A stretch of 64,000 nucleotides of DNA from Bacillus sp. HSf4 (lineage in GTDB: Bacteria > Bacillota > Bacilli > Bacillales > Bacillaceae): the NCBI RefSeq assembly GCF_029537375.1, contig NZ_CP120679.1, positions 1,662,001 to 1,726,000 on the forward strand, given 5' to 3'. Positions 1 to 64,000 of the stretch are shown here, one piece after another (the first letter of the stretch is position 1; each line of letters opens with the position of its first letter). The notes beneath the pieces were generated by a model that worked only from the letters and a program-made list of their open reading frames with translations, had not been told where the DNA came from and searched no databases. The position numbers and the translations under genes were made by a program.

Positions 1-179
1 ACGAGACGCTTTGAAATCGCTTGTCCGTCTTCCCTGTTCACAGGCTCCTGGGCGGTGTTTTTCACATGAATCGGTTTGTTGCCCGGCAGTTCATTTGCCT
101 CGTTTTGAGCATTATTTTGAATGCCGCAGGCTGAAAGCAGCATAACGGTTTGAATGAAGATCAAAAAGAAAATTCGCAC
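1..179 (-). CDS. ylaJ: YhcN/YlaJ-type sporulation lipoprotein (N-terminal part only)
   Basis: Reading leftwards from a GTG at 179, the frame stays open to the window edge, so the C-terminal part is missing. An AAGGAGG ribosome binding site lies 9 bases before the GTG. The first residues form a short hydrophobic signal ending in a lipobox (LSAC, Cys18), followed by an Asn/Gln/Glu-rich stretch, so the product is predicted to be a membrane-anchored lipoprotein. Position next to ylaK and the sequence style match B. subtilis YlaJ of the YhcN/YlaJ family, members of which are linked to spores and germination. The family call is by context and recall; the diagnostic C-terminal domain is outside the window. 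Confidence 0.7.
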   Translation of the reverse strand, partial: MRIFFLIFIQTVMLLSACGIQNNAQNEANELPGNKPIHVKNTAQEPVNREDGQAISKRL

Positions 180-333
180 TTGAGGTTGCCTCCTTAGAAA
201 TGCTTTCATTATTTTTATTGTTGAATTAACCTTCTATCTTTATTCACAAAAACATATATTTTAGCGGGCGCTCCATCAGCTTTTAACCCGCATAAGAATA
301 AAAGGCTAAAAATCCTGATCAGGAGGCGAAAGA

Positions 334-1662
334 TTGAGTAAAATTTATGTGCTAGATACGAATGTGTTATTGCAGGATCCGAATTCAATCTTTTCTTTCG
401 AGGATAATGAGGTTGTCATCCCCGCTGTCGCATTGGAGGAAGTCGATTCAAAGAAACGCTATATGGATGAAATTGGGAGGAATGCAAGGCGCGTATCTAA
501 ACTGATAGATGATTTACGTTTAAAAGGAAGGCTGTATGAAAACGTGCCTCTTCCAAACGGAGGAAGCCTCAGAATCGAGCTCAACCACCGCTCATTTCAG
601 CAGCTTCAGGAAATTTTCATTGAAAAAACAAACGACAACCGTATTTTGGCCGTGGCGAAAAACCTGAGCCTTGAAGAAGAAACGAAAGAAGGCGGGCGCC
701 CGGTCATCCTTGTCTCAAAAGACATGCTGATCCGCGTCAAAGCCGATGCGATCGGTTTATTGTCCGAAGACTTTCTGCATGACAGGGTGGTTGATCATGA
801 TGATATATACAGCGGATTTACCGAATTGTTTATCAATGCCGACCAGATGAATGCATTTTATGAAAACAACTGCTTGCCCCTTGAAGAGATCAGCCGTGAG
901 CCGCTTTGCCCCAATCAGTTCGTCGTCATGAAGGATGCGCTCGGCGGTTCTTCCTCTGCGCTCGGCATCGTTGATCAAAACGGAAAAGCCGTTAAAAAGC
1001 TGATTTTTGATCAGGAACAGGTCTGGGGCATCCGATCGAGGAATGTGCAGCAGACGATGGCGCTTGAGCTTCTTTTAAGACAAGACATATCGCTTGTGAC
1101 GCTCATCGGGAAAGCCGGAACGGGAAAAACGCTGTTGGCCCTGGCAGCAGGTCTTTTGCAGACGGAGGACTTGGGCCATTTTAAAAAGCTGGTCGTCACA
1201 AGGCCGATTGTACCTGTCGGAAAGGATATCGGCTATCTCCCGGGGGAAAAAGAAGAAAAGCTTCGGCCTTGGGTGCAGCCGATTTTTGACAACCTGGAAT
1301 ATTTGTTCAACGCCAAAAAGCCGGGAGAGCTTGACGATATTTTAGCGGGGATGGGCTCCATTCAAGTTGAGGCGCTCACATATATTCGGGGGAGAAGCAT
1401 TCCTGATCAGTTCATCATCATCGATGAGGCCCAAAACCTGACCAAGCATGAGGTAAAGACGCTTTTAACCAGAGTCGGGGAGGGGAGCAAAATCGTCTTA
1501 ATGGGCGATACCGAACAAATTGATCATCCGTACCTGGATGCGATGAATAACGGCTTGGCTTATGTTGTAGAGCGCTTTAAAGAGCAAAAAATTTCCGGGA
1601 ATGTGAAGCTGTTAAAAGGGGAGCGTTCCGGACTGGCAAGGCTTGCGGCTGATTTGCTGTAA
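334..1662 (+). CDS. ylaK: PIN domain-PhoH-like ATPase YlaK
   Basis: 442 aa, starting at TTG with an AGGAGG site 6-7 bases upstream. The N-terminal third is a PIN-type nuclease domain (YVLDTNVLL near residue 5, acidic residues near 35-46 and 100). The C-terminal half is a PhoH P-loop ATPase with Walker A GKAGTGKT (259-266) and Walker B IIIDEAQN (361-368), followed by GDTEQID. PIN-PhoH fusions are thought to act as RNA-unwinding RNases; no specific target is known to me for YlaK. It is transcribed alone and closed by tandem terminators. Length equals that recalled for B. subtilis YlaK. Confidence 0.92.
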   Translation: MSKIYVLDTNVLLQDPNSIFSFEDNEVVIPAVALEEVDSKKRYMDEIGRNARRVSKLIDDLRLKGRLYENVPLPNGGSLRIELNHRSFQQLQEIFIEKTNDNRILAVAKNLSLEEETKEGGRPVILVSKDMLIRVKADAIGLLSEDFLHDRVVDHDDIYSGFTELFINADQMNAFYENNCLPLEEISREPLCPNQFVVMKDALGGSSSALGIVDQNGKAVKKLIFDQEQVWGIRSRNVQQTMALELLLRQDISLVTLIGKAGTGKTLLALAAGLLQTEDLGHFKKLVVTRPIVPVGKDIGYLPGEKEEKLRPWVQPIFDNLEYLFNAKKPGELDDILAGMGSIQVEALTYIRGRSIPDQFIIIDEAQNLTKHEVKTLLTRVGEGSKIVLMGDTEQIDHPYLDAMNNGLAYVVERFKEQKISGNVKLLKGERSGLARLAADLL

Positions 1663-1665
1663 CGA

Positions 1666-1694
1666 AAAAAACCTGGAATAGCGTCCAGGTTTTT
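1666..1694 (+). terminator. intrinsic terminator of ylaK
   Basis: Stem ACCTGGA / TCCAGGT with a 6-base loop, flanked by an A-run and a T-run, 4 bases after the ylaK stop. Confidence 0.85.
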
Positions 1695-1703
1695 GTGGCT
1701 TGT

Positions 1704-1739
1704 CCCCTGCGTTCACCGGTAATTGGCGGGGGTTTTTTT
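1704..1739 (+). terminator. second terminator behind ylaK
   Basis: CCCCTGC pairs with GCGGGGG (one G-T wobble), followed by seven T. It lies between the first ylaK terminator and the convergent end of ylaL and probably insulates ylaL from read-through. Confidence 0.6.
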
Positions 1740-1742
1740 CGA

Positions 1743-2225
1743 TTAGTTGATGCGGATTTTTTTGACATGTTTAATCGGATTCGCACGGTTTGATCCGTCC
1801 GCAAAATAAACGTGTACAGGCCCGTCTTCCGTCAGAGGTTTTCCTTTTTTACTGAAACAGAGAAGCGCTTCGTAAGCTTCGCTAATCGGGATGGAAACCT
1901 CATCGTTTTCTGTGACAAAGACGCACTCACTGGCGGAGTCGGACGCTTCCGCGTTTTTTAAAAACGGTTCAAGCTTGATCGCGAATGTCCCGTCAAGCAG
2001 CTTTTCCTTTTCATATTTTTTCTCTGATTTTAATGTCGGAGGTGAGACCGCTCCCTCCCTGATCAGGCGTTCCCGGTCAATCTCCAGGTCGCTGGTTTCC
2101 TCAGGAACCGCTCCGAGATGTGAAAAAAATTGATCCAGCTCAAATTTTCGGTCATCAAAAATCCAAACGCTTGGATCGAGTGTAATCGGGTATTTGACTT
2201 TCCCTGTAATCGTCACGATATTCAT
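1743..2225 (-). CDS. ylaL: conserved hypothetical protein YlaL
   Basis: 160 aa on the minus strand, ATG start with GGAGTGG upstream. No signal peptide, membrane segment or catalytic motif that I recognise. The protein is acidic, with a middle stretch rich in Glu/Lys. It sits between ylaK and glsA2 as B. subtilis ylaL does, and is oriented convergently with ylaK and divergently from glsA2. Database records sometimes label YlaL as a peptidyl-prolyl isomerase; I see nothing in the sequence that supports this, so function is left open. Confidence 0.75.
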   Translation of the reverse strand: MNIVTITGKVKYPITLDPSVWIFDDRKFELDQFFSHLGAVPEETSDLEIDRERLIREGAVSPPTLKSEKKYEKEKLLDGTFAIKLEPFLKNAEASDSASECVFVTENDEVSIPISEAYEALLCFSKKGKPLTEDGPVHVYFADGSNRANPIKHVKKIRIN

Positions 2226-2342
2226 TTCTCTACCACTCCCTCACAGAAATTATAAGCGCTTTCTTTGGAATTGTCACTTCTCATAACAGCGCCTATTGCA
2301 GGGAAAGCTAAAGAAAAGACGCCTGGGATGGAGGGAAAGAAC

Positions 2343-3272
2343 GTGAATTGCCGGCATAATGAGGAGCTCGAATATTTTGTCGCGGAAGCAAAAAAAGTAA
2401 CTGAAAAAGGGAAAGTGGCATCTTACATCCCGGCTTTGGCTGAAATATCTGAAGATGATTTGTCAGCAGCTGTCTATTTTACTGACGGGACGTGTGTATC
2501 GGCGGGAGATGTAGAAAAAAAATTCACGCTCCAAAGTATATCAAAAGTGCTGTCCCTCGCTCTTGTGCTGATGGACCACGGCCCGGAAAAAGTGTTTCAC
2601 TACGTGGGGCAGGAGCCGACAGGTGACCCGTTTAATTCCATCATCAAACTTGAAACCGTCAACCCGGGAAAGCCGCTGAATCCGATGATAAACGCCGGTG
2701 CATTAGTGGTGACAAGCATGATTAAAGGAGCGACAGCATCCGAAAAAATCGGGCATCTCCTCGGCTTTGTCAAAACGCTTGCCAACAACAGGGGCATTAC
2801 CATTTGCGAGAAGGTCGCAGAATCGGAGTTTCGAACGTCGATGGTCAATCGGGCGATGTGCTACTATATGAAAGAGCACGGCATTTTTCAGGCGGAAGTC
2901 GAAGATGTCATGGATGTTTATACAAAGCAATGCGCCATTGAAATGAACAGCCTTGACCTGGCGAAAATCGGCTGTGTCTTTGCCTTGAACGGCAAGCATC
3001 CCGAAACGGGGAAGCAGATCATTCCGAAAGATATCGCGAGAATCTGCAAAACATTCATGGTGACTTGCGGTATGTACAATGCCAGCGGAGAATTTGCGAT
3101 AAAAATCGGAATACCGGCGAAAAGCGGTGTGTCAGGAGGAATCATGGGACTGTCCCCATACCGCTTTGGCATCGGCATATTCGGTCCGGCTTTGGATGAA
3201 AAAGGAAACAGCATTGCCGGAATCCGGCTGCTCGAACTTCTGTCCGCGAATTACAGCTTAAGCATTTTTTGA
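2343..3272 (+). CDS. glsA2: glutaminase GlsA2 (YlaM)
   Basis: 309 aa. Hydrolyses L-glutamine to glutamate and ammonia in the cytosol. It belongs to the serine-dependent beta-lactamase-like glutaminase family: the nucleophile motif SISK is at 65-68, and EPTGDPFNS and the SGVSGGIMG region (near 260) are present. The GTG at 2343 is chosen because GGAGG lies 8 bases before it and it gives exactly the length recalled for B. subtilis YlaM. An upstream in-frame ATG at 2265 would add 26 unrelated residues in the ylaL-glsA2 gap. Monocistronic by layout. Confidence 0.92.
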   Translation: MNCRHNEELEYFVAEAKKVTEKGKVASYIPALAEISEDDLSAAVYFTDGTCVSAGDVEKKFTLQSISKVLSLALVLMDHGPEKVFHYVGQEPTGDPFNSIIKLETVNPGKPLNPMINAGALVVTSMIKGATASEKIGHLLGFVKTLANNRGITICEKVAESEFRTSMVNRAMCYYMKEHGIFQAEVEDVMDVYTKQCAIEMNSLDLAKIGCVFALNGKHPETGKQIIPKDIARICKTFMVTCGMYNASGEFAIKIGIPAKSGVSGGIMGLSPYRFGIGIFGPALDEKGNSIAGIRLLELLSANYSLSIF

Positions 3273-3390
3273 GAGGCTTTCGCCTCAGAAACAATACAGT
3301 GAAACGACAGAAATAGCTTGCTTTTTTTCCGCTTAGGCTTTATTATAAATAGAAGAATTAGGTACTCGCCTGGGGAACGGAGGGATACTT

Positions 3391-3672
3391 TTGGCGTCTG
3401 AGATTGTAGTCGACCATCGTGAAAAAGCACTTGCCCTGTTAAAACGTGATGCGGATAAAATTTTAAAGCTGATTCAAGTGCAAATGGACAACTTAACGAT
3501 GCCTCAATGTCCTCTTTATGAAGAGGTTTTAGATACACAAATGTTCGGACTCTCTCGTGAAATTGACTTTGCTGTCCGCCTTGGATTAGTAGACGAAGAA
3601 GAGGGAAAAGAACTGCTTTACAGGCTGGAGCGAGAATTGTCTGCATTGCATGATGCATTTACAAAAAAATAA
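3391..3672 (+). CDS. ylaN: YlaN family small protein (UPF0358)
   Basis: 93 aa, mostly helical and charged, no Cys pair or membrane segment, with the motif [19 protein letters not shown]. It starts at TTG, with GGAG about 8-12 bases upstream. The B. subtilis ortholog is needed for normal growth when iron is limiting and is reported to interact with the iron repressor Fur. That role comes from the literature, not from this sequence. It is separated from ftsW by 336 bp with its own hairpins, so it is probably a separate transcript. Confidence 0.9.
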
Positions 3673-4008
3673 ATGAATACTCAGGATCTACTGTAGCCTG
3701 AGTCAGCTTGTCGATGATGTGTCTGTGAAAGCAGACTGCCGGCAGGCTTTTTTTATTATATTCGGCACTATCAATGCATTCATTTTACGTTTTTTGGAGG
3801 AATGAGCATTGTTCATGACGAATAAACGAAGACACATACTTAGCCGATAAAAAAACTAAAGCTTTAATTCGAAAAAGACGGACTTTTCTTTTCCGGGAAG
3901 CTCGAAGTTTTAATAAAAGGGTATCCTTCGTTCTTTTTAAGAAAGTGTAGTAAAATAACGAAGGAGCCATCACAACTATTTTGAAAGGCAAGTAAGGAAG
4001 AGGATAAT
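3673..4008 (+). promoter_or_regulatory. ylaN-ftsW gap: alternative hairpins, T-run and an inverted repeat around a -10
   Basis: 336 bp without a convincing gene. Two mutually exclusive stems are visible: ACTCAGG (3679-3685) with CCTGAGT (3697-3703), and AGCCTG (3695-3700) with CAGGCT (3743-3748) followed by seven T. An inner GTCTG/CAGAC hairpin (3721-3736) sits inside the second. This is at least the ylaN terminator. Further on, TCCTTCGTT (3924-3932) and AACGAAGGA (3957-3965) form a 9-base inverted repeat flanking TAAAAT (3951-3956), a plausible -10 for ftsW. Short ORFs in the gap are not supported. Confidence 0.55.
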
Positions 4009-5220
4009 ATGTTAAAAAGAATGCTCAAATCCTATGATTATTCACTAATCTTTGCTGTATTCCTTCTCTGCGGTTTCGGCCTCGTCATGGTATACAGCTC
4101 AAGCATGATCACAGCGGTAACAAGATATGGAAAGGACAGCGATTTCTTTTTTGACAGGCAGCTCATGTTCCTGGCGTTCGCAACGGTCATCTTTTTGTTC
4201 GCGGCCATATTTCCGTATAAGGCGTTCGCCAATCAAAAATTCCAAAAGATGTTACTGCTTGTTTCCGTCATCGCCTTGTTCGGGCTGTTTGTTGTCGGTC
4301 ATGTGGCCGGGAATGCCCAGAGCTGGTTCAGGATTTCCGATTACGGGATCCAGCCGGGGGAGTTTGTCAAGCTGACCGTCATCTTGTATCTTTCTTCCGT
4401 CTATGCCAAAAAACAAAGCTATATTGACAACTTGGGAGCGGGAATCGCCCCCCCTGCGATCATCACGCTCGTCATTTGCGCTTTGGTTGCCGTTCAGCCC
4501 GATTTCGGGACGGCTTCCATCATCGCACTGATCGCTTTGTGCATCATTCTGTGTTCGGGATTCAGCGGAAAAACATTGCTTAAGCTCGTCCTATTGACAG
4601 GTATTGTTCTTGTGCTGGTCAGTCCGCTGATTCTTTTAAATCTGGATGACATTTTAACGGAAGGGCGGATGAACCGGTTTGAAAGCTACCAAAACCCGTT
4701 CTTAGATTCAAAAGGCTCAGGGTTTCAGGTCGTAAATTCCTACCTTGCGATCGGTTCCGGAGGGCTGTTTGGCCTCGGTCTCGGCGAGAGTGTGCAAAAG
4801 TATGGATATTTGCCTGAATCACACACCGACTTTATTATGGCGATCATCGCCGAGGAGCTCGGGATTTTTGGTGTCTTGTTTGTCGTGCTGCTGCTCGGCT
4901 TCATCGTCCTGAAAGGCTTTTATATTGCCAGGAAATGCGATGATCCGTTCGGCAGCCTGCTGGCGATCGGAATATCGAGCATGATCGCCATTCAGTCATT
5001 TATCAACTTGGGCGGCATCTCCGGCCTGATTCCTTTGACAGGTGTAACGCTTCCATTCATCAGCTATGGAGGTTCATCTCTTGTTGTCCTCATGGCAAGC
5101 GCGGGGATATTGGTCAATATCAGCATGTTCAACGACTATTTTGACCGGTACAAACGAAAACAGCCTGTTAATACTACAAAAACGAAAGAAAATCAATATA
5201 AAAAAAGTATAAATTTTTAA
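4009..5220 (+). CDS. ftsW: SEDS glycosyltransferase FtsW (septal)
   Basis: 403 aa polytopic membrane protein of the SEDS family (FtsW/RodA/SpoVE), with about ten hydrophobic segments. It polymerises lipid II into septal glycan together with a class B PBP such as PbpB, which is also encoded in this window. Family signatures seen are MVYSSS near the first helix, GIQPGEF (about 120), and VTLPFISYGGSS near the end. The C-terminus is a short basic, Lys/Asn-rich tail in the cytosol. ATG start with a GGAAGAGG site. It lies between ylaN and pycA as in B. subtilis (ylaO/ftsW). Confidence 0.93.
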   Translation: MLKRMLKSYDYSLIFAVFLLCGFGLVMVYSSSMITAVTRYGKDSDFFFDRQLMFLAFATVIFLFAAIFPYKAFANQKFQKMLLLVSVIALFGLFVVGHVAGNAQSWFRISDYGIQPGEFVKLTVILYLSSVYAKKQSYIDNLGAGIAPPAIITLVICALVAVQPDFGTASIIALIALCIILCSGFSGKTLLKLVLLTGIVLVLVSPLILLNLDDILTEGRMNRFESYQNPFLDSKGSGFQVVNSYLAIGSGGLFGLGLGESVQKYGYLPESHTDFIMAIIAEELGIFGVLFVVLLLGFIVLKGFYIARKCDDPFGSLLAIGISSMIAIQSFINLGGISGLIPLTGVTLPFISYGGSSLVVLMASAGILVNISMFNDYFDRYKRKQPVNTTKTKENQYKKSINF

Positions 5221-5298
5221 AAAACTAAGCGTGTACAGTGATGCTGGATTCATTTAGAATAGATACATACTTAAAACAAGCGGATAAGGGGGAACGAC

Positions 5299-8200
5299 AT
5301 GTCACAGCAGTCTATACAAAAAGTACTTGTCGCGAACAGAGGGGAAATCGCCATCCGCGTTTTTCGCGCATGTACAGAACTGAATATCCGCACGGTTGCG
5401 GTCTATTCTAAAGAAGACAGCGGGTCGTATCACAGATATAAAGCGGATGAAGCATATTTGATCGGCGAAGGGAAAAAACCGATCGATGCGTATCTCGATA
5501 TTGAAGGGATTATTGAGATTGCCAAGCGCAACCATGTTGACGCCATCCATCCCGGATACGGCTTTCTATCTGAAAACATACAGTTTGCCAGGCGCTGTGA
5601 AGAAGAAGGGATCATTTTTATCGGACCGACTTCAAAGCACTTGGATATGTTCGGAGACAAAGTCAAAGCCCGCGAGCAGGCTGAAAAAGCCGGAATCCCT
5701 GTCATACCGGGAAGCGACGGACCTGTAGCGGGAATAGAGGATGTCAAACGCTTTGCCGAAGAATACGGCTATCCGTTCATTATTAAAGCGTCCCTTGGCG
5801 GCGGAGGCCGCGGCATGCGGATTGTCAGAGAAGAGTCTGAGCTTCAGGAATCCTATAACCGTGCGAAATCAGAGGCGAAAGCCGCTTTTGGAAATGATGA
5901 AGTCTATGTTGAAAAGCTGATCGAAAAGCCGAAGCATATCGAAGTTCAGGTGATCGGAGACAAAGAAGGCCATGTGGTGCACTTATATGATCGGGACTGC
6001 TCTGTGCAAAGGCGTCATCAAAAGGTCATTGAAATAGCGCCGAGCGTTTCACTTTCCGATTCACTCAGGGAAGAAATTTGCGAAGCCGCCGTCAAGCTTG
6101 CGAAAAACGTCAATTATATCAATGCCGGAACGGTCGAATTTTTAGTTGCAAACGATGAATTTTTCTTTATTGAAGTCAATCCGCGCGTTCAGGTTGAACA
6201 TACCATCACGGAAATGGTGACAGGTGTTGATATCGTGCAGACACAGATTCTGATAGCCGCGGGATTCAGTCTGAAAAGCAGTGAGATCAGCATTCCGAAC
6301 CAGGATGCCATCACGCTCCACGGATATGCGATCCAGTCGAGGGTCACGACAGAAGATCCGTCAAACAACTTCATGCCTGATACCGGAAAAATTATGGCTT
6401 ACCGCTCCGGAGGGGGATTCGGGGTTCGCCTTGATACGGGGAACAGTTTTCAGGGGGCCGTGATTACGCCTTACTACGATTCACTGCTCGTGAAGCTGTC
6501 AACATGGGCGCTGACGTTCGAACAGGCCGCGGCTAAAATGGTGCGAAATCTTCAGGAATTCCGGATTAGAGGCATTAAGACCAACATTCCGTTTCTCGAA
6601 AATGTCGCCAAACATGAAAAATTCTTGACCGGACAATACGATACATCCTTTATCGATACAACGCCAGAGCTTTTTGTGTTTCCGAAACAAAAAGACCGCG
6701 GCACCAAAATGCTGACGTACATCGGCAATGTCACGGTAAACGGCTTTCCTGGAATCGATAAAGGGAAGAAGCCTGAATTTGACAAGCCGCAGATCATCAA
6801 AACGGATGTCGATCAGCCGATTGCCTCCGGAACAAAACAGATCCTTGACGAGCGGGGAGCTGAAGGTCTTGTCAAATGGGTTCAGGAGCAAAAAGAAGTG
6901 CTTCTTACCGATACGACATTCCGCGATGCCCACCAGTCATTGCTCGCCACAAGGGTGAGGACGAATGATCTGAAGAAAATCGCCAATCCGACAGCAGCGG
7001 TCTGGCCTGAACTGTTCAGCCTCGAAATGTGGGGCGGGGCTACGTTTGACGTGGCATACCGTTTCTTAAAAGAAGACCCTTGGAAAAGGCTTGAGGAGCT
7101 GCGGAAAGAGATTCCGAACACGATGTTTCAAATGCTCCTGAGGTCATCAAACGCTGTCGGCTATAAAAACTACCCGGACAATCTGATTAAAAAGTTCGTC
7201 AGCGAATCGGCGGCAGCCGGAATCGATGTATTCCGTATTTTTGACAGTCTGAACTGGGTGAAAGGCATGACGCTTGCGATAGACGCGGTGCGCGATTCAG
7301 GTAAGCTCGCTGAAGCGGCAATCTGTTACACGGGTGACATCCTTGATCCGAACAGAACAAAGTATAACCTTGACTATTACACTTCGCTGGCCAAAGAGCT
7401 TGAAGCGGCCGGAGCCCATATTCTCGGCATTAAAGACATGGCCGGACTATTGAGGCCTCAGGCGGCTTATGAACTGGTGTCCGCATTGAAAGAGACAATC
7501 GACATCCCGATCCATCTGCACACGCATGACACGAGCGGAAACGGAATCTATATGTATGCAAAGGCGATTGAAGCTGGCGTCGATATCGTCGATGTAGCGG
7601 TCAGCTCGATGGCCGGATTAACGTCACAGCCAAGTGCAAGCTCGCTTTATCACGCGCTTGAAGGCGATGAGCGCCGTCCGCGTTTAAATGTCGATGCAGT
7701 CGAGTCTTTGTCCCAATATTGGGAGTCTGTAAGAAAGTATTACAATGAGTTTGAGAGCGGAATGAACGCACCTCATACCGAAATTTATAAACATGAAATG
7801 CCTGGCGGACAGTACAGCAACCTTCAGCAGCAGGCTAAAGGAGTCGGCCTTGGCGACCGCTGGAATGAAGTAAAAGATATGTACAGCCGGGTCAATCATC
7901 TGTTTGGAGATATCGTAAAAGTTACGCCGTCTTCCAAAGTGGTTGGCGATATGGCGCTATATATGGTACAAAATAAACTGACTGAAAAAGATATTTTTGA
8001 ACGGGGAGAATCCCTGGATTTTCCGGATTCAGTCGTCGAGCTTTTCAAAGGCTATCTCGGCCAGCCGCACGGCGGCTTCCCGGAGAAGCTGCAAAAGCTG
8101 ATTTTAAAAGGGCAGGAGCCGATTACCGTCCGCCCCGGAGAGCTGCTTGAACCGGTTTCTTTCGCTGATTTGAAAGCCGAGTTCTTGGAAAACCACGGTG

Positions 8201-8745
8201 TGGAGCTGACTGATCAGGATGTCGTCGCATATGCGCTTTATCCGAAAGTCTTTACGGAGTACGTTAAAACGTCGGAGCTGTACGGGGACATCTCTGTGCT
8301 CGATACACCGACCTTTTTCTACGGCATGACGCTCGGAGAAGAAATCGAAGTCGAAATTGAACGAGGAAAAACGCTGATCGTGAAGCTTGTCTCAATCGGA
8401 GAACCTCGTCCCGATGCGACAAGGGTCGTCTATTTTGAACTGAACGGACAGCCTCGTGAAGTGGTCATCAAAGATGAAAGCATTAAATCGTCCGTTCACC
8501 AAAAGGTGAAAGCCGACCGTTCAAACCCGAACCATATCGCGGCTTCCATGCCGGGTACGGTCATTAAGCTTCTTGTCGGAAAAGGCGATAAAGTCAATAA
8601 AGGCGATCATTTGATGATCAATGAAGCGATGAAAATGGAGACGACGGTCCAGGCTCCGTTTACAGGGACGGTTGAAAGCATCCATGTCGCAAACGGAGAA
8701 GCGATTCAAACCGGTGATCTTCTCATTGAAATGAAAAAAATATGA
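5299..8745 (+). CDS. pycA: pyruvate carboxylase
   Basis: 1148 aa, the full length of the one-chain enzyme. Makes oxaloacetate from pyruvate, bicarbonate and ATP, the main anaplerotic step. Order: biotin carboxylase/ATP-grasp domain (about 1-450, glycine-rich SLGGGGRGMR and the ERDCSVQRR-like YDRDCSVQRRHQK), carboxyltransferase barrel (about 530-980, begins DTTFRDAHQS), allosteric linker, and a C-terminal biotinyl carrier domain with NEAMKMET, biotinylated Lys1112. Start ATG with AAGGGGG. The gene stands alone between ftsW and the ctaA terminator; it supplies oxaloacetate next to respiratory genes but no co-transcription is evident. Confidence 0.97.
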   Translation: MSQQSIQKVLVANRGEIAIRVFRACTELNIRTVAVYSKEDSGSYHRYKADEAYLIGEGKKPIDAYLDIEGIIEIAKRNHVDAIHPGYGFLSENIQFARRCEEEGIIFIGPTSKHLDMFGDKVKAREQAEKAGIPVIPGSDGPVAGIEDVKRFAEEYGYPFIIKASLGGGGRGMRIVREESELQESYNRAKSEAKAAFGNDEVYVEKLIEKPKHIEVQVIGDKEGHVVHLYDRDCSVQRRHQKVIEIAPSVSLSDSLREEICEAAVKLAKNVNYINAGTVEFLVANDEFFFIEVNPRVQVEHTITEMVTGVDIVQTQILIAAGFSLKSSEISIPNQDAITLHGYAIQSRVTTEDPSNNFMPDTGKIMAYRSGGGFGVRLDTGNSFQGAVITPYYDSLLVKLSTWALTFEQAAAKMVRNLQEFRIRGIKTNIPFLENVAKHEKFLTGQYDTSFIDTTPELFVFPKQKDRGTKMLTYIGNVTVNGFPGIDKGKKPEFDKPQIIKTDVDQPIASGTKQILDERGAEGLVKWVQEQKEVLLTDTTFRDAHQSLLATRVRTNDLKKIANPTAAVWPELFSLEMWGGATFDVAYRFLKEDPWKRLEELRKEIPNTMFQMLLRSSNAVGYKNYPDNLIKKFVSESAAAGIDVFRIFDSLNWVKGMTLAIDAVRDSGKLAEAAICYTGDILDPNRTKYNLDYYTSLAKELEAAGAHILGIKDMAGLLRPQAAYELVSALKETIDIPIHLHTHDTSGNGIYMYAKAIEAGVDIVDVAVSSMAGLTSQPSASSLYHALEGDERRPRLNVDAVESLSQYWESVRKYYNEFESGMNAPHTEIYKHEMPGGQYSNLQQQAKGVGLGDRWNEVKDMYSRVNHLFGDIVKVTPSSKVVGDMALYMVQNKLTEKDIFERGESLDFPDSVVELFKGYLGQPHGGFPEKLQKLILKGQEPITVRPGELLEPVSFADLKAEFLENHGVELTDQDVVAYALYPKVFTEYVKTSELYGDISVLDTPTFFYGMTLGEEIEVEIERGKTLIVKLVSIGEPRPDATRVVYFELNGQPREVVIKDESIKSSVHQKVKADRSNPNHIAASMPGTVIKLLVGKGDKVNKGDHLMINEAMKMETTVQAPFTGTVESIHVANGEAIQTGDLLIEMKKI

Positions 8746-8753
8746 TATTTCAG

Positions 8754-8782
8754 GCCGCTGACATTTTGTCGGCGGCTTTTTT
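8754..8782 (+). terminator. pycA terminator
   Basis: GCCGCTGAC / GTCGGCGGC stem with a five-base loop and a T6 tract, 9 bases after the pycA stop. Confidence 0.9.
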
Positions 8783-8786
8783 CATC

Positions 8787-8812
8787 AAAAAACCCCTGCA
8801 TGAAAGCAGGGG
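8787..8812 (-). terminator. ctaA terminator
   Basis: On the minus strand CCCCTGC / GCAGGGG closes a short loop and is followed by T6. It lies 10 bases beyond the ctaA stop. Confidence 0.9.
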
Positions 8813-8821
8813 CCATAGCGT

Positions 8822-9736
8822 TTATTTTTGAGTTTTTGCCTGCCGGCGGTAGCGGACAACGAGCAGCAGGAAATAGCATAAAATGCCGAACACACCTGAA
8901 ATAAAGAATGCGTGTGCAAGCGCAAAACTCAGATCCAACCGGGTCATGACGACCAAAATGCCTGACACCGCCTGAAGTGTGATCAGGATCAGAGATGCGA
9001 TCCAGCCCCAGAATATCCGCTTCTGATTGTGATAATGTCTGACAGCGTGGATCATGGCGACGACAATCCATGCGAAAAGAAGGAGTGCTGCTGCTCTGTG
9101 GCCCATCTGCACCCATTCATGAAAGGTCGACGGAAACCAGCCGTTCGCCGTGCTGCACATCGGAAAGTCAAGGCAGGCAAGGCTCGATGTCGTGTGGCGG
9201 ACATAGGCTCCTGTATAAACAACGAGATATGTGTATATAATGGTTCCTATCATATGAAACTGCATGGTTTTTCCTATATAAAAAGACTCGGCTTTTTCGC
9301 TTTTGTCTGCTTCGAAAATGAGAAATGTCAGAAGCAGAACCGATGCGAAGGAAATGAGCGAAATCCCGAAGTGCAGAGCCATGATTAATGCCGAGGATCC
9401 GAATACGACGGCGGCAGCTCCCAACAGCGCCTGAAGAATAAGAAAGACAACCGACATAACCGCGAGAAATTTTGTTTCCTTGACATGGCCGATTTTTCTC
9501 CAGGACCAAATGGCGAGAGCGAGCACGAGTATCCCGGATGTTCCGCTGACAAACCTGTGGCTCCATTCGATGATCGATTCCAGATTGAGGGCGGGAAATA
9601 TGCTTCCGTTGCACAGCGGCCATGACCTGCCGCATCCCATTCCGGATCCCGTCTTCGTGACGAGGGCGCCGCCGATCAGCACGAAGAGCATGGCGATGGT
9701 CGTAATAATTCCCAACCCTTTTAATGCTTTATTCAT
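8822..9736 (-). CDS. ctaA: heme A synthase
   Basis: 304 aa membrane protein with eight hydrophobic segments, of the CtaA/Cox15 family. It oxidises the C8 methyl of heme O to give heme A for cytochrome aa3/caa3 oxidases. The N-terminal half has the conserved cysteine pair in the first extracytoplasmic loop ([13 protein letters not shown]) with a GxxxE/H-type loop after it, and a second Cys pair in [13 protein letters not shown] start with AAGGAG. It is divergent from ctaB, whose product makes the heme O substrate, and shares a 399-bp control region carrying four GTTCACA motifs. Confidence 0.95.
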
Positions 9737-10135
9737 ACATTTAATTCTCCTTTTAATACAAACTGACTAATTAAAATAATGATCCATCTTCAAGTTTAAG
9801 CGAATTGGTGTTCTTTCTGCAATTCATTATCATGAATGTTCACAAAAATGCAATAGACGGCGTTCACATTTTTCTTGGATTTGAAGTCTTGATTATTCTG
9901 GTGTCGTTTGATAGAACTATATTAGAATGAGGATGTTTTTCTGCTCTTGTTCACATTATTTCCTTCATCTGTAATGAAAGTCATAAAAAGTTCACAAATA
10001 TAAACCGGTTTGTCGATTAATATTTAATAGGCTGTTTTTTTCCAACCGGTAATCTTGTATGATAGAGTTGTAGGTTTTTTATGAATATACCGCTTCTCTT
10101 CACGTGATGAAGGTTTGAGTAAGGGGGGTAACATT
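9737..10135. promoter_or_regulatory. ctaA-ctaB divergent control region with four GTTCACA motifs
   Basis: No gene. GTTCACA followed by two A/T bases occurs at 9838-9846, 9862-9870, 9949-9957 and 9990-9998, all in the same orientation (TGTGAAC on the minus strand). This resembles the TTTGTGAAT-like site of the ResD response regulator, which is known to activate ctaA and ctaB in B. subtilis. A TATGAT at 10058-10063 is a plausible ctaB -10; its -35 position is only a T-run, as expected for an activator-dependent promoter. Confidence 0.6.
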
Positions 10136-11062
10136 ATGGCTGAATCCAGAATTACAGCTGATACAGCAATGAATGGACAAATAGAAGAAACGACAGCGTG
10201 GAAGGATTTCCTCGCCCTTATCAAAGTCGGGATTGTTTACTCAAACCTGATAACAACTTTTACGGGTATGTGGCTCGCTTTTTATTTATCAAACCTGAGC
10301 TTTTTAGGAAACCTGGATACCGTGCTGTTTACTTTAGCCGGATCCTCGCTGATTATCGCGGGATCATGCGTCATCAACAACTACTATGACCGCGATATTG
10401 ACCAGCTCATGCAGCGGACGAAAACAAGGCCGACTGTGACTGGCAAAATCCAGCCTTCCCAGGCGTTATGGTTTGGCATTTTGCTGATTGCACTCGGTTT
10501 TATCATGTTGCTTATGACCACATTGACGGCTGCGTTAGTAGGATTTGTCGGTGTTTTTACGTATGTTTTTCTCTATACGATGTGGTCGAAGCGCCGCTAT
10601 ACGATCAATACGATTGTCGGAAGCATTTCGGGAGCCGTTCCTCCTCTGATCGGGTGGACCGCTGTCCAAGGCACGATCGGTGTTGAGGCATGGGTGCTGT
10701 TTTTAATCATGTTTATTTGGCAGATTCCCCACTTTCTCGCGCTTGCGATTAAGAAAACGGAGGAATACAGAGCGGCAAACATTCCGATGCTGCCTGTCGT
10801 ACACGGTTTTGATATCACAAAAAGGCAAATCATCATTTGGATCGCCTGCTTGATGCCGCTGCCGTTTTTCCTGGGCGGACTAGGTTTGCCGATCGTCATT
10901 CTGGGAACAGTATTAAATATAGGCTGGCTCGTTTGCGGCCTTATCGGATTTAGAAGCAAGGATGTCATGAAGTGGGCAACACTCATGTTTGTATATTCAT
11001 TAAATTACTTGACCATCTTCTTCGTGGCCATGGTCGTTTTTACACTTTTTAAAATTGGATAA
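10136..11062 (+). CDS. ctaB: protoheme IX farnesyltransferase (heme O synthase)
   Basis: 308 aa, UbiA-type prenyltransferase with about nine membrane segments. It transfers a farnesyl group to protoheme to form heme O, which CtaA converts to heme A. The metal-diphosphate motif NNYYDRDID is near residue 85 and a second Asp-rich loop region lies further on; [10 protein letters not shown] follows the first motif. ATG at 10136 is preferred over an upstream in-frame start at 10115 because AAGGGGGG lies 8 bases before it and the N-terminus MAESRI aligns with the remembered ortholog. It heads the ctaB-G run, although a hairpin before ctaC divides them. Confidence 0.94.
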
Positions 11063-11129
11063 AGTAAAACTCTATATTCATCACATTGAAGGCTGTCACT
11101 TAACACTTCAAGCAGACAACAATCATGTA

Positions 11130-11174
11130 AAAGCCGCCTTATCGATTTTTCGATTATGTTATATGGGCGGCTTT
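11130..11174 (+). terminator. hairpin between ctaB and ctaC
   Basis: AAAGCCGCC pairs with GGCGGCTTT, with an inner ATCGA/TCGAT pair. The T-run is short (TTTA), so termination may be partial. The remaining gap to ctaC (11175-11338) must hold the ctaC promoter, but I cannot pick it with confidence. Confidence 0.6.
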
Positions 11175-11338
11175 ACGTTCATACATAGATGGTATTTTGA
11201 GTAAAAAAACTCATTATTTAAGAAAAGAGGAAATGTAAGTGCTTTATTTTAAGTGTAGAGTCAGATGGATGAATGAGTGTCCTATAAAAGCTTAAGCAGG
11301 AAGTTCCAAAAGGATTGATTGAAAAGGGGTTGGGTTGA

Positions 11339-12406
11339 ATGTTTAAAAAGTGGCGTCTGATTTCGCTGTTTGCTGTTTTGGCGCTCGTTTTAACAGGGTG
11401 TGGAGAACCGTTTTTATCTACGCTGACGCCCGCTGGGGAAGTGGCGGATAAGCAATATGACCTGATGGTTCTCAGCACGCTGATCATGGTGGTTGTCGTT
11501 GTCGTGGTAAGCTTCATCTTCGTGTTTGTCATCGTCAAATACAGAAGGTCTCGTCTAGGTGAAGACCACATTCCGAAACAGGTTGAAGGAAACCGAAATT
11601 TAGAAATTTTATGGACTGTTATTCCGATTCTTCTTCTTCTCATCCTTGTCGTACCTGTTGTCGCGCAAACATTTGATTTAGCTGATACGAAGCCGATGGA
11701 TAAGAAAAACAGAGACCCGGAAAAAGCGCTGGTCGTCAATGTCCGGGCAAACCTGTACTGGTGGGAATTTGAGTATCCGGACTACGGTGTTGTGACAAGC
11801 CAGGAGCTGGTTGTGCCGACAGATGAACGGGTTTATTTCAAACTGAAGGCTTCCGATGTCAAGCATTCATTCTGGGTTCCTGCCGTTGGCGGAAAAGTTG
11901 ATACGAATACTGAAAATGAAAACGAATTTTATTTAACGTTCGATTCAGAGCGGGCCAAAAAGGCGGGGGAATATTTTTACGGCAAGTGCGCCGAGCTTTG
12001 CGGACCTTCACACGCTTTGATGGACTTTAAGGTTAAAGCGGTTTCGAAGGATGATTTCAAAAAGTGGATGAGCAAAATGGAAAACTATGATGCAAAGCCG
12101 ACAACAGACCTTGCTATCGAAGGTGAAAAGGTTTTCAAACAGAAAAACTGCCTGAGCTGTCATGCGACAGATACGAAAGACCAAAGGGCTGAAGCGGCTA
12201 GAACCGCACCGAATCTCGCGACCTTTGGAGAAAGGTCCAAAATAGCCGGTGTCAAGGAGTTTAACGATGAAAACCTGAGAGCATGGCTCAAGGACCCTGA
12301 AAGCATCAAGCCGGGCAACAAAATGACCGGAACATACCCTGATTTAAACGACAGGGAACTCGATGCACTGACTGAATACTTGAAGGGGTTAAAAACCGAA
12401 GACTAA
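11339..12406 (+). CDS. ctaC: cytochrome caa3 oxidase subunit II with fused cytochrome c
   Basis: 355 aa lipoprotein subunit. Signal ends in the lipobox LTGC (Cys21); two membrane helices follow (about 40-70 and 85-105). The CuA cupredoxin domain carries the ligand motif GKCAELCGPSHALM (about 220). The C-terminal ~100 residues are a cytochrome c domain with heme site CLSCH (about 277) and a distal Met in the NKMTGTYP segment. The fusion makes this a caa3-type rather than a quinol oxidase: it accepts electrons from cytochrome c. First gene of ctaCDEFG, closely spaced. Confidence 0.96.
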   Translation: MFKKWRLISLFAVLALVLTGCGEPFLSTLTPAGEVADKQYDLMVLSTLIMVVVVVVVSFIFVFVIVKYRRSRLGEDHIPKQVEGNRNLEILWTVIPILLLLILVVPVVAQTFDLADTKPMDKKNRDPEKALVVNVRANLYWWEFEYPDYGVVTSQELVVPTDERVYFKLKASDVKHSFWVPAVGGKVDTNTENENEFYLTFDSERAKKAGEYFYGKCAELCGPSHALMDFKVKAVSKDDFKKWMSKMENYDAKPTTDLAIEGEKVFKQKNCLSCHATDTKDQRAEAARTAPNLATFGERSKIAGVKEFNDENLRAWLKDPESIKPGNKMTGTYPDLNDRELDALTEYLKGLKTED

Positions 12407-12438
12407 CGCTTCAAAGGGAGAATGAGGGAGGTTACATT

Positions 12439-14307
12439 GTGAGTACGCTTAAACAAAAGCAAGGTTTTGGGGCTGTATTATGGGATTACTTAACAACTGT
12501 CGATCATAAAAAGATTGCCATACTTTATTTAGTTGCCGGCGGGTTTTTCTTTATCCTCGGAGGCATTGAAGCGATGCTGATCCGGATTCAGCTGATGTTC
12601 CCGCAGAACGATATCGTAAGCGCCGGCGTCTATAATGAGATTATGACAATGCACGGCACAACGATGATTTTCCTGGCGGCCATGCCGCTTCTGTTTGCCT
12701 TGATGAACGCCGTTGTTCCGCTGCAGATCGGAGCGCGTGATGTCGCATTTCCATTCTTGAATTCACTTGGGTTCTGGCTGTTCTTTTTCGGCGGCATTTT
12801 CCTGAACTTAAGCTGGTTTCTGGGAGGGGCGCCCGATGCCGGCTGGACGTCTTATGCTTCGCTTTCTCTTAATTCGGAAGGGCACGGGATCGACTTCTTT
12901 GTGCTCGGTCTGCAAATATCGGGGATCGGTACACTGATTGCGGGGATCAACTTTTTGGCGACGATCATTAACATGAGGGCGCCGGGAATGACCTATATGA
13001 GACTGCCGCTTTTCACATGGACGACGTTTGTGGCTTCCGCACTCATTCTGTTCGCTTTTCCTCCTTTAACGGTCGGAATTGCGCTATTGATGTTTGACAG
13101 ATTGTTCGGCACAAGCTTTTTTAATCCTGAATTAGGCGGTAATACGATCATTTGGGAACATCTGTTTTGGATTTTCGGTCATCCTGAAGTTTATATTCTC
13201 ATTTTGCCGTCGTTCGGAATCTTTTCAGAGATCATACCGGTTTTCTCCAGAAAAAGGCTGTTTGGCTATTCATCTATGGTTTTTGCGACCGTGCTGATCG
13301 GCTTTTTAGGCTTCATGGTATGGGCTCACCACATGTTTACGACAGGCCTCGGACCTGTGGCAAACGCGATATTTGCAGTGGCAACGATGGCCATCGCCGT
13401 TCCGACGGGGATCAAAGTCTTCAACTGGCTTTTGACGGCCTGGGGCGGAAGCATTAAGTTCACGACACCGATGCTTTATGCGGTATCGTTTATTCCGTCT
13501 TTTGTCATGGGCGGGGTGACAGGGGTTATGCTGGCCGCTGCACCTGCCGACTATCAATTCCATGATACGTACTTTGTCGTTGCCCATTTCCATTACGTCA
13601 TCATTGGCGGTGTCGTTTTGGCCCTGTTGGCAGGCGCCCATTACTGGTGGCCGAAAATGTTCGGCAAAATGCTCAGCGAATCTTTAGGGAAAATCACTTT
13701 TGTGCTCTTTTTCATCGGCTTCCACCTGACATTCTTCATCCAGCATTGGCTTGGATTGTGGGGGATGCCGAGACGCGTATTCACGTACTTGCCGAATCAG
13801 GGCCTTGACGCGGCGAACCTGGTCAGCTCAATTGGGGCATTGTTTATGGCGGCCGCTGTCATTATACTGGTGTTCAATATCATAGTGACGGCAGCCAAAG
13901 GGAAGAAAGTCGGAAGCGACCCTTGGGGAGACGGAAGAACGCTCGAATGGGCCGTTTCATCTCCGCCTCCGGAATACAACTTTAAGCAGCTGCCGCTTGT
14001 CAGGGGTCTTGATGCTTTATGGATTGAGAAAAGAGCCGGCAAGCAAACGATGACGGCTGCCGAGCCTCTTCAGGATGTTCATATGCCGAACGGCTCGATT
14101 CTTCCTCTCATTATGTCCTTTGGGCTGTTTGTTTCGGCGTTTGGCTTTATGTATCGGACGGAGTTTGCCTGGGGGCTGCCTGTCATCCTGATCGGGCTGG
14201 GAATCACATTCCTGTCGATGCTCCTGAGATCTGTGATTGATGATCACGGATACCATATTCATAAAGAAGATCTGATGGATGACGATGACAAAGGGGTGAA
14301 GGCATAA
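12439..14307 (+). CDS. ctaD: cytochrome caa3 oxidase subunit I
   Basis: 622 aa, heme-copper oxidase catalytic subunit with 12 or more membrane helices. It binds heme a and the heme a3-CuB centre that reduces oxygen while pumping protons. Seen motifs: MHGTTMIF (low-spin heme His), FGHPEVYILILP (CuB His and cross-linked Tyr), AHHMF, and HFHYV near 385. Start GTG with GGGAGG upstream. Its TAA overlaps the ATG of ctaE by one base, implying translational coupling. Confidence 0.97.
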   Translation: MSTLKQKQGFGAVLWDYLTTVDHKKIAILYLVAGGFFFILGGIEAMLIRIQLMFPQNDIVSAGVYNEIMTMHGTTMIFLAAMPLLFALMNAVVPLQIGARDVAFPFLNSLGFWLFFFGGIFLNLSWFLGGAPDAGWTSYASLSLNSEGHGIDFFVLGLQISGIGTLIAGINFLATIINMRAPGMTYMRLPLFTWTTFVASALILFAFPPLTVGIALLMFDRLFGTSFFNPELGGNTIIWEHLFWIFGHPEVYILILPSFGIFSEIIPVFSRKRLFGYSSMVFATVLIGFLGFMVWAHHMFTTGLGPVANAIFAVATMAIAVPTGIKVFNWLLTAWGGSIKFTTPMLYAVSFIPSFVMGGVTGVMLAAAPADYQFHDTYFVVAHFHYVIIGGVVLALLAGAHYWWPKMFGKMLSESLGKITFVLFFIGFHLTFFIQHWLGLWGMPRRVFTYLPNQGLDAANLVSSIGALFMAAAVIILVFNIIVTAAKGKKVGSDPWGDGRTLEWAVSSPPPEYNFKQLPLVRGLDALWIEKRAGKQTMTAAEPLQDVHMPNGSILPLIMSFGLFVSAFGFMYRTEFAWGLPVILIGLGITFLSMLLRSVIDDHGYHIHKEDLMDDDDKGVKA

Positions 14308-14930
14308 TGCATACAGAAGAGAAATTAACGGCTGAAACCTTCCCGGCTTCTCCTGAAAAAGCAACTTTAGAAGGAAAAAATAAGTTTATCGGATTTTGGC
14401 TATTTCTCGGAGGAGAGACCGTACTGTTCGCGTCTCTCTTCGCGACTTATCTCGCGCTAAAAGGGTCAAATGCAGGCGGGCCGAAAACGAGCGACATGTT
14501 CGACATCAGCCTTGTGTTTGCGGCGACGATGCTCCTGCTCACAAGCAGTTTGACGAGCGTTTATGCGATGCATCACATGAAGAACTTCGCTTTTAAAAAG
14601 ATGCAGATCTGGCTGGGAATTACCGTTTTGCTCGGCGCCGGCTTCCTTGCACTGGAGATTTACGAATTCAACCATTACGTGCACGAATATGACTTTACCA
14701 TTACAAGCTCCGCTCTCGGATCGGCTTTTTACACGCTCGTCGGTACACACGGAGCACACGTTACCTTCGGGCTTCTCTGGATCATCACATTGATGATCCG
14801 CAACATGGGACGCGGCTTGAGCCTGTACAACGCCCCGAAATTTTTTGTTGCGAGTCTTTACTGGCACTTTATCGACGTTGTCTGGGTGTTTATCTTTACC
14901 GTTGTATACTTGATGGGGATGGTGGGATAG
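14307..14930 (+). CDS. ctaE: cytochrome caa3 oxidase subunit III
   Basis: 207 aa, five hydrophobic segments, COX3 family. Typical motifs are FLGGETVLFASLFATY in the first helices, THGAHVTFG and YWHFIDVVWVFIF near the C-terminus. It contacts subunit I and stabilises proton uptake. Start overlaps the ctaD stop by one base, and ctaF begins one base after its stop. Confidence 0.96.
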   Translation: MHTEEKLTAETFPASPEKATLEGKNKFIGFWLFLGGETVLFASLFATYLALKGSNAGGPKTSDMFDISLVFAATMLLLTSSLTSVYAMHHMKNFAFKKMQIWLGITVLLGAGFLALEIYEFNHYVHEYDFTITSSALGSAFYTLVGTHGAHVTFGLLWIITLMIRNMGRGLSLYNAPKFFVASLYWHFIDVVWVFIFTVVYLMGMVG

Positions 14931-14931
14931 A

Positions 14932-15261
14932 ATGGTGAATAATGAAAACAGAGGAAACCCCAAAACAGATCTTGCTTACCGCAGAAAGAAAAACGCGGAG
15001 GACATGAAATACCAGCTCATTTCTTTTGGTTTGATGATCGGTCTGACCATTGTCGCTTTTTTGACGGTGGCTTCAGATGCCGGCATATGGTTTACGGTTC
15101 CGTTCATTTTGCTGCTGGCGATCATTCAGGTTGCGTTTCAGCTCTATTATTTTATGCATATGAGTCAGCGGGGGCATGAAGCGCCTTCTTTATTCCTCTA
15201 TTCAGGAGTTTTGGTCGCGTTTGTTACCGTTTTGGCCTTTATGACGCTGATCTGGTTGTAA
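14932..15261 (+). CDS. ctaF: cytochrome caa3 oxidase subunit IV
   Basis: 109 aa, three hydrophobic segments after a hydrophilic, basic N-terminus. It matches the prokaryotic COX4/CtaF family ([15 protein letters not shown]). Accessory subunit of the caa3 oxidase; starts one base after the ctaE stop, so it is translated with it. Confidence 0.94.
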
Positions 15262-15283
15262 TTCAGAAAGGAGGATGCTCACG

Positions 15284-16177
15284 ATGGGCAGCCTTGAGAT
15301 CTTCGGTTTTCGTGCGCTTTGGAGCCCCTATTTCCTAGGGGCTGTCCTTGTCGTCACGGCTCTTTATTTTTTTCTGGTCACTCGTTTAGGATCTGAAAAC
15401 GAACGGGCTTCAAGAAAAGAAATCAGTTTGTTTCTGTCCGCCATGGTTCTTGTCTATATGTCAAAAGGCAGTCCGCTTGATTTGCTTGGACATATCATGT
15501 TCAGCGCACATATGGCACAGATGGCGATTTTATACTTGGTGGTGCCGCCGCTCATCATCCTTGGGGTGCCGGCATGGTTATGGAAGAAATTCATTTTTCG
15601 GCCGGTTGTTAAACCGCTCTTTCGGTTTTTGACAAAGCCTTTGATTGCCATTATCGTGTTTAACGGCTTATTTTCGATGTATCATGTTCCGCTTGTGTTT
15701 GATTTTATTAAGACAGATACTGTTTACCATGCGGCGGTAACGGTTTTGCTTTTTATTGCCGGGTTTTTCATGTGGTGGCCGCTGATTCATCGGATCGAGG
15801 GGCTTCCGCAAATGAACGGACTTTTGAAAATGGGTTACATTATGGCTGACGGAATATTGCTCACACCTGCCTGTGCTTTGATTATGTTCAGCGGTACGCC
15901 TCTGTATGCGACATACTCTGATCCATCCGCTTGGGTGGAAGCGATGAAATTGTGTGTACCTCTTGATATGCTGAGCGGCATGTCTCTCACAGGTCCGGAA
16001 ATGTTCAGCAGCATGCCGGTTTTGGAAGATCAGCAGCTCGGAGCAATCGTGATGAAAATTATCCAGGAAATTGTGTATGGAACATTTTTGGCGATCGTCT
16101 TCTTCAGCTGGGCTAAAAAGGAAAGGGCAAAGGATGAAGAAGAATTGGAAGATTACTCTCCATCAACGGTCCATTGA
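15284..16177 (+). CDS. ctaG: cytochrome caa3 assembly factor CtaG
   Basis: 297 aa, about seven membrane segments, of the caa3-type CtaG family (not the Cox11-type protein also called CtaG). Needed for assembly or activity of the caa3 oxidase, probably at the copper centre; the conserved His residues within helices ([14 protein letters not shown]) fit metal handling. ATG at 15284 is chosen because AGGAGG ends 9 bases earlier; the in-frame ATG at 15275 abuts that site with no spacing. Last gene of the cta operon, closed by a strong bidirectional terminator. Confidence 0.92.
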
Positions 16178-16181
16178 GATG

Positions 16182-16218
16182 AAAAAGGGTACAGCCCCTA
16201 ACCGGCTGTACCCTTTTT
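16182..16218. terminator. bidirectional terminator ctaG / ylbA
   Basis: AAAAAGGGTACAGCC pairs perfectly with GGCTGTACCCTTTTT; A- and T-runs let it serve both converging genes. Confidence 0.92.
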
Positions 16219-16230
16219 ATGTAAGGCTTG

Positions 16231-16590
16231 TTACACTTCGAGCGCGGAAACTTTTTCCTTGACGGCTTTTAAAACAGAGCGGCTTGTTTGAAGCAGCTGC
16301 TTTGGAAAATGCTCATTTTCTCCGTATTCAACCCCATGCGGATAATAATATTTTCCTAAAAGCGGCGTCATCAGCTTAATCACTGCGCGTTTTGCGCCGA
16401 CATCGCCTTCAATCGCATATCCGAAAACCCGCAGATAATATCTTCCTTCCACCATGTCAAATTTGCGGTCATAGGTCACCCGTTCATAATCCCATTGGCC
16501 GGCCCTGACAAACCCCTCATTTTCCATGATATCGTCCAGTCGATTAAGATCAGCAGTCAGCCCTTCAATACCGGATTCTTCAAATTTCAT
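16231..16590 (-). CDS. ylbA: YugN-like family protein YlbA
   Basis: 119 aa soluble protein, ATG start with AAGGGGGC upstream. The sequence (MKFEESGIEG at the start, WDYERVTYDRKFDMVEGRYYLRVFGYAIEGDV in two halves) resembles the YugN-like family of Bacilli, whose function is unknown. Position after ctaG matches B. subtilis ylbA. It stands alone on the minus strand. Confidence 0.8.
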   Translation of the reverse strand: MKFEESGIEGLTADLNRLDDIMENEGFVRAGQWDYERVTYDRKFDMVEGRYYLRVFGYAIEGDVGAKRAVIKLMTPLLGKYYYPHGVEYGENEHFPKQLLQTSRSVLKAVKEKVSALEV

Positions 16591-16762
16591 CCCTTAAAGC
16601 CCCCTTTTTAAAAAATTACCTTTACTGACAATCATAGTATGAAAGGGTTAAACTTTCAATCCTGGCAGGAGCGATATATAAATATTTTTGTGAAAAGTAT
16701 GAATCGCGCATGGCTTGACGACAATATGAACAAAGTCTAAAGACAAGAGGGAGGTCTTTTTG

Positions 16763-17209
16763 TTGACGCGTGTGAAAGACATCATGACAAAGGACATTTT
16801 ATATTGTACCGTTCTCGACAATGTATATGAGGCAGCCGTGAAAATGAAAGACGGAAATGTCGGAGCGATTCCGGTCGTGCTTGACGAACATCTTGAACTC
16901 GTCGGGATCGTAACAGACAGGGATTTGGTATTGCGCGGAATAGCCGCAAAAAAACCGAATTCACAAAAGGTGACAAATGTGATGACAACAGAGCTTATCA
17001 CATTAAGTGAAGATGATACAATTGAAAAAGCAGTCGACCTCATGGGAGATTATCAGATCAGAAGGATTCCGGTCACAAACGGAAAAACGCTGGCGGGCAT
17101 CATCACCCTCGGAGATGTCTCAACTTATGAAAAATCGAATCGTCAGGCAGGGGACGCGCTGACGTTTATTTCGGAAAATGAAGAGAGGTCCGGAGATTTT
17201 CTTCATTAA
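16763..17209 (+). CDS. ylbB: CBS-domain protein YlbB
   Basis: 148 aa made of two CBS motifs (about 5-60 and 70-130), the tandem that usually binds adenine nucleotides and senses energy state. The repeat marks are VKDIMTKD... and VTNVMTTE..., each followed by GIVTDRDL / GIITLGDV. TTG at 16763 is preferred to TTG at 16760: the GAGGGAGG site is 8 bases away and the product begins MTRVKD like the ortholog. No partner domain is fused. Single-gene unit by spacing. Confidence 0.88.
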   Translation: MTRVKDIMTKDILYCTVLDNVYEAAVKMKDGNVGAIPVVLDEHLELVGIVTDRDLVLRGIAAKKPNSQKVTNVMTTELITLSEDDTIEKAVDLMGDYQIRRIPVTNGKTLAGIITLGDVSTYEKSNRQAGDALTFISENEERSGDFLH

Positions 17210-17355
17210 AAACATATTTGATTCCACATGGTAATAGTCTGTAATATCATTGAAAATTCGCGTCAGTTCTGTTTAAATGACACTAAAGACCATTTGGACG
17301 GAACCGACCGGATCCTTTTTATGGATAGACAGACCGATTAGCCGGAGGTGAAAAT

Positions 17356-18399
17356 TTGAAAAATGTATTGAGAGTTTTTGTGATTCTTCTAATCGTCGCA
17401 GCTTCATACGCCCTTTTCATTCAATACGGATCAAATCCCGAGAAGATCGTCAAAGAAGACAAGCCACAGGTTTCCAGCAATGATGCGAAAAAGGAGAAAT
17501 CGTTAAACATTCCTTCGTCTGGTTTGCTGTCATTTATCGGAAAATCATCCGAAACGATTGAAAAGAAATTGGGAAAGCCCGACAGAGTGGACCCTTCAGC
17601 ATATGATTATGATTGGTGGGTCTATAATCAAGGGAAAAAGCAGTATGTGCAAATCGGCATTCAGAATCATAAGGCTGTGACGCTTTTTGCGACAGGCGAC
17701 GGAATCAATGTATCGCCATTTAAAATTGGTCAGCCGTCAAGAGACGTCTTTAAAACGACCCAGATTGCACCTTATGTCAATGTCAAATACGACGGCAATT
17801 CATACCGGTTTGAGTTTTCCGAAGAGGATATGAACACGAGGCCGACCGTGAAAGCGGGCAACCGTTATGTTCAGCTTTATATGGACAAATTTGACGGCAC
17901 TTTGTCGAGCGTCAGGGCATTTGACGCAGCGACATTGATTAAACAAAGGCCGTATGAGGTCGTATACAGAGGAGCGCTGATTGAGCCGAAAACCCTCACT
18001 GAAGCGGATTGGAAGAAAATTGAGAGGGCGAACGAAAGACAGATTTTCGACTTGACCAATGTGATCCGACAAAGGCGCGGCCTCTCCCGGCTGGACTGGG
18101 ATGAAGCCGTTTCAAAGGTTGCATACGGCCACAGCAGCGATATGAAGGAACATCAATATTTTTCCCATGTGTCAGAAACGGATGGAACATTAAAAGACCG
18201 CCTGGAAAAAGGAAAGGTGAACTTTGAACAGGCGGGGGAAAACATCGCGCTCAACTATGTCGACGGGCCTGCTGCCGTAGAAGGCTGGATGAACAGCGAA
18301 GGACACAGAAAAGCTCTGCTGAACGCGGAATATACCCATCTCGGTGTCGGGGTGGATGAGAAATATTATACGCAAAACTTTATTAAACAATGGCAATAA
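17356..18399 (+). CDS. ylbC: CAP/SCP-domain extracellular protein YlbC
   Basis: 347 aa, TTG start with GGAGGTG. An N-terminal hydrophobic stretch (residues 5-24) without a clear signal peptidase site acts as signal or anchor. Residues about 55-190 form the CAP-associated N-terminal domain (PSGLLSFIGKSSETIEKKLGKPD). Residues about 225-345 are a CAP/SCP domain with HSSDMKEHQYFSH and GENIALNY motifs and WMNSEGHRKALLN. Function in Bacillus is not established; related proteins such as YkwD are secreted. Confidence 0.85.
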   Translation: MKNVLRVFVILLIVAASYALFIQYGSNPEKIVKEDKPQVSSNDAKKEKSLNIPSSGLLSFIGKSSETIEKKLGKPDRVDPSAYDYDWWVYNQGKKQYVQIGIQNHKAVTLFATGDGINVSPFKIGQPSRDVFKTTQIAPYVNVKYDGNSYRFEFSEEDMNTRPTVKAGNRYVQLYMDKFDGTLSSVRAFDAATLIKQRPYEVVYRGALIEPKTLTEADWKKIERANERQIFDLTNVIRQRRGLSRLDWDEAVSKVAYGHSSDMKEHQYFSHVSETDGTLKDRLEKGKVNFEQAGENIALNYVDGPAAVEGWMNSEGHRKALLNAEYTHLGVGVDEKYYTQNFIKQWQ

Positions 18400-18403
18400 C
18401 CTT

Positions 18404-18438
18404 GACAAGCCCGGGAGTATCCCGGGCTTGTCTTATTT
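18404..18438 (+). terminator. ylbC terminator
   Basis: 13-bp stem GACAAGCCCGGGA / TCCCGGGCTTGTC with a three-base loop, then CTTATTT. Very stable with a modest T-tract. Confidence 0.8.
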
Positions 18439-18689
18439 GCAATGGAGCGCAACGGCCCTGATTAACAGTTAGGCATGTTTACCGAGGGTGATGGAGTTAA
18501 AAATGAAATCAAGACGGTTCCGATTGCTGTTTCTGAATGCAGGAAAATGGGAGAAGGCATCCACCGTTCAACATCGCCGCTCTCCAGGGAAGAGATTTAT
18601 GTTTGAATGACAGAAAAAATTTAGGCGAACAAAATCTGCGCGGAACGGATACATTATAGTAGGCACTTGTTTTCGGAGGGGGTGTAGAC

Positions 18690-19088
18690 TTGGCAAATCA
18701 AAACGCGCAATCTTCTATTGAAGAGTTTAAACGGTTTATCAAACGGCATCCTAAGCTGATTTCCGAAGTTCGAAAAGAGCAAAAGAGCTGGCAGGAAGTG
18801 TATGAAAACTGGGTTTTGCTAGGGGAAGATGACGACATATGGGAGCCGTACAGAGAACATGAAACATCAACAGAAACACCATCGGGAGACGGCGGCAAAA
18901 ACGATTTTATTTCGAAAATGGTCAAGGCTGTAAAGAAGATGGACGCTAACCAAATGAATGAGCAGATCAATAAAATGAGCCAGTCTATTTCTTCGCTGCA
19001 AAGCTTGCTCAACCAGTTTTCGGCCGGAAGTGGAAAACAGGAAAACCATGGTGGCGGCGAGCATCCGTTTTCTTTCCGAAAAGATTAG
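18690..19088 (+). CDS. ylbD: YlbD family putative spore coat protein
   Basis: 132 aa, TTG start with a GGAGGGGGTG site. Hydrophilic, with IEEFKRFIKRHPKLISEVRKEQ at the start, a helical Met/Gln/Ser-rich middle (MNEQINKMSQSISSLQSLL) and a Gly/His-rich tail. It matches the YlbD coat family; a coat role is inferred from family naming. ylbE follows 14 bases later, so the two are probably co-transcribed. The 290-bp gap before it holds only the ylbC terminator and an unconvincing small ORF at 18491-18610. Confidence 0.8.
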   Translation: MANQNAQSSIEEFKRFIKRHPKLISEVRKEQKSWQEVYENWVLLGEDDDIWEPYREHETSTETPSGDGGKNDFISKMVKAVKKMDANQMNEQINKMSQSISSLQSLLNQFSAGSGKQENHGGGEHPFSFRKD

Positions 19089-19102
19089 CAAAGGAGATTC
19101 GT

Positions 19103-19342
19103 ATGCGCAAAGAAGTACAGGAGTTTGTATTCGCCGATGAGGAGCGCCGCCGGTTTATCCGCGAGCAGCCGATCTGGTACCGCAGGCTTTCGCGGAGACC
19201 GAATGATCTGTCTTCCTTTCAGCTGGATATGATGAATTTTTATGAAAAAACGATTCCCCACCGTGTCAACCAGTTTTCAAACGGGATTCAGATGGCTAAC
19301 ATGATGATGCAGATGTTTCAAGCGATGCGCACTCAGGATTAA
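19103..19342 (+). CDS. ylbE: YlbE-like protein
   Basis: 79 aa, ATG start with AAAGGAG. Compact, basic, aromatic-rich N-terminal half (FIREQPIWYRRLSRRPND) and a Met-rich C-terminus (MANMMMQMFQAM). Family YlbE-like, function unknown. Lies directly behind ylbD, and its last codons form the 5' arm of the terminator. Confidence 0.85.
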   Translation: MRKEVQEFVFADEERRRFIREQPIWYRRLSRRPNDLSSFQLDMMNFYEKTIPHRVNQFSNGIQMANMMMQMFQAMRTQD

Positions 19343-19362
19343 CCGAGCCTGAGTCTTTTTTT
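19331..19362 (+). terminator. ylbDE terminator
   Basis: ACTCAGG / CCTGAGT stem followed by T7; the first arm overlaps the ylbE stop region. Confidence 0.8.
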
Positions 19363-19417
19363 GTGATTATAAAAACGTCACGATTCGTAAAAGATAGGGC
19401 TGAGGGAGTTGATTCAG

Positions 19418-19546
19418 ATGAAGAAATGCTGGCTGATTTTTTGTTTGTGCATACTGCTGGCGGGCTGCACAACCTATAAACCGAAGCCAAAGGGGAGCTC
19501 AGAGTCGGAGCAGATCACTGGACTCGAGCAAGATGAACCCCTCTAA
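19418..19546 (+). CDS. small lipoprotein, 42 aa, unrecognised
   Basis: ATG with GAGGGAG 9 bases upstream. The product starts MKKCWLIFCLCILLAGC: a two-Lys start, a short hydrophobic core and a good lipobox (LAGC, Cys17), then TTYKPKPKG and an acidic tail ending EQDEPL. The mature peptide would be only 26 residues on a lipid anchor. I do not recall a B. subtilis counterpart between ylbE and ylbF. No terminator separates it from ylbF, but the 92-base gap allows a ylbF promoter. Function unknown. Confidence 0.7.
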   Translation: MKKCWLIFCLCILLAGCTTYKPKPKGSSESEQITGLEQDEPL

Positions 19547-19638
19547 AGCCTTCGGTTGATTTAAAAAAGTATGGCATTGACATATACATTTTGAAAACGG
19601 CTGTTTTGTGATACACTAATAGCTGGAGGTGCATGTCA

Positions 19639-20088
19639 ATGTATGCCACGATGGAATCGCTCAGGATTCAAAATGAAGCAGATGTGTTGGCCGGCATGAT
19701 TCTTCAATCAGAGGCGGCTGAACATTACAGAAAGTGCTACAAGCGTCTCCGGGAAGATGAAGAGGCTGGGCGCATCATCGCTTTGTTTAACAAAATAAAA
19801 GAACAATATGAGGATGTACAGCGTTTTGGAAAGTATCATCCTGATTATAAAGAGATTTCAAAAAAAATGAGGGATATTAAACGGAAGCTGGACCTGCATG
19901 ATACGGTGGCCGAATTTAAAAGAGCCGAAACCGAGCTCCAAAGCATTTTAGATGAGGTCAGCGTGGAGATTGGCCAGGCGGTGTCAAAACATATTAAAGT
20001 GCCGACTGGGAACCCTTATTTTGATAATCTTTCATCTTGCGGCGGCGGCTGCGGATCAGGCGGCAGCTGCGGCTGTAAAGTTTCCTGA
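19639..20088 (+). CDS. ylbF: YlbF, Y-complex subunit acting on RNase Y
   Basis: 149 aa. With YmcA and YaaT it forms the Y-complex, which tunes RNase Y mRNA processing and is needed for competence, biofilm formation and sporulation in B. subtilis. The body is helical (Com_YlbF fold). The tail is Cys/Gly-rich (CGGGCGSGGSCGCKVS), fitting the reported Fe-S cluster of the complex. ATG 19639 is preferred to the ATG at 19633 because GGAGG is 9 rather than 3 bases away and the start MYATMES matches the ortholog. Confidence 0.93.
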   Translation: MYATMESLRIQNEADVLAGMILQSEAAEHYRKCYKRLREDEEAGRIIALFNKIKEQYEDVQRFGKYHPDYKEISKKMRDIKRKLDLHDTVAEFKRAETELQSILDEVSVEIGQAVSKHIKVPTGNPYFDNLSSCGGGCGSGGSCGCKVS

Positions 20089-20114
20089 CGAGACCTTGTT
20101 AGTCTCGTCTTTTT
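20087..20114 (+). terminator. ylbF terminator
   Basis: GACGAGAC / GTCTCGTC stem with a seven-base loop and a T5 tract, starting at the ylbF stop codon. Confidence 0.85.
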
Positions 20115-20156
20115 CATAGAACATAAGGTAATAGAAGCGACAGGCAGGTGATCATT

Positions 20157-20429
20157 TTGGATATCAGGCGTCAAGGATTGATCGTTTGGCTTCATTCGCT
20201 GAAGCAGGCGAAAATGCTCAGGAAATTCGGAAATGTTCATTACGTTTCAAAACGGCTGAAATATGTGGTGGTGTATTGCAATATGGAAGAGGCCGAGAGC
20301 ATCATGGCCAAGATTCGCTCTTATTCTTTTGTCAAACAGGTGGACCTATCCTATAAGCCGTTTTTGAAAATGGAATTTGAATCCAAGCTGGACAAAGCAA
20401 AGGAATATGACTATAAAGCAGGAATCTAA
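20157..20429 (+). CDS. ylbG: YlbG (DUF2129) small cytoplasmic protein
   Basis: 90 aa from a TTG. The preceding AGGTGATC is a near-perfect anti-anti-SD match; a GTG at 20148 lies inside that site and is rejected as start. The protein shows [22 protein letters not shown] and [14 protein letters not shown], typical of the YlbG/DUF2129 family, function unknown. It is followed by the csfG-like locus on the other strand. Confidence 0.85.
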
Positions 20430-20442
20430 CACGGTTCATTTT

Positions 20443-20474
20443 AAAAAAATCCCCGCAGAAAAAACCCTGCGGGG
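20443..20474 (-). terminator. csfG terminator
   Basis: On the minus strand, CCCCGCAG and CTGCGGGG form an 8-bp stem followed by T7. In the plus direction the tract after the stem is poor, so it chiefly serves the minus strand. Confidence 0.85.
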
Positions 20475-20591
20475 TCCTTCTATTCCTTAAAGATTTAAGG
20501 AGAAGGCAAAGGGAGAGGAGAAACCGGAGGAAGAACTTATGGGGAAACGTAAGTCTTCTCCGCGGTTGGCAACAACATCAATCGATGCTGT
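20443..20591 (-). ncRNA. csfG: csfG-like forespore small RNA
   Basis: A minus-strand unit of about 149 nt: a sigma-F/G-type promoter (20598-20627), an ORF-free body, and a terminator (CCCCGCAG / CTGCGGGG then T7). The body has several pyrimidine-rich stretches such as TTCCTCC and TCTCCTCTCCC, complementary to Shine-Dalgarno sequences. csfG is a published sporulation sRNA located in the ylbG-ylbH interval of spore formers. The strand and ends here are inferred from the promoter and terminator; I could not compare with the published consensus. Confidence 0.7.
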
Positions 20592-20597
20592 TGCTAT

Positions 20598-20627
20598 TAT
20601 TATCACCATGAGGTCCGGCCGCTATAC
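20598..20627 (-). promoter_or_regulatory. sigma-F/sigma-G-type promoter of csfG
   Basis: Minus strand -35 GTATA (20627-20623), 15-bp spacer, -10 GGTGATAATA (20607-20598). Both fit the consensus GYWTA and GGNRANAHTR exactly. Confidence 0.7.
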
Positions 20628-20650
20628 ATATGAATTTGCACTTTGGGTGT

Positions 20651-20679
20651 TTGTGCCAAAAAACACTTTGTGATAAGAT
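20651..20679 (+). promoter_or_regulatory. probable sigma-A promoter of ylbH-coaD
   Basis: TTGTGC (20651-20656), 17-bp spacer, TAAGAT (20674-20679) with an extended -10 TG at 20671-20672. It is divergent from the csfG promoter. Confidence 0.65.
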
Positions 20680-20714
20680 AGTGATGATTTTTTTCAAGAA
20701 AAAGTGGTGGAAGT

Positions 20715-21777
<1,063 letters not shown>

Positions 21778-21786
<9 letters not shown>

Positions 21787-22998
21787 AGCAGGTGCACACG
21801 TTTTTGCGTAAAGAATGACATACAGCAGAAGGGTGCCGATCGTCAGAAGCGGTCCGGCCTCTGCCATGGTGCTTAACATCTGGGCCAAAAAAGATTCCGT
21901 TTTCCCGTCCGGAATCAGGAAAAAGACGGGCTCTGCCGGCGTATGGAAGGAAGTATAAAGCGGCTTCCACAAGATCAGCACAAATACAGCTGCATAAATG
22001 CCCTGGAGGAAGCGGGCGATAAAAAACGGTTTGAAGCGAATATCCGTTTCTGCGAGAATCCCGGCCACTTGAGCTTGTACGCAAAAACCGCTGAATCCGA
22101 GAATGAAGCTGACGATCACGGCTTTTTCAAGCAATGATGCATCCGTCGCGCTGACCAGTTTGCTGCCAAGCGTTATCTCAAACACTCCCGATAATAGAGG
22201 TTTGTCAAAAGCAGCCGGGAACTGAAGCGCAGTCAAAATCATTCTTGTGCCTTTGGAAAGAATGTCCGTTATATGAATGACGGAGAGAATGTTATTAAAG
22301 ACAGAAAAAAGAATGATAAAACCGCCTACCATCAGCAAGGTTTGCACGGAGGAAATGACAGCATCACTCAGCAGCTTGCCGAGCGGCCGTTTTTCTTTAA
22401 GCCGGGCTTGGTGAAGCGCTTTGAATGCTTCTTTAATTGAAGGCAGGGGGAGCTTCTTTTTTCTTGCGGTGCGGTTTTCTTCTTTTCTTCCATAGGAGCG
22501 CATCGTCAGTCCGACCGCGAAGTTGCCTAAATAGTGCGCTGCTGCAAGAACGACTCCGAGTGCCGGATTATGAAAAAAGCCAACCGCGACTGCTCCAAAA
22601 ATAAACAGCGGGTTAGATGAATTGGTGAATGAAGCAAGCCGCTCTGCTTCAACCCTGGAAATCTGTCGCTCTTGTCTAAGCCGTGACGTCAGCTTTGCAC
22701 CGGCCGGATTGCCTGAAGCCATACCCATGGCAAGCACGAATCCCCCGACACCGGGCACGCGGAACACGGGCCGCATGAAAGGCTCCAGAAGCAGCCCGAC
22801 AAAGCTGACGATTCCAAACCCGATTAAGAGCTCTGATAAAATAAAAAAAGGCAAAAGGGAAGGGAATACGACCTCCCACCACATGGCAAGTCCGCTTTTT
22901 GAAGCGTCGAATGATTCCTGCGGGTGGGTAATGACGGCAGCAGTAAACAAAAGCAGCAAAACGGCAATGATGAACGTCTTTACCTTTGACATGTCCAT
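21778..22998 (-). CDS. ylbJ: sporulation integral membrane protein YlbJ
   Basis: 406 aa, about eight to nine membrane segments, with Gate-type nucleoside-transporter-like motifs (SNPLFIFGAVAVGFF and GFSGFCVQAQ). The YlbJ family is needed for heat-resistant spores in B. subtilis and is a mother-cell sigma-E gene; what it transports is unknown. ATG start with GGGGGG. I could not identify a clear sigma-E promoter upstream. The next gene to the right is ylbL, not ylbK as in B. subtilis. Confidence 0.9.
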
Positions 22999-23236
22999 TT
23001 CTAACCCCCCTTGCGTTACGGCTGTGAATACACATTGGAAACTGGATCATGATAAAATAAACTGGAGCTTGCCCAAAACTTCTTTATCATTATACGAAGC
23101 TTGGTCCTGATTTTAGACCACCATTATGAGAATCAAAACAGGCGGACTCCTAAAAGCCGCAGCGCAGAAAGTATTTGAGTCAGCCGTGAATGTTAAAAAG
23201 GCCGGCCGTTAAAAAAAGATGGAGGGTTACATATTG

Positions 23237-24259
23237 ATGCAAAAAAGAAGATTGATCCGTATCGCGTTATTGATCATAATCATTGGGGCGGCCCTTTCGT
23301 TTATCAAGCTGCCATATTACATCACTGAGCCGGGCGAGGCGACAGAATTGAAGCCTTTAATTAAAGTCGACGGCGGCTATTCGGAAAAAGGAAGCTTTTC
23401 TTTAATGACAGTTAAAGTCGGTCCTGCCAATCCGATTACATACATGTGGGCCAAGATCCGCCCTTACCATGAAGTGCTTCCCGAAGAAAACTTCAAACAA
23501 CAAGGGGAATCTGATGAGGAGTATATGAAAAGGCAGCTGCAAATGATGAGAGACTCCCAAGAGAATGCGATGATCGCAGCATACAAGCGGGCGGGTAAAG
23601 ATGTCAGCTATACATTTAACGGCGTCTATGCCATGTATGTCGTCTCAGGCATGCCTGCAGAAGGAAAAATTGAGGTCGGAGACAAAATCAAAGCGGTGGA
23701 CGGTCAAACATTTCGCTCTGCGGAAAGCCTTGTCCGCTATATCGAATCGAAAAAAGCCGGGGATCAGGTGAAGGTCGCTATTGAAAGGGATCAAAAAGAA
23801 AAGACGTATGACTTGAAGCTTAAAACCTTTAAAGAGGATCCGAAGCGGGCCGGACTTGGCGTATCTCTTATCACAGACCGCGATGTCAAAGTCAAGCCCG
23901 AGGTCAAACTTGATATTGAAAATATCGGCGGACCTTCGGCCGGGCTGATGATGTCAATGGAAATCTATAATCAGCTGACAAAAAAGGATGAGACAAAAGG
24001 GCATCATATCGCGGGAACAGGAACGATTGATGACGAAGGCAAAGTCGGTCCGATCGGGGGGATCAGCCAGAAAGTCGTCGCCGCGGACAAAGCGGGAGCT
24101 GACATCTTTTTCGCACCCAATGAAGGCGGGAAAAAAGGATCGAATTATGAAGAAGCGGTCAAAACGGCGAAAGACATCAACACCGACATGAAAATCGTCC
24201 CGGTCGACACGATGGATGATGCGATCGAATATTTGGAAAGAAAAGTGAAAAACACCTGA
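23237..24259 (+). CDS. ylbL: membrane-anchored Lon-like PDZ protease YlbL
   Basis: 340 aa. One N-terminal membrane anchor (about 8-24), a PDZ domain (about 120-210, [22 protein letters not shown]), and a C-terminal Lon-type Ser/Lys protease domain. The nucleophile lies in GGPSAGLM (Ser about 233) and the general base Lys in [14 protein letters not shown]. In B. subtilis YlbL with CtpA degrades the SOS division inhibitor YneA, letting division restart after DNA damage. ATG at 23237 is chosen; TTG at 23234 is an equally usable start (GGAGGG is 7-10 bases away). About 200 bp upstream, where ylbK is expected, carry no gene. Confidence 0.92.
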
Positions 24260-24274
24260 TCAAGGTGTTTTTCA
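24246..24274. terminator. bidirectional terminator ylbL / ylbM
   Basis: TGAAAAACACCT pairs perfectly with AGGTGTTTTTCA. The hairpin overlaps the stop codons of both genes. Confidence 0.88.
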
Positions 24275-25519
24275 TTTGCGCAAAAATATACGGCTGTCTT
24301 CGTCAAATCTAATCGGTGAAAGCGAATATTCCTGCTCTGTCAGCTTCGTTTGTTCAGGCTCCTTCAGCGGTGCGCTGTACACCCGCCCTGCTCTGATGTC
24401 CAATTGAAGGGACGGATGTGTGAAAGATCCGATCTTGGTGATCAGCGGGACACACAAGCTTTTTTTCTGAGACGCAAGGTATGCCTGGCCTTTTTTGGTC
24501 ATGCCGAGCAGCCTGATATAAGCGGGCCGGTTTTCGGCAAGGATGCTGTGAACAGCAGATTTTTTCGCTTTCATTAAAATATGTGTGTTCATGCGCTGCA
24601 GCCTTGTCCATGTATAGCGTTTCGTCTTTAAAAGCTCCATATATTCCATAAAAGAGCCCGCTTTGCGAATGGCTTTTTTCACCCGGTGTTCAAGACCTTC
24701 TTCAACCTCATACACCCCGGCCAATTCTTCTGTATCCATCGTATACAGACTGTATTTCAAAAAAGGGAAATAATCTTCAGGCGAATGCCAGAGCCCGAAA
24801 GTCCGCAGATATTCATTCAGCTCATCTTTTGATGCTTCAGGCAGATAGAAGCTGCTTTCGGCAAGGCTCCCGTTTTCAAGCATTGATTTGCGGATGCTTG
24901 TCGCGCTGGCGATTTGGCTTTTTTCAGGAAGAATGGAATCGTGATAGCCGGAGGAGCGCCGTTTGACAGTCTCAGGCTTCATTTGAAAATGCTTCTCTAA
25001 GATCGTTTTGACATAGTGGAACCCGAGAATGTTGTTCGGTTTGGAAAGGTCAAGTGTCGGCCTGTTTTCCGCCACAGTTTGAAAAGCCTTTGCCATTGCT
25101 GCCGGGTAGCTTAGTCCAACCGCAATATGCTTTTTTACCTCCCCGTCAAGCGCATCTCCATGCTCGGCGGTGAATCGCACGGTTTGGATGAACGCGTCAA
25201 TATCGCCGTGTTCACTTCCGAAAAACAATGAGCGGCACCCTAATTCATTCAAGATGGAGACAGCTCCTGCCGCAAACGTTTCCGCCTTTTGGACGGCGAA
25301 TGCGTACGGCAATTCAACGACAATGTCAGCATGGGACATGAGCGCCATTTTTGTCCTGGCCCATTTGGAAACGATGGCGGGTTCGCCGCGCTGCAAAAAA
25401 GAGCCGCTCATGACGGCGACCGCCACATCGCTTCCCGTTTGTGCCTTTGCCTCTTTTATATGAAATAAGTGTCCGTTATGAAATGGATTGTATTCAACAA
25501 CAAGACCGACCGCTTTCAT
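24272..25519 (-). CDS. tmcAL: tRNA(Met) cytidine acetate ligase TmcAL (YlbM)
   Basis: 415 aa. Makes N4-acetylcytidine at the wobble position of elongator tRNA-Met using acetate and ATP. The nucleotidyltransferase core starts MKAVGLVVEYNPFHNGHLFHI (HxGH = HNGH at 14-17) and has SGSFLQRGEPAIVSKW. Length and family (DUF795/HIGH_NTase1) agree. ATG start with AGAGGTG. Divergent from ylbN. Confidence 0.93.
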   Translation of the reverse strand: MKAVGLVVEYNPFHNGHLFHIKEAKAQTGSDVAVAVMSGSFLQRGEPAIVSKWARTKMALMSHADIVVELPYAFAVQKAETFAAGAVSILNELGCRSLFFGSEHGDIDAFIQTVRFTAEHGDALDGEVKKHIAVGLSYPAAMAKAFQTVAENRPTLDLSKPNNILGFHYVKTILEKHFQMKPETVKRRSSGYHDSILPEKSQIASATSIRKSMLENGSLAESSFYLPEASKDELNEYLRTFGLWHSPEDYFPFLKYSLYTMDTEELAGVYEVEEGLEHRVKKAIRKAGSFMEYMELLKTKRYTWTRLQRMNTHILMKAKKSAVHSILAENRPAYIRLLGMTKKGQAYLASQKKSLCVPLITKIGSFTHPSLQLDIRAGRVYSAPLKEPEQTKLTEQEYSLSPIRFDEDSRIFLRK

Positions 25520-25676
25520 CTTTTCACCTCTCTTGCATCTCTAGAAATAGATGTGATACATTTACACATATGTGTTTAGGACGCCTGTTTTGGCAGCGTT
25601 TTTTTAAGTGTATGAATTGTTGCGGGCGATGTCAACGAACGAAAGACGCGGGCGTGTGATCTGTAAAGAAAAAATA

Positions 25677-25705
25677 TTGACAAAAAACATGATGAAAGCT
25701 ATAAT
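25677..25705 (+). promoter_or_regulatory. consensus sigma-A promoter of ylbN-rpmF
   Basis: TTGACA (25677-25682), 17-bp spacer, TATAAT (25700-25705): both hexamers perfect, as expected for a ribosomal-protein transcript. Confidence 0.93.
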
Positions 25706-25735
25706 CATGTTTGTTGCTCTCTTAGAGGTGATACA

Positions 25736-26251
25736 ATGAAATGGACGATACATCAGCTGAATCAAATGCCGAAGAAAGACTTTGAATTTGATGAAACAGT
25801 TGATTTAAGCGAACTCTCTCAAAACTCGGATATACGCCGGATTTCGCCGGTTCGGGTGAAAGGAAAAGCGGAAATCCGCTCAAAGCAGGCTGCATTTGAT
25901 TTCACGATTTCGGGCGAGATGATCTTGCCTTGTTCCAGAACGCTTGTTGATGTTCGTTATCCATTCAGTATTTCAACAAAAGAACTGTTTATATTTCATA
26001 AGACCGATGAGATGGAAGATGAAGACGTTCATATTGTGGAAGACGATCTCATCGACTTGACGCCGGTCGTGAAAGAGGAAATCCTTCTTGAGATCCCTAT
26101 GCAAATCTTTTGTGAAACTGTACAAAATGAAGAAGGTGCTCCCCAAGAAGGCAAGGATTGGCAGGTCATTACAGAAGATGACCGGAAAAATCGGATCGAT
26201 CCGAGACTTGCCGGACTTGAGAAGCTCTTAAAACAAGAAGATGAATCTTAA
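25736..26251 (+). CDS. ylbN: YceD/DUF177 family protein YlbN
   Basis: 171 aa acidic protein, ATG start with AGAGGTG. The family (DUF177, E. coli YceD) is nearly always encoded just before rpmF, as here (23 bases). It has been linked to 23S rRNA accumulation or maturation in other organisms; the function in Bacillus is not known to me. The conserved segment [12 protein letters not shown] sits near residue 66. Driven by a consensus sigma-A promoter. Confidence 0.92.
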
Positions 26252-26274
26252 CGCTCTTTAAGGAGGTGGGAATA

Positions 26275-26448
26275 ATGGCTGTACCTTTTAGAAGAACTTC
26301 TAAAACGAAAAAAAGACTTCGTCGTACACATTTTAAATTGCAAGTGCCTGGTATGGTAGAATGCCCAAACTGCGGTGAGATGAAACTTTCACACCGCGTC
26401 TGCAAAGCATGTGGATCATACAAAGGAAAAGACGTAAAAAGCAACTAA
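26275..26448 (+). CDS. rpmF: 50S ribosomal protein L32
   Basis: 57 aa, starting [19 protein letters not shown]. It has four cysteines in CPNCGE and CKACG, the zinc-binding type of L32. The start is ATG 26275 behind AAGGAGGTGG; an in-frame GTG at 26266 lies inside that site. Co-transcribed with ylbN and followed by a strong terminator. Confidence 0.97.
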
Positions 26449-26460
26449 TTCGTCAAGATG

Positions 26461-26492
26461 AAAACACAAGACTTCAGGTCTTGTGTTTTTTT
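26461..26492 (+). terminator. rpmF terminator
   Basis: AAAACACAAGAC / GTCTTGTGTTTT, a 12-bp perfect stem with a five-base loop, then extra T. Confidence 0.93.
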
Positions 26493-26601
26493 ATATGCAA
26501 ATCGCCCCCATCCTTTTATTTCCTGAAAAGAAAATAGTCTATCTACTCTATCAGCCGCATATGTATGAGGTAAATTCATAAAGTCATGGAGGGGGATATC
26601 T

Positions 26602-27207
26602 TTGACAATCACAAGACAGGATGCATGGACAAAAGATGAAGATATATTGCTGGCTGAGGTTGTATTGAGGCATATTCGGGAAGGGGGCACACAGCTTTCG
26701 GCGTTTGAAGAAGTCGGCAAAGCGCTGAGCCGGACAGCGGCCGCCTGCGGCTTCCGCTGGAATTCCTTTGTCAGGAAGCAATATCAATCAGGAATTGAAC
26801 TGGCAAAAAAACAGCGCAAAGAGCTCCGCAAGAAAATCGGCATCCATTCCGCCAATCTGCCGAACTCCGTCAAAACCATATCTGGAGACAAAACGGAAAA
26901 CATGACAATTGAGGATGTCATCAGCTTTTTAGAAAAACTGAAGGAAGCCCCGGCTCAGAAAGAATTCGCCGAAGAGAAAAAACGGCTCGTTGAAGAAGTC
27001 AATGAATTAAAGCAGGAGGTTGAAAAGCTCAGGAGCGAAAACGAATCGCTGAAGAAACAGCTGGAATTGACTGAGGATGATTATAAAGCGTTGATTGAAA
27101 TCATGGAGCGGGCCAGAAAAATGGTCGTCCTTCAGGAAGATGAGAGAAATAAAAAGGTGAAGTTTCAAATGGAACCGAACGGAAATCTTGAACGGATGGA
27201 GGAATAG
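26602..27207 (+). CDS. gerR: RsfA-family sporulation regulator YlbO (GerR)
   Basis: 201 aa, TTG start. The N-terminal 60 residues are a Myb/SANT-like DNA-binding fold ([18 protein letters not shown] and [13 protein letters not shown]). The C-terminal half is a long Lys/Glu coiled coil (about 105-185). RsfA/GerR proteins adjust mother-cell (sigma-E) or forespore gene expression during sporulation. ylbO is itself a sigma-E gene in B. subtilis. A CATATGTA at 26560-26567 resembles a sigma-E -10 but I see no convincing -35. Confidence 0.9.
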
Positions 27208-27209
27208 AG

Positions 27210-27242
27210 AACCGGCCACTATGCTTTTCGGCCGGTTTTTTT
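27210..27242 (+). terminator. ylbO terminator
   Basis: AACCGGCC / GGCCGGTT stem with a 12-base loop and T7, directly after the ylbO stop. Confidence 0.9.
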
Positions 27243-27245
27243 GTT

Positions 27246-27728
27246 TTAAGCTGATTCTGAGCTTTGATTTGCTTCGCTGTTTGGATGCCAAACGAGCGGG
27301 TTTTCCCCTTTGTCGCGGGCCATATCGTATTTTACCGGTTTAAAGCCCATTTTGCTCCAGAAATCAGATGATTTTACACGCGGACTTGTGCGAATCGGCA
27401 GTCCGTATGATTTGGCGAATTCCACCAGCATCGTCCCGTATCCGTTTCGCTGGTATCCGGGCAGAACTTCAAGCTTCCAAAGCTCCAGGTAGTCTTCACC
27501 TTCCTCAAAGTATTGGTTGGAATTTCCATCTACTTGATACAGGCTCATTCTCGCCACGAGCCGATCCCCGTAATAGATGCCGTAAAACGGTGAATTGCTG
27601 TCGTTTTCAATCATGTTGCTTTCAAGGTCTTCCAGCATGGACAGCTCTTGAAGGCCGTATTCCCTGAACTTTTTAAATTCCTCAAGCGTTTTATAGTTGA
27701 TCAGCAAACGTTCCACTTTGACCATCAT
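27246..27728 (-). CDS. ylbP: GNAT acetyltransferase YlbP
   Basis: 160 aa, ATG with AAGGGGGT upstream. The GNAT acetyl-CoA loop is seen as LEVLPGYQRNGYGTMLVEFAKSYG (about 90-113), with SDFWSKMGFKPV near the C-terminus. Substrate unknown. Position and length agree with B. subtilis YlbP. Confidence 0.88.
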   Translation of the reverse strand: MMVKVERLLINYKTLEEFKKFREYGLQELSMLEDLESNMIENDSNSPFYGIYYGDRLVARMSLYQVDGNSNQYFEEGEDYLELWKLEVLPGYQRNGYGTMLVEFAKSYGLPIRTSPRVKSSDFWSKMGFKPVKYDMARDKGENPLVWHPNSEANQSSESA

Positions 27729-27909
27729 GTTACCCCCTTGTTAGTGATCTACTTATATTGTAAACGCTTTTTTACAAAAATCCAAATGATACAAATTTTC
27801 TAATATCACGACAGGAAATGGTTATCTGAAAATTTGAAACAACTTACGGGTCAATTGTTTAAAATTCTGCTATGATATACAGTATATGAAAAAAGCCGGG
27901 GTGTGAGAA

Positions 27910-28791
27910 TTGAGAATCGGAGTTGTTGGTGGAGGTTCAATCGGCCTTCTTTTTGCATACTACTTTTCCTTCCGCCATCAGGTGACGGTGATCACAAGAC
28001 GGAGGGAACAGGCTGAAGCTATTCAGGAAAAGGGAATCCGCCTAGTGGAAGACGGAAACGAACAGACCGCCGAAGTCATGGGCAAGGCGGAGCTCGGTTC
28101 GGGCTATGACCTTCTTTTCGTGGCTGTAAAAGAGCATCAGCTGGCTGCTGTTTTGCCTGAGTTGGAAAAAGCGGCCCCGCTTGATATCGTGTTTCTGCAA
28201 AATGGAATGGCCCACATTCCAGTGCTAGAAAATTGGCGTACGACCCACCGGATTTATGTCGGTGCTGTTGAACACGGAGCCGTCAGGGTGGATGACCGTT
28301 CATTTCGGCACACGGGGAAAGGAGCTGTGAAATGGAGCGCATTCCGTTCCTTTTCGGCCGACCGGCTGAAAAAAGAGCTGGCGTCCGTTCATGAAGCTTT
28401 TCCTTTCACTTGGTGTGATGACTGGCATCAAATGCTTGCCGGAAAATTGATTGTCAACGCCTGCATCAATCCGCTGACAGCTCTTTTGCGGGTGAAAAAC
28501 GGCAGGTTGATAGAGGCGCCGATGTACTTGTCATTTATGAAACTTGTGTTTGAGGAGGCAAGCCGGATTTTGGCGATTGACGACCCGGAGACGGCTTGGG
28601 AAAATGTTCTTTCAGTCTGCCGGAAGACAGGAATGAACACCTCTTCGATGCTCGCGGATGTCCTTAACAGAAGGCGGACGGAAGCGGATGCCATTATGGG
28701 CTATTTGCTGAAACGGGCGAAAGAAACCGGACGCGACGCCCCTCACCTCACCTTTTTATATGACAGCATAAAGGCTGCGGAAGAGGGATGA
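27910..28791 (+). CDS. panE: 2-dehydropantoate 2-reductase (YlbQ/PanE)
   Basis: 293 aa. NADPH-dependent reduction of ketopantoate to pantoate in pantothenate/CoA synthesis. It has an N-terminal Rossmann GGGSIGLL (7-14), QNGMAH near 97, the catalytic Lys region KLIVNACINPLTAL (about 177-190), and a helical C-terminal domain. TTG start. An extended -10 (TG at 27868, TATGAT 27871-27876) is upstream. bshC follows 84 bases later with its own promoter. Confidence 0.92.
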   Translation: MRIGVVGGGSIGLLFAYYFSFRHQVTVITRRREQAEAIQEKGIRLVEDGNEQTAEVMGKAELGSGYDLLFVAVKEHQLAAVLPELEKAAPLDIVFLQNGMAHIPVLENWRTTHRIYVGAVEHGAVRVDDRSFRHTGKGAVKWSAFRSFSADRLKKELASVHEAFPFTWCDDWHQMLAGKLIVNACINPLTALLRVKNGRLIEAPMYLSFMKLVFEEASRILAIDDPETAWENVLSVCRKTGMNTSSMLADVLNRRRTEADAIMGYLLKRAKETGRDAPHLTFLYDSIKAAEEG

Positions 28792-28802
28792 AGCTAAATC
28801 TT

Positions 28803-28830
28803 TTGACCGAAGCGCTGAACATGCTATACT
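28803..28830 (+). promoter_or_regulatory. sigma-A promoter of bshC
   Basis: TTGACC (28803-28808), 16-bp spacer, TATACT (28825-28830) preceded by an extended -10 TG. Confidence 0.75.
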
Positions 28831-28875
28831 CGTTTCGGAAAGCTAACTATTTATTGGAGAAAGGAAGTTCGAAAG

Positions 28876-30492
28876 ATGCAGCTTACTGAACTTTCCATAC
28901 AAAGTCAAAATCCTTTTGTACGAGACTATATAAATGGAAACAACGTGATCGGGCCGTTTTTTGATTACGGCTTAACGAAAGAGGATTGGAAAGTCCGTCT
29001 GAATGACCTTTCATCCCGGACTTATAACCGCGCCGCTCTGGTCGATTATCTGCTCGATTACCATCGCAAATTTCAATCGGAAAACATGAACAAAGCGATT
29101 GAGCGCCTTCGTGATCCCGAAAGCGTCGTCATTGTCGGCGGACAGCAGGCCGGTCTTTTGACAGGACCGCTTTATACCATACATAAAATCATTTCGATCC
29201 TTGTTTTAGCAAAGCAAAAAGAACAAGAACTGAACGTTCCGGTCATCCCGGTGTTTTGGGTCGCGGGAGAAGACCATGATTTGGAAGAGATCAATCATTT
29301 ATTTATATCGGACAGCGGACATGTTAAAAAATATAAGCTGGCCCAGCCCCACTGGAAAAAAAGCCAGGCTGCCAACACCCCGCTTGACACAGACAAAACC
29401 GAAACATGGCTGAACGGGATTTTCGCATCTTTTGAAGAGACGGAATACACGAATGGGCTTCTCACTCATTTAAGGCGATGTTTACGGCAATCATCCTCCT
29501 TTACTGAGTTTTTTGAATACATTGTCGCCGATATGTTTGAAAAAGAAGGCTTGGTTATGCTGAATTCCGGAGATCCGGGAATCAGAGCCCTTGAAGCCGG
29601 GTTTTTTCAGCAGTTGGTCAAAAACAATGATCAGCTCGCTGAGTCAGTCAAACGGCAGCAGGCGCTCATGACGGAAATGGGCTATTCGCCGATCATTGAA
29701 GGAGCGGCACAGCACGCCAATCTTTTTTACGAACATGAGGAAGAGCGGTTTTTGATCGAAAAAAAGGACGATGTATTTTTCATAAAAGAACTTGACCTTG
29801 AATGGACGCCGTCCGAGCTTGTCGATTTGATCGACAAAACGCCGGAAGCCTTTAGCAATAATGTCGTGACAAGGCCGCTGATGCAGGAATTCCTTCTGCC
29901 GACATTGGCCTTTATAGCAGGTCCCGGGGAAATCAATTATTGGGGAGAATTGAAGGGCGCTTTTCAGGTAATGGGTTTTAAAATGCCTCCTGTTGTACCG
30001 AGGCTGCAAATCACCTTTCTTGAGCGCCATATTGAAAAAAAGCTGTCTGAACGGGGTATAGAACTCCGGGAATCCCTTGAACAGGGAGCTCTTGCAAGGA
30101 AAGACCAGTTTTTTCAAAGCAGAGTGCCAAGCGAATTTACCGCGTCTGTCAAAAGCGCGAAAGACAAAATTGCAGGCATCCATTCTTCAGTGGTGCAAGA
30201 AGCGCTGGAAATCGACAGGAGCCTTGAGCCGCTGTTAAAGAAGAATGCCGCCTTTATTCAAGATCAGCTGGGATTCTTGGAGAAAGCGGTGCTGAGAAAG
30301 ATAGAAGAAAGGGAAAACAACATTCTGCGCGATTTTGACAAAATTCAAACGAGTCTGAGGCCATCAGGCGCTCCGCAGGAGAGAATTTGGAATATCATGT
30401 ATTATTTGAATAAATACGGTCCGGATTTCTTGGAAAAATACAAAAAACTGCCATATTCATTTCAAAATATGCATCAAGTTGTCAAACTTTGA
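28876..30492 (+). CDS. bshC: bacillithiol biosynthesis cysteine ligase BshC
   Basis: 538 aa. Adds cysteine to glucosaminyl-malate, the last step of bacillithiol synthesis. It has a nucleotide-binding-like core (VGGQQAGLLTGPLYTIHK near 90, WVAGEDHD near 135, FIAGPGEINYWGELK near 345) and a C-terminal helical coiled coil (about 385-500). It sits just before mraZ, as in B. subtilis (yllA), although its function is unrelated to division. Confidence 0.94.
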   Translation: MQLTELSIQSQNPFVRDYINGNNVIGPFFDYGLTKEDWKVRLNDLSSRTYNRAALVDYLLDYHRKFQSENMNKAIERLRDPESVVIVGGQQAGLLTGPLYTIHKIISILVLAKQKEQELNVPVIPVFWVAGEDHDLEEINHLFISDSGHVKKYKLAQPHWKKSQAANTPLDTDKTETWLNGIFASFEETEYTNGLLTHLRRCLRQSSSFTEFFEYIVADMFEKEGLVMLNSGDPGIRALEAGFFQQLVKNNDQLAESVKRQQALMTEMGYSPIIEGAAQHANLFYEHEEERFLIEKKDDVFFIKELDLEWTPSELVDLIDKTPEAFSNNVVTRPLMQEFLLPTLAFIAGPGEINYWGELKGAFQVMGFKMPPVVPRLQITFLERHIEKKLSERGIELRESLEQGALARKDQFFQSRVPSEFTASVKSAKDKIAGIHSSVVQEALEIDRSLEPLLKKNAAFIQDQLGFLEKAVLRKIEERENNILRDFDKIQTSLRPSGAPQERIWNIMYYLNKYGPDFLEKYKKLPYSFQNMHQVVKL

Positions 30493-30503
30493 AATAATTT
30501 TTT

Positions 30504-30535
30504 AAAAAACCCTGAGTAGTTCAGGGTTTTTTTTT
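30504..30535 (+). terminator. bshC terminator
   Basis: AAACCCTGA / TCAGGGTTT stem, five-base loop, T9 tract. It isolates bshC from the mraZ operon. Confidence 0.9.
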
Positions 30536-30561
30536 GTTCTAAAACAGTGTAAAATGAATAT

Positions 30562-30585
30562 GTGGAGAGAAGTGGTGGATAGTGG
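30562..30585 (+). promoter_or_regulatory. MraZ-type operator: GTGG boxes with 10-bp period
   Basis: GTGG at 30562-30565, 30572-30575 and 30582-30585, exactly 10 bp apart. They lie just downstream of TAAAAT (30550-30555), a plausible -10. MraZ represses its own operon by binding short direct repeats of this kind upstream of mraZ in several bacteria. A further GTGG at 30603 sits in the mraZ ribosome-binding region. Confidence 0.65.
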
Positions 30586-30617
30586 TGAGTTGAGGATGGA
30601 AAGTGGGGGCCGAGATC

Positions 30618-31049
30618 ATGTTTATGGGTGAATACCAGCATACGATTGATTCAAAAGGCCGCATGATCGTCCCGGCAAAGTTCAGGGAAGGCCTCGGCGA
30701 ACAGTTCGTTCTGACGCGAGGGCTTGATCAGTGCCTGTTTGGCTACCCGATGTCCGAATGGAAGCTCATCGAGGAAAAACTGAAAGCTCTTCCTCTCACA
30801 AAGAAAGACGCACGCGCTTTCACCCGCTTTTTTTTCTCCGGAGCCACAGAATGCGAATTGGACAAGCAGGGCCGGATCAACATCGCATCGCCGCTGTTAA
30901 GCTATGCGAAGCTTGAGAAGGAATGTGTGGTCATCGGAGTTTCAAATCGAATTGAATTGTGGAGCAAAGAGATTTGGGAACAATATGTAGAAGAGCAGGA
31001 AGATTCATTTGCCGAAATTGCTGAAAACATGATCGGCTTTGATATATAA
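30618..31049 (+). CDS. mraZ: transcriptional regulator MraZ
   Basis: 143 aa with two AbrB-like SpoVT swapped-hairpin halves, each with the DxxGR signature ([11 protein letters not shown] at about 10, [11 protein letters not shown] at about 83). First gene of the division and cell-wall cluster and probable autorepressor through the GTGG boxes upstream. ATG 30618 is preferred to GTG 30603: GGGGG is 8 bases away, and the start [11 protein letters not shown] is that of the family. Confidence 0.95.
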
Positions 31050-31112
31050 TGAATCTTTGCGGCGTCGCTCTCTAAATTCGTTCATTTGAAAAAGGTGGGA
31101 CTAAATAAGAAC

Positions 31113-32051
31113 ATGTTTCAGCATAAAACAGTACTATTAAAAGAAACAGTCGACGGTTTAAATGTAAAAGAAGACGGTACATATGTAGACTGCACATTAG
31201 GCGGTGCGGGTCACAGCGAATATTTGCTTTCCCAGCTGTCAAAGGACGGCAGATTGATCGCTTTTGACCAGGATGAAACCGCGCTCCGCTATGCCGAGGA
31301 AAAGCTGGCGGGATACGAAGGACAAGTCGTTTTCATCAAAAGTAATTTTCGGTATTTAAAAGACCGTCTAAACGAAATCGGCATTGCGAAGGTGGACGGT
31401 GTTTTATTTGATTTAGGCGTCTCATCTCCTCAGCTGGATACGCCGGAAAGGGGATTCAGCTACCACCATGACGCTCCTCTTGATATGAGGATGGACCAAT
31501 CGGCCCGGCTCACGGCGAAGGAAGTCGTCAATGAGTGGCGTTATGAGGATCTCGTGAAAATTTTCTTTAAATACGGAGAAGAAAAATTCAGCAAGCAAAT
31601 AGCCAGAAAGATTGAAGAGGCAAGAGAAAAATCGCCTATTGAAACAACAGGCCAGCTTGTCGATATCATCAAAGAAGCGATTCCCGCACCGGCGAGAAGA
31701 AGCGGCGGGCATCCGGCAAAACGGATTTTCCAGGCGATTCGGATCGCGGTGAATGATGAATTGAAAGTATTTGAAGAAGCGCTTTTGCAGGCGATCGAGG
31801 TGCTGAAGCCAGGCGGAAGGGTATCGGTCATTACATTTCACTCGCTGGAAGACCGGATTTGCAAGACGACATTTAAAGAAATGGCTTCGCTTCCTGAACT
31901 GCCGCACGGCTTGCCCGTGATCCCCAAGGAGTTTGAACCGAAACTGAAACTGGTCAACAAGAAGCCGATCACAGCTTCAAAAGAAGAGCTTGAACATAAT
32001 AACCGTGCCCGCTCAGCGAAGCTGCGCGTCGCGGAAAAAGCACGAGAATGA
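31113..32051 (+). CDS. rsmH: 16S rRNA (cytosine1402-N4)-methyltransferase RsmH
   Basis: 312 aa (MraW). SAM-dependent N4-methylation of C1402 in the ribosomal P site. It shows [16 protein letters not shown], the SAM loop [13 protein letters not shown], the [10 protein letters not shown] motif, and [16 protein letters not shown] 31113 is chosen over TTG 31086 because the protein then starts like all orthologs. AAAGGTGGG upstream is slightly far (13 bases). Followed by ftsL in the same operon. Confidence 0.95.
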
Positions 32052-32082
32052 GCTGTACGAATGAAAAGGAGGTCATCAGTCT

Positions 32083-32436
32083 ATGAGCAATCTGGCTTAT
32101 AAGGTGGACAAACAGCAAAGACAGACACAAAGTGCAGAACAAACCGTTATCATCCGAAGAAGAGCATCCATTACATTGGGGGAGAAAGTGCTGATCGTCC
32201 TTTTTGCCCTGGCGGTGCTCAGCGCATCAATCTTTATGATTTCCAAAGCTTTTGCGGCATATCAGACCAATATTGAAATTCAAAAGCTCGAAAAAAAGGT
32301 TGAAGCGGAAAAAAACAAAGTCGATGACCTCGAAAAAACGGCTGACGAGCTGAAAGAACCTGACCGTATCATGAAAATTGCCCGTGAAAGAGGCCTTAAC
32401 TTAGGCGACAAAAAAGTAAAAAGCATACAGGAATGA
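32083..32436 (+). CDS. ftsL: cell division protein FtsL
   Basis: 117 aa bitopic protein: basic cytosolic N-terminus, one membrane helix (about 43-65), and a short extracellular coiled coil ([28 protein letters not shown]). Part of the DivIC-DivIB-FtsL subcomplex of the divisome. AAGGAGG site. Its TGA overlaps the pbpB ATG (ATGA), coupling the two. Confidence 0.93.
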
Positions 32437-34589
32437 TGCAAATGATGCCGAAAAAGAATAAATTTATGAACAGAGGAGCGGCAATACTCAGTATTTGTTT
32501 TGCCCTCTTTTTCTTTGTCATTTTAGGAAGATTCGCATTTATTCAAGCGACGGGAAAAGTAAACGGGGAAGTGCTTGCCGTAAAGGCGAACGAGCAATAT
32601 GAAAAAAAACGGACGATTGAAGCCCACAGAGGGTCGATTTTGGATCAAAACGGAAAAGTGCTTGCGGAAGACACCGCGACTTACAAGCTGGTTGCGATTT
32701 TGAACAAAAAGATGAAGCCCGATTATGTCCAAGATAAGCAAATGACGGCGGAAAAACTTGCGCCGATTATCGGCATGGATGAGGGAAAAATACTCGATCT
32801 TCTCAACAAAGATGCAGAAGGAGCGTTTCAAGTCGAATTCGGATCAGCAGGACGGGATTTGACATACACCCAGAAGGAAAAAATCGAAAAGCTCGATCTT
32901 CCGGGGATCGCCTTTGAGCGCGATACGAAGAGATACTATCCGAACGGAATTTTCGCTTCCAACCTGATCGGCTTTTCCCAAGTCAATGCAAAAACGGGTG
33001 TCATGTCAGGTGTGATGGGTCTTGAAAAAACGCTCGATCAATACCTGAAGGAAACGGATGGATACATGTCATACGATACCGACAGAACGGGCTGGCGCCT
33101 GCCGAACAGCGATGAAAAGATCAAAGCGCCGGATAACGGAGACGATGTGTATCTGACGATCGACCAAAAAATTCAGGCTTTCCTGGAAGACAGCATGACA
33201 ACGGTGCAAAAAGAGTATAAACCGAAAAAAATCATGGCGGCGGTCGTTGATCCAAAAACAGGAAAAGTGCTGGCGATGGGGCAAAGACCGAGCTTTGATC
33301 CGAATAAGCGCAATGTGAGCAATTATTATAACGACCTCGTCTCCTACCCGTTCGAGCCGGGATCGACGATGAAGATCTTTACCTTGGCGGCGGCGATCGA
33401 AGAAGGGGTTTACAATGGAAAGGATCGATATAAATCGGGAAGCTATTCCGTCTCCAAAAAAGACAAACCGATTAAAGACCATAACAACGGAAACGGCTGG
33501 GGAACAATTCCATTTGACGAAGGTGTCGTGCGTTCTTCCAACGTCGCCTTTGCCATCCTTGCCAATGAGAAGCTCGGCACAGACCGTTTTAACCAATATT
33601 TAAGGAAATTCCATTTTTACGAAAAAACAGGCATTGATCTGCCAAACGAAGCTTCAAGTAAAATCAACTTTAAATATGAGCGTGATAAAGTGTCGACGGC
33701 TTACGGACAGGCGTCTGCGGTAACACCGATCCAGCAGCTCCAGGCCGCAACAGCCATCGCTAACAACGGGAAGATGATGAAGCCGTATGTGATCGATCAT
33801 GTCGTTGATCCGGATCAAAAGAAAACGGTTCTGCAAAATAAACCTGAACAAGTCGGCCAGCCGATATCGGCGGATACGGCAAAAGAAGTGCGTAAGCTGT
33901 TGCGACAAGTTGTCACATCTGAAAAAGGAACGGGGCAGCCGTATAAGATCGAAGGGTTTGACGTCGCCGGAAAAACGGGAACGGCGCAAATTGCCGGAGA
34001 GGACGGCAGATATTTGACCGGCCGGGAAAACTACGTGTTCTCCTTCATGGGCATGGCGCCGAAAGACGACCCTGAGCTTCTCGTCTATGTCGCCGTTCAG
34101 CAGCCCAAGCTAAAAGCGACCGAGACAGGCTCTGAGCCGGTGTCGAAAATCTTTAAACCGGTCATGAAAAATAGCCTTCTCTATTTAAATATCTCACCGA
34201 AAGAAAGCAAAACGGAAGACGAAAAAACAGAAGAAAAACAGGTCAAGATGCCTGCCTTGACGCAAAAGCGCAAGGAATCTGCGGTCAAAGAAGCCGAAGA
34301 AAAAGGCCTTGCTCCCATCACGATCGGTGAGGGGGTCGCTGTTAGAGAACAGTATCCGAAAGCCGGTGAAGAGATTCTTCCGAATGAACGGGTCTTTCTG
34401 AAAACAGACGGCAAAATCAAAATGCCGGATATGACGGGCTGGTCGAAACGAGATGCCCTCCGCTTCGGTTCCATGGCCGGCATTCATATCGAAACTAGCG
34501 GGCAGGGCTATGTGACAAGCCAGAGCGTAAAGGAAGGCAAGGAACTGAAAACGAATACGGTCGTTAAAGTCGGCTTGAAAAATTCATAG
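32433..34589 (+). CDS. pbpB: penicillin-binding protein 2B (septal transpeptidase)
   Basis: 718 aa class B PBP. Cytosolic tail, membrane helix (about 17-37), PBP dimerisation domain (about 55-220), transpeptidase domain with SxxK in EPGSTMKI (Ser about 311), SSN, and KTGTAQIAG. Two PASTA domains finish the chain (about 595-718). It works with FtsW at the septum. The start overlaps the ftsL stop by four bases; ATG 32445 is a possible alternative. Confidence 0.95.
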
Positions 34590-34598
34590 TGTCAAAAG

Positions 34599-34628
34599 GA
34601 AGGCTATCGGCAGCTGCCGGTAGCCTTC
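34599..34628 (+). terminator. strong hairpin between pbpB and spoVD, weak T-tract
   Basis: GAAGGCTATCGGC pairs with GCCGGTAGCCTTC (one wobble), loop AGCT, but only TGTCCT follows. Possibly a partial terminator or mRNA 3'-end stabiliser before the sporulation gene spoVD. Confidence 0.55.
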
Positions 34629-34664
34629 TGTCCTAGCAGTGAGAAAATACACAAACCGCTGCCG

Positions 34665-34693
34665 TTCTATTAAAATGCTCCGGGGCATAAAAA
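34665..34693 (+). promoter_or_regulatory. candidate sigma-E promoter of spoVD
   Basis: -35-like TTCTATT (34665-34671), 14-bp spacer, -10-like CATAAAAA (34686-34693). This is close to the sigma-E pattern (ATATT and CATACAAT). spoVD is a known sigma-E gene. Confidence 0.45.
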
Positions 34694-34726
34694 TAAAACA
34701 AGCCTAAATAAGGAGTGAACGGTCTC

Positions 34727-36688
34727 TTGCGCGTTTCTCATGTAACGGTCAGAAAACGGTTAATATTTGTATTGCTTTTTGGTGTGATCATCTTTTTGAT
34801 TATCGATACAAGGCTCGGTTACGTCCAGTTTGTCATGGGGGAAAAACTGACGAATTTAGCAAAGGACTCCTGGAGCCGGAATCTCCCTTTTGAGCCGGAA
34901 AGAGGTGAAATCCTTGACCGAAACGGGGTCAAGCTTGCGACAAATAAAAGCGCGCCGTCCGTTTTGGTCGTCCCCAAGCAGGTTGAAAACCCGATTAAAA
35001 CGAGCAAGCTGCTCGCCAGCGTCTTGAATATGTCGGAAGAAAAAGCGTATAAACACGTCACAAAGAAAACCTCGATTGAAAGAATCAATCCCGAAGGCCG
35101 GAAAATTTCCCACGAAAAAGCAAAGGAAGTCAGAGATTTGAATTTGAAAGGCGTTTATATCGCAGAAGACAGTGTCAGGCACTATCCGTTCGGGAGCTAT
35201 CTGTCACATGTGCTCGGCTTCGCCGGGATCGACAACCAGGGCTTGCTCGGGCTTGAAGCCTACTATGATGAAGAACTCAGAGGCGAAAAAGGGTATGTGA
35301 AGTTTTACTCGGATGCCAAAGGAAAAAGAATGCCCGGTGAGGCGGATGACTATACACCGCCAAAAGACGGCCTTGATATGAAGCTGACGATCGATACCAG
35401 GGTGCAGACGATCATGGAGCGGGAATTTGACATCGCCGAAGCGAAGTATAACCCCGACGGGATGGTCGGTGTGGCGATGAATCCGAAGAACGGCGAAATC
35501 CTTGCCATGGTGTCCAGACCGGATTTTGATCCGGCAAACTATCAATCAATCGATCCAAAAGTCTATAACCGGAATCTGCCTGTGTGGAGCACCTATGAGC
35601 CGGGATCCACGTTTAAAATCATCACGCTTGCGGCCGCTTTGGAGGAGGAGAAGGTCAACCTGCAGAAAGACCATTTTTATGATAAAGGGTCTGTAGAAGT
35701 GGACGGCGCAAGGCTGAAATGTTGGAAACGGGGGGGCCACGGCTCACAGTCGTTTCTTGAGGTTGTGCAAAATTCCTGCAACCCCGGCTTTGTCGAACTT
35801 GGCCAGCGGCTTGGTAAAGAAAAGCTGTTCAGCTACATTGATGATTTCGGTTTTGGAAAGAAAACCGGAATCGACCTGCAGGGAGAAGGGACAGGGATTT
35901 TATTTCCGCTCGATCGTGTCGGTCCTGTAGAGCAGGCGACAACCGCTTTTGGACAGGGGGTATCGGTGACGCCGATCCAGCAGGTGGCTGCCGTTTCCGC
36001 CGCGGTCAACGGCGGAACCTTGTATACGCCGTATATCGCCAAAGAGTGGATTGACCCCGTCACAAAACAAACGGTCAAAAAACAGACACCGGTCGCGAAA
36101 AGAAAAGTGATTTCTGAGGAAACATCCAAAAAGATCCGTTATGCGCTTGAAAGCGTCGTCGCCCAGGGAACAGGGCGCAACGCATTTGTCGAGGGCTACC
36201 GGGTAGGGGGAAAAACGGGAACGGCGCAAAAAGTAAAGGACGGAAAATATTTAAAAAACAACCATATCGTCTCGTTTATCGGTACAGCGCCTTCCGATGA
36301 TCCGAGCATCGTCGTCTACGTCGCCGTTGATAATCCGAAAGGAACGATTCAATTCGGTGGTACGGTTGCGGCCCCGATCGTCGGAAATATCATGAGAGAC
36401 AGCCTGCCGCAGCTCGGCGTCGAAAAGAGAAAAGACCAGATCGAGCGCAAATATCAATGGCTGGACAAAAAAATGGTCGAGGTTCCGAACCTTATAGGGC
36501 TGTCTGTGACAGAACTGGAACCTTTGCTCTTAGATTTTAAGCTGAAATCTTCCGGAGAAGGCGATGTCGTAGTTCAGCAATCTCCCAAACCGGGAGAGAA
36601 AGTAAAAGAAGGTTCAACCATCCGCATCTATCTTGACGAGCAGGATGAAAAGCAAGGGAAGCAGGATAAAAAAGAAAGCCAGGATTGA
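34727..36688 (+). CDS. spoVD: SpoVD, sporulation-specific class B PBP
   Basis: 653 aa transpeptidase for spore cortex synthesis in the mother-cell-derived outer forespore membrane, working with SpoVE. N-terminal helix (about 8-28), dimerisation domain, transpeptidase domain with SxxK in YEPGSTFKI, SCN (QNSCNPGF), and KTGTAQKV. One PASTA domain at the C-terminus and a Lys/Asp/Gln-rich tail. TTG 34727 is chosen (AAGGAGTG about 9 bases before; product starts MRVSHVTVRKR like the ortholog) over GTG 34715, which lies inside the ribosome binding site. Confidence 0.94.
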   Translation: MRVSHVTVRKRLIFVLLFGVIIFLIIDTRLGYVQFVMGEKLTNLAKDSWSRNLPFEPERGEILDRNGVKLATNKSAPSVLVVPKQVENPIKTSKLLASVLNMSEEKAYKHVTKKTSIERINPEGRKISHEKAKEVRDLNLKGVYIAEDSVRHYPFGSYLSHVLGFAGIDNQGLLGLEAYYDEELRGEKGYVKFYSDAKGKRMPGEADDYTPPKDGLDMKLTIDTRVQTIMEREFDIAEAKYNPDGMVGVAMNPKNGEILAMVSRPDFDPANYQSIDPKVYNRNLPVWSTYEPGSTFKIITLAAALEEEKVNLQKDHFYDKGSVEVDGARLKCWKRGGHGSQSFLEVVQNSCNPGFVELGQRLGKEKLFSYIDDFGFGKKTGIDLQGEGTGILFPLDRVGPVEQATTAFGQGVSVTPIQQVAAVSAAVNGGTLYTPYIAKEWIDPVTKQTVKKQTPVAKRKVISEETSKKIRYALESVVAQGTGRNAFVEGYRVGGKTGTAQKVKDGKYLKNNHIVSFIGTAPSDDPSIVVYVAVDNPKGTIQFGGTVAAPIVGNIMRDSLPQLGVEKRKDQIERKYQWLDKKMVEVPNLIGLSVTELEPLLLDFKLKSSGEGDVVVQQSPKPGEKVKEGSTIRIYLDEQDEKQGKQDKKESQD

Positions 36689-36908
36689 CATGGCGATAGA
36701 AACGAAACGGCGGCCGGAGATGGCCGGCTGCCTGTTTCACGCTAAAAAATATAGAGATTTTACAGGATTAGCTGGATGTCTTCTCTTTTTTACGCTAAAA
36801 TATGAACTGTATGTCCGCATGAAGTCCGTGCGGGAAATCAGGCAGCAATCGATATAAAAGATATAAAAACGAATTTGGAATGAAGAGAACTAGGAGAGGT
36901 TTGATACG

Positions 36909-38375
36909 ATGAAATTAACAAAGCTACTTACATATTTAAAAAACGAACCTTCCTTTAACAGCCAAGAAGACCCTGAAATAACTTCAATTGAGATGGACTC
37001 CAGGGAAGTCAAAACAGGGAGTCTTTTTGTTTGTATAAAAGGGTATACAGTTGATGGACACGACTATGTCAAGCAGGCGGTTGAAAACGGCGCGCAAGCG
37101 ATAGTGGCGGAAAGGCAAGTGGAGGCGGCAGTTCCCGTCATCATCGTCCGCCATTCGAAAAGAGCGCTTGCCGTTTTATCAGATGCTTTTTACGGGCAGC
37201 CGACAAAGCAACTGAGACTGATCGGCATCACCGGCACAAACGGCAAAACATCGACCTCCCATATGGCCGAAGAGATTTTCAGAAAGGCGGGCAGCCGCAC
37301 AGGGCTGATCGGGACGATGTACACGAAAATCAACGATGAAACATTCGATGCGAAAAATACGACGCCGGAAAGCGTCACACTTCAAAAAACGTTTAAAAAA
37401 ATGGTTGACCAAGATGTGGATACAGCCATCATGGAAGTTTCTTCTCACGCTCTCCATATGGGCCGGGTGCACGGCTGTGATTACGATATCGCCGCATTTA
37501 CAAACCTGACGCAGGATCACCTCGATTATCATCAAACAATGGAAGAATATAAACATGCGAAAAGCCTGCTTTTCTCCCAGCTGGGCGGCTCCTTTAACCA
37601 TGAAAAACCAAAGTGGGCCGTTTTAAACGCAGATGACCCGGCTTCAGCATATTTTGCCCAGGTGACAGCAGCACACCTTTTGACTTACGGCATTGAAAAC
37701 GATGCCGATATCAAGGCCGAAAACATCAGGATGGCGCCGAAAGGGACAACCTTTGATCTTGTGACACCAAAAGGAACGGGACGGGTGACAATTCCTCTTG
37801 TCGGCCGGTTCAACGTCTATAATGTGTTGGCTGCGGCGGCTATCGCGATTGCGGCGGACATTTCATTCGATGTGATTACGAAAGGAATTGAAGGGCTGAG
37901 AGGTGTCAGGGGAAGATTTGAGCTGGTGGACGCCGGCCAGGATTTTCCGGTGATCGTCGACTACGCCCATACACCGGACAGCCTCGAAAACGTCCTCAAC
38001 ACATGCAGAGGGATGACGGAAGGCAAGCTCTTTGTCGTCGTCGGCTGCGGAGGGGACCGGGATAAGACAAAGCGCCCGAAAATGGCGAAAATCGCCGCTG
38101 AACTGGCCGATGAGCCGGTGTTTACAGCGGACAACCCGAGAAGTGAAAACCCGCTCGCCATTTTGAACGATATGGAAGAAGGCGTGAAAGGTGCTTACTA
38201 TCACAGCATCGTCAACCGGGAGCAGGCGATCTTTTTTGCGATTGCCAACGCTAAAAAAGGCGACGTTGTCCTGATTGCCGGCAAGGGCCATGAGACCTAT
38301 CAGCAGATCGGCGGCCAAACATTCGATTTTGATGATGCAGAAGTGGCGAAACGGGCCATTCTTGAACTGAAATAA
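36909..38375 (+). CDS. murE: UDP-MurNAc-tripeptide synthetase MurE
   Basis: 488 aa Mur ligase. Adds the third stem residue, meso-diaminopimelate in Bacillus, to UDP-MurNAc-L-Ala-D-Glu. ATP loop [13 protein letters not shown] (about 108), the DNPRSEN specificity motif for diaminopimelate (about 403), and [10 protein letters not shown] are seen. ATG start with GAGAGG. A 220-bp gap after spoVD suggests a separate vegetative promoter; a TAAAAT at 36796-36801 is a possible -10 without a good -35. Confidence 0.95.
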
Positions 38376-38517
38376 AAGAAAAAGAATTACAGGAAAGAGT
38401 TGTTAAAGTGATGGAAGCGTTCAAAATAAATCAACATATGAAAAAAAACAGTGAATATGATAGATGCGTATGCAGCTTCTTAAAAACTGGCGATGGCGCG
38501 GAAAGGGGAGGAGCACA

Positions 38518-39492
38518 ATGCTGGAGCAAGTGATTTTATTTACGATTATCATGGGCTTTTTAATCAGCGTTCTTTTGTCTCCGATCTTCATCCCGTTTTT
38601 AAGAAGGCTTAAATTTGGCCAAAGCATTCGCGAAGAAGGTCCGAAATCCCACCAAAAAAAATCGGGAACACCGACAATGGGCGGTGTGATGATCATTTTA
38701 TCGATCATTGCCACAACGATCGTGATGACGATGAAATTTTCCGAAGTCAGCATGAACATGTTCCTGCTGCTGTTTGTCACGATTGGCTACGGACTTCTCG
38801 GCTTTTTGGATGATTATATAAAAGTGGTGATGAAGCGGAATCTCGGCTTGACATCCAGACAGAAGCTGATCGGCCAAATCATCATCGCCGCGGTGTTTTA
38901 TGCCGTCTACTATGCTCAGGGAATGCCGACCACCATCCGCATTCCGGGAACTGATGCTTCGTTTGATTTCGGCTGGGGCTACCTGATTCTCGTCATCTTT
39001 ATGCTTGTTGGCGGCTCAAACGCTGTCAACTTGACAGACGGGCTTGACGGGCTTTTATCGGGGACGGCGGCGATCGCTTTCGGCGCCTTTGCGATTTTGG
39101 CGTGGAATCAAGGGCAATACGATGTCGCGATCTTCTCGGTTGCCGTTGTCGGCGCTGTGCTTGGATTTCTTGTCTTCAATGCCCATCCCGCAAAGGTTTT
39201 TATGGGCGATACGGGTTCGCTCGCCTTAGGGGGAGCGATTGTGACGATCGCGATCTTAACGAAATTGGAAATCCTTTTGGTTATCATCGGCGGTGTATTC
39301 GTCATTGAAACCCTTTCTGTCATTCTGCAAGTGATTTCTTTCAAAACGACTGGCAGAAGAATCTTTAAAATGAGCCCTCTTCATCATCACTATGAGCTTG
39401 TCGGCTGGTCGGAGTGGAGAGTCGTCGTGACATTTTGGACAGCGGGTCTCTTGCTTGCCGTCTTAGGAATTTACATCGAGGTGTGGTTATAA
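38518..39492 (+). CDS. mraY: phospho-MurNAc-pentapeptide translocase MraY
   Basis: 324 aa, ten membrane helices. Makes lipid I from UDP-MurNAc-pentapeptide and undecaprenyl phosphate. Motifs: [46 protein letters not shown] and [13 protein letters not shown] 38518 sits 7-8 bases after GGGGAGG, and gives the length of the ortholog; the upstream in-frame start at 38464 is rejected. murD starts immediately after its stop. Confidence 0.96.
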
Positions 39493-40848
39493 GTGGTTAC
39501 TCAAGATCTATTGCAAAATCAAAACGTGCTTGTATTGGGGCTGGCGAAAAGCGGTTATGCGGCTGCTTCGATCCTGCACGAAAAAGGCGTCAACGTTGTC
39601 GTCAACGATCAAAAGCCTTTTGAAGAAAACGAACCTGCACAAATTCTCGCCGAAAAAGGCGTTAAGGTGGTCTGCGGCACCCATCCGACAGAGCTTTTCG
39701 ACCTCCATTCGATCGACATTCTCATTAAAAATCCGGGAATCCGCTATGAAAATGTGATGGTTGAAGAAGCCCTGAAAAGGGGGGTTCCCGTCTGGACGGA
39801 GGTCGAGCTCGCCTATCATCTCACAGATGCGCCTTTTATCGGGATTACCGGATCTAATGGTAAAACGACAACAACTACACTCGTTTATGAAATGCTGAAA
39901 GCCGATTCGAAAAAAGCGCTCGTTGCGGGAAATATCGGCACAGCGGCAAGCGAAGTGGCAAATCAAACCCGCGGCGATGAGTGGATTGTGACAGAGCTCT
40001 CTTCCTTTCAGCTGATGGGGACGTATCAATTCAGGCCGAAAATCGGTTTATTGTTAAACGTATTTGATGCCCATCTGGATTATCACCATTCTCGAAAAAA
40101 TTACGAGCTTGCCAAACAGCAGATCTACCGAAACCAATCGGAAACAGATGTTGCCGTTGTTAATTTGGACGATGATACAGTCGTCCGGCTGGCGGAATGT
40201 TCACAAGCGAAGAAAATCTTTTTCTCAGTCCGGCAAATCGTAGAGCGCGGCGCCTGTGTCAAAGACGGAATGATCATGTTTAACAATGAACAAATCATGC
40301 CGCTAAAAGACGTTGTTTTGCCAGGAGAGCACAATCTGGAAAACATTTTGGCAGCCCTTTGTATCGTAAAGACGGCAGGGGTGTCGAACGAGGCTGTCCG
40401 CCAAGTGCTGACGACCTTCACAGGGGTTAAACATAGAATGCAGTACGTGGCAACGGTCAAAAACAGAATGTTTTACAATGACAGCAAAGCGACGAACATC
40501 CTGGCGACGAAAAAAGCGCTCTCCGCTTTCAAGAAGCCGGTGATTCTCCTTTGCGGGGGGCTTGACCGCGGAAATGAGTTTGATGAATTAAAGCCGCACA
40601 TGTCTTATGTCAAAGCGATCATAACCTTCGGCGAAACCGCGCCCAAGTTTGAAAAGCTGGCGGAAGATATGGGAATACAACAGGTGAAACGTGTCGATAA
40701 TGTTGAACAGGCAGCATACGCGGCGTTCAGCCTGTCAGACGAAGGTGATGTCATTCTCCTTTCCCCGGCATGTGCAAGCTGGGATCAGTACAAAACATTT
40801 GAAGAACGTGGTGACATGTTTGTAAACGCCGTGCATATGCTTAAATAA
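39493..40848 (+). CDS. murD: UDP-MurNAc-L-alanine:D-glutamate ligase MurD
   Basis: 451 aa Mur ligase adding D-Glu. N-terminal UDP-binding domain ([13 protein letters not shown]), ATP loop [13 protein letters not shown] (about 116), [10 protein letters not shown], and the C-terminal domain with [21 protein letters not shown] start directly adjoining the mraY stop; the ribosome site (GAGGTG) lies within mraY, so translation is coupled. Confidence 0.96.
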
Positions 40849-40901
40849 GGGCTTGTCTTTACCGTAAAAGCCCTAAGAAATAAAGCTTGGGGTGTTCGGC
40901 T

Positions 40902-42002
40902 TTGCAAACAAAAAAAACGTCACCGGATTTTTTATTGGTTATCATTACGTTATTACTGCTAGCGATCGGACTGATCATGGTATACAGCGCCAGTGCGGTA
41001 TGGGCGACACACAAATACGATGACTCCTTTTTCTTTGCCAAACGGCAGCTTTTGTTTGCCGGCATCGGGGTCATCGCCATGTTTTTTATCATGACCGTCG
41101 ACTACTGGACATGGAGGACTTACGCGAAGATTCTGATCATCGTCTGCTTCTTTCTTTTGGCGATCGTTCTGATTCCGGGAATCGGAATGGAGCGGAACGG
41201 CTCGCGGAGCTGGATCGGTGTCGGCGCTTTCAGCATACAGCCGTCCGAGTTTATGAAGCTCGCGATGATTGCCTTTTTGGCAAAATTTCTTTCTGAGAAG
41301 CAAAAGAATATCACATCGTTCAGAAAAGGTTTTATGCCGGCGCTCGGCATTGTCTTTTCCGCCTTTTTGATCATCATGATGCAGCCTGACCTCGGGACTG
41401 GCACGGTGATGGTGGGAACGTGCATCATCATGATATTTGTGGCGGGGGCGAGAATTTCGCACTTTGTTTTTCTCGGTCTGATCGGCCTCAGCGGATTTAT
41501 CGGCCTCGTTCTGTCGGCGCCGTACAGGATTAAACGGATTACATCATATTTAAATCCTTGGGAAGATCCTTTAGGAAGCGGCTTTCAGATCATCCAGTCG
41601 CTGTATGCAGTCGGCCCCGGCGGGCTCTTTGGCCTCGGACTCGGCCAAAGCAGACAAAAGTTCTTTTATTTGCCTGAGCCGCAGACGGACTTTATCTTCG
41701 CCATATTATCGGAAGAGCTCGGATTCATCGGAGGATCGCTCATTCTATTGCTCTTCAGCGTGCTTTTATGGAGAGGGATCAGAATTGCGCTTGGGGCGCC
41801 CGACTTGTACGGCAGCTTTGTCGCCGTCGGCGTCATTTCAATGATTGCGATCCAGGTGATGATCAATATTGGCGTCGTGACCGGACTGATTCCTGTAACG
41901 GGCATTACGCTGCCGTTTTTAAGCTATGGAGGGTCATCGCTGACCTTGATGCTGATGGCGGTCGGCGTGCTGCTCAATGTCAGCAGATATTCAAGATATT
42001 AG
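40902..42002 (+). CDS. spoVE: SpoVE, sporulation SEDS glycosyltransferase
   Basis: 366 aa polytopic SEDS protein, paralog of FtsW at 4009. Polymerises cortex peptidoglycan with SpoVD. Signatures: LIMVYSASAVWA, FSIQPSEFMKLA, PDLGTGTV, and GITLPFLSYGGSSL. TTG 40902 gives the exact ortholog length and start (MQTKKTSPD); GGGGTG lies 7 bases upstream. The TTG at 40887 would place the site inside the gene. Followed by a strong hairpin before murG. Confidence 0.94.
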   Translation: MQTKKTSPDFLLVIITLLLLAIGLIMVYSASAVWATHKYDDSFFFAKRQLLFAGIGVIAMFFIMTVDYWTWRTYAKILIIVCFFLLAIVLIPGIGMERNGSRSWIGVGAFSIQPSEFMKLAMIAFLAKFLSEKQKNITSFRKGFMPALGIVFSAFLIIMMQPDLGTGTVMVGTCIIMIFVAGARISHFVFLGLIGLSGFIGLVLSAPYRIKRITSYLNPWEDPLGSGFQIIQSLYAVGPGGLFGLGLGQSRQKFFYLPEPQTDFIFAILSEELGFIGGSLILLLFSVLLWRGIRIALGAPDLYGSFVAVGVISMIAIQVMINIGVVTGLIPVTGITLPFLSYGGSSLTLMLMAVGVLLNVSRYSRY

Positions 42003-42018
42003 TCCCATTAAGCCATTT

Positions 42019-42054
42019 GCCGATAACCCTGTTGCCAAAAGCAGGGTTATCGGC
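42019..42054 (+). other. 13-bp perfect hairpin between spoVE and murG without a T-tract
   Basis: GCCGATAACCCTG (42019-42031) and CAGGGTTATCGGC (42042-42054) with loop TTGCCAAAAG, ending 30 bases before the murG start. No T-run follows, so simple intrinsic termination is unlikely. An RNA processing or stabilising element is possible. Confidence 0.7.
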
Positions 42055-42084
42055 ATGTACATATGAAAATAAGGGGGAAAACAG

Positions 42085-43188
42085 ATGCGGATCGTTGTAA
42101 GCGGAGGCGGCACGGGGGGCCACATATACCCCGCGCTTGCGTTTATTAAAGAAGTCAGACAGCATCATCCTGATGTGGAATTTTTATATATCGGAACGGA
42201 AAAAGGGCTGGAGAAAAACATCGTCGAACGGGAAAATATTCCCTTCAAAGCGATTGAAATCACAGGCTTTAAACGAAAACTGTCATTTGAAAATGTGAAA
42301 ACCGTCATCCGCTTTTTAAAAGGTGTTAAAGAGTGCAAAAAAGAATTAAAGCGGTTCAAACCGGACGCGGTGATCGGCACCGGCGGCTATGTGTGCGGCC
42401 CGGTCGTCTATGCGGCCTCAAAACTGGGGATCCCGACGATCATCCACGAACAAAACAGCCTCCCGGGACTCACCAATAAGTTTTTATCCAAATATGTTGA
42501 TAGGGTAGCGATTTGTTTTGAAGAGGCTAAAGCTCATTTTCCAAAAGAAAAAGTTGTGTTTACAGGAAACCCGAGAGCCTCTGAAGTCGTCTCTATAGAA
42601 GAGGGCCGCTCACTTGGCGCTCTCGGGCTTTCCGAAGATAAAAAAACGGTCTTGATTTTTGGAGGCAGCCGCGGCGCTGCGCCGATCAATGAGGCTGTGA
42701 TTGCGATGCAAAACGAATTGAAAAAACGGGATTACCAGGTTCTTTATGTCACAGGGGAAGTTCACTATGAGAAAGTAACAGCAGCACTTGAAAAAGAAGG
42801 AGCTGCTTCAAATATGGTCGTTCAGCCGTTTTTGCACCAAATGCCCGAGTATTTAAAATCACTTGATGTCGTGGTAGCGCGGGCAGGCGCGACGACGATA
42901 GCGGAAATAACCGCGCTCGGCATTCCAAGCGTCCTGATCCCGAGCCCTTATGTCACAGCCAACCATCAGGAAGTGAATGCGAGCTCGCTCGGCGACCGGA
43001 ACGCCGCAGTCGTTTTAAAAGAATCAGAGCTTAATGGTGAGCGCTTAATTGAAGCGATCGATCATATTTTACAAGACGAAAAGACGTTAAAAGAGATGAG
43101 TGAGCGCACTAAATCTCTCGGCGTGCCGGATGCGGCGCAGCGACTATACAATGTGCTGACAGAATTGAATCAAAAGAAGGAAAAATGA
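42085..43188 (+). CDS. murG: lipid II synthase MurG
   Basis: 367 aa GT-B glycosyltransferase adding GlcNAc from UDP-GlcNAc to lipid I at the inner membrane face. N-terminal [14 protein letters not shown] (6-19), [17 protein letters not shown], and the C-terminal donor site ([30 protein letters not shown]) are all intact. ATG start with AAGGGGG. Confidence 0.96.
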
Positions 43189-43216
43189 TAAGACAGAAGG
43201 ATTTTGGAGGTTTTCG

Positions 43217-44128
43217 ATGGATAAGGTGATACAAGAATTAAAAGAGCTTGAAGTCGGCAAAGTGCTGGAAAACGAACCGCTCAGCAACCATACAACGATT
43301 AAAATCGGCGGACCTGCAGATGTCCTGGTTGTGCCGAAAAGCATTGAGGCGATTCGGGATACGATGAAGGTGGTCAAAAAACACGGCGTCAAATGGACGG
43401 CGATTGGCAGAGGCTCCAACCTCCTTGTCCTTGATGAAGGCATCAGAGGCGTCGTTATTAAGCTTGGCGCTGGGCTCGATCATATGGAAATCGACGGCGA
43501 GCAAGTGACGGTCGGCGGCGGCTACTCTGTCGTAAGGCTTGCGACAGGCATCAGCAAAAAGGGGCTTTCCGGCCTCGAATTTGCCGCAGGCATTCCGGGT
43601 TCGGTCGGCGGAGCGGTTTACATGAATGCCGGCGCCCACGGCTCTGATATCAGCAGGATATTGGTGAAAGCATTGATCCTTTTTGAAGACGGAACGATTG
43701 AATGGCTGACAAATGAAGAGATGGCGTTCAGCTACCGCACGTCGATCCTTCAAAACGAGCGGCCGGGCATTTGTCTTGAAGCCGTCCTCCAGCTGGAGCA
43801 AAAAGAACGCGATGCAATCGTCGCGCAGATGCAGAAGAACAAGGACTACCGAAAAGAAACACAGCCTGTATCCAATCCGTGCGCAGGCAGCATCTTCAGA
43901 AACCCGCTGCCCGAGCATGCGGGCCGGCTTGTTGAACAGGCCGGATTGAAAGGCCATCAGATCGGCGGGGCAAAGGTTTCCGAGATGCACGGCAATTTCA
44001 TTGTCAACGCCGGCGGCGCTACGGCCAAAGACGTTCTCGATTTAATTGCATTTATTCAAAAAACGGTTAAAGAAAAATATGATATCGACATGCACACCGA
44101 GGTTGAAATCATCGGAGAAAAACGATAA
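43217..44128 (+). CDS. murB: UDP-N-acetylenolpyruvoylglucosamine reductase MurB
   Basis: 303 aa flavoenzyme making UDP-MurNAc. FAD domain ([43 protein letters not shown]) and a C-terminal substrate domain with [11 protein letters not shown] and the catalytic Glu near EVEIIG. This is the type II form of the Firmicutes. ATG with GGAGG. Last gene before the divIB leader. Confidence 0.96.
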
Positions 44129-44154
44129 TCAGCCTCTAAAATCAGATCGCCTTA

Positions 44155-44163
44155 TGATATAAT
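44155..44163 (+). promoter_or_regulatory. extended -10 promoter upstream of divIB
   Basis: TG at 44155-44156, one base, then TATAAT (44158-44163). There is no clear -35. It would start transcription near 44170, just before two hairpins. Confidence 0.6.
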
Positions 44164-44169
44164 GAACAA

Positions 44170-44249
44170 AAGCAAACGGCATCCTTGTATGTCGTTTGTT
44201 TCGCTGATGGAAGGTTTTTCAAAAGACGCCGTAAGAGCGCGTCTTTTTT
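44170..44249 (+). terminator. divIB leader: hairpin plus intrinsic terminator
   Basis: AAGCAAACGGCAT (44170-44182) pairs with ATGTCGTTTGTTT (44189-44201, with wobbles). Then AAAAGACGC (44221-44229) pairs with GCGTCTTTT (44239-44247), followed by more T. A complete terminator thus lies between a promoter and divIB (44307). Either murB transcripts end here or the ~80-nt leader controls read-through into divIB. Confidence 0.7.
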
Positions 44250-44306
44250 CGAAAAAAAGCAAATAAAAATCTTTGTCTGCTTGATTGGATCTGAGGTGAG
44301 CCTTTA

Positions 44307-45095
44307 GTGAAACCCGATATTGATAAAGAAAAAGTAGTGAATATAGAAGAACGGATTCCCAAAATCAAAGAACAGAGAAAACAGAAGGCAAACCGCCGGC
44401 TGATTACGTTTATTCTCCTCTTTTTTACGATGATGCTGATCATCATTTACCTCCAGACGCCGATCAGCAAAGTGTCGACGGTTGAGATCAAAGGAAATCA
44501 AAACGTTTCCAAGGATACGATCATTTCCCTGTCTTCCATTTATAAAGGGCAGACGGAATTCTGGAGCCTGAACAAGGGAAAGACAGAACAAAAGATTGAG
44601 CAGGATAAATTGATAAAAAAAGCCGAAGTCTCCAAAAAACTGCCCAATAAAATCGCAATCTCTATCGAAGAGTATAAAAGCATTGCATTTTTGCAAAAGA
44701 ACAATGTGTATTACTCGGTGCTCGAAAACGGGACGGTTCTCCCGGATGAAGTGACGCCGAATGAAAACGGCCCGATCTTGAACAACTGGACCGAAGATGA
44801 AAAGCTTGTTCAAATGGCAAAACAGCTGAACAAACTTTCCGGCTCAGTGAAACAGTCGATTTCCGAGATCGAATACACACCTCAAAAATCAAATTCTTGG
44901 CTGATCAGGATGTATATGAATGACGGCTATATTGTGACAGCTTCGATCAAATCGTTCGCTAAGAAAATGGAAAGCTATCCGGCGATCGTAAAGGAGCTGC
45001 CAAAAGGAGAAAAAGGAATCATTCATTTGGAAGTTGCGACTTACTTTGAACCCCTGAAAAAGGCTGAGGACGGCAAAAAGGAAGACGAACGTTGA
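44307..45095 (+). CDS. divIB: cell division protein DivIB (FtsQ family)
   Basis: 262 aa bitopic protein. Cytosolic basic N-terminus (about 1-30), membrane helix (about 31-49), POTRA domain (about 50-125, ISKVSTVEIKGNQNVSKDTI), beta domain, and a Glu/Lys-rich tail. Divisome scaffold with FtsL and DivIC; especially needed at high temperature and for sporulation septation in B. subtilis. GTG start with GAGGTGAG. The stop overlaps ylxW. Confidence 0.92.
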   Translation: MKPDIDKEKVVNIEERIPKIKEQRKQKANRRLITFILLFFTMMLIIIYLQTPISKVSTVEIKGNQNVSKDTIISLSSIYKGQTEFWSLNKGKTEQKIEQDKLIKKAEVSKKLPNKIAISIEEYKSIAFLQKNNVYYSVLENGTVLPDEVTPNENGPILNNWTEDEKLVQMAKQLNKLSGSVKQSISEIEYTPQKSNSWLIRMYMNDGYIVTASIKSFAKKMESYPAIVKELPKGEKGIIHLEVATYFEPLKKAEDGKKEDER

Positions 45096-45787
45096 AAAGA
45101 CATACAGTCAATCTCTCATTGGCCATGCTCGTCCTCGGTTTTCTATTGTCTTTTTCCTATCAATTTGCTCAAGAGAACAGAGAGCATGAGGAAACCGCCG
45201 AAAACTGGAAAGAGGAATATGTGCTGCGCGACCGGCTCATTTCGCAGGAAAAGCAAAACAAAAAGCTGGAACAGGAATTATATCAGAAGCAGCAGGAAGT
45301 TCAGAAAACAGAGGCAGCGCTGAAAAAGGAAAAAAAAGAATACTACAACATTCTGGAAGATGTTGAAAGATACAGAATGTTTGTCGGCGAAATCGGTGTT
45401 CAGGGCGAAGGGATTGAAGTCACACTGAAGGATGCTTCATACATACCGGAAGGGGAGAATGTCAATAACTACATCGTCCATGAAAGCCATATTTTCCGTT
45501 TGCTGAATGAACTGTGGATCTCAGGCGCGGCGGCCGTATCGATCAACGGACAACGGGTGACGCATCATTCCTACATATCCTGCAACGGTCCCGTCATTAC
45601 CATTGACGGAAGCCAGCATCCTGCTCCTTTCGTCATTTCGGCCATCGGTGAAGCCGATGTGCTCATGCCGGCGCTGAATATCGCCGGAGGACTTGTCGAC
45701 CAGCTGACTCAGGATCATGTGTCAGTCGGCATCGAGAAAAAAGATAACATCAAGATGGAGCCTCTTTTAAAGCAGGGGAATGAATGA
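45092..45787 (+). CDS. ylxW: YlxW, DUF881 family membrane protein
   Basis: 231 aa, TTG start overlapping the divIB stop by four bases. One N-terminal helix (about 7-24), coiled coil (about 30-80), then a DUF881 domain (IVHESHIFRLLNELWISGAAAVSINGQRV). Function unknown; DUF881 genes regularly sit between divIB and ftsA in Bacilli. Paralogous to the next gene ylxX. Confidence 0.88.
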   Translation: MKRHTVNLSLAMLVLGFLLSFSYQFAQENREHEETAENWKEEYVLRDRLISQEKQNKKLEQELYQKQQEVQKTEAALKKEKKEYYNILEDVERYRMFVGEIGVQGEGIEVTLKDASYIPEGENVNNYIVHESHIFRLLNELWISGAAAVSINGQRVTHHSYISCNGPVITIDGSQHPAPFVISAIGEADVLMPALNIAGGLVDQLTQDHVSVGIEKKDNIKMEPLLKQGNE

Positions 45788-45808
45788 TGAAAAGTTGGTG
45801 GGCGAATC

Positions 45809-46534
45809 TTGAAGAAAAGCAATCGTTTCATCAGTCTAAGCGTGCTGATGCTCATATTCGGAATCATGCTTTCCGTGCAGTTCAATTCCCTGAAGGAGCC
45901 CGAAATCCGGGATACTAGGGATATCTGGGACCTCAGGGAAGATTTGAAAGCAGAACAAAAAAAGCAGCTCAATCTGATCAGCGAGATTGATAAATATGAA
46001 AAAATGCTGGATACATATCAGCAGCAGGAAGAAAACTCGCGGATTAAAGCGCTGAATGATACGCTGCAAAGCCTCAAAAAACAGGCCGGCTTCACAGACG
46101 TCACCGGCAAGGGGATTACGATCCGCATTTCTCAGCTCTTCTCAGATGAACTAACGGGAGAGCCGATGCAAAATCCGCCTCCTGATCTCTTAAAAAAACT
46201 GATCAATGAATTAAATATGTATGAAGCAGAGGACATTTCCATCAATGACAGAAGGGTTATCAATACGACGGTGATCAGGGATATCAACGGAACGACGAAA
46301 ATAGACGGATATCCTTTGGACAACTATCCGATAACAGTAAAAGTCATTGGCAAAAACGCCGATAAACTATATAGCCGAATGAATGCCTCAACTCTTCAAG
46401 ATCTGTTTGCCGGAGAAAATCTGGATTTACAAATAGAAAAGCCTGAGAAACAAATCAAAATCAAAGCATACGAAGGTTCAATGCAAACCGCGCCATTGAA
46501 ACCGATCGATAAATCAAAAGGAGAGAATTCCTAA
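45809..46534 (+). CDS. ylxX: YlxX, DUF881 family membrane protein
   Basis: 241 aa, TTG start. The same layout as YlxW: N-terminal helix (about 7-24), coiled coil with EDLKAEQKKQLNLISEIDKYEKML, and a DUF881 domain (LINELNMYEAEDISINDRRVINTT). The stop overlaps the sbp ATG by one base. Function unknown. Confidence 0.88.
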   Translation: MKKSNRFISLSVLMLIFGIMLSVQFNSLKEPEIRDTRDIWDLREDLKAEQKKQLNLISEIDKYEKMLDTYQQQEENSRIKALNDTLQSLKKQAGFTDVTGKGITIRISQLFSDELTGEPMQNPPPDLLKKLINELNMYEAEDISINDRRVINTTVIRDINGTTKIDGYPLDNYPITVKVIGKNADKLYSRMNASTLQDLFAGENLDLQIEKPEKQIKIKAYEGSMQTAPLKPIDKSKGENS

Positions 46535-46887
46535 TGTGGCTTCCGGTTCTAGGCCTTTTGCTCGGAATTGCCATCGGGTTCGGCTCGAACTTTACAATTC
46601 CGGAAGAGTACTCCAATTACTTGTCCTTAGCGATTCTCGCTTCGCTTGATACACTGGTCGGAGGCATAAGGGCTCATTTGGAAAGTGCATACGATGAACT
46701 AGTTTTTGTGACTGGCTTCTTTTTCAATATCATCCTCGCGATAGGTTTGGCTTTTCTGGGCGTTCATCTTGGTGTAGACTTGTATTTAGTCGGCATGTTT
46801 GCATTTGGCGTGAGACTTTTTCAAAACATCGCAGTCATCAGAAGAATACTTCTTGCCAAATGGACGGCTTCCAGGAGAAAAAAATAA
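46534..46887 (+). CDS. sbp: small basic protein Sbp (DUF1290)
   Basis: 117 aa membrane protein with three to four hydrophobic segments and a basic end (RRILLAKWTASRRKK). The motif YLSLAILASLDTLVGGIRAHLE is typical of the family. Encoded with the ylxWX pair just before ftsA in Bacilli. Role unknown. Start overlaps ylxX. Confidence 0.88.
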   Translation: MWLPVLGLLLGIAIGFGSNFTIPEEYSNYLSLAILASLDTLVGGIRAHLESAYDELVFVTGFFFNIILAIGLAFLGVHLGVDLYLVGMFAFGVRLFQNIAVIRRILLAKWTASRRKK

Positions 46888-46904
46888 AAAAAATCAGATT
46901 TAAA

Positions 46905-46933
46905 AGAGGATATACATAGGATATAACGAATAT
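46905..46933 (+). promoter_or_regulatory. sigma-H promoter of ftsAZ
   Basis: AGAGGATAT (46905-46913), 11-bp spacer, AACGAATAT (46925-46933): exact matches to the sigma-H consensus elements RNAGGAWWW and RNNGAATWW. In B. subtilis ftsAZ has a sigma-H promoter that raises FtsZ for polar division. Confidence 0.78.
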
Positions 46934-47008
46934 TCACAGTAATCCTAAAACTAAAAAAGAAGCGTATTGGTTTTTATTGATTGTTACACACTTGTAAAAC
47001 CAGATTCA

Positions 47009-47037
47009 TTGTATTGTTGTTCGGCAAATAATAGAAT
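47009..47037 (+). promoter_or_regulatory. sigma-A promoter of ftsAZ
   Basis: TTGTAT (47009-47014), 17-bp spacer, TAGAAT (47032-47037), 33 bases before the ftsA start. Confidence 0.6.
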
Positions 47038-47070
47038 AGAATTGACTGAAATGTGAGGAGGTGCCATAGA

Positions 47071-48369
47071 ATGAACAACAATGAACTTTACGTCAGTCTA
47101 GACATCGGTACGTCCAATATTAAAGTGATCGTCGGCGAAATGTCAGACGAATCGCTTAACATTATCGGAGTCGGAAATGTTCCCTCAGAGGGGCTGAAAA
47201 AAGGGTCAATCGTTGATATAGATGAAACTGTTCATTCTATAAAAAAAGCGTTTGAACAAGCAGAAAGAATGATAGGTTTTCCGCTGACTCATGCGATTGT
47301 CGGCGTAAATGGGAACTACATCCACATTCAGGAAACGAACGGTGTTGTGGCGGTTTCCAGTGAAAATAAAGAAATACAAGTGGAAGATGTGCGCAGGGTC
47401 ATGGAAGCGGCTCAAGTTGTTTCGATTCCGCCTGAACAGCTGATCGTCGATGTGATTCCCAGGCAGTTTATTGTTGACGGAAGAGGCGAGATAACAGATC
47501 CGAAAAAGATGCTCGGTGTCCGGCTTGAAGTAGAAGGGTCGCTCATCACCGGCTCAAAGACGATTTTACATAACCTCCTCCGCTGCGTGGAACGGGCGGG
47601 AATCGAAATTACGGATATATGCCTGCAGCCGCTGGCAGCCGGATCTGTAGCCCTGTCAAAAGATGAAAAGAACCTCGGGGTGGCTTTAATCGACATCGGA
47701 GGAGGCTCAACGACCGTCGCCGTCTTTGAAAACGGCCAGCTTTTAGCAACCCGTGTCGTACCTTTGGGCGGCGAAAACATCACCAAAGACATTTCAATCG
47801 GTCTCCGCACATCCACGGATGAAGCTGAGAGGGTCAAAAAGCAGTTTGGACACGCTTTCTATGAGGAAGCTTCAGAAGAGGAAACATTCGAAGTCGCCGT
47901 CATCGGGACAGACCAAAAGCAGACCTTCACTCAGCGGGAAGTGGCCGACATTATTGAAGCCAGACTCGAGGAGATCTTTTTATTCGTTGCAGACGAGCTG
48001 CGGAACATGGGTATTAAAGAATTGCCGGGCGGGTTTGTGCTCACAGGCGGACAGGCGGGAATGCCGGGCGTCCTCAGCCTTGCACAAGATGTTCTTCAAA
48101 ATAACGTCAGAGTGGCTAGCCCGAATTACATCGGTGTGAGAGAACCTCAATATATGACAGGCGTAGGTCTCATCCAATTCGCTTACCGCAACGCAAAAAT
48201 CCAGGGCAGAAAAGTAGGGTTTAAAATGCCGACGGAAGCGGTTCAGGAAGTCGCGGCTTCCCATCAAAAAGAAGTGCAGCAGCGTCCGAAACCAAAATCA
48301 AAGCAGCAGGCTCAAGCTGAGAAAAAGCCGAGCAAAATGAAGAAAATATTTAACTTCTTTTGGGAATAG
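47071..48369 (+). CDS. ftsA: cell division protein FtsA
   Basis: 432 aa actin-like ATPase that tethers FtsZ to the membrane. Phosphate-1 motif SLDIGTSNIKVIVG (about 8-21), IDIGGGSTTVAVF (about 205), VLTGGQAGMPG, and a basic, amphipathic C-terminal membrane-targeting helix (KKIFNFFWE). The start is ATG 47071 after GAGGAGGTG; an in-frame upstream start at 47053 overlaps that site. Co-transcribed with ftsZ. Confidence 0.96.
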   Translation: MNNNELYVSLDIGTSNIKVIVGEMSDESLNIIGVGNVPSEGLKKGSIVDIDETVHSIKKAFEQAERMIGFPLTHAIVGVNGNYIHIQETNGVVAVSSENKEIQVEDVRRVMEAAQVVSIPPEQLIVDVIPRQFIVDGRGEITDPKKMLGVRLEVEGSLITGSKTILHNLLRCVERAGIEITDICLQPLAAGSVALSKDEKNLGVALIDIGGGSTTVAVFENGQLLATRVVPLGGENITKDISIGLRTSTDEAERVKKQFGHAFYEEASEEETFEVAVIGTDQKQTFTQREVADIIEARLEEIFLFVADELRNMGIKELPGGFVLTGGQAGMPGVLSLAQDVLQNNVRVASPNYIGVREPQYMTGVGLIQFAYRNAKIQGRKVGFKMPTEAVQEVAASHQKEVQQRPKPKSKQQAQAEKKPSKMKKIFNFFWE

Positions 48370-48403
48370 AGATTAGTCATTCGACGGATTAGGAGGATTT
48401 AGC

Positions 48404-49540
48404 ATGTTAGAGTTTGAAACAAATATAGACGGCTTAGCATCGATTAAAGTAATTGGAGTAGGTGGCGGCGGCAACAACGCTGTCAATCGGATGATTGAAA
48501 ATGACGTTCAGGGAGTTGAGTTTATCGCAGTCAACACGGATGCTCAGGCTCTTAATCTATCAAAAGCGGAAACGAAAATGCAGATCGGTGCGAAGCTGAC
48601 GCGCGGACTTGGCGCCGGTGCCAATCCGGAAGTCGGGAAAAAAGCGGCTGAAGAAAGCAAAGAACAGATTGAAGAAGCCTTAAAAGGCGCTGACATGGTG
48701 TTCGTTACCGCTGGAATGGGCGGCGGAACAGGTACGGGAGCGGCTCCCGTCATCGCACAGGTCGCGAAGGATTTGGGCGCATTGACTGTCGGCGTTGTGA
48801 CAAGGCCGTTTACATTTGAGGGAAGAAAAAGACAGCTTCAGGCAGCCGGCGGCATTTCAGCCATGAAGGAAGCCGTCGACACCCTGATCGTCATTCCGAA
48901 TGACCGTCTTCTTGAAATTGTTGACAAAAACACACCGATGCTTGAAGCGTTCCGTGAAGCGGATAACGTTCTCCGTCAGGGTGTTCAGGGGATTTCAGAC
49001 CTGATTGCGACACCGGGGCTGATCAACCTTGACTTCGCCGATGTGAAAACGATCATGTCCAATAAAGGCTCAGCATTGATGGGAATCGGTGTGGCAACAG
49101 GTGAAAACCGCGCTGCCGAAGCCGCGAAAAAAGCTGTTTCCAGCCCGCTGCTTGAAACGGCGATTGACGGTGCACAAGGCGTTCTCATGAACATTACAGG
49201 CGGCACGAACCTGAGCCTGTATGAAGTCCAGGAAGCCGCGGACATCGTAGCTGCAGCATCTGACCAAGACGTCAACATGATTTTCGGATCTGTCATCAAT
49301 GAAAATTTAAAAGACGAAATCGTCGTAACCGTGATTGCGACCGGCTTCATCGAACAGGAGCACGATGCTTCAAAACCGCAAAGACCTTTGAATCAGGGGT
49401 TAAAACAGCATCATCAGCAAGCTCCGAAACGGGAGATGAAACAGCGTGAGGAGCCAAGCATGCCGCACCGCAGTCCTTCACAGCCTGCCGAGGACACGCT
49501 TGACATCCCGACGTTCTTGAGAAACCGGAATAAGCGCTAA
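48404..49540 (+). CDS. ftsZ: cell division GTPase FtsZ
   Basis: 378 aa tubulin homolog forming the Z ring. G-box [13 protein letters not shown] (about 104), NTDAQAL, T7 loop [11 protein letters not shown], a variable Gln/Pro-rich linker (about 325-360), and a C-terminal peptide [12 protein letters not shown] that binds FtsA, SepF (encoded at 62816) and others. ATG with AGGAGG. Confidence 0.98.
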
Positions 49541-49551
49541 TTTATCAATGG

Positions 49552-49586
49552 AAAAGCTGCTGACTAACAAGTCGGCAGCTTTTTTT
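49552..49586 (+). terminator. ftsZ terminator
   Basis: GCTGC-T-GAC pairs with GTC-G-GCAGC, flanked by A4 and T7. Confidence 0.9.
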
Positions 49587-49905
49587 ACATTGCCCTAAAA
49601 AATCCGCTGCCTCCTGCAAAAGAATCAATTCTCAAATCTTTCAGGCATCTGAACCGAAAGGCTTGCACAAAAACTCTCTCTTTCCTCCCGGTTGAGCCGG
49701 CTTTCTTTTTGGTCTGAGATCCGCACGAACTACACATGAAAACAGCTGATCCATCAAAAGAACGAATTTACAAAACAATACAGAAAGAATGACAAAAAAC
49801 GACAAAATCTATAGGTTTTTTCTTTTACAGTATAAATATCTTCTTTTTCCAGACAAAAAAATGCAAGAAGCGTCACAGAACGGCTTCATGTGAGGAGGAT
49901 GTCAT
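49587..49905 (+). promoter_or_regulatory. gap before the first protease gene
   Basis: About 320 bp with no gene I can support. The last 110 bases are AT-rich and hold the promoter area. GACAAAAAACGACAAAA at 49791-49807 closely resembles the sequence before the second protease gene (51482-51499), so the two upstream regions look duplicated along with the genes. Exact -35/-10 not assigned. Confidence 0.4.
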
Positions 49906-51417
49906 TTGAAGAAAAAGCCATTATTCCGTACAGTCATATGTGCAGCACTCATCGGCTCGCTGCTCACTCCGGGGGCTGTCCATGCAGAATCCGGAACAAA
50001 AGCAAAGGCTGACACGCAAAACAAAATAGCGGCTGCTCTTTACAAAAGCTTTGCAAAAGAAGACAAAGTCACCTTTTTAATTAAAATGAAAGATCAAGCC
50101 AATCCTCAGCAAACAGCGGAAGCCGCTGAGAAAAGGGCAAAGCTGAGCGTCATGACGGTCAAAAGGGTCAAAGAGCTCAAGCGTTCAGCCGTTTTGACCT
50201 CATTGCGGACAAAGGCCGAGCGAACACAAAAGAATCTGAAAGCCTTTTTGGAAAAAGAAGAGAAGAAAGGCCATGCGAAACAATTGGAATCATTTTATAT
50301 CGTCAATGGGATGGCCGTAACGGCCACTAAAGATGTCATGGAAAAAGCAGCGTCCTATCCAGAGGTGGAAAAAGTGCTGCCGAACGAAAAGATCAAGCTG
50401 AGTGAAACGGAAAAAGCGACAATTGATTCAACAAAATCAAGTGCTGCTCATCCCGCATCCAACATTCGCCAAGTACATGCGCCGGATGTCTGGAAAAAAC
50501 ATTATAAAGGCAAAGGAGCTGTCGTGGCATCAATTGACACCGGTGTTGAGTGGGATCACCCGGCGCTGAAAACGAAGTACCGCGGATATAACCCTGACAA
50601 GCCAAACAGTCCCAACAATCAATATAACTGGTTTGATGCCACAAGCAAGAGCAAGAAAACGCCTTACGATGACCTGGGCCACGGCACACACGTCACAGGC
50701 ACGATGGTCGGCTCTGAAGCGGGCGGCAAAAACGAGATCGGTGTCGCTCCTACAGCAAAATGGATCGCCGTTAAAGCTTTTTCAGAGGACGGCGGTAGTG
50801 AAAAGGACCTTTTGGCCGCGGGGGAATGGATATTGGCGCCGACAGATGCGAAAGGAAAAGCCCACCCTGAAAAGGCTCCTGATGTCGTCAACAATTCCTG
50901 GGCGGGTGAACGAGGTCTTAATGAATGGTATCGCGATATGGTCAAGGCATGGCGTGCTGCAGACATCTTTCCTTCGTTTGCGGCGGGAAATGTAAGTGAA
51001 TTTGAACCCGGCGGACCGGGCTCTGTTGAGAATCCTTCCAATTATCCGGAGTCATTCGCGATCGGTGCGGTTGACAGCGAGAATTCACTGGCTGACTTTT
51101 CACTGCAAGGTCCTTCACCATATGATGAAATCAAGCCTGATCTTTCGGCTCCAGGTGTCAGCATCCGCTCCGCTTATCCGGGACACAGATATGCAATAAT
51201 GGACGGCACATCAATGGCGACCCCGCATATTTCCGGCATCGTTGCTTTGATGAGAGAAGTGAATCCAAATATCTCAGTCGATGAAATCGAACGCATTCTG
51301 CTGAAGACGGCGACCCCTCTGTCCGACAAAACGTTCACAAAATCGCCGAACAACGGTTATGGATACGGCCTTGTCAATGCTTTAAAAGCGTTCAATGAAG
51401 CGAAAAAATCAAAATAA
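49906..51417 (+). CDS. short bacillopeptidase F-like subtilase
   Basis: 503 aa secreted serine protease, TTG start with GAGGAGG. Signal peptide with VHA cleavage (about 27), inhibitor-type propeptide (about 35-165, KVTFLIKMKDQ and FYIVNGMAVTAT), and an S8 catalytic domain with Asp211 (ASIDTGVEWDHP), His259 (GHGTHVTG), Asn330 and Ser436 (GTSMATPH). It is a clear paralog of the next gene but ends right after the protease domain and lacks the ~900-residue C-terminal extension. It has its own terminator. B. subtilis has only one bpr here as I recall. Expected to be active; substrate unknown. Confidence 0.9.
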   Translation: MKKKPLFRTVICAALIGSLLTPGAVHAESGTKAKADTQNKIAAALYKSFAKEDKVTFLIKMKDQANPQQTAEAAEKRAKLSVMTVKRVKELKRSAVLTSLRTKAERTQKNLKAFLEKEEKKGHAKQLESFYIVNGMAVTATKDVMEKAASYPEVEKVLPNEKIKLSETEKATIDSTKSSAAHPASNIRQVHAPDVWKKHYKGKGAVVASIDTGVEWDHPALKTKYRGYNPDKPNSPNNQYNWFDATSKSKKTPYDDLGHGTHVTGTMVGSEAGGKNEIGVAPTAKWIAVKAFSEDGGSEKDLLAAGEWILAPTDAKGKAHPEKAPDVVNNSWAGERGLNEWYRDMVKAWRAADIFPSFAAGNVSEFEPGGPGSVENPSNYPESFAIGAVDSENSLADFSLQGPSPYDEIKPDLSAPGVSIRSAYPGHRYAIMDGTSMATPHISGIVALMREVNPNISVDEIERILLKTATPLSDKTFTKSPNNGYGYGLVNALKAFNEAKKSK

Positions 51418-51422
51418 ACAAG

Positions 51423-51459
51423 AAAAAAGGCAAAACCGATAAAGGTTTTGCCTTTTTTT
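51423..51459 (+). terminator. terminator between the two protease genes
   Basis: AAAAAAGGCAAAACC pairs perfectly with GGTTTTGCCTTTTTT, six-base loop. Confidence 0.93.
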
Positions 51460-51490
51460 AACTGATTTTAAACATTTTCTTGACAAATAA

Positions 51491-51519
51491 CGACAAAAAT
51501 CTCAACCAATTTTTACTAT
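51491..51519 (+). promoter_or_regulatory. candidate promoter of bpr
   Basis: CGACAA (51491-51496), 17-bp spacer, TACTAT (51514-51519); TTGACA at 51480-51485 is an alternative -35 with poor spacing. Weak hexamers fit an activator-dependent protease gene. Confidence 0.35.
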
Positions 51520-51609
51520 ATTTAAAAGACAACTAGAGTCAGACAAGATTTAGAGACGAAAGGGGGACGGATGAAAAGAAGCCATTTCAAGAAAAAAGGG
51601 GGAATTGAT

Positions 51610-54600
51610 TTGAAAAGCAAGCTGAAAAGAAAGGCGTTCAGTACACTTTTAAGCGGACTATTAATCGGTTCGATGTTCATGCCCGCTTCTTCCGGACTGG
51701 CACAAAAGCCCGCGCTCACGTCTGTGAAAGAACAAGTGAAACAGCAGGTTTCCGCCAAGGGGAAAATCTCGAAAACGCTTGTCAAACGCTTCAAAAAAGA
51801 AGATAAAGTCACCTTTTTGATTAAATTGAAAGATCAGGTTGATACGCAAAAGGTAGCAAAACAAGCGGAAAAAAAGGCGAAAGCGAAATCGCTCAGCTCC
51901 GCCAAGACCGAGTATCAAAAGCGTTCGGCTGTTGTATCGTCATTAAGAATCAAAGCCGATGAAACGCAAAGCCAGCTGAAAACCTATTTGAGAAAGCAAG
52001 CGAAGAAGGGAAATGCCGAAGACATCCGCTCATTTTACATCGTAAACGGCATGGCCGTCCATGCGACAAAAGATGTCATGGAACAGGTTGCGGCTTTTCC
52101 GGAGGTTGAAAAAGTGCTTCCGAATGAAAAAAGGCAGCTGATTAAACCGGCTAAACAATCGGGCAAGCACACCTCTCTCAAGGCTCAAAACGGTGTGGAA
52201 TGGAACATTGACCAGATCGAGGCCCCGAAAGCGTGGGATCTGGGATACGACGGAACCGGGACCGTTGTGGCATCGATTGATTCCGGCGTACAGTGGGATC
52301 ACCCGGCTTTAAAAGAAAAATACCGCGGATATGATCCTGAAGATCCGGACAACCCCGATCATGAAATGAACTGGTTTGACGCTGTATCCGGCGAATCCGC
52401 GCCATATGATGACTTAGAGCATGGGACACATGTGACAGGCACGATGGTCGGCTCGGAGCCTGACGGTCAAAACCAAATCGGTGTGGCCCCGGGTGCGAAG
52501 TGGATCGCAGTTAAAGCGTTTTCTGAAGACGGCGGAACAGATCAAGATCTTCTCGCTGCGGGAGAATGGATATTGGCACCGAAAGATAAGGACGGAAATC
52601 CTCACCCTGAAATGGCACCAGATGTTGTCAACAATTCCTGGTCAGGTGGTGCGGGTCTTGATGAGTGGTACAGGGACATGGTGAAGGCCTGGCGCGCTGC
52701 CGATATCTTTCCGGAATTTTCGGCGGGCAATGTTGATTTCACTAACCCGGGGGGACCAGGTTCAATCGCCAATCCGGCAAATTACCCGGAAGCATTTGCA
52801 ACCGGTGCGACCGATATCAATCAACAATTGGCAGATTTTTCGCTTCAAGGCCCGTCTCCTTATGATGAGACAAAGCCTGAAATCTCTGCGCCCGGTGTCA
52901 ACATTCGCTCGTCTGTGCCGGGAAGCGGGTATCAGGACGGCTGGGACGGCACTTCCATGGCGGGACCGCATGTCTCAGCGGTTGCGGCTCTGATCAAGCA
53001 AGCGGATGCCTCGCTTTCTGTCGACGAGATCGAAAAGATTTTAACCGATACGGCCATACCGCTTACAGACAGCACCTTTTCCGAATCACCAAATAACGGT
53101 TACGGCCACGGGCTCGTCAATGCGTTTGATGCTGTTGCAGCCGTCAGCGGCGGATTGGGCAAAGCAGAAGGACGGGTCGGCAAAGAAGGAGAAGATCAAA
53201 CACCGCCGGTTTTAAAAGATGAAGAAAAAACAGATGTGTTTGCAGGCACTAACATTCCGTTCACAGCTGAAGCAGAAGACGACATCAGCGTTGTATCCGT
53301 CAAGCTGAAGTATAAAACGGATGATGGCGATTGGCAGACGATCACGGCCAAGCTGACCGGGGGCGACTACAAAAAAGGAACATATGAAGCGGTCATTCCG
53401 ACTTTAGACGGCAAAGTCCTTTTTTATCAGTGGATTGTGACAGACTACGGCGGCAACACCACGGAATCCAAAGTGTATGAAGTGCCGATTTCCCCTGCCG
53501 TCACCACAGGCTACAAGCAAGATTTCGAAACTCATGCCAGCGGCTGGACAAGCTCTGGTACAAAAAATTCATGGCAGCAGGGAACACCACAGTCAGGGCC
53601 GCAATCTGCCGCATCAGGTAAACAGGTTTACGGCACGAATTTGACAGGGCCATACGAGGAGTCGGCCAACATGAATCTTCTGATGCCGACAGTACAGGTT
53701 CCAAAAGACGAAAAGCTTTTCTTGAAGTTCAAATATTGGCATGACATTGAGGAAGATTTTGACTATGGTTTTGTCTATATCCAGCCTGAAGGGAAAAGCG
53801 ATTGGGTGCAGGCCGCCCAATACACCGGCACGACTTCAGAGTGGATGGATGGTGAAATTGATTTATCGGCATATGAAGGACAAAAGATTAAGATCATGTT
53901 TAACCTTCAATCCGACGACAGCATAGGAGGAGACGGGCTTTATATCGACGATGTGGAGCTTGTGAAGCAGTCCGAGAGCGCGGCCAAGAAAAAGCATTTC
54001 AGTGTTGAAAAACGCAAGGGAAAAATGAAAGCCAAACATACAAAAAAACAAATGATCGACCCTAAAAAAGCGAAACCGGCAAATGCTGCACAAGCAAACA
54101 GAGAGCGCGGCAAGGCATCCCCGGCCGTTCTGCCGCTCAGGGCGCAGGTGAGCGTTCTTGAAACAGGAAAATCGACTTATTCAAGCGCGGCAACGGGGGC
54201 ATACAGCTTGTCCCATTTACCGGGAACCTACACGATGAAAGCCGAAGCCTACGGTTATGAATCAAGCGCGCAAAGTGTCACCATCGAAGCAGACAAAACA
54301 ACGTCCGCCGACTTTGTTTTGAAAGAATTGAAAAAAGGCACGCTTTCGGGAACCGTCAAAAATAAAAAAACCGGAGAGCCTGTACGGAATGCGAAGCTCT
54401 ATTTGTTTGAAGATGCTGCCGTAGAGCCTGTCAAAACAGATGAAAACGGCCGCTATTCGATTACAGCCTATGAAAATTCGTACACCGTAAAGGTCGCAGC
54501 CAGCGGGTATTACAGCAGTGAATTTACGGTTGATTTAAAAGGCGATGTCTCAAAGGATATTGAACTTGAACCTTTCATCGGCTATCCGGGTGAAATCGGC

Positions 54601-55917
54601 TATGATGACGGAACCGGTGAAAACGCATGGGCGTTTTATGAAGCGGGCAACGGGCTGGCTGTGAAAATGTCGCTGGAAAACGGCCAGGAAAAGGCGATGC
54701 TGAACGGCGGATTATTCAAGTTCTGGGATGAGGATTTTCCTGATCCGGGCGGCACCGATTTTGAAGTTGAAGTCTATGACGCCTCGGGAGACAAAGGGGC
54801 TCCAGGCAAAAAAATCGCCGGTCCGTTCAAAGGGGAAGCCCTCCGCAACGGTGAATGGACGAAGATTGATCTCGGCGATGAAGGCATCATGGTCGGAAAA
54901 GATTTTTATCTTGTATACGTCCAAACGAGTGATATGGACCACTCCCCGGCTCTTGCGGCCGATGAGGACGGAGAATATGCCGGACGCAGCTGGCAGTATA
55001 CGGACGGCTCCTGGTCAAAAACGCCTTCAGACCAAGGAAACTTCATGATCCGCGCCTTGGTCGACTACGAAGTGTCAACACCTGTGATTACATCGCCAAA
55101 AGACGGACTCATCACCAACCAAGAGAAAACGGTCATCGAAGGGACGGCTTCTCCGACAACAACCGTCCATCTTTTTAACGGCGGGGAAGAAATCGGCACC
55201 GTCAAAACCGGAAAGGACGGCACATTTTCAAAAGAAATTCAATTAAATAAAGGGGAAAATGTCATCACCGCTAAAGCATCCACAGATTCAGGGACAACGG
55301 ATGTTTCTGATCCGGTCCGAATTGTCCTTGATCAGGAAAAGCCGAAGCTTTCCATTGATACGCCGGAAGACGGTTCAAAGCTTAATAAAGAGACTGTCAC
55401 AGTCAAAGGCACGGTCTCAGACGACCACTTGAAATCGGTGAAAGTGAACGGAAAAAAAGCAGCCGTTGACAATGGTGAATATTCGGCCCGGATTATGCTT
55501 GATAACGGAAAAAACGAAATCAAAGTGACAGCGGCTGACGAGGCCGGCAATAAACGGACGAAAAAAGTCACGGTTGATGTCAATTTTGAAGCGCCGCAAA
55601 TCTCCGGCCTCAAACCGGCTGAGGATCTGGAGCTCAAAACAGGGGAAACCGTGAAAATCGAGTTTGAAAGCGACGCTGATTTGGATGCCGTCTTTGTCAT
55701 CAGAATGCCTTTGACCAATTTTAAAACGGCTTCGCAAAACGTGACAGAACTGCCGATCAGAGAAGTGTCAAAAGGTAAATATGAAGGGTATTGGACCGCG
55801 ACTTCCACCGCGAAAGCGAAAGGAGCGGAAATCGAGGTGATCGTCCGCGATGATTACGGCAATGAAACAAGAAAAACGGCGAAAGGCAAATTGTTTATCA
55901 ATGAAAAATTGAAATAA
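51610..55917 (+). CDS. bpr: bacillopeptidase F
   Basis: 1435 aa from TTG 51610 (AAGGGGG 7 bases before), close to the 1433 of B. subtilis Bpr; ATG 51571 would add 13 residues ahead of the signal peptide and has a cramped site. Order: signal peptide, inhibitor-like propeptide (about 45-180), S8 domain with Asp224, His271, Ser449 (GTSMAGPH), MAM/immune-inhibitor-A-like jelly roll (about 630-790), Lys-rich linker (about 790-850), two carboxypeptidase-regulatory-like repeats (about 855-1000), a beta domain, and Ig-like bacterial repeats (about 1160-1330). Secreted and known to be processed C-terminally. Probably under the DegU-type post-exponential protease control known in B. subtilis. Confidence 0.95.
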   Translation: MKSKLKRKAFSTLLSGLLIGSMFMPASSGLAQKPALTSVKEQVKQQVSAKGKISKTLVKRFKKEDKVTFLIKLKDQVDTQKVAKQAEKKAKAKSLSSAKTEYQKRSAVVSSLRIKADETQSQLKTYLRKQAKKGNAEDIRSFYIVNGMAVHATKDVMEQVAAFPEVEKVLPNEKRQLIKPAKQSGKHTSLKAQNGVEWNIDQIEAPKAWDLGYDGTGTVVASIDSGVQWDHPALKEKYRGYDPEDPDNPDHEMNWFDAVSGESAPYDDLEHGTHVTGTMVGSEPDGQNQIGVAPGAKWIAVKAFSEDGGTDQDLLAAGEWILAPKDKDGNPHPEMAPDVVNNSWSGGAGLDEWYRDMVKAWRAADIFPEFSAGNVDFTNPGGPGSIANPANYPEAFATGATDINQQLADFSLQGPSPYDETKPEISAPGVNIRSSVPGSGYQDGWDGTSMAGPHVSAVAALIKQADASLSVDEIEKILTDTAIPLTDSTFSESPNNGYGHGLVNAFDAVAAVSGGLGKAEGRVGKEGEDQTPPVLKDEEKTDVFAGTNIPFTAEAEDDISVVSVKLKYKTDDGDWQTITAKLTGGDYKKGTYEAVIPTLDGKVLFYQWIVTDYGGNTTESKVYEVPISPAVTTGYKQDFETHASGWTSSGTKNSWQQGTPQSGPQSAASGKQVYGTNLTGPYEESANMNLLMPTVQVPKDEKLFLKFKYWHDIEEDFDYGFVYIQPEGKSDWVQAAQYTGTTSEWMDGEIDLSAYEGQKIKIMFNLQSDDSIGGDGLYIDDVELVKQSESAAKKKHFSVEKRKGKMKAKHTKKQMIDPKKAKPANAAQANRERGKASPAVLPLRAQVSVLETGKSTYSSAATGAYSLSHLPGTYTMKAEAYGYESSAQSVTIEADKTTSADFVLKELKKGTLSGTVKNKKTGEPVRNAKLYLFEDAAVEPVKTDENGRYSITAYENSYTVKVAASGYYSSEFTVDLKGDVSKDIELEPFIGYPGEIGYDDGTGENAWAFYEAGNGLAVKMSLENGQEKAMLNGGLFKFWDEDFPDPGGTDFEVEVYDASGDKGAPGKKIAGPFKGEALRNGEWTKIDLGDEGIMVGKDFYLVYVQTSDMDHSPALAADEDGEYAGRSWQYTDGSWSKTPSDQGNFMIRALVDYEVSTPVITSPKDGLITNQEKTVIEGTASPTTTVHLFNGGEEIGTVKTGKDGTFSKEIQLNKGENVITAKASTDSGTTDVSDPVRIVLDQEKPKLSIDTPEDGSKLNKETVTVKGTVSDDHLKSVKVNGKKAAVDNGEYSARIMLDNGKNEIKVTAADEAGNKRTKKVTVDVNFEAPQISGLKPAEDLELKTGETVKIEFESDADLDAVFVIRMPLTNFKTASQNVTELPIREVSKGKYEGYWTATSTAKAKGAEIEVIVRDDYGNETRKTAKGKLFINEKLK

Positions 55918-55923
55918 AGGTAC

Positions 55924-55956
55924 AAAGCGCTGTCTCTTAGAGGCAGCGTTTTTTTC
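55924..55956 (+). terminator. bpr terminator
   Basis: GCGCTG-T-CTC pairs with GAG-G-CAGCG(T), three-base loop, T7 tract. Confidence 0.9.
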
Positions 55957-55964
55957 GTCAGACC

Positions 55965-56052
55965 ATCGACAAATTCAGTATGAATCTCTCAAAAAATGTG
56001 CCCTTTGACAAACATTAATTGACAGACTTTACCTTTGGGCTTGATTTATACT
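55965..56052 (+). promoter_or_regulatory. Spo0A-controlled spoIIG promoter with 22-bp spacer
   Basis: TTGACA (56019-56024) and TATACT (56047-56052) are 22 bp apart, the unusual spacing described for the B. subtilis spoIIG promoter, which needs Spo0A~P. Spo0A-box-like sites in the reverse orientation are ATCGACA (55965-55971), TTTGACA (56004-56010) and ATTGACA (56018-56024), each one or two bases off TTCGACA. Confidence 0.8.
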
Positions 56053-56093
56053 TAGGGAAACAAACAGTCGGGCGTTAAAAATGGGGGACGGAT

Positions 56094-57023
56094 GTGGAAA
56101 TCTATTTAGATGTGATTTGGCTTTTAAATTTTTGCTTTGATTTGCTGCTTTTAATGATGACCGCATTCATTTTAAAGCGAAGGGTAAAAAAACGGCGGTT
56201 TTTCCTGGGCGCATTGGTTGCCTCAAGCATCGTCCTGCTGATGTTTACCCCTTTATCGCCATATGTTCTTCATCCGGCAGGCAAGCTCTCTTTTTCCGTT
56301 GTGATTATTCTTGTCACTTTTGGTTTTAAACGGTTTCGATTTTTTTTGCAAAATTTGTTTTCTTTTTATTTTGCCACTTTTTTAATGGGGGGAGGGATTA
56401 TCGGCGCGCATTCTTTGCTGGAAACGGATTCGATTATGAAACACGGAGTCTTTATGACAAATTGGTCGGGCTTCGGTGACCCCGTCAGCTGGCTGTTTGT
56501 CGGCGCGGGATTTCCCGCCGTCTGGCTGTTTTCAAAAAAACGCTTTGAGGACGTCGAGGCGAAAAAGATTCAATACGAGGAGCGGGTTCAGCTTCAAGTG
56601 GATGTGGAAGATCAGACGCTCCGGTTTAATGGATTGATCGATTCGGGAAACCAGCTGTATGATCCCATTTCAAAAATGCCTGTCATGATCGTCAATATGG
56701 AAAAGCTGAAAAGCGTGCTGGGTGAAGAAGCGAGCGCGGTCATCATGGAAAAAAGCCCTCTTGATGCCGTCGGCCTTCTTGATGATGCACTGCCGTATAT
56801 CGGACGAATCCGTCTGATTCCGTACAGAGGCGTCGGCCATCAGCATCAGTTTTTGCTGTGCCTGAAGCCCGATCATGTGCTGATTTTTACGAAAGATGAG
56901 GCAATTGAAGCGCCGAAATGCCTGATTGGCCTCAGCACATCGCCATTGTCAGCGGACGGCGAATTTGATGCGATCGTTCATCCGAAAATGCTGTCGGGAA
57001 ACCCGATCAAACACGTTTCTTAA
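56094..57023 (+). CDS. spoIIGA: SpoIIGA, pro-sigma-E processing protease
   Basis: 309 aa, GTG start with GGGGGAC. Five membrane segments in the first 150 residues, then an aspartic-protease-like cytosolic domain with GLIDSGNQLYDP (catalytic Asp near 183). In the mother cell, after the SpoIIR signal from the forespore, it cleaves the propeptide from SigE, encoded 61 bases downstream in the same operon. Confidence 0.94.
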   Translation: MEIYLDVIWLLNFCFDLLLLMMTAFILKRRVKKRRFFLGALVASSIVLLMFTPLSPYVLHPAGKLSFSVVIILVTFGFKRFRFFLQNLFSFYFATFLMGGGIIGAHSLLETDSIMKHGVFMTNWSGFGDPVSWLFVGAGFPAVWLFSKKRFEDVEAKKIQYEERVQLQVDVEDQTLRFNGLIDSGNQLYDPISKMPVMIVNMEKLKSVLGEEASAVIMEKSPLDAVGLLDDALPYIGRIRLIPYRGVGHQHQFLLCLKPDHVLIFTKDEAIEAPKCLIGLSTSPLSADGEFDAIVHPKMLSGNPIKHVS

Positions 57024-57083
57024 ACTTGGTGAGCTGTTACATTATCATACTCCGGAAAATGTTTATTTAGAAGGGGGAGGAAG

Positions 57084-57803
57084 ATGAAAAAACTAAAATT
57101 AAGGCTGACTTATCTCTGGTACAAACTTTTGCTGAAATTAGGTTTAAAAAGCGATGAAATTTATTATATTGGCGGAAGTGAGGCGTTGCCGCCGCCATTA
57201 TCGAAAGATGAAGAACAGGTGCTTCTCCACAAGCTTCCTGACGGCGATCAGGCTGCGCGGGCCATCTTGATTGAACGCAATTTGAGACTTGTTGTATACA
57301 TCGCCAGAAAATTTGAAAACACCGGCATCAACATCGAGGATTTGATCAGCATCGGGACGATCGGCCTCATTAAAGCGGTGAACACCTTTAATCCGGAGAA
57401 AAAAATCAAGCTGGCTACATACGCTTCCAGATGTATTGAAAATGAGATTTTAATGTATTTAAGACGGAACAATAAAATCCGCTCGGAAGTATCGTTTGAC
57501 GAGCCTTTAAACATCGACTGGGATGGGAATGAGCTGCTCTTGTCAGATGTGCTCGGAACGGAAAATGACATCATCACGAAAGATATTGAAGCAAATGTCG
57601 ATAAGAAATTGCTGAAAAAAGCGCTGGAGCAGCTGAATGACAGAGAAAAACAAATCATGGAGCTCCGCTTCGGCCTGGTCGGGGGAGAAGAAAAAACACA
57701 GAAAGATGTTGCCGATATGCTCGGAATATCGCAGTCCTATATTTCACGGCTTGAAAAAAGAATCATCAAAAGGCTCAGAAAAGAATTCAACAAAATGGTT
57801 TAA
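57084..57803 (+). CDS. sigE: RNA polymerase sigma-E (pro-form)
   Basis: 239 aa, the same length as B. subtilis SigE. The first 27 residues are the basic amphipathic pro-sequence ([20 protein letters not shown]) removed by SpoIIGA near the EIYYIGG segment. Then regions 2 ([37 protein letters not shown]) and 4 (helix-turn-helix [20 protein letters not shown]). Directs early mother-cell transcription; targets in this window probably include spoVD and ylbJ. Strong GGGGGAGG ribosome site. Confidence 0.97.
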
Positions 57804-57877
57804 TTTTTTTATGAAATTTGAAGCGTTGACTGACAAGGGTTTTCGCCTCGAACTTCTTATTTTTGGAAATTAGCGAT

Positions 57878-57906
57878 GCATATTTTTCCCACCCAAGGAG
57901 ATACTG
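57878..57906 (+). promoter_or_regulatory. sigma-F/G-type promoter of sigG
   Basis: GCATA (57878-57882), 14-bp spacer, GGAGATACTG (57897-57906), both matching the sigma-F consensus. Fits known forespore transcription of sigG and autoregulation. Confidence 0.75.
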
Positions 57907-57921
57907 AACTTTGTACAGCAG

Positions 57922-57934
57922 CTCCTGTAGGGAG
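57922..57934 (+). promoter_or_regulatory. hairpin over the sigG ribosome binding site
   Basis: CTCC (57922-57925) can pair with GGAG (57931-57934), which is the Shine-Dalgarno core of sigG. An alternative stem TACAG/CTGTA overlaps it. A translation-dampening hairpin in the sigG leader is reported in B. subtilis. Confidence 0.5.
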
Positions 57935-57942
57935 GGAAAAAA

Positions 57943-58722
57943 GTGTCAAGAAATAAAGTCGAAATCTGCGGGGTTGATACATCAAAACTGCCCGTACTCA
58001 AGAATGAAGAGATGAGAAAGTTATTCAAGCAAATGCAGGAAGAAGGAGACCGCTCAGCAAGAGAACAGCTTGTTAACGGCAATTTGCGCCTTGTCTTAAG
58101 CGTCATTCAACGGTTTAACAACAGAGGAGAATATGTTGATGACTTATTCCAAGTCGGCTGCATCGGACTAATGAAATCAATTGATAATTTTGATCTGAGC
58201 CACAATGTTAAGTTTTCAACATATGCTGTACCCATGATTATTGGAGAAATCCGCAGATATTTGCGAGACAACAATCCGATCCGCGTATCGCGGTCACTCA
58301 GGGATATCGCATACAAGGCGCTGCAAGTGAGGGAACGTCTTATGAGTGAGACAAGCAGGGAGCCGACAGCGGAGGAAATCGCGAAAGAGCTTGAAGTGTC
58401 CCACGAAGAGATCGTTTTTGCACTTGACGCCATCCAGGATCCAGTCTCACTGTTTGAACCGATCTACAATGACGGAGGAGATCCGATTTATGTGATGGAC
58501 CAAATCAGCGATGAGCGGAACAAGGATTCGCAATGGATTGAAGAGCTCGCTTTAAAAGAAGGAATGAGGCGGCTGAATGAACGGGAAAAAATGATTCTCA
58601 GAAAACGCTTTTTTCAAGGCAAGACGCAAATGGAAGTCGCCGATGAGATCGGGATCTCCCAAGCTCAAGTATCACGGCTGGAAAAAGCCGCAATTAAACA
58701 AATGAATAAGAATATCCATTAA
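57943..58722 (+). CDS. sigG: RNA polymerase sigma-G
   Basis: 259 aa, GTG start. Late forespore sigma factor. N-terminal CGVDTSKLPVL, region 2 (NLRLVLSVIQRFNNRGEYVDDLFQVGCIGLMKSIDNF), region 3, and region 4 (MEVADEIGISQAQVSRLEKAA). Can be reached by read-through from spoIIGA-sigE but has its own forespore-type promoter. GGGAGGG lies close upstream, partly masked by a hairpin. Confidence 0.97.
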   Translation: MSRNKVEICGVDTSKLPVLKNEEMRKLFKQMQEEGDRSAREQLVNGNLRLVLSVIQRFNNRGEYVDDLFQVGCIGLMKSIDNFDLSHNVKFSTYAVPMIIGEIRRYLRDNNPIRVSRSLRDIAYKALQVRERLMSETSREPTAEEIAKELEVSHEEIVFALDAIQDPVSLFEPIYNDGGDPIYVMDQISDERNKDSQWIEELALKEGMRRLNEREKMILRKRFFQGKTQMEVADEIGISQAQVSRLEKAAIKQMNKNIH

Positions 58723-58750
58723 AGCCGCAGAATCGTCTGCGGCTTTTTAT
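58721..58750 (+). terminator. sigG terminator
   Basis: AAAGCCGCAGA / TCTGCGGCTTT, four-base loop, T5. Starts on the sigG stop codon. Confidence 0.92.
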
Positions 58751-58774
58751 ATGTTAAAAATGGAAAATCTCTCA

Positions 58775-58803
58775 TTCACTTTACCATTCAAATAAGCTAT
58801 AAT
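58775..58803 (+). promoter_or_regulatory. sigma-A promoter of ylmA
   Basis: TTCACT (58775-58780), 17-bp spacer, TATAAT (58798-58803). Confidence 0.7.
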
Positions 58804-58853
58804 AAAAGAATTATATTTTCTGAATATTTACATAAGTGAAAGGAGTTCTGATC

Positions 58854-59651
58854 ATGGCATTGAAGCTTGAACAAGCGACACTAAAACGAAATGGACAGCA
58901 GATACTTAAATGTATTGACTGGGAGGTGAAAAAAGGGGAGCATTGGGCTTTGTACGGCTTAAATGGCGCCGGAAAAACAGCGTTGCTCAACATGCTGTGC
59001 GCTTACTATTTTCCGACAACCGGGAGAGTGAATGTGCTGGGTCATGAGTTTGGAAAAACAGAGCTGGGCGAAAAGCTCCGCCGTAAAATCGGTCTCGTCT
59101 CCGCAGCATTGCAGCAAAAATTTTATCCGGAAGACAGCGCTTTTGAAATTGTGCTGAGCGGCGCATTCGCTTCAATCGGCCTTTATGAGACGCCGTCACA
59201 GCATATGAGGGAAAAAGCGATCGCCTTCCTGGAAGAGTTCGGATCAATCAGCTATGCCGACAGAAGATATGAAACACTTTCACAAGGAGAAAAGCAAAAA
59301 GTCCTGATTTCCAGGGCCTTAATGGCCGATCCGGAACTGTTGATCCTTGACGAGCCTGTCACAGGCCTCGATTTCATCGCCAGGGAACAGGTGCTTGAAA
59401 CAATTGAGCACATCGCCCAGAAAGAGGAAGCGCCATCCATGCTGTATGTCACACACCATGCCGAAGAAATTCTCCCGGCCTTTAAAAAAACGCTTCTCTT
59501 AAGGAAGGGTGAAGTATTTGCCAAGGGGGAAACGAAGGATATGATGGCAGATGACACGCTCTCCGCTTTTTTCGGCATGCCGGTCAAAGCCGTTTGGACG
59601 GATGGAAGGCCGTACTTGTCCAAGAAAAAGCCCGTTTGTGTAAACGGCTAG
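58854..59651 (+). CDS. ylmA: ABC transporter ATPase YlmA
   Basis: 265 aa nucleotide-binding subunit. Walker A GLNGAGKTALLN (about 40), signature LSQGEKQKVLISRAL (about 142), Walker B LLILDEPVTGLD (about 162), and a switch His in YVTHHAEE. No permease or binding protein is encoded beside it, so its partner and cargo are unknown. ATG 58854 with AAAGGAG is chosen over an upstream start at 58836. A GC-rich hairpin without a T-run follows (59661-59696). Confidence 0.9.
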   Translation: MALKLEQATLKRNGQQILKCIDWEVKKGEHWALYGLNGAGKTALLNMLCAYYFPTTGRVNVLGHEFGKTELGEKLRRKIGLVSAALQQKFYPEDSAFEIVLSGAFASIGLYETPSQHMREKAIAFLEEFGSISYADRRYETLSQGEKQKVLISRALMADPELLILDEPVTGLDFIAREQVLETIEHIAQKEEAPSMLYVTHHAEEILPAFKKTLLLRKGEVFAKGETKDMMADDTLSAFFGMPVKAVWTDGRPYLSKKKPVCVNG

Positions 59652-59741
59652 CCCATTTTTGGCCCGGCTGTTTTGCTGTGTAAAAACAGTCTGGCCGGCT
59701 TGACCATTCGCCGCACTTCTCTTCCAAAGACGTCATTTCAA

Positions 59742-59750
59742 TGTTAAGAT
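59742..59750 (+). promoter_or_regulatory. extended -10 promoter of the rlmA leader
   Basis: TG (59742-59743), one base, TAAGAT (59745-59750). The -35 position (59722-59727, TTCCAA) is weak. It would give a transcript starting near 59757 that includes the leader ORF and attenuator. Confidence 0.6.
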
Positions 59751-59784
59751 GTCATTGATTTCCCATAAAAGGAGTTTTTCTTTC

Positions 59785-59814
59785 ATGATCATCCAATTCA
59801 TTCGCTATAGATAA
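59785..59814 (+). CDS. 9-aa leader peptide upstream of rlmA
   Basis: ATG to TAA encoding MIIQFIRYR, with AAAAGGAG 10 bases before the ATG. It ends in Arg-Tyr-Arg directly before the stop. Arg/Lys-X-Arg/Lys motifs are known to cause ribosomes to stall on leader peptides in the presence of macrolides or ketolides (as in ErmDL-type leaders). The end of the ORF overlaps the base of the downstream terminator hairpin. Coding is inferred from the ribosome site, the position and the motif; the peptide is too short for other evidence. Confidence 0.65.
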   Translation: MIIQFIRYR

Positions 59815-59911
59815 ATGCAAGGTATAGACAAACTTAAAGCAAATCCACACCGTCAGGTTTTAAAAACGCTGATGGAGCGGGTTTATTTGTCTATGCCTTT
59901 TTCATTTATCT
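59809..59911 (+). terminator. transcription attenuator before rlmA
   Basis: Core stem GGTATAGACAAA (59821-59832) with TTTGTCTATGCC (59886-59897), then T5. Inside are AAATCC/GGGTTT and CCGTCAG/CTGATGG (59841-59884 region). Outside, AGATAAATG (59809-59817, covering the leader stop codon) pairs with CATTTATCT (59903-59911). The whole element is a ~100-nt hairpin between the leader peptide and the methyltransferase gene. Confidence 0.8.
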
Positions 59912-59938
59912 CCATTTGTGAATGAAAGAGGTGCTGTC

Positions 59939-60826
59939 ATGAATAACAAGATGAGAAGCGCAGTGCTGATGAAGAGGTTTGAAAAAGTGCTTCAATGCCC
60001 GCTCTGCGCTGCGGACATGAAAGTGGCGGGCTTCAAAAGCCTCGCTTGTGTCAATCATCATACATTTGATTTAGCCAAACAAGGATATGTGAATGTTGCG
60101 GCGAATACAAAGGCCGGAAAATATGATCAAGAGCTGTTCGAGGCCCGAAAAATGATAGCTGACAGCGGATTTTTCGAGCCCTTGTATAAAGTGCTGACGA
60201 GCCTACTCAAGCAAGCATTGCCGCTGAGGCAGAAGCCGATCGGGATTCTTGATGCGGGCTGTGGTGAAGGGTCCCATCTGATCAGGATCACAGAAGATCT
60301 TAAAGCCGAGATTGGCGGCAGGGTGTTCGGAGCTGGAATCGATTTGTCAAAAGCGGGGATTTTGACGGCGGCAAGGCGTGATGCCGAACTAATCTGGTTT
60401 GTCGCTGATTTGGCGAACGCTCCTTTTCAGCGCCGATCATTTCATGTGATTTTGAACATTTTATCACCTTCCAACTATGCGGAGTTCAAAAGGCTGATAT
60501 CTGCCGATGGCATGGTGATTAAAGTGATGCCAAAGGCCGGCTATCTGCAGGAATTAAGGGAAGCTTTCTATGATGGGCCGGAAAAGTCCGTTTATTCCAA
60601 TCACGATACGGCCGGTCGCTTCCTCGCGCAATTTGCGCTGATAGACAGGATAGAGCTTTCATACAGCTGCGTCCTGAACCGGGAGGAGCTCAGCCGGCTG
60701 CTCCGGATGACCCCTTTGTCATGGCGCGTAAAGGATGATCGGATTGCGGACTTTTTGAATCGGAACCAAGCCGCTTCGATCACGGTTGATCTCGATGTTT
60801 TAATCGGCGTCAAAAAAGCGGAATAA
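59939..60826 (+). CDS. rlmA: RlmA-type 23S rRNA (guanine-N1)-methyltransferase
   Basis: 295 aa. N-terminal zinc finger with Cys20, Cys23, Cys37 and His41 (CPLC...CVNHH), then a class I SAM domain (ILDAGCGEGSH, 103-113) and NILSPSNYAEF. It matches the RlmA family; the Gram-positive RlmA(II)/TlrB branch methylates G748 in helix 35 at the macrolide (tylosin) site. The B. subtilis member (yxjB) is elsewhere on the chromosome, and ylmB normally sits at this place. ATG 59939 with GAGGTG is chosen over the in-frame start at 59918. Expression is likely controlled by the leader and attenuator upstream. Confidence 0.85.
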   Translation: MNNKMRSAVLMKRFEKVLQCPLCAADMKVAGFKSLACVNHHTFDLAKQGYVNVAANTKAGKYDQELFEARKMIADSGFFEPLYKVLTSLLKQALPLRQKPIGILDAGCGEGSHLIRITEDLKAEIGGRVFGAGIDLSKAGILTAARRDAELIWFVADLANAPFQRRSFHVILNILSPSNYAEFKRLISADGMVIKVMPKAGYLQELREAFYDGPEKSVYSNHDTAGRFLAQFALIDRIELSYSCVLNREELSRLLRMTPLSWRVKDDRIADFLNRNQAASITVDLDVLIGVKKAE

Positions 60827-60834
60827 AAAGGCGG

Positions 60835-60863
60835 AAAGGCAGTCTAAATGAAAGACTGCCTTT
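60835..60863 (+). terminator. rlmA terminator
   Basis: AAAGGCAGTCT / AGACTGCCTTT perfect 11-bp stem, seven-base loop; only a short T-run (TTTCAT). Confidence 0.75.
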
Positions 60864-60909
60864 CATATAATTTTAAAGGATACACGATCAGAGGAGGCGT
60901 GCGGCTTAT

Positions 60910-61143
60910 ATGATGAACATTTCCGATTTCCAGGTGAAGGACGTTGTCAATGTGTCAAACGGCAAGAAACTGGGCAGCATCGGTGATATTGATATAAATG
61001 TAACGACGGGTAAAATACAGGCGATCGTCATCGGCGGATCAGGTAAAGTTTTTGGATTTTTCGGAAAAGAAGAGGAAATCGTCATTCCGTGGCGAAATAT
61101 AGTCAAAATTGGAGAAGATGTCATTCTCGTCCGTTTAAGCTGA
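60910..61143 (+). CDS. ylmC: PRC-barrel protein YlmC/YmxH
   Basis: 77 aa, ATG start with GAGGAGG (a second ATG is one codon on). Single PRC-barrel domain: FQVKDVVNVSNGKKLGSIGDIDIN, FGKEEEIVIPWRNIVKIGEDVILV. The YlmC/YmxH family is restricted to spore formers and function is unknown. Separated from ylmD by overlapping inverted repeats. Confidence 0.9.
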   Translation: MMNISDFQVKDVVNVSNGKKLGSIGDIDINVTTGKIQAIVIGGSGKVFGFFGKEEEIVIPWRNIVKIGEDVILVRLS

Positions 61144-61163
61144 ACAGAAAAAAGGTGAATATT

Positions 61164-61212
61164 GTTTCAAAAAATACATTTCGTTTAGTTTTTTGAAACG
61201 AAACTAAACGAA
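61164..61212. repeat. overlapping inverted repeats between ylmC and ylmD
   Basis: Repeat A: GTTTCAAAAAA (61164-61174) with TTTTTTGAAAC (61189-61199). Repeat B: TTCGTTTAGTTT (61180-61191) with AAACTAAACGAA (61201-61212). Both are perfect and they share bases, so in RNA only one could form at a time. As DNA, repeat B could be an operator. Confidence 0.8.
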
Positions 61213-61282
61213 TGCATCAAGATGTGTTAAAATAGGAGCGATATGATGAAAGACTACGATGCTTGTCGAAAGGCTGATCACC

Positions 61283-62116
61283 ATGAGTACATATAAACCC
61301 TTTCGTCTTGATGCTCCGTCAATGCTTTTGATAGAGGATTGGACGGCGAAAAACGGCGGAGCGATTACAGCCGGATTTACGACAAAAAACGGCGGGGAAA
61401 GCAAGCCGCCTTTTCAAACATTAAATACAGGACTGCACGTGCAGGATGATCGGCGGCATGTTGCAAACAACCGAAAAAAAATTGCCGATATTTTAGAGAC
61501 AGACCTCGATCATTGGGTGTTTGCCGATCAGACCCATGAAGACCGGATTCAAAAAGTGACACACGAACACCGCGGCAGCGGCGCATTACAATATGAAACG
61601 GCTCTCCGGGGAACAGACGGGCTTTATACAAACGAGCCAAATGTATTTTTGGCACTCTGTTTTGCGGACTGTGTTCCCGTTTATTTTTATGATCCGGTCC
61701 GCTCGCTTGTCGGAATTGCTCACGCCGGATGGAAAGGAACCGTCAAAGGAATCGCCGGCAAAATGATTGAAACCTGGGTCAGACAGGAAGGATCTAATCC
61801 CCGCGACATCCAGGCGGTTATCGGGCCTGCGATCGGATCATGCTGCTACATTGTCGATGACCATGTGATGAACAAAGTCAGAAGCCTTCCTCTTCAGCAA
61901 GAAGACAAAGCTTTTTTGCCGATAAAAGAAGGGGAGTACCGTCTTGAATTAAAAGAGGTGAACAGACAGCTTCTCATTCATGCGGGAATTCCGAATGATC
62001 AGATCAAGGTCAGTTCACTGTGTACGAGCTGCGAGCGTTCGCTGTTTTTCTCCCACCGCAGAGATCAGGGAAAGACGGGACGGATGATGTCCTTCATCGG
62101 TTTAAAGGAGGTATAG
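61283..62116 (+). CDS. ylmD: peptidoglycan editing factor PgeF (YlmD, laccase-domain)
   Basis: 277 aa multi-copper-oxidase-like laccase domain of the YfiH family. In E. coli the homolog removes wrongly placed L-Ser/Gly from muropeptide precursors (PgeF), and related proteins bind zinc. Metal-ligand motifs: [13 protein letters not shown] (about 120) and [11 protein letters not shown] (about 145), with [15 protein letters not shown] near the end. ATG 61283 is chosen by the ortholog start MSTYKPF. First gene of the ylmDEFGH cell-division run. Confidence 0.88.
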
Positions 62117-62123
62117 CTTACAG

Positions 62124-62819
62124 TTGGATGTAAAAAGCAATTTACGACATATAAATGACAGAATCAACGAAGGGTGTATCAAAGCGGGCAGAACCCCCGA
62201 TGAAATATCCGTCATCGCTGTCACGAAATATGTTTCCCCGGAACGGGCGCAGGAAGCGCTTGATGCGGGAATCAGGCATTTGGGTGAAAACCGTGATACC
62301 GGGCTGCTTCACAAGCTCGATGCTTTGAAAGACAGCGAACCGGTATGGCATTTTATCGGAACCTTGCAGACGAGAAAGGTAAAGGCCATTATCGATCATG
62401 TCTCATATATCCATTCTTTAGACAGGCTTTCACTGGCCGACGAGATTCAAAAGAGGGCGAAAAAGCCGGTTGACTGTTTTGTTCAGGTCAACACTTCCCT
62501 TGAATCTTCAAAACACGGCATGACAAAAGAAGAAGTTCTTCCTTTTGTAAAAAAACTGTCTGCCTACGAAAACATTCGGATTGCGGGATTAATGACGATG
62601 GCTCCTTTTACGGATGATGAGGAGGCAATCAGAAGCTGTTTCCGCCAGCTGAGAGAGCTCGCAGGCGAGGTGCGGCGGCTTGATCAATGGAATGCCCCGT
62701 GCGATGAGCTTTCAATGGGCATGTCAAACGACTTTACAATCGCCGTAGAGGAAGGCGCAACATTCGTCAGAATCGGTTCTTCCTTAGTCGGAAATGAAAC
62801 TGGAGGTGGACAAACATGA
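62124..62819 (+). CDS. ylmE: YggS-family PLP homeostasis protein YlmE
   Basis: 231 aa. Single-domain PLP-binding TIM barrel related to alanine racemase; PLP-Lys is in VTKYVSPE (Lys about 35), followed by [11 protein letters not shown] and [11 protein letters not shown] start; AGGAGG is about 12 bases upstream, rather far, but no better in-frame start exists. The TGA overlaps the sepF ATG. Confidence 0.92.
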
Positions 62820-63268
62820 GTCTTAAAAACAAGTTTAAAAACTTTTTTTCCTTGGATGACGAGGAATATGAATACGAATATATTGAAACGGACAGGGAAG
62901 AAATCCCTGAAGAGCACGAGCCGAAAGACAAAGCCGCCTACCAGTCAAAAGCGGCCGGGAAGCAGAATGTTGTCAGTTTGCAAAGCGTGCAGAAATCTTC
63001 TAAAGTGGTGTTAAGTGAGCCCCGTGTATACGCGGAAGCCCAGGAGATCGCCGATCATATCAAAAACCGCCGCGCGGTTGTCGTCAACTTGCAGCGCATC
63101 CAGCATGATCAGGCGAAAAGAATCGTCGATTTCTTAAGCGGAACGGTATATGCCCTCGGCGGCGATATTCAGCGGATCGGTGCGGACATCTTCTTATGCA
63201 CGCCTGAAAACGTCGATGTCTCCGGCACAATTTCCGAGCTCATTGAAGAAGAACATCAGAGGTGGTAA
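62816..63268 (+). CDS. sepF: cell division protein SepF
   Basis: 150 aa. An N-terminal membrane-binding amphipathic helix ([13 protein letters not shown]), an acidic linker ([25 protein letters not shown]), and the SepF/DUF552 domain (about 60-145) that forms rings and binds the FtsZ C-terminal peptide. Links the two ends of the window's division genes: FtsZ and FtsA are 13-15 kb upstream. Overlaps ylmE by four bases. Confidence 0.95.
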
Positions 63269-63275
63269 ATCGCAG

Positions 63276-63551
63276 ATGATCCTATTTTATATTTACAAAG
63301 TTTTAAGCATGCTTCTAACCGTGTATTCCTTTGCGCTGATTATTTACATTTTTATGTCTTGGGTGCCGAATGCAAGAGCAACATCATTCGGCAGGGTTTT
63401 GGCGTCCGTGTGTGAGCCGTATCTGGAGCCGTTCAGAAGAATCATTCCCCCGCTTGGCATGATTGACATTTCGCCGATTGTGGCGATCTTCGTCCTGCGG
63501 TTCGCAGATATGGGGCTGATCGCGGTCTTCAGAATGCTCGGCGCTTTTTAA
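63276..63551 (+). CDS. ylmG: YggT-family membrane protein YlmG
   Basis: 91 aa with two membrane helices (about 5-27 and 60-85) and the family motif [32 protein letters not shown]. YggT proteins are found beside sepF in most Firmicutes and in plastids, where they affect nucleoid or division distribution. ATG 63276 with AGAGGTGG; longer upstream in-frame extensions would run over sepF. Confidence 0.93.
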
Positions 63552-63631
63552 GACATCGCCCCTTTAAGGAGGGAAGGGCTTGCCGAAGAACGCGGCAAAG
63601 CGCCGCCTTCAAATGTTTTAGGGCAAGTTTT

Positions 63632-63652
63632 GGCTTGGCTTACAGCCAAGCC
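63632..63652 (+). other. GC-rich hairpin before ylmH
   Basis: GGCTTGGCT (63632-63640) and AGCCAAGCC (63644-63652) with a three-base loop, 24 bases before the ylmH start. The tract after it (TGTTTA) is poor for termination. Confidence 0.65.
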
Positions 63653-63675
63653 TGTTTACTTGGAAAGGATAGACA

Positions 63676-64000
63676 ATGAGCGATATTTACCAGCATTTCA
63701 GAAAAGATGAGGAGCCGTTTATTGACAAGGCTCTTGAATGGAAACAAACAGCGGCCGATCAATATCGGATGAAACTCACCGATTTTTTGGACCCGCGGGA
63801 GCAGGTGATTTTGAATTCTCTCGTCGGCCAGTCGGATGAGGTGAAGCTCGCCTTTTTCGGCGGCTTTCCTGAAGCCGAACGGAAAAGGGCCGTTTTTTAT
63901 CCGGAATACGTCGAGCCGTCCGCGGAAGATTTTCAGCTTCAGGCCTATGAAGTGCTGTATCCGCAGAAGTTCGCCTCCATCGAACATCGCGAGCTTCTCG
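63676..64000 (+). CDS. ylmH: S4-domain RNA-binding protein YlmH (cut by the window end)
   Basis: The first 108 codons are visible, starting MSDIYQHFRKDEEPFIDKALEW with GGAAAGGA upstream. This is the N-terminal part of YlmH; the S4 RNA-binding domain lies beyond the window. YlmH binds ribosomal complexes and is reported to act in ribosome-associated quality control. Part of the ylmDE-sepF-ylmGH run that leads to divIVA in B. subtilis. Confidence 0.9.
   Translation, partial: MSDIYQHFRKDEEPFIDKALEWKQTAADQYRMKLTDFLDPREQVILNSLVGQSDEVKLAFFGGFPEAERKRAVFYPEYVEPSAEDFQLQAYEVLYPQKFASIEHRELL

Follow-up and report, generated by a model that had tools for sequence, protein, structure and literature searches.

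A tlrB-type attenuator before rlmA in Bacillus sp. HSf4 and related leader RNAs before other macrolide-resistance genes

Gene content and architecture of the leader

This study focused on a window of 64,000 nt of the Bacillus sp. HSf4 genome (contig NZ_CP120679.1, positions 1,662,001 to 1,726,000), and specifically on an rlmA-type gene that is flanked by ylmA-like and ylmC-like genes and preceded by a compact leader element at 59742-59941 (Table 1). The encoded enzyme has the RlmA fold and zinc ribbon (PF21302, 41.4 bits at a cut-off of 27), matched the solved E. coli RlmA structure 1p91 (E 1.6e-29), and was the only RlmA match when the window's genome was searched with it. Among NCBIfam models the G745 type scored best, at 158.7 of the 303 bits of its cut-off, and the G748 model Erm(32) gave 96.1 of 550. 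The methylation target is probably G748, as drawn from the relationship to YxjB, the sequence itself being unable to decide between this base and G745. A terminator-like hairpin directly behind rlmA (60834-60864) was listed on both strands.

Table 1. Features of the leader element and of rlmA (positions within the window)
Feature	Position	Strand	Basis
Extended -10 promoter, TGtTAAGAT	59742-59750	+	Sequence
Transcription start	~59757	+	Inferred from spacing
Shine-Dalgarno (SD) of leader ORF, AAAAGGAG	59767-59774	+	Sequence; ten bases 5' of leader ORF
SD-sequestering hairpin	59784-59941	+	Predicted fold; consensus of 41 relatives; double changes across gene classes
Leader ORF, MIIQFIRYR-TAA	59785-59814	+	Sequence; kept in 20/20 same-genus genomes with the enzyme
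Leader Tyr8 codon; Arg9 codon	59806-59808; 59809-59811	+	Sequence
Intrinsic terminator, 5' arm, AGGTATAGACAAA	59820-59832	+	Sequence, fold; pairs of lower ten positions conserved
T-rich tract and U-A-U pause positions of the B. subtilis NusG-dependent pause, TTTATTTGTCTAT (putative)	59882-59894	+	Sequence equality with L017
Terminator 3' arm and U-tract, TTTGTCTATGCC TTTTT	59886-59902	+	Sequence, fold; exact 25-nt arm in 35 stretches
Candidate alternative hairpin, GCC + U-tract + CATT with AATGAAAGAGG (rlmA SD)	59895-59933	+	Prediction only
rlmA-type 23S rRNA guanine-N1 methyltransferase gene, 295 aa	59939-60826	+	Pfam, structure match; ATG at 59939

The promoter call rests on the extended -10 element and on the mapped start of B. 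subtilis, because the -35 region is poor and a simple promoter scan listed no site at 59742-59750. The core stem of the terminator (59821-59832 with 59886-59897) contains one G-U pair and is directly followed by five T residues (59898-59902); in full, its arms span 59820-59832 and 59886-59898. RNA from 59750 to 59941 folded at -62.1 kcal/mol, whereas shuffled versions averaged -36.2 (sd 3.8), giving a z-score of -6.9, and none of 200 shuffles folded as well. In the predicted structure the region of the leader stop codon (59809-59817) pairs with 59903-59911, followed outward by 59797-59805 with 59918-59926 and by 59784-59793 with 59930-59941, and both the SD (59928-59933) and the start codon of rlmA are paired with leader codons. 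Terminator and SD lock are, in this predicted fold, one nested hairpin. An initial annotation of the locus had placed the extended -10, the leader SD, the MIIQFIRYR reading frame with its stop, the 12-bp terminator stem with its T5 and the rlmA ATG exactly where they lie; the pairing that it gave as the hairpin base (59809-59817 with 59903-59911) is also present but is not the end of the stem, which runs on to the SD and start of rlmA. Rfam covariance models at their gathering scores left the attenuator unmatched, and the only match in the window was the ylbH leader (RF00516, 127 bits, 20441-20565).

Sequence and structure conservation

The window's RlmA was found in 24 of 61 genomes searched, comprising 20 of 37 from the same genus and 4 of 24 others. 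A leader of the form [start]IIQFIR[YF]R stood before the gene in all 20 same-genus genomes (19 with RYR, one with RFR), while no leader ending in RXR was found before the RlmA of the four genomes from other genera (L007, L008, L013 and L018). The exact 25-nt terminator arm occurred in 35 named stretches, with RlmA detected downstream by tblastn in 34 and only an apparent beginning of RlmA in the last (L031). Those rows of alignment A1 (41 relatives) that were found by this exact pattern cannot count for conservation of the arm. The window's genome itself carries one leader, the two further matches being an antisense match at the leader itself and another with an E value of 0.39.

The consensus fold of the 41 relatives contained both the terminator and the SD-sequestering stems. 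Covariation within these Bacillaceae-type rows alone was poor (1 of 27 pairs) because their sequence hardly varies, and it emerged once distant rows were included: in the 50 rows of alignment A3, 91.5% of cells paired and 78 double-changed cells were spread over 19 of 27 pairs, values reached by none of 500 shuffles, with 28-55% of cells pairing in slid versions, although the distant-row alignments (A2 and A3) were fitted to the structure of model R1 (see below) and this fitting leans the pairing and covariation counts.

The enzyme is far less constant than its leader peptide. The window's protein was 42-45% identical to subtilis-type copies, which lie near 3.8-4.0 Mb in single-contig genomes and nonetheless have the same leader peptide, while the licheniformis-type copies examined stand beside ylmA and ylmC. 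Compared with six relatives (L003, L010, L028, L038, L042 and L050), RlmA identity was 54-65%, against 95-97% for YlmC, 81-87% for YlmD and 98% for full-length SigG matches; judged from these identities, rlmA stands out in its cluster as a fast-evolving gene. In L010 and L025 (G024) the rlmA match was in two pieces with an internal TAA, and the gene looks broken behind an intact leader.

Comparison with published drug-stalled leaders

The closest described system is that of B. subtilis yxjB, renamed tlrB, whose leader also reads MIIQFIRYR (Yakhnin et al. 2019 mBio, PMC6851288). According to the text of that paper available here, tylosin stalls the ribosome at RYR, when Tyr occupies the P site and the last Arg the A site, and stalling prevents termination and unmasks the tlrB start, as supported by toeprints, terminator mutants, lacZ fusions and an AYA leader mutant in which induction was lost (PMC6851288). 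Termination depends on NusA, and the regulation requires NusG-dependent pausing; an SD-sequestering hairpin was demonstrated by RNase mapping and fusions, and without tylosin a translational fusion gave at most 1 Miller unit compared with 11-21 for a transcriptional fusion (PMC6851288). The B. subtilis leader has tandem stop codons, and the authors compared 180 leader peptides upstream of tlrB homologues and stated the B. licheniformis peptide to be identical to that of B. subtilis (PMC6851288). The leader, for which the initial annotation could name no earlier description, is therefore already known for B. subtilis, and its B. licheniformis peptide has been named. Locus L017, taken as the B. 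subtilis sequence, agreed with the available text of PMC6851288 at 24 of the 25 residue positions that it states, the misfit being a toeprint base.

The window element and tlrB have in common the 9-residue peptide with C-terminal RYR, the terminator 3' arm, the SD-sequestering hairpin, the pause tract and an RlmA-type gene; the pause tract in the window is putative and matches L017 in sequence. They differ in that the window's gene lies between ylmA and ylmC rather than at the yxjB place, in the absence of a tandem stop (TAA ATG, where B. subtilis has TAA TGA), and in one extra base that separates leader stop and terminator and is also missing from the other 40 rows of A1. The tandem stop was not counted as defining a tlrB attenuator because other relatives vary there too. 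The window element is thus almost certainly the already described tlrB (yxjB) attenuator of the Bacillus licheniformis group, and its value is one of confirmation, in that a published drug sensor was recovered from raw sequence alone. The transcript of L017 opens with GGGGAAACCC, a possible 5'-terminal hairpin, and GGG...CCC pairs were seen by eye at the transcript start of many relatives; the window is without any.

Measured against the B. subtilis work, the core of the initial annotation stands: a ribosome that stalls at Arg-Tyr-Arg over the base of the terminator's 5' arm and switches rlmA on only with the drug is what was shown for the orthologue (PMC6851288). It had recognised stalling and antitermination but missed the translational layer, the SD-sequestering hairpin. 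Of the drugs it had listed for testing, tylosin induces in B. subtilis, while erythromycin gave no induction there at the doses tested (PMC6851288).

Attenuators of the ermD type, the RLR class of erm leaders, likewise combine an R-X-R arrest leader with control of a 23S rRNA methylase. The ermD peptide differs from the tlrB-type peptide, but some Bacillota Erm genes found here carry the tlrB-like RNA itself (see below). Drug-stalled leaders and attenuation before a resistance gene have also been described for mef/mel(msrD) of streptococci (PMC4335068, PMC10314930) and VmlR of B. subtilis (PMC9226507); compared by description only, these have other leader peptides and other protein families than tlrB.

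Related RNAs before other resistance genes

Model R1, built solely from the 41 rlmA leaders of A1, matched 10 of 397 genomes sampled from the order, 57 of 398 from the class and 11 of 398 from the phylum (the samples overlap), and model R2, built from 50 mixed matches, matched 31 of 39 genomes in one family and 11 of 59 in a second. After antisense matches at the same palindromic places were dropped (4 + 4 + 1), 103 distinct sense matches remained, the window's own included, and 99 of these precede a gene of a macrolide-resistance family. RlmA follows in 56 (five matched in part only: L096, L100, L165, L172 and L184), a macrolide esterase in 17, an Mph-like kinase in 13, Erm in nine (L103, L106, L111, L118, L120, L123, L126, L147 and L149), a Mef-like pump in one, and an RlmA displaced downstream in three (L119, L135 and L136). 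Of the other four, L181 is an erm relict by eye, L121 has lost its gene, L173 stands before an O-methyltransferase with a leader start that is not clear, and L150 was rejected as a probable chance match. Some single genomes, such as G445 and G660, contain two or three modules. Rfam scanning of 17 loci from several gene classes returned only a purine riboswitch, elsewhere in L023.

Gene classes were checked with NCBIfam on six representatives, to which other members were assigned by tblastn. Both Erm representatives, at 238 and 248 bits, exceeded the 212 bits of the broad Erm cut-off, and both esterases passed NF052610, macro_16_ester (509 and 463 of 420 bits), while two Mph-like representatives scored 304-315 bits with the MphB and MphC models, below the exception cut-offs. 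Among solved structures, one esterase matched the solved EstT 11tu with 473 bits, and one Mph-like protein matched a solved macrolide 2'-phosphotransferase at E 5.6e-85. The Mef-like pump, in L182 (G427), scored 308.7 bits on MefB at a cut-off of 800; the leader of the related RNA before it seemingly ends in IRLW, not RXR.

Across 76 chosen sense rows from the different classes, again in an alignment fitted to the R1 structure, 1814 of 1952 cells paired (92.9%) and both-side changes occurred at 21 of 27 pairs, whereas only 36-45% of cells paired when the 3' partner was slid; Mph rows fitted worst in the terminator helix. A rival account takes the leaders ending in RXR and the hairpins before the esterase, Mph and Erm genes to be convergent designs. 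In its favour, function dictates leader length and pairing rules, most Mph genes are without the module, another RNA with an MIIKW leader precedes six of nine esterase genes of the order, and the tree is poorly resolved. In this tree, made from the RNA part (100 rows, few columns), a starred branch set the esterase rows apart, and the other classes were mixed. Set against convergence, the model made from rlmA leaders alone matches across all 165 positions, one of the 103 matches being a probable chance one, and primary sequence outside the leader codons, namely GGTTTATTTG and a GTGCC-T-tract, recurs in several gene classes. In addition, erm similarity lies between leader and rlmA in L119 and L136, which points to a leader passed from gene to gene; L135 presumably holds an erm remnant as well, to go by its leader type and displaced rlmA. 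Convergence is accordingly an unlikely account, and shared descent with re-use is probably the simplest reading of the common module. In L118, erm and then rlmA follow one leader, and it is as if, in L118, L119, L135 and L136, erm had passed its leader on to rlmA.

The module does not generally accompany Mph or esterase genes, since in the reverse direction R2 matched at none of the nine loci of the order with an esterase (9 of 199 genomes) and at none of 30 fetched loci with an Mph homologue (present in 39 of 199 genomes). The window genome's own Mph homologue (G000:C1:321295-322182, L195) has no RXR leader in the 230 bases upstream. At six of the nine esterase loci (L185, L186, L190, L191, L192 and L193) a different RNA lies about 120 bases before the gene, unmatched by R2, with a leader MIIKW[IV][RK].. 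and a strong SD; five of these six leaders end in [RK]XR, and the arrangement is suggestive.

In the openly licensed literature no report of tlrB-like RNA before esterase or Mph genes was recognised, and the words "leader" and "attenuat" are absent from the main text of the esterase paper PMC12704417. While the element in the window is known, the shared module is a lead that might be unfamiliar to the specialist. If one RNA module does control methylases, esterases and kinases, macrolide resistance in environmental Bacilli would consist of parallel cis-switches.

Regulatory model

In the absence of drug, the leader peptide would be completed, the ribosome would depart and the transcript would stop at the terminator; on read-through, the long hairpin would form, with leader codons paired to the SD and start codon of rlmA. 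Once tylosin is in the exit tunnel, the ribosome would stall at the point where the P site holds Tyr8 and the A site Arg9. It would cover the mRNA to about 59822 and take away the terminator base together with the 5' half of the hairpin that sequesters the SD, and because both are covered rlmA would be transcribed and translated and G748 of 23S rRNA methylated. A pause of RNA polymerase at TTTATTTGTCTAT would give the leader ribosome time to load. For the window's organism, we infer stalling, termination, sequestration and pausing from the same peptide, the matching parts and the conserved pairing.

A purely transcriptional attenuator, in which the stalled ribosome would only open the terminator and the SD of rlmA would always be free, would fit the presence of the terminator and the position of its base at the edge of the stalled ribosome. 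It was rejected as highly improbable: the predicted fold has both the SD core and the start codon of rlmA in pairs, this pairing is part of the 41-relative consensus and is preserved through double changes, and RNase mapping and fusions show SD sequestration in B. subtilis (PMC6851288). The two Arg codons and one Tyr codon at the end of the leader could instead suggest an amino-acid attenuator that senses arginine or tyrosine shortage. However, codons vary among relatives (Arg7 CGC or CGT; Arg9 AGA, CGG, CGT, CGA, CGC or AGG) while the peptide motif stays constant, the partner genes across classes serve macrolide resistance and not biosynthesis, and tylosin alone was sufficient for induction in B. 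subtilis (PMC6851288). This second alternative, rejected because the codons vary and the peptide stays, is the less probable of the two.

Under the preferred reading, tylosin-dependent stalling with both a terminator and an SD lock, the modelled stalled ribosome takes away the three lowest terminator pairs, which include two G residues whose mutation virtually abolished termination in B. subtilis (PMC6851288). When the ribosome was modelled as a block in equilibrium folding, the SD of rlmA was not freed (mean unpaired probability ≤0.22) in each of the 38 rows examined of the 41 in A1, window included, and it re-paired with the GCC and U-tract of the terminator. In isolation this predicted alternative hairpin had a mean of -11.2 kcal/mol and z -4.3 over the 41 rows, with every row below -1; it is stronger in the window than in tlrB, and at -16.5 kcal/mol the window's is the strongest. 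With a cruder survey window around the SD, and after exclusion of the four relic, unclear or chance loci and of six whose SD was not recognised, z was below -2 at 42 of 54 RlmA, nine of nine Erm and three of three displaced-RlmA loci, compared with just 2 of 14 esterase and none of 13 Mph loci. The alternative hairpin, of which no discussion was found in the available text of PMC6851288, may act as a second lock that is retained in front of enzymes modifying the ribosome. Because tylosin induces translation in B. subtilis, initiating ribosomes must beat it kinetically, or else it only tunes the level of expression.

Leader type, drug range and mobility

Leader type was read at residues eight to six before the stop. 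Leaders of the II[QK] type were found before 41 of 56 RlmA and 16 of 17 esterase genes and before no Erm (n = 9) or Mph (n = 13) gene, while [GC]I leaders preceded 2/56 RlmA, 0/17 esterase, 7/9 Erm and 12/13 Mph genes and all three displaced RlmA genes. The remaining leaders fit neither type or were unreadable, 12 of the 56 RlmA leaders fitting neither. Of the 55 readable RlmA leaders, 33 have Tyr or Phe between the two Arg residues, a feature that no esterase, Erm or Mph leader shows. Erm and Mph have a broader macrolide range than RlmA(II) and the esterases. RlmA(II) protects against tylosin (PMC6851288), and Gram-positive esterases of this family raised resistance to 16-membered but not to 14- or 15-membered macrolides (PMC12704417). 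Taken together, these counts suggest a correspondence between leader type and the drug range of the enzyme. The association is inflated by related rows: independent contrasts numbered one on starred branches and four on the best tree (RNA part without the peptide codons), a tree with few columns on which a sign test cannot reach 0.05.

The widest reading is of a portable macrolide-sensor module on at least four unrelated kinds of enzyme (RlmA, Erm, esterase and Mph), with a leader code for drug range (II[QK] for tylosin and 16-membered macrolides, [GC]I for a broad range) and a second SD lock mainly before ribosome-methylating enzymes; as a whole it is tentative, and the odds are somewhat against it. 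If it is true, natural variants before enzymes of differing drug range could be used to test which nascent-peptide residues select the stalling macrolide, a question raised in PMC6851288.

Spread of the leader to enterics was considered for CP063895.1 (L226), labelled a Klebsiella variicola plasmid and carrying a tlrB leader with a fragmentary rlmA. By eye it reads as sequence of the Bacillus subtilis group in which homopolymer lengths differ and frames are broken, and contamination is the more likely explanation. Outside the window's genome, two plasmids have leader and resistance gene together: that of Bacillus arachidis (NZ_CP127373.1) carries MIIKFIRLR with an esterase, and that of Priestia megaterium (NZ_CP071469.1) carries MIIQFIRYR with RlmA. 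A third plasmid, of Priestia filamentosa (NZ_CP015327.1), has a match to the leader DNA.
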